Source of the DNA: an uncultured Rubritalea sp.
Lineage (GTDB): Bacteria > Verrucomicrobiota > Verrucomicrobiia > Verrucomicrobiales > Akkermansiaceae
NCBI GenBank assembly: GCA_937132085.1
Contig: CAKZNV010000007.1
Location: 1-34,975 of the forward strand
Reading direction: 5' to 3'
DNA: 34,975 nucleotides
Below are positions 1 through 34,975 of this stretch, in pieces. Each line of letters opens with the position of its first letter. The stretch's first letter is position 1. The position numbers and the translations under genes were made by a program. The notes beneath the pieces are model-generated. The model had not been told where the DNA came from and did no database searches. It saw nothing but the letters and a program-made list of their open reading frames with translations.

Positions 1-867
1 CTAGAGGTCGTTGAACATCTGGAAGCCTTCTGCTGGTGTGAGGCCGTCATGGACGACACCCTTTACAGCTTTCATCATTGCGAGTGGCTTGGCTGACTGG
101 AAGACATTACGTCCCATGTCTACGCCTGATGCACCGCACTGGATAGCATTGTAACAGAGTTCGAGAGCTTCTAGCTCTGGAAGCTTCTTACCACCTGCGA
201 TAACGATTGGCACTGGGCAAGCTGCCACTACGTTTTCGAATCCTTCTGTGTAGTAAGTCTTGACGATGCTAGCACCGTTCTCAGCAGCTACGCGTGATGC
301 GAGGCCAAAGTAGCGTGAATCGCGAGCCATGTCTTTACCGACTGCTGTCACACCCATGACTGGGATTTCGTATTTCTGACCGATGTCTACGAGGCGGCTG
401 AAGTTAGCAATAGTCGTAGCTTCTGTGTCAGCATCACCTACTGAAAGCATTGCTGCCATGCAGGATACGTTGAGGCGGATTGCGTCTTCTTCAGAGATGA
501 GCACGTTGTGGTTCATTTCTGTGAGGATTGTGGTGCCTGTGTCTGTGCGGAGACAGATTGGCTTGCTGTTCTCAGCAGGGATGGATGAACGGATCATTCC
601 ACGGCAACCCATGAGGCAGTCTGCCTCTTCTGCGAGTGGTGCGATGTTGAGGTCGATACGCTCAAGACCTGATGTAGGTCCCATGAGGAAACCGTGGTCA
701 AATGCGAGCATGACTGTGCGTCCTGATTGCTTGTTGAAGATACGTGACATGCGGTTTTTGATTCCCCATGATGCGTTGCGCATGCCTTTGAGGTAAAATG
801 CGCTTGTGTCTGCTGGTGTGTTGAGGCCGAAGTTGTCTCCGTCTCTGATGTCGTCTAGGTCTGCCAT
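1..867 (-). CDS. lsrF: LsrF-like 3-hydroxy-5-phosphonooxypentane-2,4-dione thiolase / class I aldolase family
   Basis: A 288-residue protein of the DeoC/FbaB (class I aldolase-like) TIM-barrel superfamily, closest by eye to E. coli LsrF. Shared blocks include the MADLDDI start, TVMLAFDHG near residue 52, GLERIDLNIAPL, a VGKDMARDSRYF segment, IVKTYY, PVPIVIAGGKKLPE and GASGVDMGRNVFQS. LsrF transfers an acetyl group from phosphorylated AI-2-derived hydroxypentanedione to CoA, giving DHAP and acetyl-CoA. The candidate Schiff-base lysine is the K of IVKTYY. The length matches the family, and the stop codon (CTA on the plus strand) falls exactly at the window edge, so the gene is complete. It is the last visible gene of a minus-strand operon, 47 bp after the dehydrogenase. 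No LsrK, LsrG or Lsr ABC transporter is visible, so the true substrate may differ from AI-2. Family assignment is sure; substrate is uncertain. Confidence 0.88.
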   Translation of the reverse strand: MADLDDIRDGDNFGLNTPADTSAFYLKGMRNASWGIKNRMSRIFNKQSGRTVMLAFDHGFLMGPTSGLERIDLNIAPLAEEADCLMGCRGMIRSSIPAENSKPICLRTDTGTTILTEMNHNVLISEEDAIRLNVSCMAAMLSVGDADTEATTIANFSRLVDIGQKYEIPVMGVTAVGKDMARDSRYFGLASRVAAENGASIVKTYYTEGFENVVAACPVPIVIAGGKKLPELEALELCYNAIQCGASGVDMGRNVFQSAKPLAMMKAVKGVVHDGLTPAEGFQMFNDL

Positions 868-914
868 AATATTAGTTTGGTTGGTTATTAGTTAGGTTGT
901 TGGTTTAAAAAAGA

Positions 915-1922
915 TTATATCACTCGGTCGTTTCCACCATCGATCGGGATCTGAGCTCCAGTGGTAGCACAGAAGACTGGGCCAGCTACGGTGCTCACCA
1001 TGCGGGCGATGTCGGTAGATTTGATCTCGGTGCGAAGTAGGTTCTTAGTTTTATATTCTTCTACTGTCATTCCGTAGCGAGTAGCGGATTTCTGCAGAGC
1101 TTCCTCTGTCCAGATCTCGGTATCGAATACTGCATCTGGGTGGACTGTGTTTACACGGACTCCATCGGCGGCTAGCTCTAGAGCTGCTACGCGAGCGAGC
1201 TGGGTGACGCCTGCCTTGGTGACTGAATATGCTGCAGCTCCAGGTCCTGGTGCGCTAAAGTTTCTAGAACCGATAATGATGATCGATGCTGAGAATCCAT
1301 GCTTGAGGTAAGGGATGGAGAATTTAAGAAATCTCTGTGTTGCCGTGAGATTGATGAGAAGGTGGAGGTCCCAACTCTTATCGAGTTCTTCGATATACTC
1401 ACCAGCTTTGAAGATTCCAGCATTGGCTACGATGAGGTCAATGCCACCATACTCTGCTGCCACAGCATCCACTGCTGCTTGAAATTTTTCATTGTCCGTG
1501 ATGTCACAGACTACTCCGCTGATGCCTTCGCCTGCTAAGTTTTCGACGATAGCTGGATTGACGTCCATTCCTACTACTACTGCTCCATCACGGTGCAGAC
1601 GCTCGGCTGTGGCTCTGCCGATACCACCACAAGCTCCAGTCACGATCGCTACTTTGCCGAGGTGTGGCTTGTATTCATCTAGTTCTGGCTGGAAGGGTTT
1701 ACGTGCTTTGGCGATTTCGAGTATTGAAGCATTGTCTCCAGCTGCTGCTTTAGCTTGGCTGAGAATGTTGTTTACTGTTTCTAGTTGGTTCATGATTTTT
1801 GTATCTGGGTTTTTGACGACGGCGGATTCTATGCTGATGTTCTGCACTTTCAGCGCAGTCTTGCGAGGGGCTGGTTTCCTAGGGCTGAAGGCTGAAGCCT
1901 GGGCTTCGAAGATTTTGTCCAT
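915..1922 (-). CDS. Short-chain dehydrogenase (SDR), related to the dehydrogenase half of RhaD/RhaE fusion proteins
   Basis: A 335-residue protein. About 85 residues of unassigned N-terminal sequence precede a classical SDR domain. The NAD(P) motif TGACGGIG is near residue 95, the NAG motif is in IVANAGIF, and the active-site Ser (GSRN) and YxxxK (YSVTK) follow. The C-terminal half (PDAVFDTEIWTEE, NLLRTEI, and the TTGAQIP...DGGNDRVI ending) resembles the C-terminal domain of bifunctional rhamnulose-1-phosphate aldolase/lactaldehyde dehydrogenase and related aldolase/SDR fusions, but the aldolase half is absent. It probably oxidises or reduces a hydroxy/keto intermediate or short aldehyde made by neighbouring enzymes. 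The annotated ATG is at 1922; an in-frame ATG at residue 44 (MNQLETV) is an alternative and neither has a clear ribosome binding site. Operon member between the epimerase-like and lsrF-like genes. Confidence 0.85.
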   Translation of the reverse strand: MDKIFEAQASAFSPRKPAPRKTALKVQNISIESAVVKNPDTKIMNQLETVNNILSQAKAAAGDNASILEIAKARKPFQPELDEYKPHLGKVAIVTGACGGIGRATAERLHRDGAVVVGMDVNPAIVENLAGEGISGVVCDITDNEKFQAAVDAVAAEYGGIDLIVANAGIFKAGEYIEELDKSWDLHLLINLTATQRFLKFSIPYLKHGFSASIIIIGSRNFSAPGPGAAAYSVTKAGVTQLARVAALELAADGVRVNTVHPDAVFDTEIWTEEALQKSATRYGMTVEEYKTKNLLRTEIKSTDIARMVSTVAGPVFCATTGAQIPIDGGNDRVI

Positions 1923-2019
1923 TCAGAACAGCTGGATTATTCGTTGTTATTCTTTCCGTTTTGAACTTCGTCATTCGCTTGAGCATATGATTCCATGCTG
2001 AATGTTAGATGCTAAATGA

Positions 2020-2715
2020 TTACGCTTGGTAACCGCACACTGAGGCGATGGATGAACGCATATCTAGGATGTTTTTAGCTGCGTCATTACCATCAAATAC
2101 TGCGCTGCCTGTAACGATTAGGTCTGAGTTTATCTTGGCAATTTTGGCGACGTTGTCTTTTTTTACTGCGCCATCTATCGCGATGATGAGTTCTGGTTTC
2201 CAGTCACGGAGCCTCTCTACACGCTCAGCTACGACATCAAAGAAGGTGTCTTTTCCTGTGTCAGGTCCGATGGATAGCACGAAGACTACATCGATCTGAT
2301 CTAAGAATGGCTGAATATCGGTGAGAGGAGTAGTAGGGTAAATGGCAAGCCCTGCGAGCACGTCAGCGCTATTGATCAACTCTAGTGCTTTTGCTACATT
2401 CTCACAATGCTCTATCTGGAAAGTGATGATGCCAGCTCCCGCTTTCACGAAGTCTGCGATGTGCTTTTCTGGTTCTACGGTGAGCAGGTGCACGTCTTTG
2501 ATCAGATCAGTTTCTAAGCCAGCTAGGAATGGCGCACCCACAGTAATTTTAGGCCAAGCTTGACCATCCATGACATCGAGATGAAGTAGGTTTACCCCTG
2601 ACTTTTCTAGAATAGCGATCTCTTGAGCTTGATTCATCATGCTACCAGTGAGAGTGCCGACGCTAAGCTGAGGTGAGCCGGTGCGGAGTTTTGAAATGGT
2701 GTCTTGTTTGCTCAT
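2020..2715 (-). CDS. Ribulose-phosphate 3-epimerase family protein with altered phosphate loop
   Basis: About 231 residues with a ribulose-phosphate 3-epimerase-like TIM barrel. The expected metal and acid/base residues are visible: H and D in LLHLDVMDG (about H45, D47), H in KDVHLL (about H76) and D in AIDGAV, with a terminal VTGSAVF phosphate-binding strand. The usual MSVNPGFGGQ loop, which grips the substrate phosphate, reads LSIGPDTGKD instead, and the N-terminal APSILSAD motif reads SVGTLTGS. It is therefore likely an epimerase or isomerase on a different sugar phosphate rather than the housekeeping Rpe. I chose the ATG at 2715, one base after the stop of the preceding gene. The longer frame would begin with TTG at 2730 and overlap that gene. 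The tight spacing implies translational coupling to the UPF0261 gene. Confidence 0.8.
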   Translation of the reverse strand: MSKQDTISKLRTGSPQLSVGTLTGSMMNQAQEIAILEKSGVNLLHLDVMDGQAWPKITVGAPFLAGLETDLIKDVHLLTVEPEKHIADFVKAGAGIITFQIEHCENVAKALELINSADVLAGLAIYPTTPLTDIQPFLDQIDVVFVLSIGPDTGKDTFFDVVAERVERLRDWKPELIIAIDGAVKKDNVAKIAKINSDLIVTGSAVFDGNDAAKNILDMRSSIASVCGYQA

Positions 2716-2716
2716 A

Positions 2717-3946
2717 TTAGTTTTTTTCAATAAGGTTAATGAGGGTCTTCACTGCGTATTCTACAAATTCAGGATCTTCCGCATTATTGTCTAATGCTTC
2801 GACTTTGATGGTCTTTGGCAATGTCTGCTGGAGTGATTCCCAGTAGGCTTCATCGAGCTCTGGGCTGTAGAGTTCACCGCCTTTTGCTGAATAGCTGGAG
2901 ACTCCATTGAGAGGCATTAAAAAGACAGTGTTTTTGGTAGAAGACTGGAGACGTTCACCAATGTTGATTGCTATTTTGTGTTGCTCTTCTGCATTCACAC
3001 GAGGGACAAATACGTATGGTGAATGCCAAGTGATGATGTGGTTTTCGTAGCCAGCCGGAACTTGGCTTGGCTGCTGAACGAGAATTCCTAGATGCTCAGA
3101 TCCACCGGGGCAGATGACCTGAGGTAGTCCTAATTTGCCAGCTACGGTGAGTCTATCTGGACCCGACGCTCTGAGAACTCCGAAGGTAGCGTCTGCAATT
3201 TCACCTAAAGCGTAGTCAAAGACAGCGGTGATGATGCCCTCTCGCATCATCTGCTCCATCGCTTCACCTCCAGCACCGATAGCATGGAAGGTGATGACTT
3301 CGTAACCAGCGGCTTCGAACAGCTCGATAGCATGCATTGCTCCTTTAGTCAGAACTCCGAGGTTGGACATTCCTATGACGCCTTTAGCCTCAGATTTAGT
3401 AATACTGCGCTCTACTAGAGACATGCCATAAGCTGCCGCAGCGGCATTGGCGATGATCTTTCTAGAGAAAACATTGAGTCCTAAAATGTCCGATACAGCG
3501 AACATCATGGTGATGTCCTTGATCCCCACGAATGGGCCGACATCGCCAGAAGCTGCTGTGGACAGCATCACTTTAGGAAAGCCGTATGGCAGAGCTTGTA
3601 ATACTGGAGCACAAGTGGATGTCCCCTGAGTTCCGCCAAGAGTTACTACTCCATGAATCGCGTCTTTAGCGATCAGTTCGATGAGTGTTTTTTTAGCACC
3701 TTCCGTAACAAATGGGCCTGATAGCTCACGACTAGGTTTGACCAATAGTTCTTCAAGTGAGCCACCACCTTTAGCGATGACTTCTGAGCGGGAAATGTCT
3801 GCTTCAAACCCTGGCTTACCCACTACTCCAATGTCGATGATAAGCGCTTCACCACCTAAGGTTTCGATTTCTTCACGCATCAAACCAGCCTCTGCGGCCT
3901 TGGTGTCGAGAGTGGCTAGAATCGCTATTACTTTTGGAGTCTTCAT
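2717..3946 (-). CDS. UPF0261 / Tm-1-like ATP-binding domain protein
   Basis: A 409-residue member of the UPF0261 family (Pfam UPF0261), the bacterial counterpart of the N-terminal half of the tomato Tm-1 resistance protein. Recognisable features are the N-terminal IAILATLDTKAAE strand and loop, the IDIGVVG strand, the GGTQGTS glycine-rich segment, the VSDILGLN block, and the late PGGSEHLGI and WHSPYVFVPR blocks. Plant Tm-1 binds ATP through this region; the reaction of bacterial members is not established as far as I know. No signal peptide or membrane segment is visible, so it is cytoplasmic. It sits 20 bp after the TIM-barrel gene whose product corresponds to the other half of Tm-1, and its stop is one base before the epimerase-like start. 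The family call is confident. A role in sugar or sugar-acid catabolism is inferred from neighbours only. Confidence 0.88.
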   Translation of the reverse strand: MKTPKVIAILATLDTKAAEAGLMREEIETLGGEALIIDIGVVGKPGFEADISRSEVIAKGGGSLEELLVKPSRELSGPFVTEGAKKTLIELIAKDAIHGVVTLGGTQGTSTCAPVLQALPYGFPKVMLSTAASGDVGPFVGIKDITMMFAVSDILGLNVFSRKIIANAAAAAYGMSLVERSITKSEAKGVIGMSNLGVLTKGAMHAIELFEAAGYEVITFHAIGAGGEAMEQMMREGIITAVFDYALGEIADATFGVLRASGPDRLTVAGKLGLPQVICPGGSEHLGILVQQPSQVPAGYENHIITWHSPYVFVPRVNAEEQHKIAINIGERLQSSTKNTVFLMPLNGVSSYSAKGGELYSPELDEAYWESLQQTLPKTIKVEALDNNAEDPEFVEYAVKTLINLIEKN

Positions 3947-3966
3947 AGGTAGTGGTAGTTTAGAAA

Positions 3967-4824
3967 TTAAGAAAAACGGATGTCAGCGAAGTCTTGAGCT
4001 GCTTTTGATACTGCTCTTTCGATCGGTAGTCTCTCTGTAGATGAACCCGTCCAGAAGCCGTGCCCAGTGGTGTTATCGAGGATATATTGAGCATCTTCAG
4101 GATTCTCTAGAGCTGCTCCGTGAGCGACTAGGATGACGTCTGGATGCACTTCACGGCACTTGGCATACGCTTCTTCAGTTATAGCGGCAGTTTCTTCGAG
4201 AGTCATGCCACCTTGGTAACCTTTGAGTCCACCTTGAGTCGTTCCTGCATGGAAGCAGAAGATGTGAGGCTTAGCTTCTCCACAAATACGGATGGAGTCT
4301 TCTAGTGTGAATCCGAGACCTACTGAAACCATGCCCATCTCTTCACGAGCATACTTGAGCATCTCAATCTCGTTATCGAGTGTGATGCCTGCTGAAGTCA
4401 TTACTTTGAAAATTTCTGAATCTTTATCTACGTAGGAAATCGATGGTCCAATGTTAGAAACCGCATTTACTCCCATGTCCTTACATTGCTGTAATACCAT
4501 GTGCATGTCTTTGAGAGGATCGTTTGCATTGAGGCAGGCACAGACGAATGCTTTGCCATCGAGAGCAGGCATAATGTCTTCACGAGTGTAGTCGAGTGTC
4601 TGCTTGTTAGAGTCGAGGATCGGCCACATCATGGACATGGTTCCCATTCCGTTTGCTCTGAGTCGAGCGCCTGAGAATGTATTGATGCAGTCAGTGCCAG
4701 CAGCTTCTTGGAGTTTCGCTACTAGACCACTTCCTGCGGAAGAGATCATGATTGGTAGACGATTATCTACTTTGTTTTTTAAATTGGATAGGATGGTTTC
4801 AGTGGAGATTCTTTTTGTGATCAT
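3967..4824 (-). CDS. PEP-hydrolase-like TIM-barrel protein (C-terminal half of Tm-1 counterpart)
   Basis: A 285-residue cytoplasmic TIM-barrel protein of the phosphoenolpyruvate hydrolase-like family (Pfam PEP_hydrolase, formerly TIM-barrel signal transduction). Diagnostic blocks are the early SSAGSGLVAKLQEAAG, FSGARLRANGMG, the VCACLNANDPLKDM strand, the GVNAVSNIGPSI segment, FCFHAGTTQGG, VAHGAALENPEDA, and the terminal GFWTGSSTERLPIERAV. Family members are often adjacent to UPF0261 genes, as here, and the two are fused in plant Tm-1. The biochemical reaction of stand-alone bacterial members is poorly defined; the fold suggests C-C or C-P bond chemistry on a small acid. First gene of the operon, preceded by a 93-bp gap that carries a candidate regulator site. 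Confidence 0.87.
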   Translation of the reverse strand: MITKRISTETILSNLKNKVDNRLPIMISSAGSGLVAKLQEAAGTDCINTFSGARLRANGMGTMSMMWPILDSNKQTLDYTREDIMPALDGKAFVCACLNANDPLKDMHMVLQQCKDMGVNAVSNIGPSISYVDKDSEIFKVMTSAGITLDNEIEMLKYAREEMGMVSVGLGFTLEDSIRICGEAKPHIFCFHAGTTQGGLKGYQGGMTLEETAAITEEAYAKCREVHPDVILVAHGAALENPEDAQYILDNTTGHGFWTGSSTERLPIERAVSKAAQDFADIRFS

Positions 4825-4844
4825 AGTTAGTTGGCGTTGAATTT

Positions 4845-4861
4845 ATAACCAAACCATAACC
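4845..4861 (-). promoter_or_regulatory. Direct repeat in operon leader, candidate AraC-type operator
   Basis: Two copies of ATAACC on the plus strand (GGTTAT on the coding strand), at 4845-4850 and 4856-4861, lie 11 bp apart, about one helical turn. They sit just upstream of the first operon gene (start 4824) and downstream of the PAS-AraC gene. AraC-family proteins often bind direct half-sites spaced by one or two turns, so this is a plausible operator. A TTATAAAT stretch overlaps it and could serve as a -10 element. Inference only. Confidence 0.3.
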
Positions 4862-4917
4862 GACTAAGCTGAGTTCGTCTTGAAACTATTTACCATAGTT
4901 ATGTATAAAATCGTCAA

Positions 4918-5661
4918 TCACTGAATTCTGAATCGCTTTCTATAAGAACTCGGCGATTCTTTCATGATGCGAGAGAACTCTCTAGAAAAGTGGCTCTGAT
5001 CTGAAAAGCCACAAGCGTAAGCTATCTCTGCAAAGCCTTGTGTGGTCTGCACTATCTTGTGACAAGCATCTTGCACCCTAAGGTGGCGTATATATTCCTT
5101 AGGAGTCATGCTGAAACAGTCTTTGAATTTACGCAGAAACGAACTCTGTGAGACATGCACACTCTTCGCTAGATCTGCGATAGAAATGTTCTCGCGGAAC
5201 ATCTCATGGATGGTGTCTAAAGCGGAACCGAGTTCTTCATTTTTAGAAAGGGAGGTAACTCCTTGGCTAAATGGTCTAGTGACTCCCACTAGGCCACAAA
5301 TCATACCATTACTAGCTCTGAGAGGTTTTTTAATCGTTGTAGACCAGTCAACGAAGCCATTACCTCGTGGCACTAGCTCCACTTTATTCAAGATTGTTTC
5401 ACCCGCTTCCAGCACTAATAAGTCATCACGGCGAATTTCTTCCATGAGGTTCTGAGGCATGAAATCATCATCCCTTTTTCCCAAGATATGATCCACATCA
5501 TCGTCATCACCCGAATCAAAAATACTATTCAATCTAGCATTATATGCCACGTATCTTCGCTCAGTATCTTTGACAAAATAGATAAATCCAGGGAGGTCAT
5601 CAAAGATGCCTGAGAGGTGCTCTACAATATCGTGCTTTTGAAAAAATCCGTCATCTTGCAT
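4918..5661 (-). CDS. PAS-domain AraC/XylS-family transcriptional regulator
   Basis: A 247-residue regulator. Residues about 15-130 form a PAS-like sensory domain (LPGFIYFVKDTERRY, GKRDDDFMP, and a C-terminal strand around GMICGLVGVTRPF). Residues about 145-247 form the double helix-turn-helix AraC DNA-binding domain (ISIADLAKSVHVSQSSFLRK, then FAEIAYACGFSDQSHFSREF and the closing SPSSYRKRF). No signal peptide or membrane segment is present, so the PAS domain probably senses a cytoplasmic ligand. It lies on the same strand directly upstream of the 4824-1 operon, with a 93-bp gap containing a candidate operator, and 32 bp after trpF. It most likely activates the catabolic operon. The ligand is unknown; an intermediate of the pathway is the simplest guess. 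Confidence 0.88.
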   Translation of the reverse strand: MQDDGFFQKHDIVEHLSGIFDDLPGFIYFVKDTERRYVAYNARLNSIFDSGDDDDVDHILGKRDDDFMPQNLMEEIRRDDLLVLEAGETILNKVELVPRGNGFVDWSTTIKKPLRASNGMICGLVGVTRPFSQGVTSLSKNEELGSALDTIHEMFRENISIADLAKSVHVSQSSFLRKFKDCFSMTPKEYIRHLRVQDACHKIVQTTQGFAEIAYACGFSDQSHFSREFSRIMKESPSSYRKRFRIQ

Positions 5662-5693
5662 CCCTAGAACTTACGCTAGTGCGGATGCTGATC

Positions 5694-6353
5694 TCAAGCT
5701 TTATTCGCTGAATAGATCGCTTCTTGGATCGCTTTCACTTTCACGAAATCTTTCACACCTGGTGATGACTCGGCACCAGAAGCCACGTCGAGTATGCAAG
5801 GAGCAACTTGTTTAGCGGCCAATCCCGCATTCTCAGCAGTGATCCCACCCGCTAGTATAATTGGCAAGTCAGGATGCTTTACCATGACATCCTTGGCTAA
5901 ATTCCAGTCGAAGGTATCTCCCGTGCCTCCGTAGACAAGTGGAGCATGTGCATCTAGCAGAATAGCATCAGCATGATAGTCTGTGATTCGATCTAACGAA
6001 TCTGCATTCGCCACACCGATCGCTTTTATAAACGGAAATCCATGTTTAGCAAATGCCTGGCAGTATTCGAATGATTCATCACCATGCAACTGAGCGATAT
6101 CGATGACATTGTCTCTGAGTAGTTGCAAAATCTCTTCTGGATCTTGGTTCACGAATACGCCCACTCGAACTATTTTATTTTCTAGCTGAGGAGAAAAGGC
6201 GAGCGCATTTTCCGCAGAAATATAACGTTTTGATTTAGGCCAAAAATTAAAACCTAAAGCTTCAACTCGCATATCCACAAGCGCATAGGCATCATCCTTA
6301 GTGGTGATTCCGCATACTTTGAGTGCATTCTGTTTTTTGAAGATCTCGTTCAT
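5694..6353 (-). CDS. trpF: Phosphoribosylanthranilate isomerase
   Basis: A 219-residue TIM-barrel enzyme of tryptophan biosynthesis that converts N-(5-phosphoribosyl)anthranilate to the 1-deoxyribulose-5-phosphate product by an Amadori rearrangement. The family motifs are all present: LKVCGIT with the catalytic Cys near residue 13, LGFNFWPKSKRY, VGVFVNQ, AQLHGDE, ILLDA with the catalytic Asp, YGGTGDTFDW, ILAGGI and DVASGAESSPGVKD. Length is normal. No other trp biosynthetic gene is nearby, so trpF is isolated here; trpS at 22781 is a tRNA synthetase and not an operon partner. It is followed at 32 bp by the PAS-AraC gene on the same strand, and cotranscription is possible. Confidence 0.95.
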   Translation of the reverse strand: MNEIFKKQNALKVCGITTKDDAYALVDMRVEALGFNFWPKSKRYISAENALAFSPQLENKIVRVGVFVNQDPEEILQLLRDNVIDIAQLHGDESFEYCQAFAKHGFPFIKAIGVANADSLDRITDYHADAILLDAHAPLVYGGTGDTFDWNLAKDVMVKHPDLPIILAGGITAENAGLAAKQVAPCILDVASGAESSPGVKDFVKVKAIQEAIYSANKA

Positions 6354-6444
6354 AGCTGTTTTTAAATCTCTTCTAGACCTTTGGATAGCTTAATTTTCAA
6401 GCAGTCTCTCACTTTACATGAACAAATGTTTTAAAAAAATCCCC

Positions 6445-6476
6445 TTGACGATGGCTAGGCAACTACCTAGTAAATA
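6445..6476 (+). promoter_or_regulatory. Candidate promoter with inverted repeat for the lipoprotein pair
   Basis: TTGACG at 6445-6450 matches a sigma-70 -35 box at five of six positions. The -10 is weak: TAGTAA at 6468 (17-bp spacer) or TAAATA at 6471 (20-bp spacer). Between them, CTAGG (6455-6459) and CCTAG (6466-6470) form an inverted repeat that could be an operator. The first lipoprotein ATG follows at 6497. Confidence 0.35.
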
Positions 6477-6496
6477 CTCAGTTAAATACAAAAATT

Positions 6497-7414
6497 ATGA
6501 AATCTTTATACCTACCTTTCTCCATATTAGGAGCTTTAACATTACCGTTTTTGACCTCATGTGATGGTTCTGATCCAGAAAACGAAGGCTTCGGCTTCGT
6601 TAATAATCGTTTTGACGTTACTTTCCTTAATGCTAATCTAGCAGCAACTGCAAGCATGCCGCTATTCCTTGTCTCTGGTGACGAATTCCAATTCGTTCCA
6701 GCCGGACCAACTACTTCATTCGATGAAGACTTCACTCCAGTGATGTCACGCCACGGTTCTACTCTAACAGCGACTGGACTTAACCTTGTTACGTTCGAAC
6801 GTTATCAAGATCCGACTCTTCAGAATAGATTCCCAGCACTACAGGCCTCATGGACTGCTGGTGAAGGCAGCCAGACAGCTGTTCTCACGTCTGCCGACTC
6901 TATCGACCAGAATGAAATCGATATTTTCACTAGATTTGCCTTTAACAACGCTCAAAGCGGTGGTGTATTTTCTAATCCGTTCACTGACACTAACGGTGAC
7001 CTCGATGGTGATATCTCTTCTGCACTTGAGCAAGCTGGACTTGTCGATGTTACTGTTTCGGAAGCTAAAGGAGACCTCATTGAAACTGAACTTCAGTCAC
7101 TAGGTAAAGAGATCTACAATAACGCTGACTCTGATGATCACATGCATGGAGGTCCCCCTACTTATAGAGATCCAGCTCTCAGAGCGACCGTTAGAAGAGT
7201 ATTCAGATTTACATCGACTTCTACCAATGCTGACATCATCGCCAACAGCGAGATTACAGGCACTTATCAAATCGTAGAGCAATACCAGCATTTATACACT
7301 CACGCTGAACTAGCTGATGCGCCAGGTTACATCAGAATGGTGATGCGCCAGGACGGCTTTGCAGGTGAAGAAGTCATCGAGACAGGTAACTACACTCTTA
7401 AGCTCCAAAACTAA
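6497..7414 (+). CDS. Putative lipoprotein, unknown function
   Basis: A 305-residue protein that I do not recognise. It starts with a lipoprotein signal peptide: a short charged start, a hydrophobic core, and the lipobox LTSC with the Cys near residue 22. The mature part begins CDGSDPEN, so it is probably anchored in the outer membrane or facing the periplasm. The rest is hydrophilic with alternating beta-like stretches and no further membrane segment. A His/Gly-rich patch DDHMHGGPP lies near residue 215, and the last third (RRVFRFTSTS, GTYQIVEQYQHLY, ETGNYTLKLQN) looks like a beta domain. The next gene follows after 23 bp and also carries a lipobox followed by DGS, so the two are probably cotranscribed and may work together at the cell envelope. 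Confidence 0.75.
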   Translation: MKSLYLPFSILGALTLPFLTSCDGSDPENEGFGFVNNRFDVTFLNANLAATASMPLFLVSGDEFQFVPAGPTTSFDEDFTPVMSRHGSTLTATGLNLVTFERYQDPTLQNRFPALQASWTAGEGSQTAVLTSADSIDQNEIDIFTRFAFNNAQSGGVFSNPFTDTNGDLDGDISSALEQAGLVDVTVSEAKGDLIETELQSLGKEIYNNADSDDHMHGGPPTYRDPALRATVRRVFRFTSTSTNADIIANSEITGTYQIVEQYQHLYTHAELADAPGYIRMVMRQDGFAGEEVIETGNYTLKLQN

Positions 7415-7437
7415 TCTTCTTACTCTCTTAGAATCTT

Positions 7438-8250
7438 ATGAAATTCAAACAATTAATCTTCTCTTCGCTAACAGCGATAGCAGCATGTTCATTACTATCC
7501 TGTGACGGCTCTCCTTCTGAAATTCTATCTCAAGGTGATATTTTCAAGTCTCCAACTCTTAGAACTCTGGCACTTGAACAGCTAGAACTCAGAGACACAC
7601 TCCGCTACACGACCACTGCAGGAGAAAGAGATCCAATCACAGGAGCATTCTACGAAGTAATTCCTGACGGAGCTGACGTTGAAGTAGCTGCGGATAGCTC
7701 TATCACCATTCGTGACGTGAACCTCACTTACGCTAAAGTAGGTGAGCACGTTTTTACCTTCACAGGTCAGGTTCCTACACGTGATTCATTTGAGGAAGCT
7801 CTTAGACTAGCGCTCGGTTCTCCGAGTGCCTTGAACAGTAGACTTCGTGAAATCCTTCTCCAACCAACACGCAGCCGTGCTGACCTCATTGAGATCATTC
7901 AGATTCTTCGTGTGCAAGATGTGGAGCTTGGTATCTTACCTGATGAAAACTCTATCGTAGGTTTAGATATAGTGGTATACAGCCATCAGATTAATTCTAT
8001 AAACCGCAACCTTATTAATGGTGACATCTTTGGATTATTTAACTCTGAACAGAGATTCTTCAGAGTGAAATTCAGATTCCCAACTACTGAGCAACTTGCG
8101 GCAATCCGTCTCATCACACCATCTCACAATATCCCATTTGCGGATTCAGTAGACTTCTTTTCTATCCAGCCATTCCAAGCTGGTGTGTTTAACCTCACAC
8201 TATTCAACAGACCTGTTGACGAGGTTAACCCAGATGATTTCGGTCAGTAA
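7438..8250 (+). CDS. Putative lipoprotein, unknown function
   Basis: A 270-residue protein with a lipoprotein signal peptide ending in the lipobox LLSC (Cys near residue 22), then DGSPSEIL. I do not recognise the mature domain. A helix-rich middle section contains several LR-rich segments (EALRLALGSPSALNSRLREILLQ and the following helix), and the C-terminal part is probably beta (FRVKFRFPTT, FNLTLFNRPVDEV). There is no membrane segment after the signal. It follows another lipoprotein gene by 23 bp and is followed within 30 bp by a strong stem-loop terminator, so the two form a bicistronic unit. The mature region shows no clear similarity to the first lipoprotein beyond the CDGS start. Confidence 0.75.
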   Translation: MKFKQLIFSSLTAIAACSLLSCDGSPSEILSQGDIFKSPTLRTLALEQLELRDTLRYTTTAGERDPITGAFYEVIPDGADVEVAADSSITIRDVNLTYAKVGEHVFTFTGQVPTRDSFEEALRLALGSPSALNSRLREILLQPTRSRADLIEIIQILRVQDVELGILPDENSIVGLDIVVYSHQINSINRNLINGDIFGLFNSEQRFFRVKFRFPTTEQLAAIRLITPSHNIPFADSVDFFSIQPFQAGVFNLTLFNRPVDEVNPDDFGQ

Positions 8251-8279
8251 TACTTACCTTAGTAAATAGTAAAAATTTC

Positions 8280-8312
8280 AACCCACACAGCTTCGTCTGT
8301 GTGGGTTTTTTT
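8280..8312. terminator. Rho-independent terminator, probably bidirectional
   Basis: Perfect 10-bp stem ACCCACACAG (8281-8290) / CTGTGTGGGT (8297-8306) with loop CTTCGT, followed by seven T on the plus strand. The left flank is A-rich (AAAAATT), so it can also work on the minus strand. It ends the lipoprotein pair. The T-run reaches the queA stop codon, which is transcribed convergently. Confidence 0.9.
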
Positions 8313-9285
8313 ATAAAATCAACATGCAGTCACCGTAGGAGTAGAATCGGTATTCATTAGCCACTGCTTGGCGATAGGCTTCCATAGTAAGCTCTTTCCC
8401 TGCAAAGGCGCTGACGAGCATTATAAGCGTGCTCATAGGCAAGTGGAAGTTTGTCAGGAGTCTATCCACGACAGTAAACTCAAACCCTGGGTAAATGAAG
8501 ATATCCGTCTCACCTACTGATTTGGTAAGCTCCGGGTTCACTCTGCCCAAGCTCTCTAACACTCGTGTGCAAGTCGTGCCTACCGCTGTAAGACGCTTGG
8601 CTCCATTGATGCGCTGTGCAGTCTCACCAGAGAGGTAGTATCGCTCTGAGTGCATTTCATGATCCACGATGTTCTCTGCCTTCACGGGTCTGAATGTGCC
8701 CACCCCGACATGCAGTGTGAGAAAGTCATGTGGTAGTGAAGCCAGCATTTCTTGAGTGAAATGAAGTCCGGCAGTAGGAGCGGCAATCGCCCCTTCTTCA
8801 CGAGCAAACGTAGTCTGATAGCGGTCTAAGTCTTCTTTATCACTATCGCGGCCCATGTAATGTGGTAGCGCTAATGAGCCATGCTCATTCAGATCCAGCG
8901 CTTTATCCCATCGAATAAGACGATTACCATTTTCAAGAATTTCAATCACCTCACCCACAGCATCACCTACGGAAACTGTTCTACCGACTTTCATCTTCTT
9001 CCCTGGGCGCACCATGCAGTTCCACTCAGTGTCTGTGACTCGGTCTGTGACGATGAGTTCTATCCCTCCATCATTTGAGAAAACTCTTGCTGGGATTACC
9101 TTAGTGTCGTTGAGCAAGAGCAAATCATCTTCACTCATATACTCAGGGAAGTCTGTGAACATCCTATGCTCGATCGTGCCAGCAGCACGGTTCACTACTA
9201 ACATTCTACTAGAACTTCTATCTAGCAATGGTCTGCTTGCAATCAGTTCATCGGGTAGATGATAATCAAAATCTTTTGTGCGCAT
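8311..9285 (-). CDS. queA: S-adenosylmethionine:tRNA ribosyltransferase-isomerase
   Basis: A 324-residue enzyme of queuosine synthesis that transfers the ribosyl part of SAM to 7-aminomethyl-7-deazaguanine at tRNA position 34. Family signatures are FDYHLPDELIASRP at the N-terminus, LLLLNDTKVIPARV, the middle FAREEGAIAAPTAGLHFT block, LHVGVGTFRPV, VGTTCTRVLES, and the C-terminal TNFHLPMSTLIMLVSAFAG. It is somewhat shorter than the E. coli enzyme (about 356 residues), mainly in the central insert, which is common in other phyla. It lies 10 bp downstream of sdaA on the same strand and shares the convergent terminator at 8280-8312. Other queuosine genes are not in the window. Confidence 0.95.
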   Translation of the reverse strand: MRTKDFDYHLPDELIASRPLLDRSSSRMLVVNRAAGTIEHRMFTDFPEYMSEDDLLLLNDTKVIPARVFSNDGGIELIVTDRVTDTEWNCMVRPGKKMKVGRTVSVGDAVGEVIEILENGNRLIRWDKALDLNEHGSLALPHYMGRDSDKEDLDRYQTTFAREEGAIAAPTAGLHFTQEMLASLPHDFLTLHVGVGTFRPVKAENIVDHEMHSERYYLSGETAQRINGAKRLTAVGTTCTRVLESLGRVNPELTKSVGETDIFIYPGFEFTVVDRLLTNFHLPMSTLIMLVSAFAGKELTMEAYRQAVANEYRFYSYGDCMLIL

Positions 9286-9295
9286 AATCTTTAGT

Positions 9296-10675
9296 TTAGC
9301 ATTCTACTACATTCACAGCGAGGCCACCTCTTGAGGTCTCTTTGTATTTTTCCTGCATATCTTTTCCAGTGTCCCACATCGTCTTGATCACTTTATCCAG
9401 TGATACGAAATGTGTTCCATCACCATTCATCGCCATTCTAGCTGCACTGATTGCCTTCACGCTACCCATCGCATTGCGTTCAATACATGGGATCTGCACC
9501 AGTCCGCCGATAGGATCACAGGTCAAGCCGAGGTTGTGTTCCATGCCGATTTCAGCTGCACACTCTACCTGAGCAGGCGTGCCTCCGAGATACTCTACTA
9601 GAGCGCCAGCAGCCATGCTACAAGCGACCCCCACTTCACCTTGGCAACCTACGTCAGCTCCAGAAATCGAGGCATTCTTCTTATAGAGTGACGCGATCGC
9701 AGCAGCGGTGAGTAAAAACCTGTGCACCCCGTTTCGATGCGGAGTGCTGGCAAATTTAGTAGCATAATGAAGCACGGCTGGAATGATCCCCGCTGCACCG
9801 TTAGTAGGAGCAGTGACAACTCTTCCACCGCCAGCATTCTCTTCATTCACAGCGAGAGCATAGAGACCTACCCAGTCAAGGATCGACAGAGGATCTGCTA
9901 TCAGAGCTTCACCACGCATCAAGAGCTGCTCATGCAGCTTCTTAGCACGGCGCTTTACTTTTAGACCACCGGGAAGAACACCAGAATTGGAGATCCCATT
10001 ACGAACACATTCCTGCATCGTCTCCCAGATCTTATCTAACATCTTGCGAGTTTCTTTCTCAGGACGGATGGAATTTTCATTCGCCATCATGAGCTCAGCG
10101 ACGCTGCAGTTCATGCCTTCACACTGCTCTAGAAGATCATCACCAGTATCAAATGGATGCGGTGTCTCGATGGGTGTTAAAATAGGAGCATCAGCTTTAA
10201 GATCTTTCTCGGTAGAGATAAATCCCCCGCCTAGTGAGTAGTATACTTCCTCTGCTAGAACCTGCCCATCTGCATCTGCTGCGTAGAAATGCATGCCATT
10301 TGGATGTAGAGGAAGTGGCTTGAGACGTTTATAGTCAATGTGCTCACTCTCTACAAAATCAACTATCTTACCACCGGGTAAAGTGAGTTTCTTAGAGGCT
10401 TTTAAATCCTCCATTCGCTGATCCATCGTAGAGACTTCTACAGTATCTGGCATGTCACCCATGAAGCCGAAGATGATTGCTATGCCAGTTCCGTGACCTT
10501 TTCCTGTAGCTGCTAGTGAGCCATATAGATCACATCTAACAGAAGCTACTCGGGAAGAGTTATCTGACTGCATGAGCTCCTCTACGAATGCACAAGCTGC
10601 CTTCATAGGACCCACCGTGTGAGATGAAGACGGTCCTATGCCGATGCTAAATAGCTCTAGAATGGAGATGTGCAT
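9296..10675 (-). CDS. sdaA: L-serine ammonia-lyase, single-chain iron-sulfur type
   Basis: A 459-residue enzyme that deaminates L-serine to pyruvate and ammonia with an oxygen-sensitive 4Fe-4S cluster. The N-terminal half is the beta domain, starting [21 protein letters not shown], the family signature. The C-terminal half is the alpha catalytic domain. Cluster cysteines are visible in [21 protein letters not shown] and [23 protein letters not shown] forms part of the active site. Length matches single-polypeptide SdaA/SdaB of Gram-negative bacteria, not the split Bacillus form. It lies 20 bp after the glyoxalase-like gene and 10 bp before queA. Start at the ATG at 10675, as for other SdaA proteins. 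Confidence 0.96.
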
Positions 10676-10695
10676 TACTGTTTATCTAAAATTTG

Positions 10696-11073
10696 TTAGA
10701 GAGATAATATCTCTACTTCGTAACCATCAGGATCAGTCACGAAGGCCATCTTACGGTTAGCTTCATCAGCGAATTTTTCTCTCCAGTTGCCAGGCCAGAT
10801 TTCGATTCCATCGCTTTCTAATTTATCACAATAGGCGATCACATCTGCGACTCCGACGCAGGTGTGCATCAAGTCTTCAGGGAATTCGACTTTGAAATCT
10901 GGTGAATAAGTAAGCTCAAGAAAATGTTCGGAATCAGGCAGATGCATGAATGCGAGTTGATTACCTTCTGGAGAAGTTTTCTGCTCTCCTAGAGTAAACC
11001 CTAACTTTTGGTAAAAGGCGATAGAGTCATCCGGTTTTGCTACTCGTATTCTTGTGTGAAGGAATTTAATCAT
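10696..11073 (-). CDS. VOC-family glyoxalase I-like protein (lactoylglutathione lyase)
   Basis: A 125-residue single vicinal-oxygen-chelate domain pair. The four expected metal ligands can be placed: H6 in FLHTRIRV, E in HFLELTYS, H in DLMHTCVGV, and E in YEVEIL near the C-terminus. The pattern SIAFYQKLGF and the ending FVTDPDGYEVEIL are typical of glyoxalase I, which isomerises the methylglyoxal-glutathione hemithioacetal to lactoylglutathione. Length is slightly shorter than E. coli GloA (135). It is the first gene of a probable gloA-sdaA-queA unit. Other VOC functions cannot be excluded from sequence alone, because this fold is used by many enzymes. Confidence 0.82.
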   Translation of the reverse strand: MIKFLHTRIRVAKPDDSIAFYQKLGFTLGEQKTSPEGNQLAFMHLPDSEHFLELTYSPDFKVEFPEDLMHTCVGVADVIAYCDKLESDGIEIWPGNWREKFADEANRKMAFVTDPDGYEVEILSL

Positions 11074-11133
11074 GTCCGATAACTACAGAAAATACATGAC
11101 TACAACAATTCAAATTTGAAAGTATCTTCAGAC

Positions 11134-13011
11134 TTACTCAGCAAGATAAGTCTGCATTGTGAGCTCACTAAATGACCAGCTTGCCATATTCGATGGTTCT
11201 ACTGAAGAAGCACTAAAGAAGCTCTTGTTCCAGTTAGAACCAAAGCCGGCAGACTGATTCAGACGTGATCTCCAGATTTTCTTATCATTAATATAGACAT
11301 CATAGTAGCCCTCTACATTACCATCTCTACATTTTGCCGTGATCTTGACTTCTTTATCGCCATTTGCATTGAGCTTAAGTGACTGAGATTTTCTAAAGTA
11401 GTCTGTTATGATGACATCTTCTCCAACACGCTCTACAGAAACACCCCAGCTAACTCCTTTATCTTCATCCATCCATTCGCTATTCTGAGCTTTTGAAAGA
11501 TTCCAGCCTACAATATGTTTACCAGCTTTGGCTTTGACTTTATAGTTCACCACCCACCCTAGATCAAAAATATCATTCACTTGTGGTCGGCTAAACTGGT
11601 GTTTGATACCAGGGTTTTCAGTAGCACTCGTGTCGCTGAAGGACACTTCATTTTCATTTTGTTCAATGTTTTGACCATTAACAGCTTTCCAGCTCTTGTT
11701 GCCCTTGTAAGGACTTAGACTCTTAATATTGTCATCATTATTAATGTAGAGTCCGATCACATGCTTTTTCTCATCTTCTAAAGCTGCTTTTAATGCCAGC
11801 TCTTCAGGTGTAGGTTGGGCTTGTTGCTGAGGTGCTGGTTGTTGGGATCCTGTTCCACTATCGCCATCAGTAGTGCGATCTATGACCTTTTTATCATCAC
11901 CACCAGTGGTAGCTACAACGATGCCTACGATGACTGCCAAAAGTCCAACTCCGCCTAGGATGAAAGGTAATGCTTTAGATTTCTTAGCAGGAGCGACAGC
12001 TACTTGCGAGATACCAGTAGGGTTAACCGCTTGAGCAGCTCCCATTTGTGATGCGGGTAGACCAGTGAGTGGACCAGTCATTGTAGATAATGGCCCAGCT
12101 CCGTGAGAAGTCTGTGCTGGGATCGCTGAATGAGGTCCGCTCTGTGGAACTACAGGTGTGGCAAGAGTATTAAGTCTAGCATTCGCTGACGCTTGTTTAG
12201 GGACTTTAGGTAAAGCAGTGAGAGCCTCACCAGTAGATGCAGGACGATCATTCGGGTCAATCATACAGAGCCAGTTAATCCATTCTACAAAATCATCTGG
12301 TGTGTCTGGAGCGTATGTTTTTAGTGGAGGTAGCCCCTCCTTATGCAGATCCCTACATTTCTCTAATGACTCGCCCGCGAAAGGGTGACCACCAGCTAAG
12401 CACATATACAAAATGTGTCCTAACATGTATAAGTCCGCTCTCGCATCTGCCTGAGAACCATCAAATAGTTCAGGCGCCAAAATAGCCGGATCTGCCATCA
12501 TCGATAGCACAGAGTCTTCGCCCTGGATCAATGGTGCGAGACGGCAAAGTCCCATATCTAGAATCACGTAAAGATGTCCACCTCTCGCTCTTGGCGACAT
12601 CAAAATAGAACCAGGTGTGATCGCTCCATGAACAAATCCTGCATGGTGGGCAGTGCTCAATGCGTCTAACATCTGGTTTGCTACATCATAAACATCCCAA
12701 GCCGATAGAGGATTCTCTTTAAGTCTATTATGAAGAGTATCCCCCTTCATTAACTGAGATATTATGAAGGCTCCATCCGCATCTACTCCTGCGTCATAGA
12801 CTCTAAGTAAGTTTGGGTGCTGAAGTGCTGATAGGTTTTGTGATATAGATACGAAATCATCTTTATAATCAGACACACTCGTTTGCTCACACTGAGAGAA
12901 AAATCTCCGCATGGCAACCTTTCGTTTCAAGCGTGTGTCCTCGGCTTCATAGACGCCTCCTGTGCGCCCTTTGCCTAGTAATTTTATGATTTCGTAACGT
13001 TCTTCTAACAT
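11134..13011 (-). CDS. Membrane-anchored Ser/Thr protein kinase-like protein, probably a pseudokinase
   Basis: A 625-residue protein in three parts. Residues 1-265 form a Hanks-type kinase fold with the glycine loop LGKGRTGGVYEAE and the late APELF and DLYMLGHIL segments. Key catalytic residues are changed: the VAxK lysine is Arg (VAMR, R35), HRDLKPEN reads HGAITPGS (A130 for the catalytic Asp, S135 for the metal-binding Asn), and DFG reads DMG. Residues about 266-345 are a low-complexity Ala/Pro/Gln linker. Residues 348-369 are a single membrane helix, then a Gln/Pro stretch and an extracytoplasmic beta-rich domain (about 410-625) with a laminin-G/concanavalin-like look (WRSRLNQSAGFGS, ASWSFSELTM). 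The domain order fits a receptor with the kinase fold inside. Catalysis is doubtful; a scaffolding or ATP-sensing role is more likely. Confidence 0.85.
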   Translation of the reverse strand: MLEERYEIIKLLGKGRTGGVYEAEDTRLKRKVAMRRFFSQCEQTSVSDYKDDFVSISQNLSALQHPNLLRVYDAGVDADGAFIISQLMKGDTLHNRLKENPLSAWDVYDVANQMLDALSTAHHAGFVHGAITPGSILMSPRARGGHLYVILDMGLCRLAPLIQGEDSVLSMMADPAILAPELFDGSQADARADLYMLGHILYMCLAGGHPFAGESLEKCRDLHKEGLPPLKTYAPDTPDDFVEWINWLCMIDPNDRPASTGEALTALPKVPKQASANARLNTLATPVVPQSGPHSAIPAQTSHGAGPLSTMTGPLTGLPASQMGAAQAVNPTGISQVAVAPAKKSKALPFILGGVGLLAVIVGIVVATTGGDDKKVIDRTTDGDSGTGSQQPAPQQQAQPTPEELALKAALEDEKKHVIGLYINNDDNIKSLSPYKGNKSWKAVNGQNIEQNENEVSFSDTSATENPGIKHQFSRPQVNDIFDLGWVVNYKVKAKAGKHIVGWNLSKAQNSEWMDEDKGVSWGVSVERVGEDVIITDYFRKSQSLKLNANGDKEVKITAKCRDGNVEGYYDVYINDKKIWRSRLNQSAGFGSNWNKSFFSASSVEPSNMASWSFSELTMQTYLAE

Positions 13012-13031
13012 TGTAAAAGTATCAGTGATCT

Positions 13032-15437
13032 CTATCTGAAAGTTACTTTAAGGGTATTTTGCAGATGGTCTAGCAGATTTTTATGAGCTTTATCCACCTC
13101 GCCAGATTTTAGAGTCTTAAGCGCTGATCTGTAAGTGAATCTATAGCCTACAGATTTCTTATCCGCAGCTAGTTTGTCACCGCTAGGGTCACAGAAAACA
13201 TCGAAACAATGGTAGTCCACTAACAGTGATTCGTTATGCTTAGTAATGGCTTGCTCGATCTGAGCATTAGCCAAATTAATCGGTGCTTCCATCGCAGCGT
13301 CACGGCTTGAACCAGGGAACTGCGGAAGTTCATCCACCTTTTGAATTCCTGTGTTTAACTGCTGAAGTTTTTTCAGATCTAGCTCAGCGACGTAGATAGG
13401 ATTAGTAGAATCAAGCTCACGGCATCTAGCTGGTGTAAGCTGAGCGAATACTCCGAGCGGCTTACCATCAGCGAGCACGTCAGCAGCGATGATATAGCCA
13501 TCTCTGTCTCTCTGCTTCAGCTGAATTAATGCTTTAGGTAGTAATGCCGAAATGATTGCTTTTAGATCGAACAGATCACTTACCTGAGGCTGCTTATTCG
13601 CCCAATTAGAGTCTGTAGATTCACCAGTCATGAGTAGTGACAGTGACTCAGCTTCGAGATCTTTCGCTTTACCCCCACCAGCATTACGGAACTGCTTACC
13701 CATTTCGAATAAACGAATGCCCTTAGCTCCTTGGCGGATATTTCTAGCGGCAGTAGCTACTAGTCCAGGCACTAGGCTAGGTCTTAAAATAGCATGATCT
13801 TCACTCAGTGGTAAGGCCACTTCGATCAGATCACCATCAGCAAGTGGTCTCAGTGGTAACGCATCTGCGAGCTTCGCGATCGTGTTCTCTGTTGCTGTGT
13901 GAGCGATGAGCTTCATGGTCTGAGTCTCATAGAAACCAACTGAAGCAAGCTGCCTCTTAGCACTCATTTGGTAGTCGTAAGCACGGTCCACATCGCTCTC
14001 AGCAACGTAGGCGCCACCGAAACGTGAAGTTACATTTTCGAGTCCATGCACACGTGCTATTTCTTCTACTAAATCAATGTGTCTACCGAGGTCTAATCTG
14101 AAGGGTGGGATCTCCCACTGATCATCTTCTTTTTCTGTTAGACCGAGTTTTGTTAGAATTTTTTTCGCAGCATCGAGTGTGATGCTGTCCGCCATCATCT
14201 GCTCTAGCTTCGCTGTATCAAGTGTTACAGGTGCTACGAGCACTGGAGGATTACCAGCTGTTAGAGTATGACTTTCCATTTCACCACCTGCTAGCTCCAC
14301 GATGAGTTTCGCTGCAAATGTAGATGCTGTTAGAACACTCTGTGGGTCTGTGCCACGCTCAAATCTGTAAGAAGAATCTGAGCTAAGAGCAGTTCTACGT
14401 GAACTACGGCGGATACCTGATGGAGTGAAATATGCTGCCTCTAGGATAATATCTGTAGTCACTTCAGTCACACCACTTTCGTCTCCACCCATGACACCAG
14501 CAAGAGCCAGTGCTGTTCCGCTTGCGTCAGAGATTACTAGATCTTCAGACTGTAGTTCTAATTCTTCTCCAGTAAGAGCTGTGAACTTCTCACCTTCAGT
14601 AGCGAGGCGAATATCGAGTTTAGTGTCGACCTTAGCCGCATCAAATGCATGCAGTGGATGACCGAGCTCGTGTAACACGTAGTTAGTAATGTCTACGATG
14701 TTGTTGATTGGGCGTAGGCCGATTGCTTCCAGTTTAGCTTTAAGCCACGTTGGGCTCTCAGTGACCTTCACATTAGAAATTTTAACTGCAGTGTAGAATG
14801 GGCAGCGCTCAGGCGCAGAAAGCTGAATGAAATCAGAAGAATCCTTTGTCTCCTGTAGCGGATAAACATGAGGCTTTCTCTCTAGACCAGTGAGGGCAGA
14901 GAGCTCGCGAGCCATACCAGTGTGACTGAGTAAATCCGGACGGTTTGGTGTTACTTCTACTTCGATGATTGTGTCTGAATCATACAACTCGATCAATGGC
15001 TTACCGATCTCGAAATCTTGCGGTAAAATCATCAATCCATCTTCTGCATCGACTAAACCAATTTCACTACCACCACAGAGCATCCCCTTAGATTCCACAC
15101 CTCTGAGTTTACCTTCGTTGATCACGAAGCCACCACCAAGATCAGCACCAGGAAGTGCACATGGCACTTTGTCACCGACTTTATAGTTCTGAGCACCACA
15201 GACGATCTGGCGTAGGCTCCCCTCACCTGCATCCACCTGACAGACTTTTAGACGGTCTGCATCTGGGTGTTGCTCGGCTTCCTTGACCTGTGCTACTACT
15301 ACTAAATTCGTAGTGACTCCTTTAGCCTGAATACCTTCTACCTCCACACCAGCAAAGGTGAGTAAGTCATCGAGTTGTTCTACAGAGTATCCGCTAAGGT
15401 CGAGGTGGTCGTTGAGCCAGTTGAGTGAAACATTCAT
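13032..15437 (-). CDS. pheT: Phenylalanyl-tRNA synthetase beta subunit
   Basis: An 801-residue subunit of the alpha2-beta2 phenylalanyl-tRNA synthetase. The N-terminal tRNA-binding (EMAP/OB) domain is at about residues 40-150 (VVVAQVKEAEQHPDADRL, VCGAQN). The B3/B4 editing domain covers the 200s-300s, the B5 domain has a DLGRHIDLVEEIARVHGLENV segment, and the catalytic-like core follows. The last 90 residues form the FDX-ACB anticodon-binding domain (FPGSSRDAAMEAP, SVGYRFTYRS). Length is normal. pheS is not adjacent, although the two are often paired; it must be elsewhere. The start is ATG 15437, opening with MNVSLNWLNDHLDL as in relatives. It lies 91 bp after the esterase gene and 20 bp before the kinase-like gene. 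Confidence 0.96.
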   Translation of the reverse strand: MNVSLNWLNDHLDLSGYSVEQLDDLLTFAGVEVEGIQAKGVTTNLVVVAQVKEAEQHPDADRLKVCQVDAGEGSLRQIVCGAQNYKVGDKVPCALPGADLGGGFVINEGKLRGVESKGMLCGGSEIGLVDAEDGLMILPQDFEIGKPLIELYDSDTIIEVEVTPNRPDLLSHTGMARELSALTGLERKPHVYPLQETKDSSDFIQLSAPERCPFYTAVKISNVKVTESPTWLKAKLEAIGLRPINNIVDITNYVLHELGHPLHAFDAAKVDTKLDIRLATEGEKFTALTGEELELQSEDLVISDASGTALALAGVMGGDESGVTEVTTDIILEAAYFTPSGIRRSSRRTALSSDSSYRFERGTDPQSVLTASTFAAKLIVELAGGEMESHTLTAGNPPVLVAPVTLDTAKLEQMMADSITLDAAKKILTKLGLTEKEDDQWEIPPFRLDLGRHIDLVEEIARVHGLENVTSRFGGAYVAESDVDRAYDYQMSAKRQLASVGFYETQTMKLIAHTATENTIAKLADALPLRPLADGDLIEVALPLSEDHAILRPSLVPGLVATAARNIRQGAKGIRLFEMGKQFRNAGGGKAKDLEAESLSLLMTGESTDSNWANKQPQVSDLFDLKAIISALLPKALIQLKQRDRDGYIIAADVLADGKPLGVFAQLTPARCRELDSTNPIYVAELDLKKLQQLNTGIQKVDELPQFPGSSRDAAMEAPINLANAQIEQAITKHNESLLVDYHCFDVFCDPSGDKLAADKKSVGYRFTYRSALKTLKSGEVDKAHKNLLDHLQNTLKVTFR

Positions 15438-15528
15438 GTTCGTGGTATATTGATTAGACGCTAATGCGCAAGAAGTTCAATGACGCCCTAAGCGAAAAAG
15501 TCAAGGCTCTGTATAGAAAGAATACGAC

Positions 15529-16317
15529 CTACTGGCCGAGGTTTTTAGTCAAAAACTCTCTTACTTTGTCAGTCACTTGCACACTATCCACTCGATGCGG
15601 ACTATTTTTGGCAATATACAGCTCTACCTCAGATCCCACTGAAGCTATCTCATCATGCAGAATTTGCGACTGAATGAGCGGCACAGTTTCATCCTGATCC
15701 CCATGCACAATGAGAGTCTGAGGGTAGCCAGATTTGACCCAGCGAGTCACCGTTGCTTCCTTAGCCATCGTAGATGTTTCATCATGATCACCACCTAGAA
15801 GCTTCATTACTGGTGATGACTTTCTTTCCTCTCCTGCTAAGCTATCCACAAAAAGATCTACGGTTACTGGTGCACAGTAGTTCACCACACATTTCACATT
15901 CACAGGTTGTTCAGAACGACATCCACCAGCTAGAAGACAAGCCAAATGCGCTCCAGCAGATGACCCCCATAGAGCAATATTAGACGTATCAATTCCAGCA
16001 ACATGTTCCTTCACATAATTTAGCGCAGCTACACAATCATCGATCGGAGCTGGCCAAGTAGCATCTTCCACAAGTCTGTAAGCTACAGAAATGAAAATAA
16101 ATCCTGTGTCTAAGACCTCTGAAATTCTTTTAAAGCCACCTTCCTTATTTCCGAACTCCCAGCCACCTCCATGAAAATACATCACGACTGGTAGACAGCC
16201 ACCTTTAGGATTCAGAGGTCGATAGATATCTAGCTTTTGCCTCATGTGTGTAGAACCCGAAACATAAGAAATGTCCGACTCTAAACTATAAGCTAAATTC
16301 TCCAACTCTATGATCAT
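15529..16317 (-). CDS. Alpha/beta hydrolase, HSL-type esterase/lipase family
   Basis: A 262-residue cytoplasmic alpha/beta hydrolase without a signal peptide. The oxyanion motif HGGGW ([13 protein letters not shown]) and the nucleophile elbow GSSAG ([12 protein letters not shown]) are present. The acid Asp is probably in [11 protein letters not shown] and the catalytic His in [10 protein letters not shown], though the last is less typical than DAGHGF-type endings. It therefore belongs to the hormone-sensitive-lipase/carboxylesterase group acting on small esters. The natural substrate is unknown. Its ATG overlaps the mnmG stop by four bases (ATGA), so it is translationally coupled to mnmG. No functional link between the two is evident. 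Confidence 0.85.
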
Positions 16318-18173
16318 CTAGTCAGCTTTTCAATCCAGATTGATAGTAGAGAGAGATCCGCAGGAGTGATTCCTGAGATCCTGCTAGCCTGTCCAATCGT
16401 CGATGGGCGAATCTGCACAAGTAACTGTCTAGCCTCATTCTTAAGTCCATTAACTTCCTCATAATCAATATCTTGCGGTATTTTCTTATGTTCCATTTTT
16501 GAGACTTTTTCTACCTGACGTCGTTGACGCTCAAGGTGTCCTGCGAATTTAAAATCAGTCTCAATGATCGGCCAAAGCTCATTATCATATTTAGCAATGA
16601 TTTCCTCAGGAAGCTCTTCCCAAACATTTTCTGGACGTCTAAACCAATGGTCGAGTCGCACCTGTTGATAAGTAGTCGCCTTGATATATTCGGCCGCTTC
16701 AGCTAGCTTTGCGATTTTCTCCTCAGTGCGTCGCTGGCGCTCCTCCGTCACTATGCCCCGCTCAGCAGCTAAAGGTGTGAGTCTCAGATCTGCATTATCC
16801 TGACGCAGCAGCAGGCGATATTCAGCTCTACTAGTAAACATACGATACGGCTCAGTGCAGCCTTTCGTCACTAAATCGTCAATCATCACACCGATGTAAG
16901 CTTGATCTCTACCAAGAATAAATGGCTCTTCGCCTCTGACTTTCAGCACCGCATTCACACCAGCCATCAAACCTTGTGCTGCCGCTTCTTCATATCCAGA
17001 AGTTCCGTTGATCTGTCCTGCAAAGTATAAATTCTCTACAAGCTTCGTTTCTAAGGTGAGCTTAAGCTGAGTGGCTGGACAGTAGTCATACTCCACAGCA
17101 TAGCCTGGACGGATGATCTCCGCATTCTCTAAGCCTTCGATAGAGCGAATAAAATCCAGCTGCACATCGTAGGGCAACGAAGTCGAAACTCCATTAATAT
17201 AATACTCGTGAGTGTGTCTTCCCTCTGGCTCTAGGAATACCTGGTGCCTTTCCTTCTCCGCAAATTTCACTACCTTGTCCTCAATACTCGGACAATAGCG
17301 TGGTCCTACGCCCTCGATCTTTCCAGAATACATCGGTGACTGATGGAGATTCTCACGGATTACATCGTGAGTTTTTGGGTTAGTGTAGGTGATCCAACAC
17401 GGCACTTGTTCCACGTGGAACATTTCATCGCCCCAAGGATTTAGGGTGAAGATGTCATTTGGCTCCTTCTCGATAGTATCATAGAGATAGGAAAATTTAG
17501 GGATTGGGAAATCACCCCCCTGCTTTTCGCACTTACTAAAATCAATTGATCGCCCATTGATACGACATGGAGTTCCTGTTTTAAATCGCTCTACCTCAAA
17601 TCCGAGTTCTTTCAGACTGTCACTGACTGTAGAAATGGCATCGCCCATGCGACCACCTTTTTCGTTTTTTAGACCTACATGCATGAGTCCACGCATGAAT
17701 GTGCCAGCACTTAGAATGACTGTTTCAGCACTGATCTCCATTTGAAGACTCGTTCTGATTCCTTTAACTTTACCCTCTTCTACTAAAATTTCTGCTACGT
17801 TGCCTTGGTGGAGATCCAGATTATCTGTGCTCTCTACTACGTGCTTCATGCGGAATTGATATGCCTTTTTATCGCACTGTGCTCTAGGAGCTCTCACTGA
17901 AGGCCCTTTTTTCTGATTGAGCATTCTCCATTGGATAGCTGTCGCATCAGTATTCAGTGCCATAGCGCCACCTAGTGCATCAATCTCTCGCACCATGTGA
18001 CCTTTCGCTAAACCTCCAATAGCTGGGTTGCAAGACATTGCACCTATCGTATCGAGGTTCTGTGTAAGTATCGCTACAGAGCTCCCCATTCTAGCTGCAG
18101 CCAGTGCAGCTTCTACACCGGCATGGCCAGCGCCAATGACTAAGACATCATACTTTTTAGGATAAAGGAACAT
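16314..18173 (-). CDS. mnmG: tRNA uridine-5-carboxymethylaminomethyl modification enzyme, FAD subunit
   Basis: A 619-residue MnmG (GidA). With MnmE it modifies the wobble uridine of certain tRNAs using FAD, NADH and methylene-tetrahydrofolate. The FAD Rossmann motif is at the N-terminus ([22 protein letters not shown]). MnmG signatures include [46 protein letters not shown] and [16 protein letters not shown], and the C-terminal helical domain binds MnmE and tRNA. Length is typical. The insertion MFHVE before [10 protein letters not shown] is encoded by a parS site. mnmE and rsmG are not adjacent. mnmG often lies close to the replication origin. The esterase gene overlaps its 3-prime end by four bases. 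Confidence 0.97.
17407..17422. other. parS chromosome-partition site, inside mnmG
   Basis: TGTTCCACGTGGAACA, a perfect 16-bp palindrome matching the bacterial ParB-binding consensus TGTTnCACGTGnAACA. It lies in the mnmG coding region and is read on the minus strand as the residues MFHVEQ, an insertion relative to E. coli MnmG. An identical copy lies at 18233-18248. ParB loads here and spreads for chromosome segregation. Confidence 0.92.
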
Positions 18174-18232
18174 GGCAGATAGATAGCTTGGCTTACCTCA
18201 ATCGTCAATAATCAACCGCTTCAGTCTACAGA

Positions 18233-18248
18233 TGTTCCACGTGGAACA
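18233..18248. other. parS chromosome-partition site, upstream of mnmG
   Basis: Second perfect TGTTCCACGTGGAACA palindrome, 826 bp from the first, in the divergent intergenic region between mnmG (start 18173) and the DUF6580 gene (start 18314). ParB binding here could also influence both promoters. No parA or parB gene is in the window. Confidence 0.92.
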
Positions 18249-18277
18249 AAGTTAACGAGAATTACATAAAAAACACT

Positions 18278-18306
18278 TTGCCCAGCTAGCAAACTGATAT
18301 TACTAT
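18278..18306 (+). promoter_or_regulatory. Candidate promoter for the DUF6580-pdhAB unit
   Basis: TTGCCC at 18278-18283 and TACTAT at 18301-18306 are separated by 17 bp and each match the sigma-70 consensus at four of six positions. Transcription would begin about at the ATG at 18314, giving a leaderless or nearly leaderless message. Pattern match only. Confidence 0.35.
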
Positions 18307-18313
18307 CTCGTGC

Positions 18314-18892
18314 ATGAGACACCCATGGATTGCCGCTATTATAATAGCAACGCTACTTATTTTGTTCAGAATCACAACTGCACAAGATCCTGATCTTGCG
18401 AACTTTTCACCATTCGCCGCCCTCTTCTTTTGTGGCGCTGCTTTCTGGTCTACTAATAAACTTCTTCTTCCAACAGCTATGTTAGCATGGTTGATCTCTG
18501 GACCTATCGTAAGCTCTCTCCAGGGTTACCCAGCATTCCACGTTACTTCGCTTTTCACCGTCTTAGGATTCGCTGCAATTGTCTGTGTTGGCTTCATGAT
18601 TAAAAATAAGTCCGTCGACAAACTAGTCTTCGGAACAATTGTCGGAGCTACTCTCTTCTACCTTATTACTAACACAGCATCATTTGTAACCGACCCACAG
18701 TATCCTAAAACTCTCCAAGGTTTCACTCAGAGTCTCTGGACAGGATCACCACTAGCCACCACTCCTACTTGGGCATTCTTTAGAAATAGCCTCGTAGCCA
18801 ACACACTTTGCACTAGCTTATTTTTAGCTCTCATGCACATACCAGTCATTCAGAAAAAGACCCAATTTAGCCTCAGCTCATCTAAGGCGTAA
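18314..18892 (+). CDS. DUF6580 family integral membrane protein
   Basis: A 192-residue hydrophobic protein with about five membrane helices and a family look matching DUF6580, a group of putative small-solute or vitamin transporter subunits of unknown substrate. Recognisable are NFSPFAALFFCGAAFW after the first helix, and the TNTASFVTDPQYPKTLQGFTQSLWTGSP segment followed by FFRNSLVANTLCTSLFLAL, which correspond to the conserved loop and last helices of that family. It lies 24 bp upstream of pdhA on the same strand and is likely cotranscribed. Whether it serves pyruvate metabolism, for example cofactor uptake, is unknown. A possible leaderless promoter and a parS site are just upstream. Confidence 0.8.
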   Translation: MRHPWIAAIIIATLLILFRITTAQDPDLANFSPFAALFFCGAAFWSTNKLLLPTAMLAWLISGPIVSSLQGYPAFHVTSLFTVLGFAAIVCVGFMIKNKSVDKLVFGTIVGATLFYLITNTASFVTDPQYPKTLQGFTQSLWTGSPLATTPTWAFFRNSLVANTLCTSLFLALMHIPVIQKKTQFSLSSSKA

Positions 18893-18916
18893 TCATCAAA
18901 CTAAGATTTAATCACT

Positions 18917-19984
18917 ATGGATATCACCACGTCAGACTACTCAGGATACGCGATCAATCAGAAGCTTACTCCAGAAGACAAGATAGACATCTACCGCACT
19001 CTCTCAAGAATGCGTAGATTCGAACAAGGAACTCAGAAGCCATACAGCCAAGGAAAGATGGGGGGCTTCCTCCACCTCTACATCGGCCAAGAGTCTGTAG
19101 CGGCTGGCACTATCTCCCTCTGTGGAGAAAATGATCACGTTATCACAGCTTACCGTTGTCACGCTCATGCGCTCGCATGTGGCATGACTATGGATGAATG
19201 TATGGCTGAGCTATTCGGTAAATACACAGGTTGCTCTAAAGGCAAAGGTGGCTCAATGCACTTCTTTGACCCTGCTAAGAACTTCTGGGGCGGACACGGA
19301 ATCGTTGGTGGTCAGACACCTCTCGGACTTGGTCTAGCATACGGTGTGAAATACAAAGGTCTCAAAGGCTGCTGCCTCTGTTACCTAGGTGACGGTGCGA
19401 TCAACCAAGGCGCTTTCCACGAATCACTCAACATCGCTGAACTTCACAACATCCCAGTGATTTATATCATCGAGAACAACGGCTACTCTATGGGAACTAG
19501 CCAGAACCGTTCATCAGCTTATAAGGACTGCCTAGCACAACGTGCAGAGGCATACGACATGGCTTGGGACATCGTAAATGGTGAAGACATCTACGAGGTC
19601 AGAGCTAAGACTCAGATCGCTATCGACCGTGCTCATAACGAATCTAAACCAACAGTCCTAGAAATCACTACTTACCGTTACTACGGTCACTCAGTAGCTG
19701 ATGCTAACCACAAGAAATACAGAACTCCTGAAGAGATCACTAAATACAAGAATGATCACGATCCAGTGAACCTCTGGAAAAACAGAATCATCGGTGAAGG
19801 AATTATCAGCGAAGAGGAAGTCAAAGCCATCGATACAGCGGCTAAACAAGAAGCAGCAGCAGCGGTGAAATTCGCAGAAGAATCACCAGATCCACCAGTA
19901 GAATCCATCTTCGATGACGTTTACTGGGAAGTCGATAACAACACAGAAGCAGGTAACACTGGTCGCCACTTCTTCAACGATTAA
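18917..19984 (+). CDS. pdhA: Pyruvate dehydrogenase E1 component, alpha subunit
   Basis: A 355-residue thiamine-diphosphate enzyme subunit of the heterotetrameric E1 type. With PdhB it decarboxylates pyruvate and transfers the acetyl group to lipoyl-E2. The ThDP motif is clear: GDGAINQGAFHES starts it and IIENNGYSMGT closes it. Also present are GGFLHLYIGQE, KGKGGSMHFF, GGHGIVGGQTPLGLGLAYG and the loop YRYYGHSVADANHKKYRTPEE, which matches the regulatory loop of mitochondrial E1 alpha. The adjacent pdhB lies 30 bp downstream. The coding strand favours C-ending codons such as CTC and ATC, typical of highly expressed genes here (also argS). E2 and E3 genes are not in the window. Confidence 0.95.
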   Translation: MDITTSDYSGYAINQKLTPEDKIDIYRTLSRMRRFEQGTQKPYSQGKMGGFLHLYIGQESVAAGTISLCGENDHVITAYRCHAHALACGMTMDECMAELFGKYTGCSKGKGGSMHFFDPAKNFWGGHGIVGGQTPLGLGLAYGVKYKGLKGCCLCYLGDGAINQGAFHESLNIAELHNIPVIYIIENNGYSMGTSQNRSSAYKDCLAQRAEAYDMAWDIVNGEDIYEVRAKTQIAIDRAHNESKPTVLEITTYRYYGHSVADANHKKYRTPEEITKYKNDHDPVNLWKNRIIGEGIISEEEVKAIDTAAKQEAAAAVKFAEESPDPPVESIFDDVYWEVDNNTEAGNTGRHFFND

Positions 19985-20014
19985 TACAATTTCACACCAA
20001 ACCATTTCAAACTA

Positions 20015-21010
20015 ATGAGAGAACTAGAATACAGACACGCACTCCGTGAAGCCTTCGACGAAGAGCTAGAACGCGATGAAAACGTAGTCATCATGGGAGA
20101 AGAAGTCGCCCAATATAACGGAGCTTACAAAGTCACCCAAGGTCTATGGGACAAGTGGGGTGACAAGAGAATCGTCGACACTCCTATCTCAGAAGCCGGA
20201 TTCATCGGTATGGGCATCGGCGCATCTATGCTAGGCATTCGCCCAGTGATGGAGCTCATGTTCTGGTCATTCCACTCAGTGGCATTTGACCAGCTAGTAA
20301 ATAATGCTGCGCACATGAGATACATGTCTGGCGGTAAGGCTAACTGCCCTATCGTAGTCCGCGGACCTGCTAACGGAGGCACAAATGTAGGTGCCACTCA
20401 CTCACACACTCCAGAAGGCCTATTTGCGGCATTTCCGGGGCTTAAAGTAGTATCACCTGCCACTCCATCAGATGCTAAAGGCCTCATGAAGGCAGCTATC
20501 AGAGACAACGATCCAGTTTATGTCATGGAGAACACGCTTCTCTACGGCATGAAGGGCCCAGTGCCTGAACCAGCTGACGGAGATCATTTCATCCCACTCG
20601 GTGTCGCTGACATCAAACGTGAAGGCACAGACGTAACACTCGTGGCACACGGTCGCTCAGTGCTCCACGCACTCGATGCAGCCGTCATCCTCCAGGAAGA
20701 GCATGGTATCAGCGCTGAAGTAGTGGATCTACGCTCTATCAGACCACTCGATCAGGATGCTATCATCAACTCTGTGAAGAAGACTAACAGAGCTGTCATG
20801 GTGGACGAGAGCAAGCCATTCTGTGGTGTTTCTGCTCAGATTATCACTCTGATTCAGGAATATGCATTCGATTACCTAGACGCACCTATCAAGCGAGTCA
20901 CTTCACTTGATGCTCCAGCTATCTACGCACCAGCACTCGAAAACGAACAGCTACCAACAGTAGCTAAGATCATCACAAAAGTGCTCAGCATCACACCTGT
21001 TAAGAAGTAG
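20015..21010 (+). CDS. pdhB: Pyruvate dehydrogenase E1 component, beta subunit
   Basis: A 331-residue transketolase-like beta subunit that completes the E1 active site with PdhA. Family motifs are the REALREAF-type start, VVIMGEEVAQYNGAYKVTQGL with the ThDP-activating Glu, DTPISEAGFIGMGIGASM, GPANGGTNVGATHSHTPEGLFAAFPGLKVV, and the C-terminal DLRSIRPLDQDAI and DESKPFCG segments. Length is typical. It follows pdhA by 30 bp, so equal production of both subunits is expected. A short zinc-ribbon gene starts 9 bp downstream. The alpha/beta chains of 2-oxoisovalerate dehydrogenase are close relatives, but the sequence is nearer to PdhB. Confidence 0.95.
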   Translation: MRELEYRHALREAFDEELERDENVVIMGEEVAQYNGAYKVTQGLWDKWGDKRIVDTPISEAGFIGMGIGASMLGIRPVMELMFWSFHSVAFDQLVNNAAHMRYMSGGKANCPIVVRGPANGGTNVGATHSHTPEGLFAAFPGLKVVSPATPSDAKGLMKAAIRDNDPVYVMENTLLYGMKGPVPEPADGDHFIPLGVADIKREGTDVTLVAHGRSVLHALDAAVILQEEHGISAEVVDLRSIRPLDQDAIINSVKKTNRAVMVDESKPFCGVSAQIITLIQEYAFDYLDAPIKRVTSLDAPAIYAPALENEQLPTVAKIITKVLSITPVKK

Positions 21011-21019
21011 TATTTTAGA

Positions 21020-21247
21020 ATGAGTATGATCAAATACACGCATCGACCAGGAGGTTCAGCAAATTGCCCAGAGTGCCGAGAGGCTATCTCTAAAGAGGCA
21101 AATATCTGCCCTCATTGTCGATCTGATTTGAAAGAAAATAAACAATGGCAGGAGCAAAAATCATCTTCAGGATGTGCTGCCATGATGACCATCTCTGCTA
21201 TTGGATTGATCACACTCGCATACACTGTAAAAGAAATTATTAGCTAA
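21020..21247 (+). CDS. Small zinc-ribbon protein with C-terminal membrane helix
   Basis: A 75-residue protein with two CxxC knuckles (CPEC at 16-19 and CPHC at 30-33), which form a zinc ribbon of the type seen in many tail-anchored or membrane-associated small proteins. A hydrophobic stretch at about 52-70 could be a membrane anchor. The start is ATG 21020; an in-frame ATG two codons later is possible. It begins 9 bp after pdhB and precedes a strong terminator, so it is the last gene of the pdh unit. Function is unknown and no link with pyruvate dehydrogenase is established. Confidence 0.7.
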   Translation: MSMIKYTHRPGGSANCPECREAISKEANICPHCRSDLKENKQWQEQKSSSGCAAMMTISAIGLITLAYTVKEIIS

Positions 21248-21270
21248 TTTTTAATAGTCTAACAAAATCT

Positions 21271-21310
21271 AACAAGAGCCATTCTAGTAATCTAGGATGG
21301 CTCTTTTGTT
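21271..21310. terminator. Bidirectional rho-independent terminator
   Basis: Long stem: AACAAGAGCCAT (21271-21282) pairs with ATGGCTCTTTTGTT (21297-21310), with an inner CTAG/CTAG pair and a TAAT loop. T-rich on the right arm and A-rich on the left, so it can end both the pdh unit from the left and the convergent decarboxylase gene from the right. Confidence 0.85.
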
Positions 21311-21321
21311 AGAGTGAATCA

Positions 21322-22698
21322 TTAGACCTCTTTAGAGAAATCAACACTGTCTGAAAACTCTTCAAACTTCTCGAAAAATTCTATAATATCGGACTTTTCT
21401 AAGCGAGAGTTAACAGTCACAAATCTAACAAACGTGTCTTCTTTGAAAACTCCATAGCCTACCATGAGCTTGCCATGGCTAGCGAGTGCATTACAGATTT
21501 TTTCTGGTGGGATGTCTTTGTAATTAAAGCAAACAGCTGTTGATTCATCGAAGCTATATAGCTGGTAGTCTTTATGATTGAGCACATAGTCTCTTCCTAC
21601 ATCTGCTAGGTGGAATAGTTGATCCACAGCACTCTCCAGACCTTGTGTGCCAATGGATTTCCACAGACACCAGAATTTAAAAGCATCATTTCTTCTACCA
21701 CACTGGAGAGATGTTTTACCTAGATTAAAGTCATCACTATCGCCTTGATAAAGGTAACTAGCCTCTTGAGAAAATGACTCTAACAGTTGGCTCTTATGTT
21801 TCGTCACGATCAGTGAACAAGACAAGGGAGTGCCTAACATTTTATGAGGATTCATCGTGAATGAATCACTTCTTTCTAGACCGCCAATGAGATGCTTATG
21901 TTGCTCACTAAAGATAACACTACCACCATAAGCTCCATCTACATGTAGCCATAAATTATACTTCTCAGTGACATCAGCAATTCCATTCACATCATCAAAC
22001 GCTCCGAGAACTGTCGTCCCAGCAGTGACGTTTACAAAGAATGGATGCAAGCCATCATGCATGTCTTTCTTGATCATTTCTTCGAGCTTGGAGACATCGA
22101 TCTGACCTTTATCATTCACATCAATATACCGGACATTCCCCTTCCCTACTCCTGAGAAACTAGCATTTTTAGCAATAGAATAATGAGCATCTACAGAAGT
22201 ATAGAGAACCAGTTGCTTTCTCACACCCTTATGCTGGATTTCAGAATCATAGGCGTCTCTAGCCATCAGCATCGACATGAAATTACTCATCGACCCACCA
22301 GGCGCAAATGTGCCACCAGAGGTCTCTGTTGGATAACCAATGCGTGAACAGATCTGCTGTAAAACCTCAACTTCAATCCCCACATGTGGTCCTCCAACCT
22401 TATACGTATACATGCTAATATTGAGCATAACAGTTAGTAACTCACCCAGCGTCGCTGAAGGCACTCTGCCTCCGAATAGCTGATTAAAGAAAGATTTACT
22501 AGCAGTTCTAGGAGTATTGAGAACGATCTTTTCTAACACAGATTTGAGCTCTGTATCAGAGATAGGTTTATCTTGGATAGCGATGTCAAAGACCTCTTTT
22601 ATGTCCTCAGGAGAACCTAGTTTAACAACTGGATCCGCATCCTCAAGATTGAGTAGCGCATCGACTAATTCATTAAATATTTTCAGTTCTTCCTTCAT
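21322..22698 (-). CDS. Group II PLP-dependent amino-acid decarboxylase (glutamate/cysteine-sulfinate type)
   Basis: A 458-residue pyridoxal-phosphate decarboxylase of the glutamate/cysteine-sulfinate/aspartate decarboxylase group. Visible motifs are SKSFFNQLFGG, NISMYTYKVGGPHVGIE, GGTFAPGGSMSNFMSMLMARD, DAHYS, the PLP-Asp motif HVDGAYGG and the PLP-Lys motif NPHKMLG. The wording of the N-terminal half is close to animal GAD/CSAD and to bacterial aspartate decarboxylases of the PanP type, so the product could be GABA, beta-alanine or hypotaurine. It differs from the acid-resistance GadB family. It stands alone between a terminator and trpS, with 82 bp to trpS, and appears more AT-rich than the adjacent pdh genes. 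Substrate is not resolvable by eye. Confidence 0.88.
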   Translation of the reverse strand: MKEELKIFNELVDALLNLEDADPVVKLGSPEDIKEVFDIAIQDKPISDTELKSVLEKIVLNTPRTASKSFFNQLFGGRVPSATLGELLTVMLNISMYTYKVGGPHVGIEVEVLQQICSRIGYPTETSGGTFAPGGSMSNFMSMLMARDAYDSEIQHKGVRKQLVLYTSVDAHYSIAKNASFSGVGKGNVRYIDVNDKGQIDVSKLEEMIKKDMHDGLHPFFVNVTAGTTVLGAFDDVNGIADVTEKYNLWLHVDGAYGGSVIFSEQHKHLIGGLERSDSFTMNPHKMLGTPLSCSLIVTKHKSQLLESFSQEASYLYQGDSDDFNLGKTSLQCGRRNDAFKFWCLWKSIGTQGLESAVDQLFHLADVGRDYVLNHKDYQLYSFDESTAVCFNYKDIPPEKICNALASHGKLMVGYGVFKEDTFVRFVTVNSRLEKSDIIEFFEKFEEFSDSVDFSKEV

Positions 22699-22780
22699 TG
22701 TAGAAGTAGAGATTCACCCTCATAGAGGTAGATGTAAAGACGCAATTATTCTCACAGATTATACCTGTTAGAAATAGAAT

Positions 22781-23755
22781 TTAGCGTAGACCTACAGCCT
22801 TACGCACTCTGTCTAGAACCTTACTAGATTCAGCTCTAGCCTTCTCAGCGCCATTAGCGATGACTTGATTCACATAGTCTAGATTCTTCTCTAGCTCTTC
22901 ACGCTTGGTTCTAACAGATTCAAATTTCTCCCAGTATGCATCAAACAACTGCTGCTTGAAATGGCCATATCCCATCCCCTGCTCACCGCTGTAGCCATGC
23001 TCCTCGATCATCTGATTCACTGCTGCCTCATCGGCGAAAAGCTTATACAGAGCAATCACAGTAGAGTTATCAGTAGGCTTTGCTTCGACAACTTCATGAG
23101 TAGTAGTAATGATCTTCATGATCGTTTTACGAATCGCTTTCTTACCACCAGTTAGAGGAATAGTATTACCGTAGCTCTTACTCATTTTCTGACCATCCAG
23201 ACCAGGCACCACCGCTGTGGATTCCTTGATCTGAGACTTAGGAATTACGAGAGTCCCCTCTCCAAATTTATCGTTAATCTTACCTGCAAGATCACGCGTC
23301 ACCTCAAGGTGCTGCTTCTGGTCTTTTCCGACAGGGACAAGGTTCGCATCATACAGTAAAATATCAGCAGCCATCAGCGCAGGATAAGCGAAGAGAGCGT
23401 GATTTGCATCAAGCCCCCTATCGACTTTATCTTTATAAGAATGGCAACGTGACAGCAATCCCATTGGGCAAACTGTAGAAAGAATCCATGCGAGTTCATT
23501 CACCTCTGGTATGTCGCTCTGGCGGAAAATTGTCGCCTTTTCGGGGTCTAAACCACAAGCCAAGAAATCGATCGCTAAATCCTGCACATTGGCACGGAGA
23601 GTCGCTGCATCTGACATTGAAGTCATCGCATGATAGTCTGCAATAAAGTAGAATGCCTCGCCTTGATCCTGAAGATTTACAGCAGGTTCCATAGCTCCAA
23701 AATAGTTCCCTATATGAAGCTTACCACTAGGCTGAAGTCCTGTTAAAATACGCAT
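22781..23755 (-). CDS. trpS: Tryptophanyl-tRNA synthetase
   Basis: A 324-residue class I aminoacyl-tRNA synthetase that charges tRNA-Trp. The N-terminus shows TGLQPSGKLHIGNYFGAM with the HIGN form of the HIGH motif. The ATP motif KMSKS is in GQKMSKSYGNTIPL. Other family blocks are YFIADYHAMTS, ILSTVCPMGLLSRCHSYKDK, and LVPVGKDQKQHLEVTRDLA. Length is normal for bacterial TrpS. It has a short upstream gap of 58 bp to the kinase-like gene on the same strand. Confidence 0.97.
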   Translation of the reverse strand: MRILTGLQPSGKLHIGNYFGAMEPAVNLQDQGEAFYFIADYHAMTSMSDAATLRANVQDLAIDFLACGLDPEKATIFRQSDIPEVNELAWILSTVCPMGLLSRCHSYKDKVDRGLDANHALFAYPALMAADILLYDANLVPVGKDQKQHLEVTRDLAGKINDKFGEGTLVIPKSQIKESTAVVPGLDGQKMSKSYGNTIPLTGGKKAIRKTIMKIITTTHEVVEAKPTDNSTVIALYKLFADEAAVNQMIEEHGYSGEQGMGYGHFKQQLFDAYWEKFESVRTKREELEKNLDYVNQVIANGAEKARAESSKVLDRVRKAVGLR

Positions 23756-23813
23756 GCAAGCGATCTAGCCTATATCCAGTTAATTGGCAATAGTTGACTG
23801 TAGCGACCAATAA

Positions 23814-24743
23814 TTATAAGTCATTATCGTCCACATCATCAAAAGATCTTCTCAACGGAATTTGATTATTTTCACGATAATATTTAGCATCATCAATCGC
23901 AATTTTTAGCCAAGCCAATTCTTTAATTGCTAGAGGTGGAATACTACCTGTCAAAGCATCAATGATGGTGGGAATATTCTCAGCAGTTCTCATAATATTT
24001 CTATCATGGAGGTCATCTACTAACCAGGCGCTCCCGTTTATATAGGTAATAGCAGTTGTTCTACGAAATGTTGAGCCAATAGGAACTATACCACGAATTG
24101 CATGAACTGAAACTTCTCTGTCTTCATGAAAATCTTCTCTAGGATTAGCAAAAGGTTGTTTAGAAATGAGGTAATCACCAGTATCTGATAAACCTACTAT
24201 TTCAGACACTAAAGCGCCTGCATCATTTAAAATCGATAACTTTTTAAGGGTATCAAATAAGTTAGCATCCGCTAGTTCGATTTGAAAATCACCATCATCG
24301 TCACGCTCAACAACAACTTTTTTACCCAGTGATCCATTCGATCTTAGGTCAAACAGTTTATAAACTACACCATTTTTCTCATCGTAATAAGGAGCTGCTT
24401 CAGCACCACTCATTAGAGGCTCTAGTTCTTCAGAAGTTAAGAAACCGTCATTGTCTTTGAAAATACCAAGTTTTTCTAAGGCTATTAGTGGGACATCCCA
24501 ACTGTTGGCTTTTCTGGTAAAAGAGGTTGCCCAAACATCAGCCTGAAGCGATTCGCTCGGTGGAGTTTGCTGAGATATTTCCATGATTCCGACCGTTCTT
24601 GCTCGGTTAAGGGCAGAGCAAGCTGCTCGCAATCGTTCAGAATTAAATCTTCCTGTGATTGCGGTTGCGCATCCTGTTCTGTAATCAAGGTAATATTGGT
24701 AGTCTTCGCTTTCATTCAAAATATGAAGGTTTCGGTTATACAA
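23814..24743 (-). CDS. Kinase-like-fold protein (polyvalent protein kinase type), apparently frameshifted at its N-terminus
   Basis: The open frame gives 309 residues, but only about residue 85 onward looks like protein: SPLIALEKLGIFKDNDG if joined to the overlapping short frame. The C-terminal part has a kinase-like catalytic loop DLHDRNIM (D244, H246, N249) followed by IIDALTG (D262), and a strand GVVYKLFDL that could hold the ATP lysine. This fits the putative polyvalent protein kinase domain and related atypical kinases often found on mobile elements. The first 84 residues are Arg/Cys/Ala-rich and look like out-of-frame reading of the 24485-24715 frame. No good start codon lies near the join. 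The region appears more AT-rich than its neighbours and may be horizontally acquired. Function uncertain. Confidence 0.6.
   Translation of the reverse strand: MYNRNLHILNESEDYQYYLDYRTGCATAITGRFNSERLRAACSALNRARTVGIMEISQQTPPSESLQADVWATSFTRKANSWDVPLIALEKLGIFKDNDGFLTSEELEPLMSGAEAAPYYDEKNGVVYKLFDLRSNGSLGKKVVVERDDDGDFQIELADANLFDTLKKLSILNDAGALVSEIVGLSDTGDYLISKQPFANPREDFHEDREVSVHAIRGIVPIGSTFRRTTAITYINGSAWLVDDLHDRNIMRTAENIPTIIDALTGSIPPLAIKELAWLKIAIDDAKYYRENNQIPLRRSFDDVDDNDL
24485..24715 (-). CDS. N-terminal fragment overlapping the kinase-like gene (likely the same gene before a -1 shift)
   Basis: A 76-residue frame with natural protein composition: MKAKTTNITLITEQDAQ, a Glu/Leu/Gln-rich middle, WKYLSKLHRANRFRLMFGQPLLPEKP and the ending VGMSH. 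It overlaps the longer kinase-like frame in another phase and ends exactly where the latter begins to look real. A -1 slip on the CCC of TCCCA (plus-strand GGG at 24490-24492) would join VGMS to PLIALEKLGIF, giving a protein of about 300 residues. It may be a one-base deletion in a C run (natural or sequencing) or programmed frameshifting. It could also be a separate small protein, but the seamless join argues for one gene. Confidence 0.55.
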   Translation of the reverse strand: MKAKTTNITLITEQDAQPQSQEDLILNDCEQLALPLTEQERSESWKYLSKLHRANRFRLMFGQPLLPEKPTVGMSH

Positions 24744-24745
24744 GT

Positions 24746-24759
24746 ATTATACTAGTATA
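24746..24759 (-). promoter_or_regulatory. Candidate -10 element with palindrome upstream of the kinase-like gene
   Basis: Minus-strand TATAAT (24751-24746) lies about 30 bp upstream of the ATG at 24715 and overlaps a perfect 12-bp palindrome TATACTAGTATA (24748-24759), which could be an operator. No good -35 box is visible. Confidence 0.35.
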
Positions 24760-24813
24760 TTGCTAAAATATCTAGGATTAAAATGGGGAATAATAAACGA
24801 TAATATGCTAAAT

Positions 24814-26187
24814 CTAATCCAAGAACTTCCCCGGATTCAGAATACCTTTTGGATCTAGAGCTGCTTTCACGGCTTTGTGAGCAGCGAAACTTACTTCACC
24901 TAGAGCTTGCTTAATCCAGCGTTTCTTCGCTAGGCCTACTCCGTGTTCACCAGTGATAGCACCTTTATTATTCAACACCCAAGTGAAGAGCTTATCGAGC
25001 GCATCATCTGCTACTCGTTTGATCTCTGGATCTGAGTAATTTTCCACCATTAAATTGGTATGAATATTGCCATCTCCTGCATGACCAAAACATGCCACAG
25101 GAATGCCAGTATCAGCCTGAAGCTGCTGCGCAAATTCTACTAGCTCTACCAATTTAGAACGTGGAACTACGATGTCTTCATTAAGCTTCGTCAGTCCAGT
25201 ATGTCTGAGAGAATATGAGAAATCTCTACGTAGTTGCCAAATGCTTTCACACTCCGCTTCGTCTTTAGCCACATTAATTCGTAGCGCTCCGAGACCTTCT
25301 AGAAATTGTTTTAGTGACTCTAATTCTGCCGCTACTGATCCCATTCTTCCATCGATTTCTACCATCAGATAAGCATCGCCTGGAGGGAGCTTGTCTTCAC
25401 CGAGATAATCTCTTGCTGCGGCTAGAGTAAATGCATCCGTAATCTCCAACGCACTTGGCAGAACACCACTATCTAAAATAGCCTGCACCGCCCCTGCTGC
25501 TTGGCTGAAATCCTCAAACGCAGCACCTAACATCGCACGTGTTTCTGGATGTGGAATGATGCGTAAAGTAGCCTCAGTGACGATGCCTAACATTCCCTCT
25601 GAACCACACATTAGAGTTGCTAAATCAAAACCAGTTTTATTCTTATGGCATCGACCGCCGAGCTCTAACACCTCCCCTGCTGCTGTCACTACTTTGAGGC
25701 CAAGCACATACTGCTTAGTCACTCCATATTTCAGACAACGTGGACCTCCAGCATTGGTTGCTATATTTCCGCCCAATGAGCATTCTTTTAACGAAGCTGG
25801 ATCTGGCGGATAATACCAACCAACCGCTCTCGCTGCATCTTGTAAATCTCCTGTGATGACACCCGGCTGAACTACAGCACATCCATCTGCTGGATTGAGT
25901 TCTAGAATGTCATTCATTTGCGCCACAGATAGTGCTATACCGCCTTGAACAGGCACACAGCCGCCAACGTATCCTACTCCAGCTCCACGCGTATATACGG
26001 GAACCTCGTGCTCATTTGCGTAGCGCATAACTTTGACCACATCTTCCGTGCTCTGAGCAAGAACCACCACTTCTGGCGGACTACTTGCATACCATTTATC
26101 CACGGAATGCACACTCACCACATCATCTGCTACAGAAACAGAGTTCTCACCTAACAGATTACAAAGATCATTATATAGAGTATTCAC
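24814..26187 (-). CDS. glcD: FAD-linked oxidase, glycolate oxidase subunit GlcD / D-lactate dehydrogenase type
   Basis: A 457-residue flavoprotein of the PCMH FAD-binding oxidase family that oxidises a 2-hydroxy acid such as glycolate or D-lactate. The FAD-binding half shows PPEVVVLAQSTEDVVKVM, VYTRGAGVGYVGG, the PPDPASLKECSLGGNIATNAGGPRC region (in two blocks) and GSEGMLGIVTEATLRI. The C-terminal cap and active-site region show NEDIVVPRS, CFGHAGDGNIH, TGEHGVGLAKK and DPKGILNPGK. Length is slightly below E. coli GlcD (499). GlcE and GlcF partners are not adjacent. The first codon is GTG (plus-strand CAC at 26185-26187) with no in-frame ATG nearby. The exact substrate cannot be told from sequence. 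Confidence 0.88.
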   Translation of the reverse strand: MNTLYNDLCNLLGENSVSVADDVVSVHSVDKWYASSPPEVVVLAQSTEDVVKVMRYANEHEVPVYTRGAGVGYVGGCVPVQGGIALSVAQMNDILELNPADGCAVVQPGVITGDLQDAARAVGWYYPPDPASLKECSLGGNIATNAGGPRCLKYGVTKQYVLGLKVVTAAGEVLELGGRCHKNKTGFDLATLMCGSEGMLGIVTEATLRIIPHPETRAMLGAAFEDFSQAAGAVQAILDSGVLPSALEITDAFTLAAARDYLGEDKLPPGDAYLMVEIDGRMGSVAAELESLKQFLEGLGALRINVAKDEAECESIWQLRRDFSYSLRHTGLTKLNEDIVVPRSKLVELVEFAQQLQADTGIPVACFGHAGDGNIHTNLMVENYSDPEIKRVADDALDKLFTWVLNNKGAITGEHGVGLAKKRWIKQALGEVSFAAHKAVKAALDPKGILNPGKFLD

Positions 26188-26229
26188 ACGGTCGATTTAG
26201 CTCAATCTCTAAGAAATAGCAACATTCAC

Positions 26230-26796
26230 ATGGATTTATCAGTAAAGTTAAGCTATTCTTCTAACAACATGGAAACATTCACAAATCTCATCAGCCACCC
26301 ATTCTCCTGGGGCCTTATCATCGGCCTCGTTCTTCTGGTGCTCTCATGGAAATCTAGTCTCACTCACAAAAAGTATCTCAAATCGGAGATCAAGAGACTC
26401 ACCTCAGAAGGTAGTGAACTACAAACTCACCTTAGCACTCAGCTAAAAATCAACGCCAAAGGAAACGAATCCCTCCAGACTCAACTCGATGAAGTGACAA
26501 AGCAGAATGAGACACTCAGAATCAATATTCAGAACCTGCAGCAGAAGCCTGAAAAAGCTGAGCACCGTAGACTAGAAGTCATGGAAATGGCTGTCACCTC
26601 AATGCGTGAACAGGCACCAGGATTTGCCCAAGCATGGGAGAAATCACTCCGTGAAGCAGAAGACAGCATGGAAGCTGCAGAATCAGGATTTACTAAACTC
26701 ATTCGTAAAGTAGTCCCCACCTTCCGCAGCACTCCAGCTACTGCTAAAAACGATACAAAAATGATAGAAGCTGAAGTATCTAACGGCTCAGATTAA
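26230..26796 (+). CDS. Membrane-anchored coiled-coil protein, unknown function
   Basis: A 188-residue protein with one membrane helix at about residues 26-41 (WGLIIGLVLLVLSW) followed by a long charged coiled coil (about 45-110, heptad-like runs such as LKSEIKRLTSEGSELQTHL). The C-terminal part is an amphipathic Ala/Glu-rich helix and a polar tail. An in-frame ATG at residue 14 (METFTNL) is an equally plausible start. The architecture recalls envelope or cell-division accessory proteins, but I recognise no family. Its stop codon abuts the stop of the convergent STN-domain gene, and its terminator lies inside that gene. Confidence 0.7.
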   Translation: MDLSVKLSYSSNNMETFTNLISHPFSWGLIIGLVLLVLSWKSSLTHKKYLKSEIKRLTSEGSELQTHLSTQLKINAKGNESLQTQLDEVTKQNETLRINIQNLQQKPEKAEHRRLEVMEMAVTSMREQAPGFAQAWEKSLREAEDSMEAAESGFTKLIRKVVPTFRSTPATAKNDTKMIEAEVSNGSD

Positions 26797-27432
26797 TTAC
26801 TCGTCATCAGACTCTTCTAAAGGCTCCTCAACGGGAGCCTTTTTTTGTGCTCGTGCCTTGTAGACACTGGCTCTTGGTTTGATATTGATCGTGTAGGTAG
26901 TGAAACTCGCTGTGCAAGCGGTCTTCTGGAGTAAATTCTCTAACACTGTCCCTGCAGGCACATTTTTAAGCTTCAGTGTGATACTCTCATTACCTAGATA
27001 TCGTTTAGGATCTTGAATCACAAAGTTTGGAGTCAATTTATCTCCTGAAGCAGTCTCTACTTTGGCTCCTAATAGACGAATTGCCTGCGCCAATGTCAGA
27101 TCTTTGAAATCAACTTCTTTGATCATCACCGCATTAAAAATACGCTTCTTTTTCGCTAAGACCATCTGACCACCGTTGAGTCTGATCTGACGCTGCAATG
27201 CTATCCCCTTAGCATAGCTAGGCTTCTCTGCAAGCAGCGCTCGGAGGGTTTGTCTCGCTGCATCGATGTCACCGTCCTTGTAGGCTCTCTCGGCCATATT
27301 ATACATTGCTTGCAAATGCTGTGCTTTCTTCTGTCTCTCAACAATTGTATCTTGAGCCATGACTCCACTCACCATTGCTAAGGATACTCCTAGTAATGTG
27401 ACTGATCTTTTTAGTGTGTTAGTTCTTTTCAT
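26797..27432 (-). CDS. Secreted STN-domain-like protein with N-terminal TPR-like helices
   Basis: A 211-residue exported protein. Residues 1-26 are a Sec signal peptide ending VMA before QD. Residues about 30-85 form a helical repeat region (LQAMYNMAERAYKDGDIDAARQTLRALLAEKP), similar to a TPR. Residues about 105-190 resemble the secretin/TonB short N-terminal domain: VDFKDLTLAQAIRLLGAKVE, then FVIQDP, SITLKLKNVPAGTVLENLLQKT and ASFTTYTINIKP. Such proteins in related bacteria lie near secretin or pilus systems, but no such genes are here. The C-terminal tail is acidic and overlaps a terminator for the convergent gene. The 5-prime side faces the candidate replication origin. Function unknown; an envelope assembly role is a guess. 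Confidence 0.78.
   Translation of the reverse strand: MKRTNTLKRSVTLLGVSLAMVSGVMAQDTIVERQKKAQHLQAMYNMAERAYKDGDIDAARQTLRALLAEKPSYAKGIALQRQIRLNGGQMVLAKKKRIFNAVMIKEVDFKDLTLAQAIRLLGAKVETASGDKLTPNFVIQDPKRYLGNESITLKLKNVPAGTVLENLLQKTACTASFTTYTINIKPRASVYKARAQKKAPVEEPLEESDDE
26820..26846 (+). terminator. Rho-independent terminator overlapping the convergent gene's 3-prime end
   Basis: Stem AGGCTCC (26821-26827) / GGAGCCT (26834-26840) followed by a run of seven T (26840-26846), just 24 bp after the coiled-coil gene stop. It lies wholly inside the coding region of the minus-strand STN-domain gene, where it encodes part of a KKAPVEEPLEE tail. The T-run faces the plus-strand transcript. Confidence 0.8.
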
Positions 27433-27847
27433 AAATTGGTTTGGTTTTAGATTAGTTTCATCAAGTCTATTTTAGAGAGAAACAAAACGATTGATTCATG
27501 GCTTACTACGTGAACTTACTCACAAGGTTATTATATTTCTTTATTTAAATAGAAAACATATCTTCTTCTTAAGCGTGTGAACAAGTCGCCGATTTAGCTG
27601 TTCCTCACCTAAAGTATCAATGTTCCACCGTGTTAATAGAGTGTGTAAAAACTATCAGTGGCTCTGGGCAAACTAGCCTATCACAGTAAAAGTTATTCCC
27701 TATTATTCTCAATCCACAGTTTATTCACAACAAGAACTTCACTTATTAAAGCTTATTCACAACCGTTCACAGCCCTCATTTGCTATTTTGGAGAGTGATC
27801 GAATTCAGCTTTATTGACAGAAATGATACCGTCTGTTAGAGTGAAGT
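27433..27847. other. Candidate replication origin (oriC) region: DnaA-box-like cluster next to AT-rich DNA
   Basis: The longest gene-free stretch of the window (415 bp). Plus-strand 9-mers resembling the DnaA box TTATCCACA: TTATTCACA at 27721-27729 and 27753-27761, TTATTCTCA at 27703-27711, CAATCCACA at 27710-27718, TTACTCACA at 27516-27524, with weaker TTATTCCCT (27693) and CCGTTCACA (27763). On the minus strand TTGTTCACA is at 27584-27576. An AT-rich tract at about 27526-27560 could be the unwinding element. TGTTCCAC at 27621-27628 is a parS half-site. Two full parS sites lie about 9-10 kb away, and the genes on the right run rightward. The alternative is an ordinary long divergent promoter region. 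dnaA and dnaN are not in the window. Confidence 0.5.
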
Positions 27848-28102
27848 ATGGATTGGATGATAAGTATATTAGCAGGTGCTATTGGTGGAACAGTGGCAGG
27901 TAGTGTCTTTTTTAAGCTCAGTCTTGGTCGATACTTTAACTCAATAGTGGGAGCTCTGACAGCTTTGGTCTTCATGCTGGCTAGTATAAGACTGATTAAT
28001 TTGTCGTCTGATGGCTTAGTAAATGCTCTCATTTCTAGTGTTGTCGTTGGATTTCTAGCTATGCCTATCGCTGGAATTCTCAAGAAATCACTCAAGAAGT
28101 AG
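27848..28102 (+). CDS. Small hydrophobic membrane protein A, unknown function
   Basis: An 84-residue protein with two or three membrane segments separated by short loops: ISILAGAIGGTVAGSVFF, IVGALTALVFMLASIRLI and LISSVVVGFLAMPIAGIL, then a lysine-rich end (KKSLKK). It is a paralogue of the next gene, sharing the pattern ISI..G..GG..AG...KLSLG...N.I.G.L near the N-terminus and the Lys-rich tail. It resembles a widespread group of small Gly-rich membrane proteins of unknown function. It is the first gene to the right of the candidate origin and is followed by its paralogue after 61 bp. Confidence 0.6.
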   Translation: MDWMISILAGAIGGTVAGSVFFKLSLGRYFNSIVGALTALVFMLASIRLINLSSDGLVNALISSVVVGFLAMPIAGILKKSLKK

Positions 28103-28163
28103 CCTAATCTACTCATATAGATTCTGTTGACTCTTTATTTTAACAATCTAACATAACTTCATT

Positions 28164-28439
28164 ATGGAAATCATTATCAGCATTATTACAGGACTTCTCG
28201 GAGGAGGAGGCGTCGCAGGAGCATTGAAAAAACTCAGCTTGGGTAAGATGGGTAACCTAATCACAGGTGGACTCGGTGGATTACTAGGTGGTCTAGGCCA
28301 GAACTCAGGAGCACTGAGTGACATCTTAGGTCAGATGACTGGAAACACTGCTGGCGACGCAGCAGTAGCTGGCGCAGCTGGTGGCGGCATCCTCATGACT
28401 ATCGTAGGATTTATTAAAAACAAACTGCTTAAAAAGTAA
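28164..28439 (+). CDS. Small glycine-rich membrane protein B, paralogue of the preceding gene
   Basis: A 91-residue Gly/Leu/Ala-rich protein: IISIITGLLGGGGVAGALKKLSLGKMGN, then LITGGLGGLLGGLGQ, a polar stretch with NSGALSDILGQM, a final helix AAGGGILMTIVGFI and a basic tail (KNKLLKK). Two membrane helices are likely. The first 30 residues match the preceding gene product, so the two arose by duplication. It is followed by a strong terminator at 28463-28503. Comparable small membrane proteins occur in many proteobacteria and verrucomicrobia without an established role. A leader, toxin or holin function has not been shown for them as far as I know. Confidence 0.6.
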   Translation: MEIIISIITGLLGGGGVAGALKKLSLGKMGNLITGGLGGLLGGLGQNSGALSDILGQMTGNTAGDAAVAGAAGGGILMTIVGFIKNKLLKK

Positions 28440-28462
28440 GCTCATCACAAATCATTTTATCT

Positions 28463-28503
28463 AACGCACTCGATCTGAATCATTCAGCGAGTGCGTTTTT
28501 TTT
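28463..28503 (+). terminator. Rho-independent terminator after the small membrane protein pair
   Basis: Perfect stem AACGCACTCG (28463-28472) / CGAGTGCGTT (28488-28497) with an inner CTGAA/TTCAG stem-loop, followed by eight T in total. A textbook terminator, separating the small membrane proteins from dnaE. Confidence 0.9.
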
Positions 28504-28602
28504 ATCTAAAACTCCAAACCTGGTGGGACTGGAGAGGTATTTAAATTAGTTCGTTTTGTTATATTGTCAGCGTAGCGAAATTGGTTATGGTGAGCGCACG
28601 CT

Positions 28603-31600
28603 ATGTCAGACTCATTTGTTCATCTCCACGTTCACACAGAATATTCAGTAAAAGATTCGATCGTTCGTATCAAGGATCTTGCGGCAAAAGTCTCAGATTT
28701 TGAGATGCCTGCAGTGGCGATGACTGACCACGGAAATCTATATGGAACGGTGGTTTTCTATCAGAAAATGCATGGAGCAGGAGTGAAGCCTATTTTAGGT
28801 TGTGAGGTCTACTTAGCGCCAACATCACTAGAACAGAAGAAGGATTTCCCTGGTCGTAAACGTTCTACGCATCTCACACTTTTAGCCAAAGATACTGTAG
28901 GCTGGAATAATCTTACTAAGCTTGTTTCAGTAGGTCATCTCGATGGCGACTACTTCGGTGAGCCTCGTGTCGACAGAGAAACTCTGGCAAAATACTCAGA
29001 AGGCGTAATTTGTCTCAGTGGCGATGAAGATGGACCTATTCAAGAGTGGCTGGATAAGGGAGATCTGGATAAAGCTCGTGAGGAAGTAAAGCTCCTCAAA
29101 GACATCTATGGAGCGGATGATTTCTACATCGAGCTCATGGATCACCATCTGGAGCATCAGTCTAAGAATATCCCTATTTTATGCGGGTTTGCAGAGGAAT
29201 TTGGTCTTAAAGTAGTGGCTACCAATGATGTCCACTTCATCGAAAAACAAGACCATGAAGCTCTCGATTGTCTGATCTGTATTGGCGAAGGTAGACTCCT
29301 ACTCGATGAGAACCGTAAGACATACTCAAATCAGGTATATTTAAAATCACCAGCGGAAATGCGTGAGCTGTTTAAGGATATTCCGGGCGCTTGCGATAAC
29401 ACTTTAGAGATAGCGGAGAAATGTAATGTAGAAATCATTCTAGATCCGACTTCCTCTGAGAAATACCCACAGTTTGAGTCACCAGATGGCTCACCACGTG
29501 AAGAGTATTTCCGCAAGGTCTGCTATGATGGTCTCAAAAATCGTTACCCGCAAAAACGCATCGACGAACTGTGTAAACGTAATGAAGTGGATGAAGAGGG
29601 GATGTGGAAAATCCTTCATGAACGCCTAGATTACGAGATCGAAACAATTAACTCGCTAGGCTTCGCATCTTACTTCTTGATCACTGCCGACTTTATCAAC
29701 TGGGGCCGCGAGCAGGGCATACCAGTAGGGCCTGGAAGGGGATCAGCAGCTGGATCACTAGTGGCATACACGATGGCAATTACTGACATTTGCCCTATAC
29801 TTTTCGGACTACTTTTCGAGCGATTCCTTAACCCAGAGCGTGTTTCTCCACCCGATGTGGATATTGACTTCTGCCAGACTAGACGCCCAGAAGTGATCCA
29901 GTATGTGCGTGAGAAATACGGTGAACGCTGTGTTTCCCACATCATTACATACGGCACAATGGGTGCTAAATCTGTGATTCGAGACGTAGCGAGAGTATTG
30001 GGTGTTTCCTATGGAGATGCGGATACGCTAGCTAAGCTTATCGAGGCTGTGCCTGGTGTCACTCTTAAATCTGAATGGGATGCGAAAGAAGAACTACGTA
30101 ATGTGGTAGAAGCATCATCTACATTCACGGAGCTCTGGACATTTGCTACTAAACTAGAAGGTCTGACCCGAAACACGGGTGTCCACGCTGCTGGTGTGGT
30201 TATCGGTGATGGTGATCTTGACCATCACGTCCCACTGGCACGTGCTAAGGAAGGGGAAGTAGTCACTCAGGCAGACATGAATGCCATCACAGAGATCGGC
30301 CTTCTAAAGATGGACTTCCTCGGACTGAAGAACCTCACTGTCATTCAAGATGCGATTAATCATATCCATCTCCACACTCCAGATTTCGATATCTACGAGA
30401 TAGAGCTAGACGACAAACCTGCTCTAGACCTCCTCAACCGTGGTGAGACCATGGGTGTCTTCCAGCTGGAATCCGGTGGTATGGTCGAGACTTGTAAGAA
30501 ATATGGAATCGATAAGATTGACGACATTATTGACCTTCTCGCTCTCTACCGACCGGGTGCGATGCAGTTTATCGACCAAATGATCGACGTCAAAAAAGGT
30601 GTCACTGCGGTAGAGTATGAGCACCCACTGCTAGAAGAGATCTGTGGAAATACCTACGGAGTAATGATCTATCAGGAACAGGTGCAGAATGCTGCTAAGC
30701 TGCTAGCTGGTTACACACTCGGTGGTGCGGATATTCTTCGTCGTGCGATGGGTAAGAAAAAAGCCTCTGTGATGGATGAACAGCGTAAGACATTCGTCAA
30801 AGGCTGTGCAGATGCCAACCAGATCCCAGCAAATCTAGCCAACAAGATTTTCGATAAGATCGCTAGTTTCGCTGGATATGGATTCAATAAATCTCACTCA
30901 GCCTGCTACGGACACATTTCCTATTGGACTGCCTACTTGAAGGCGAATTTCCCAGTAGAATTCATGTCTGGCTTGCTGTCTAACGAACTTAATAATACTG
31001 AGAAAATTGCTATTTTCATCTCAGAGTGTCACCGCATGGGCATCGAAGTCCTGCCACCAGATTTAAATCAATCTATGGTGAAATTCGCCCCAGAGAAGAC
31101 ACCATCTGGCAAAATGGCAATCCGTTACGGACTAGCAGCAGTCAAGAACGTGGGTGAAGCCGCGATGGTGACTGCTGTTGCTGAACGCAAGAAGAGCGGA
31201 CCATTTGTCTCAATGGAAGACCTGTCTAACAGGCTAGACACCAAGGTCGTCAACAAGCGCATCTTAGAGAACCTCATCAAAGCTGGAGCTCTAGATTTCA
31301 CGAAATTGAACCGTGCAACACTCGATTCTAAGCTAGCCAATGTGATTTCCTCAGCCTCATCCACCCACCGTGACAGAGCGGCTGGGCAGGGGAGTATGTT
31401 CGACAACATGGACTTCGGTGCGCCTGAGCCAGCCGCAGATACTCAAGGCTACATAGCAGAGTGGACTAAGGATGAGCGCCTTTTAGAAGAGAAGACTCTA
31501 CTAGGCTACTACACCTCAGGTCACCCACTAGATGCTGTCCGAGTCCAGCTGGATAAGGATATGTATACTAAAATTGCGACGATTGATGAAGTAGATATCA

Positions 31601-32109
31601 GTGATCGTAAGAAACGCCTACGTATCGCTGGGATTATCAAGACTGTAGAACACCGCATGACCAAAGGAGGTAAACCATTTGGAATTATAACCATTGAGGA
31701 TCTTACTGGTGTGCGTGAGGTATTGTCTTGGTCAGAAAGTTACACACCCGCTAGTGAAGAGGGGCTATTAGAGTCTGGGAGCTTGGTGAAAATGTTTATC
31801 AATATCCAAGAAGACGACCGTAACCCTGGGCAACGCCGAGTTTCAGGTAGTAAGATAGAACAGATAAAATCCAAGGTTAAAGCCAAGAACTCTAAAGACG
31901 ATTTCAATCTTCTATTATTCACCACTAGACATAATCAAGAAGACCTAGATGAAATTCTCAAAGTCATTCAAAAATACCCTGGGAAAACCAAAGTAATTCT
32001 AACTATTCAGAACACACTAGGTGAGCGAGTCCAATTAGAACTACCTGATCGACTGTGCATTAGAATGAATAGAGATTTAGACAAAGAATTAGCAAGGTTT
32101 TTAGCGTAG
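28603..32109 (+). CDS. dnaE: DNA polymerase III alpha subunit
   Basis: A 1168-residue replicative polymerase. The N-terminal PHP domain begins FVHLHVHTEYS with the metal-binding pattern HxH and TDHGNLYG. The polymerase core shows GPGRGSAAGSLVAYT, PDVDIDFCQTRR with catalytic D418 and D420, and LLKMDFLGLKNL with the third acidic residue D571 (equivalent to E. coli D401, D403 and D555). The HhH and OB domains follow, with RLRIAGIIKTVEHRMTKGG marking the OB fold. Length is close to that of E. coli (1160). The start is ATG 28603. It lies downstream of a terminator, so it has its own promoter in the 28504-28602 gap, and is the first large gene to the right of the candidate origin. Confidence 0.97.
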   Translation: MSDSFVHLHVHTEYSVKDSIVRIKDLAAKVSDFEMPAVAMTDHGNLYGTVVFYQKMHGAGVKPILGCEVYLAPTSLEQKKDFPGRKRSTHLTLLAKDTVGWNNLTKLVSVGHLDGDYFGEPRVDRETLAKYSEGVICLSGDEDGPIQEWLDKGDLDKAREEVKLLKDIYGADDFYIELMDHHLEHQSKNIPILCGFAEEFGLKVVATNDVHFIEKQDHEALDCLICIGEGRLLLDENRKTYSNQVYLKSPAEMRELFKDIPGACDNTLEIAEKCNVEIILDPTSSEKYPQFESPDGSPREEYFRKVCYDGLKNRYPQKRIDELCKRNEVDEEGMWKILHERLDYEIETINSLGFASYFLITADFINWGREQGIPVGPGRGSAAGSLVAYTMAITDICPILFGLLFERFLNPERVSPPDVDIDFCQTRRPEVIQYVREKYGERCVSHIITYGTMGAKSVIRDVARVLGVSYGDADTLAKLIEAVPGVTLKSEWDAKEELRNVVEASSTFTELWTFATKLEGLTRNTGVHAAGVVIGDGDLDHHVPLARAKEGEVVTQADMNAITEIGLLKMDFLGLKNLTVIQDAINHIHLHTPDFDIYEIELDDKPALDLLNRGETMGVFQLESGGMVETCKKYGIDKIDDIIDLLALYRPGAMQFIDQMIDVKKGVTAVEYEHPLLEEICGNTYGVMIYQEQVQNAAKLLAGYTLGGADILRRAMGKKKASVMDEQRKTFVKGCADANQIPANLANKIFDKIASFAGYGFNKSHSACYGHISYWTAYLKANFPVEFMSGLLSNELNNTEKIAIFISECHRMGIEVLPPDLNQSMVKFAPEKTPSGKMAIRYGLAAVKNVGEAAMVTAVAERKKSGPFVSMEDLSNRLDTKVVNKRILENLIKAGALDFTKLNRATLDSKLANVISSASSTHRDRAAGQGSMFDNMDFGAPEPAADTQGYIAEWTKDERLLEEKTLLGYYTSGHPLDAVRVQLDKDMYTKIATIDEVDISDRKKRLRIAGIIKTVEHRMTKGGKPFGIITIEDLTGVREVLSWSESYTPASEEGLLESGSLVKMFINIQEDDRNPGQRRVSGSKIEQIKSKVKAKNSKDDFNLLLFTTRHNQEDLDEILKVIQKYPGKTKVILTIQNTLGERVQLELPDRLCIRMNRDLDKELARFLA

Positions 32110-32110
32110 T

Positions 32111-32139
32111 CCCTACTTAGCCCATAGAGAGTAGGGTTT
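32111..32139 (+). terminator. Possible weak terminator after dnaE
   Basis: Stem CCCTACT (32111-32117) / AGTAGGG (32130-32136) directly after the dnaE stop, followed by only three T. Hairpin is real; efficiency as a terminator is doubtful. Confidence 0.4.
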
Positions 32140-32314
32140 AGTAGGTAGATACAGTCTATTCATTTTCTAACTATCCATAGTAAATGTAGTTAGCTTATTG
32201 TTAGTTAGTTGTGTTTATGTTTCTGAGCGATTTTGTATTTCCGTTTGAATTATACCTATTGATTCAGTAATTTATTTCTTGCGTATGTCACACTATAGAC
32301 ATAAGCGATTTACA

Positions 32315-32345
32315 GTCTTAGCCAACTAAGACGTATTTGATACGT
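32315..32345 (+). promoter_or_regulatory. Tandem overlapping hairpins in the leader of the PTS IIA gene
   Basis: GTCTTAG (32315-32321) / CTAAGAC (32326-32332) with loop CCAA, immediately followed by ACGTAT (32331-32336) / ATACGT (32340-32345) with loop TTG. The two stems share bases 32331-32332, so they compete at the edge. They end 22 bases before the ATG at 32368 and could affect translation or mRNA stability. The rest of the 258-bp gap (32110-32367) shows no gene. Confidence 0.4.
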
Positions 32346-32367
32346 CACAGTATCACCAACACCACAA

Positions 32368-32865
32368 ATGAAACTATCTAGCTTACTTACCGAAAGTCAG
32401 ATTATCCTCGATCTTCAATCAGAGGAGCATATCCCTGCGATTGAGGAGTTGGTAGAACATCTTGATACGATTGGGATGCTCACTGGTGAAGCTAAAGATG
32501 ATGCATTGGTAGCCTTACATGCACGAGAAGACCAGATCAGCACTGGTATCGGCTCTGGAGTTGCTATTCCACATGCGTTCTCTGATAAAGTAGACAATGT
32601 CATCGCCATCTTTGGTAGATCATTGGTTGGTGTAGATTTTGAAGCTCTCGATAACGCACCAGTTAAATTCATCTTACTTTTCGTAGTGCCTAAGAAGGAC
32701 TACAACATGCACCTTCAGACGCTCGCTGCTATCGCTAAGTTGTTTAACAACTGCGAAGTGCGTAAGCAAATGGAGCTAGCTGAGTCTAGGGAAGAAATCC
32801 TAGCAATCTTCGGCTCTAGGCCATCTCGTATTGCCACTGATCGTGTTTTTAGAATGGATTCCTAA
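32368..32865 (+). CDS. ptsN: PTS IIA-like phosphotransferase protein (PtsN / fructose IIA type)
   Basis: A 165-residue single-domain EIIA of the fructose/nitrogen-PTS family. The phosphorylated histidine is H69 in the signature GSGVAIPHAF, preceded by LHAREDQISTGIG. The KFILLFVVPKKDYNMHLQTLAAIAKLF block matches the C-terminal half of EIIA-Ntr, a regulatory rather than sugar-transporting PTS protein in Gram-negative bacteria. Length is close to that of PtsN (163). No rpoN, hpf or ptsO gene is nearby, so the context does not confirm the nitrogen-PTS role. The long leader with tandem hairpins is unusual. It is followed after 95 bp by argS. Confidence 0.85.
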   Translation: MKLSSLLTESQIILDLQSEEHIPAIEELVEHLDTIGMLTGEAKDDALVALHAREDQISTGIGSGVAIPHAFSDKVDNVIAIFGRSLVGVDFEALDNAPVKFILLFVVPKKDYNMHLQTLAAIAKLFNNCEVRKQMELAESREEILAIFGSRPSRIATDRVFRMDS

Positions 32866-32960
32866 TTTAGGACCACTTCTCTACCCATAAGCAGGGACTT
32901 ACGCTTGACCATTGTTCCGCTTTGCTTTCTTCTTCACCCATAAATTTTTATCGAACCATT

Positions 32961-34736
32961 ATGTCTACATCACTCACTATTCAGTCCCAGCTTCAGGAGA
33001 AACTCACTGCCGCACTCATCGCAGCCGGAGTAGAGCTTCCAGAAGGCATCAGCCCAGCACTTTCCATCTCGGCTGATCTCAGATTCGGCGACTACCAGAG
33101 CAATGTCGCCATGATGTTCGCCAAAAAACTCAAGATGAATCCTCGTGAGCTAGCTGGAAAAATCGTAGCCGCACTCCAAGAGTCAGGCACAGACGAGCTA
33201 GCCACTACCGATATCGCAGGACCTGGGTTTATTAACTTCCGCGTCACTCAGCAAGCATGGTCTGAGCGTGTAAATCTCCTCGTATCGGACGATCGCCTAG
33301 GAGTTCCACAAGCATCTAACCCTGCTAATATTGTAGTAGATTTTTCCGCACCTAACGTAGCAAAACCGATGCATGTAGGGCACATTCGTTCTACCATTAT
33401 TGGTGACTCACTTTCTAGAATCTCACGCTTCCTCGGACACAATGTCATCACTGATAACCACATCGGCGACTGGGGAACTCAGTTCGGTATGGTCATCTAC
33501 GGATGGAAAAACCTTATCGATCAAGCAGCACTCGAAGCAGCTCCGCTCCAGGAACTACTCCGCATCTACCGTGCTGTGAATCTCCTCTACAAGTCAGATC
33601 CAGCCATCGCTGAGATCTGTAAGAATGAGCTAGTGAAGCTCCAGAGTGGCGATGAAGAAAACAAAGCGATCTGGCAGCAATGTGTCGATGTTTCAAAACT
33701 CGGACTCAATGCCATCTACGATCGTCTCGACATCAGCTTCGATCACTGGCTTGGCGAAAGCTACTACAACGACAAGCTAGCACCACTCACAGAGGCTCTC
33801 AAAGCATCTGGCGAAGCCAAGCTCAGCGACGGCGCACTCTGTGTCTTCTCTGGCGATGAGTTAGAGGTAAAGAAAGACCCATTTAAGAAGAACGAAGACG
33901 GTGAATGGATCGATCTGCCAATGATCGTCCGCAAGGAAGATGGTGGATTCAACTACGCTACTACTGACATCGCTACCATCGACTTCCGCCTCCAGGAATG
34001 GAATGCAGACAAGATCTGGTATGTAGTTGATGCTCGTCAGTCATTGCATTTCCGCCAGCTGTTCGACATCTCAAAACGCCGCGGCTGCCAAGCAGAGCTA
34101 GAGCACGTGACCTTCGGAACTATTCTAGGTAAAGACGGTAAACCACTTAAAACTCGTGACGGTGACCTACCTCAGCTCGAAGACGTGCTCAACGACGCTA
34201 TCTCAGCATCACGTGCTATTATCGAAGAAAAGAGCGCTGACCTTCCTGCAGAGGAAAAGGACGCACTCGCTATCTCCATCGGTCTTGGTTCAGTGAAATT
34301 CACAGAGCTATCGCACAACAGAAACTCGGACTACGTGTTCGATCTCGACAAGATGGTAGCTCTGCAAGGCGACACCGCACCGTATCTCCAATACAGCAAC
34401 GTGCGTTGCCAGTCTATCTTCCGCAAACTAGACGAGACACCAGACTTTAGCGGTCTTCAGGCAGAAATTTCAGAAGAAGGAGAGATCTCCCTCACACGTA
34501 TGCTAGCACGCTACGGAGAAATCCTACCGACAGTCCTAGACGATCTGCGTCCGAACATTCTAGCTAACTACCTGCTAGAGCTAGCGAGAAGCTTCCACAG
34601 CTTCTTCGAAGCCTGCCCAGTGCTCCAAAGCGAAGGCAACACCCAGCTAACCAGACTAGCACTCTGCAAGTCCACCAGCCGCATCCTAGCTCACGGACTA
34701 AGCCTCCTAGGCATCGATACGCCGAACAGAATGTAG
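32961..34736 (+). CDS. argS: Arginyl-tRNA synthetase
   Basis: About 591 residues counted from the ATG at 32961 (MSTSLTIQSQLQEK); the frame is open further upstream to a TTG at 32922, which I do not choose. It charges tRNA-Arg in a reaction that needs tRNA for amino-acid activation. The N-terminal Add-1 domain is followed by the HIGH motif in KPMHVGHIRSTIIG and NHIGDWGTQFGM. The KMSKS motif is degenerate, as usual in ArgS. YVVDARQSLHFRQLF and the C-terminal DALM anticodon domain with LLELARSFHSFFE complete it. The coding strand is C-rich like that of pdhA. It is followed by a terminator and a REP-like cluster. Confidence 0.96.
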   Translation: MSTSLTIQSQLQEKLTAALIAAGVELPEGISPALSISADLRFGDYQSNVAMMFAKKLKMNPRELAGKIVAALQESGTDELATTDIAGPGFINFRVTQQAWSERVNLLVSDDRLGVPQASNPANIVVDFSAPNVAKPMHVGHIRSTIIGDSLSRISRFLGHNVITDNHIGDWGTQFGMVIYGWKNLIDQAALEAAPLQELLRIYRAVNLLYKSDPAIAEICKNELVKLQSGDEENKAIWQQCVDVSKLGLNAIYDRLDISFDHWLGESYYNDKLAPLTEALKASGEAKLSDGALCVFSGDELEVKKDPFKKNEDGEWIDLPMIVRKEDGGFNYATTDIATIDFRLQEWNADKIWYVVDARQSLHFRQLFDISKRRGCQAELEHVTFGTILGKDGKPLKTRDGDLPQLEDVLNDAISASRAIIEEKSADLPAEEKDALAISIGLGSVKFTELSHNRNSDYVFDLDKMVALQGDTAPYLQYSNVRCQSIFRKLDETPDFSGLQAEISEEGEISLTRMLARYGEILPTVLDDLRPNILANYLLELARSFHSFFEACPVLQSEGNTQLTRLALCKSTSRILAHGLSLLGIDTPNRM

Positions 34737-34807
34737 TGAGCTTGAAGGTTCGATTTTTGGACAGAATTAACAGAATGTAACAGAATTTCTGTGCACGATG
34801 GAACCAC

Positions 34808-34844
34808 ATTCCCAGTTATGATGATGAGTAACTGGGAATTTTTT
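34808..34844 (+). terminator. Rho-independent terminator after argS
   Basis: Perfect 11-bp stem ATTCCCAGTTA (34808-34818) / TAACTGGGAAT (34829-34839) followed by six T (34839-34844). It lies 71 bases after the argS stop. The gap before it holds three AACAGAAT-like repeats (34760-34787). Confidence 0.88.
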
Positions 34845-34869
34845 GAACTAGAGGACAATGGGATCTCTG

Positions 34870-34953
34870 TGTCCTGAAGGGACAATCTAACCAAAGCATA
34901 GGGTTTTAACCCTATGTCTGCATTCACAAAGAAAACCCGTGGTGAAGCCACGG
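34870..34953. repeat. REP/BIME-like cluster of three short hairpins
   Basis: Three inverted repeats in 84 bp of non-coding DNA: TGTCC/GGACA at 34870-34884 (loop TGAAG), CATAGGGTT/AACCCTATG at 34897-34916 (2-base loop), and CCGTGG/CCACGG at 34937-34953 (loop TGAAG). Two share the same loop. Such spaced palindromes are typical of repetitive extragenic elements that occur many times per genome. It may continue beyond the window. Confidence 0.6.
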
Positions 34954-34975
34954 AGGAGGGGGAGTGTGCTTACTT

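Follow-up and report, generated by a model that had tools for sequence, protein, structure and literature searches.

A conserved DnaA-box core away from dnaA as the candidate chromosomal replication origin of Rubritalea

Replication origins are commonly sought beside dnaA, and the locus described here lies elsewhere. The window, the whole stretch of 34,975 nucleotides that was analysed, is contig 7 of a 254-contig draft assembly (4.46 Mb) of a Rubritalea species (Akkermansiaceae, Verrucomicrobiales), whose DnaE is 83% identical to that of an uncultured Rubritalea, 73% to that of R. marina and 71% to that of R. profundi. Between a left-pointing and a right-pointing gene lies a gap of 415 bp (27433-27847), for which an earlier note had proposed a chromosomal replication origin. 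The gap is indeed the longest between accepted genes of the window, and the leading-strand gene bias that the note had read from its surroundings holds, with all five right-hand genes pointing right and 19 of the 25 left-hand genes pointing left. In the left flanking protein, a TPR-like part is joined to a region with weak similarity to secretins (Amuc_1098 family, E 3.9e-9); this protein is fast-evolving and still found beside the putative origin in most of the genus. On the right, dnaE is 0.85 kb away in the window, and among other Rubritalea this distance is about 29 kb in G011, 40 kb in R. profundi and 150 kb in G006. We dropped dnaE as a landmark for the origin, its neighbourhood varying even within the genus. 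The features are, by position in the window:

16314-18173, minus strand: mnmG (gidA), TIGR00136, E 1.5e-239
17407-17422: parS inside mnmG, found by searching the genome for TGTTCCACGTGGAACA
18233-18248: parS just upstream of mnmG, found by the same TGTTCCACGTGGAACA search
26797-27432, minus strand: left flanking gene, TPR-like with a weak STN/secretin-like region, adjoining the core in nine Rubritalea genomes
27514-27763: conserved candidate origin core of about 250 bp, profile region of model R1 (near gap-free alignment of nine Rubritalea; the profile hits 79 of the 190 sampled members of the order)
27516-27524, plus strand: DnaA box A, TTACTCACA, TTATTCACA-like in other genera (alignments)
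27525-27560: AT-rich stretch, candidate DNA unwinding element (least stable 30-mer from 27528)
27561-27571, plus strand: TCTTCTTCTTA tract adjoining box B, conserved across genera (alignments)
27576-27584, minus strand: DnaA box B, TGTGAACAA on the plus strand, 60 bp from box A (alignments)
27599-27607, plus strand: X1 element TGTTCCTCA, candidate degenerate DnaA box (alignments)
27621-27629, plus strand: X2 element TGTTCCACC, 22 bp after X1, GTTCCACG in many other genera (alignments)
27631-27639, minus strand: degenerate reverse DnaA box C, TGTTAATAG on the plus strand, TGTGAATAG in G006 and G007 (alignment)
27642-27650, minus strand: degenerate reverse DnaA box D, TGTGTAAAA on the plus strand, TGTGAATAA in G002, G004 and G007 (alignment)
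27693-27701, plus strand: degenerate forward box E, TTATTCCCT, TTATTCACA in G004 and G006 (alignment)
27703-27711, plus strand: forward box F, TTATTCTCA (9-mer search, alignment)
27710-27718, plus strand: forward box G, CAATCCACA (9-mer search, alignment)
27721-27729, plus strand: forward box H, TTATTCACA (9-mer search, alignments)
27753-27761, plus strand: forward box I, TTATTCACA (9-mer search, alignment)
28603-32109, plus strand: dnaE (Pol III alpha), right flank in the window, not adjoining the core in relatives

The gap holds an intergenic cluster of DnaA boxes. The run of same-strand 9-mers noticed earlier is confirmed, with TTATTCTCA at 27703, CAATCCACA at 27710 and TTATTCACA at 27721 and 27753, all on the plus strand and within 59 bp. 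Counting exact and one-mismatch copies of TTATTCACA, the gap scores 10 and is the best-scoring 415-bp stretch of the window, while 5000 Markov shuffles have a mean of 0.29 and none reaches 10. The 9-mer occurs 57 times in the 4.46-Mb draft, and the two copies in the gap, 32 bp apart, form its only pair with a distance below 300 bp. The AT-rich tract is likewise borne out: by calculated stability, no 30-mer of the window is less stable than the one that begins at 27528, in the interval from box A to box B, which gives a candidate for an easily unwound element beside the boxes. The two parS sites and mnmG were also correctly placed near the gap, TGTTCCACGTGGAACA at 17407 and 18233 being 9.3-10.3 kb away and present nowhere else in the draft genome; parS clusters near the core are found in relatives, too. 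The absence of dnaA from the window was rightly noted; the gene lies on a separate contig (C103) of the draft, and in R. profundi it is 1.8 Mb away from the core. An Rfam search returned no RNA family, and a reading as structured RNA was discarded (fold z-score 0.59).

If the cluster is an origin, it should recur in the same gap of related genomes. Homologues of the left flanking protein were found in 10 of the 12 Rubritalea genomes searched, the window's genome counted, and the box cluster lies upstream of this gene in eight further genomes of the genus. Over about 250 bp (27514-27763) hardly a gap is needed to align the nine sequences, and the spacings are fixed, with 60 bp between boxes A and B, 28 bp between E and H and 32 bp between H and I. 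Some of the boxes with a degenerate sequence in the window match TTATTCACA exactly at the same alignment column in other species, namely D in G002, G004 and G007 and E in G004 and G006. The left flanking protein is only 26-51% identical among relatives, nevertheless the core is kept. Since the right flank varies among Rubritalea species and dnaE is not conserved there, the core, and not an operon, is the conserved unit. In R. marina (G010), the tenth genome with a homologue, the contig that carries the left-gene homologue has no boxes, and parS is on another contig.

The layout extends to other genera. The order is box A TTATTCACA, the AT-rich tract, TCTTCTTCTTC, reverse box B TGTGAATAA, X1, X2, a weaker reverse box and forward box H TTATTCACA; the offsets are about +24 for X1 with GTTCC(A/C)C, about +46 for X2 with GTTCCACG and about +145 for box H, all taken from rows in which box B was correctly anchored and from the alignments. 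The tract at 27561-27571 (TCTTCTTCTTA; TCTTCTTCTT tract), beside the first reverse box B, is nearly invariant across the order; it resembles a trinucleotide unwinding motif, but by our reading on the unexpected strand. X1 and X2 (27599-27607 and 27621-27629) are GTTCC(A/C/T)C elements 22 bp apart, equal to two helical turns, and keep a fixed distance from box B across genera. In bits per column, X2 (1.49) is conserved nearly as well as the DnaA boxes B (1.69) and H (1.54). A simpler reading would take X1 and X2 as degenerate forward DnaA boxes; X2 differs from the general DnaA box TTWTNCACA at two positions and so may be a degenerate box. The pair could conceivably form a second, non-DnaA recognition system, bound by another protein and coupling segregation to initiation, which we consider unlikely; ParB or a ParB-like protein is a candidate because X2 equals the left half of the group's parS TGTTCCACGTGGAACA. 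A full parS inside the core was looked for and rejected, the best match having 4-7 mismatches.

A profile of the core was searched over 4.0 Mb, which included deliberately chosen parS regions and, as background, about 1.5 Mb from elsewhere (taken from three chromosomes and from 80 dnaE contigs). Matches with E of at most 0.001 were found only at the Rubritalea loci and near parS in six genomes of other genera (G029, G039, G044, G055, G064 and G019), at a distance of 4-9 kb from parS. Four near-complete chromosomes from other genera have their match at 6-9 kb from parS and not near dnaA, and the dnaA regions of R. profundi and of the window's genome gave no profile score. Whole-genome searches, which are free of the parS-selection bias, matched 79 of the 190 members sampled from the order, in most cases at a single place and in a few genomes at two, and in G029, G044, G055 and G064 they point to the same site as the parS-region search. 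A strict TTATNCACA search near parS failed in G029 and G055, where the profile succeeded. With the stricter filters that were applied, about 58% of the 190 sampled order members have no match, thus the profile falls short of the whole order; in a phylum-wide sample 11 of 195 genomes match, several of them weakly. In genus g3 (G037, G046) the profile has no match; there are TTATTCACA clusters about 1.6 kb from mnmG, at a local minimum of cumulative skew (40 kb read). Among the genomes with two matches, G064 carries them in tandem about 0.5 kb apart (L225:9136-9364 and 9644-9887) and G159 about 4 kb apart, which suggests a duplicated or bipartite origin. A second, weak match of G022 (C9:143462-143651) lies about 14 kb from its dnaA on the same contig and may be a remnant of a dnaA-linked site or a chance hit.

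The earlier note had expected the cumulative GC-skew minimum of the complete chromosome at about 27.6 kb. Within the window the cumulative minimum is at about 27-28 kb, with a sign change at the gap. The window's genome is a 254-contig draft; chromosome-scale skew was drawn from R. profundi, G055 and G044, sampling 20 kb every 208-285 kb, plus a continuous stretch of 380 kb in R. profundi. The latter genome is nearly a single scaffold (4,159,517 bp), and its skew, as sampled, passes from negative to positive values at around 1.5-1.7 Mb. The cumulative minimum lies at 1.656-1.664 Mb in a trough about 100 kb wide that extends to about 1.756 Mb. The R. profundi core (1,723,359-1,723,616) is inside this trough, yet 60-67 kb from its lowest point, and this offset is a real imprecision. 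The only TTATNCACA cluster of the 380-kb stretch is found there (1,723,359-1,723,546), parS follows at 1.7315-1.7324 Mb, 8-9 kb from the core, and dnaA is at 3.547 Mb. At the coarse sampling used, the skew switch of G055 (2.30-2.57 Mb) brackets the profile match (2.425 Mb), dnaA being located at 5.47 Mb, and that of G044 (0.26-0.49 Mb) is noisy but compatible with an origin at the match at 0.406 Mb.

The box clusters of the relatives, the R. profundi trough and the coarse skew switches in two chromosomes of other genera thus support the proposal of the earlier note. The case is built on the box cluster, the easily melted tract, the rigidly conserved layout, the mostly single copy and the position relative to parS and skew in relatives. 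We infer that the gap is very probably the oriC of this Rubritalea, at which replication would initiate. It would be an origin of the DnaA type that is not linked to dnaA and has the parS sites at mnmG 9-10 kb away. Following the general bacterial mechanism, DnaA-ATP would bind reverse box B, with the weaker C and D, and the forward boxes, the weak E-G and the strong H and I. The reverse and forward arrays face each other, and the DnaA oligomer might open the AT-rich tract between A and B. Helicase would be loaded at this opened tract, and two forks would depart in opposite directions from the core.

Other functions have to be weighed against initiation. Clusters of DnaA boxes also occur in loci of the datA or DARS type known from E. 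coli, and the gap might be such a regulatory or titration site with initiation taking place elsewhere nearby, a reading to which the displaced skew minimum of R. profundi lends some weight. However, an easily melted tract lies between the boxes of the core, no other TTATNCACA cluster occurs in the 380-kb stretch that spans the R. profundi trough, and the distance of the core to parS stays at about 4-13 kb across genera, so that we regard titration as improbable. The position between two divergent genes would also suit a DnaA-regulated promoter or leader of these genes. This seems more improbable still, because the right-hand side changes among relatives while the core is kept, the core persists beside a strongly diverged left protein, and the core carries some ten DnaA-like sites at fixed spacing. 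That AT-rich DNA such as this gap produced the cluster by chance is practically negligible, given that no shuffle reached its score and that it is conserved in nine species. An origin of replication thus remains the favoured reading.

Origins distant from dnaA are known, and a search of the accessible literature for an oriC element of Verrucomicrobia returned no description. The locus would therefore represent a known kind of origin, with an element apparently undescribed for Verrucomicrobiales. The core is far from dnaA, where annotators usually search, and the complete records of G037, G046 and G064 start at dnaA. A base-resolved candidate origin and a searchable profile are now at hand for an order in which several complete records do so. 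This would enable peak-to-trough estimates of growth rate in metagenomes of marine and gut Verrucomicrobiota, correct genome rotation and replicating plasmids for species in which genetic engineering is difficult, and would permit a direct test of the role of the conserved GTTCC(A/C)C pair.

In E. coli, oriC has facing DnaA boxes beside an AT-rich tract, mnmG (gidA) is nearby and dnaA is elsewhere. The Rubritalea core is similar in its boxes, which face each other beside one AT-rich tract, in the neighbouring mnmG and in the remote dnaA. It differs in that mnmG is 9-10 kb off, parS is present, the box is TTATTCACA, and an extra GTTCC(A/C)C pair and the TCTTCTTCTT tract are found. The BUS of B. 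subtilis-type origins consists of a DnaA-box, a spacer of up to 16 bp and DnaA-trios (PMC8287927). The core shares with it DnaA boxes that adjoin an AT-rich tract and a TTC run of trinucleotide-like character. Unlike the B. subtilis type, the core is unlinked to dnaA; the TTC run adjoins box B with its trios, by our reading, on the unexpected strand, and box A is about 35 bp away, beyond the 16-bp limit (PMC8287927). Alignments read by eye with the rules of that work (at least three conserved DnaA-trios, middle A, next to a box) gave no consistent array. Akkermansia muciniphila belongs to the same family; for one strain of it, a study of twelve gut bacteria uses parS, GC skew and read coverage to assign the origin to an approximate region, and it states that in these species ori is not in every case found at dnaA (PMC10197239). 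The Rubritalea core agrees with this placement by parS and skew, and adds what the consulted passages of that study do not give, a sequence element with a defined layout of boxes.
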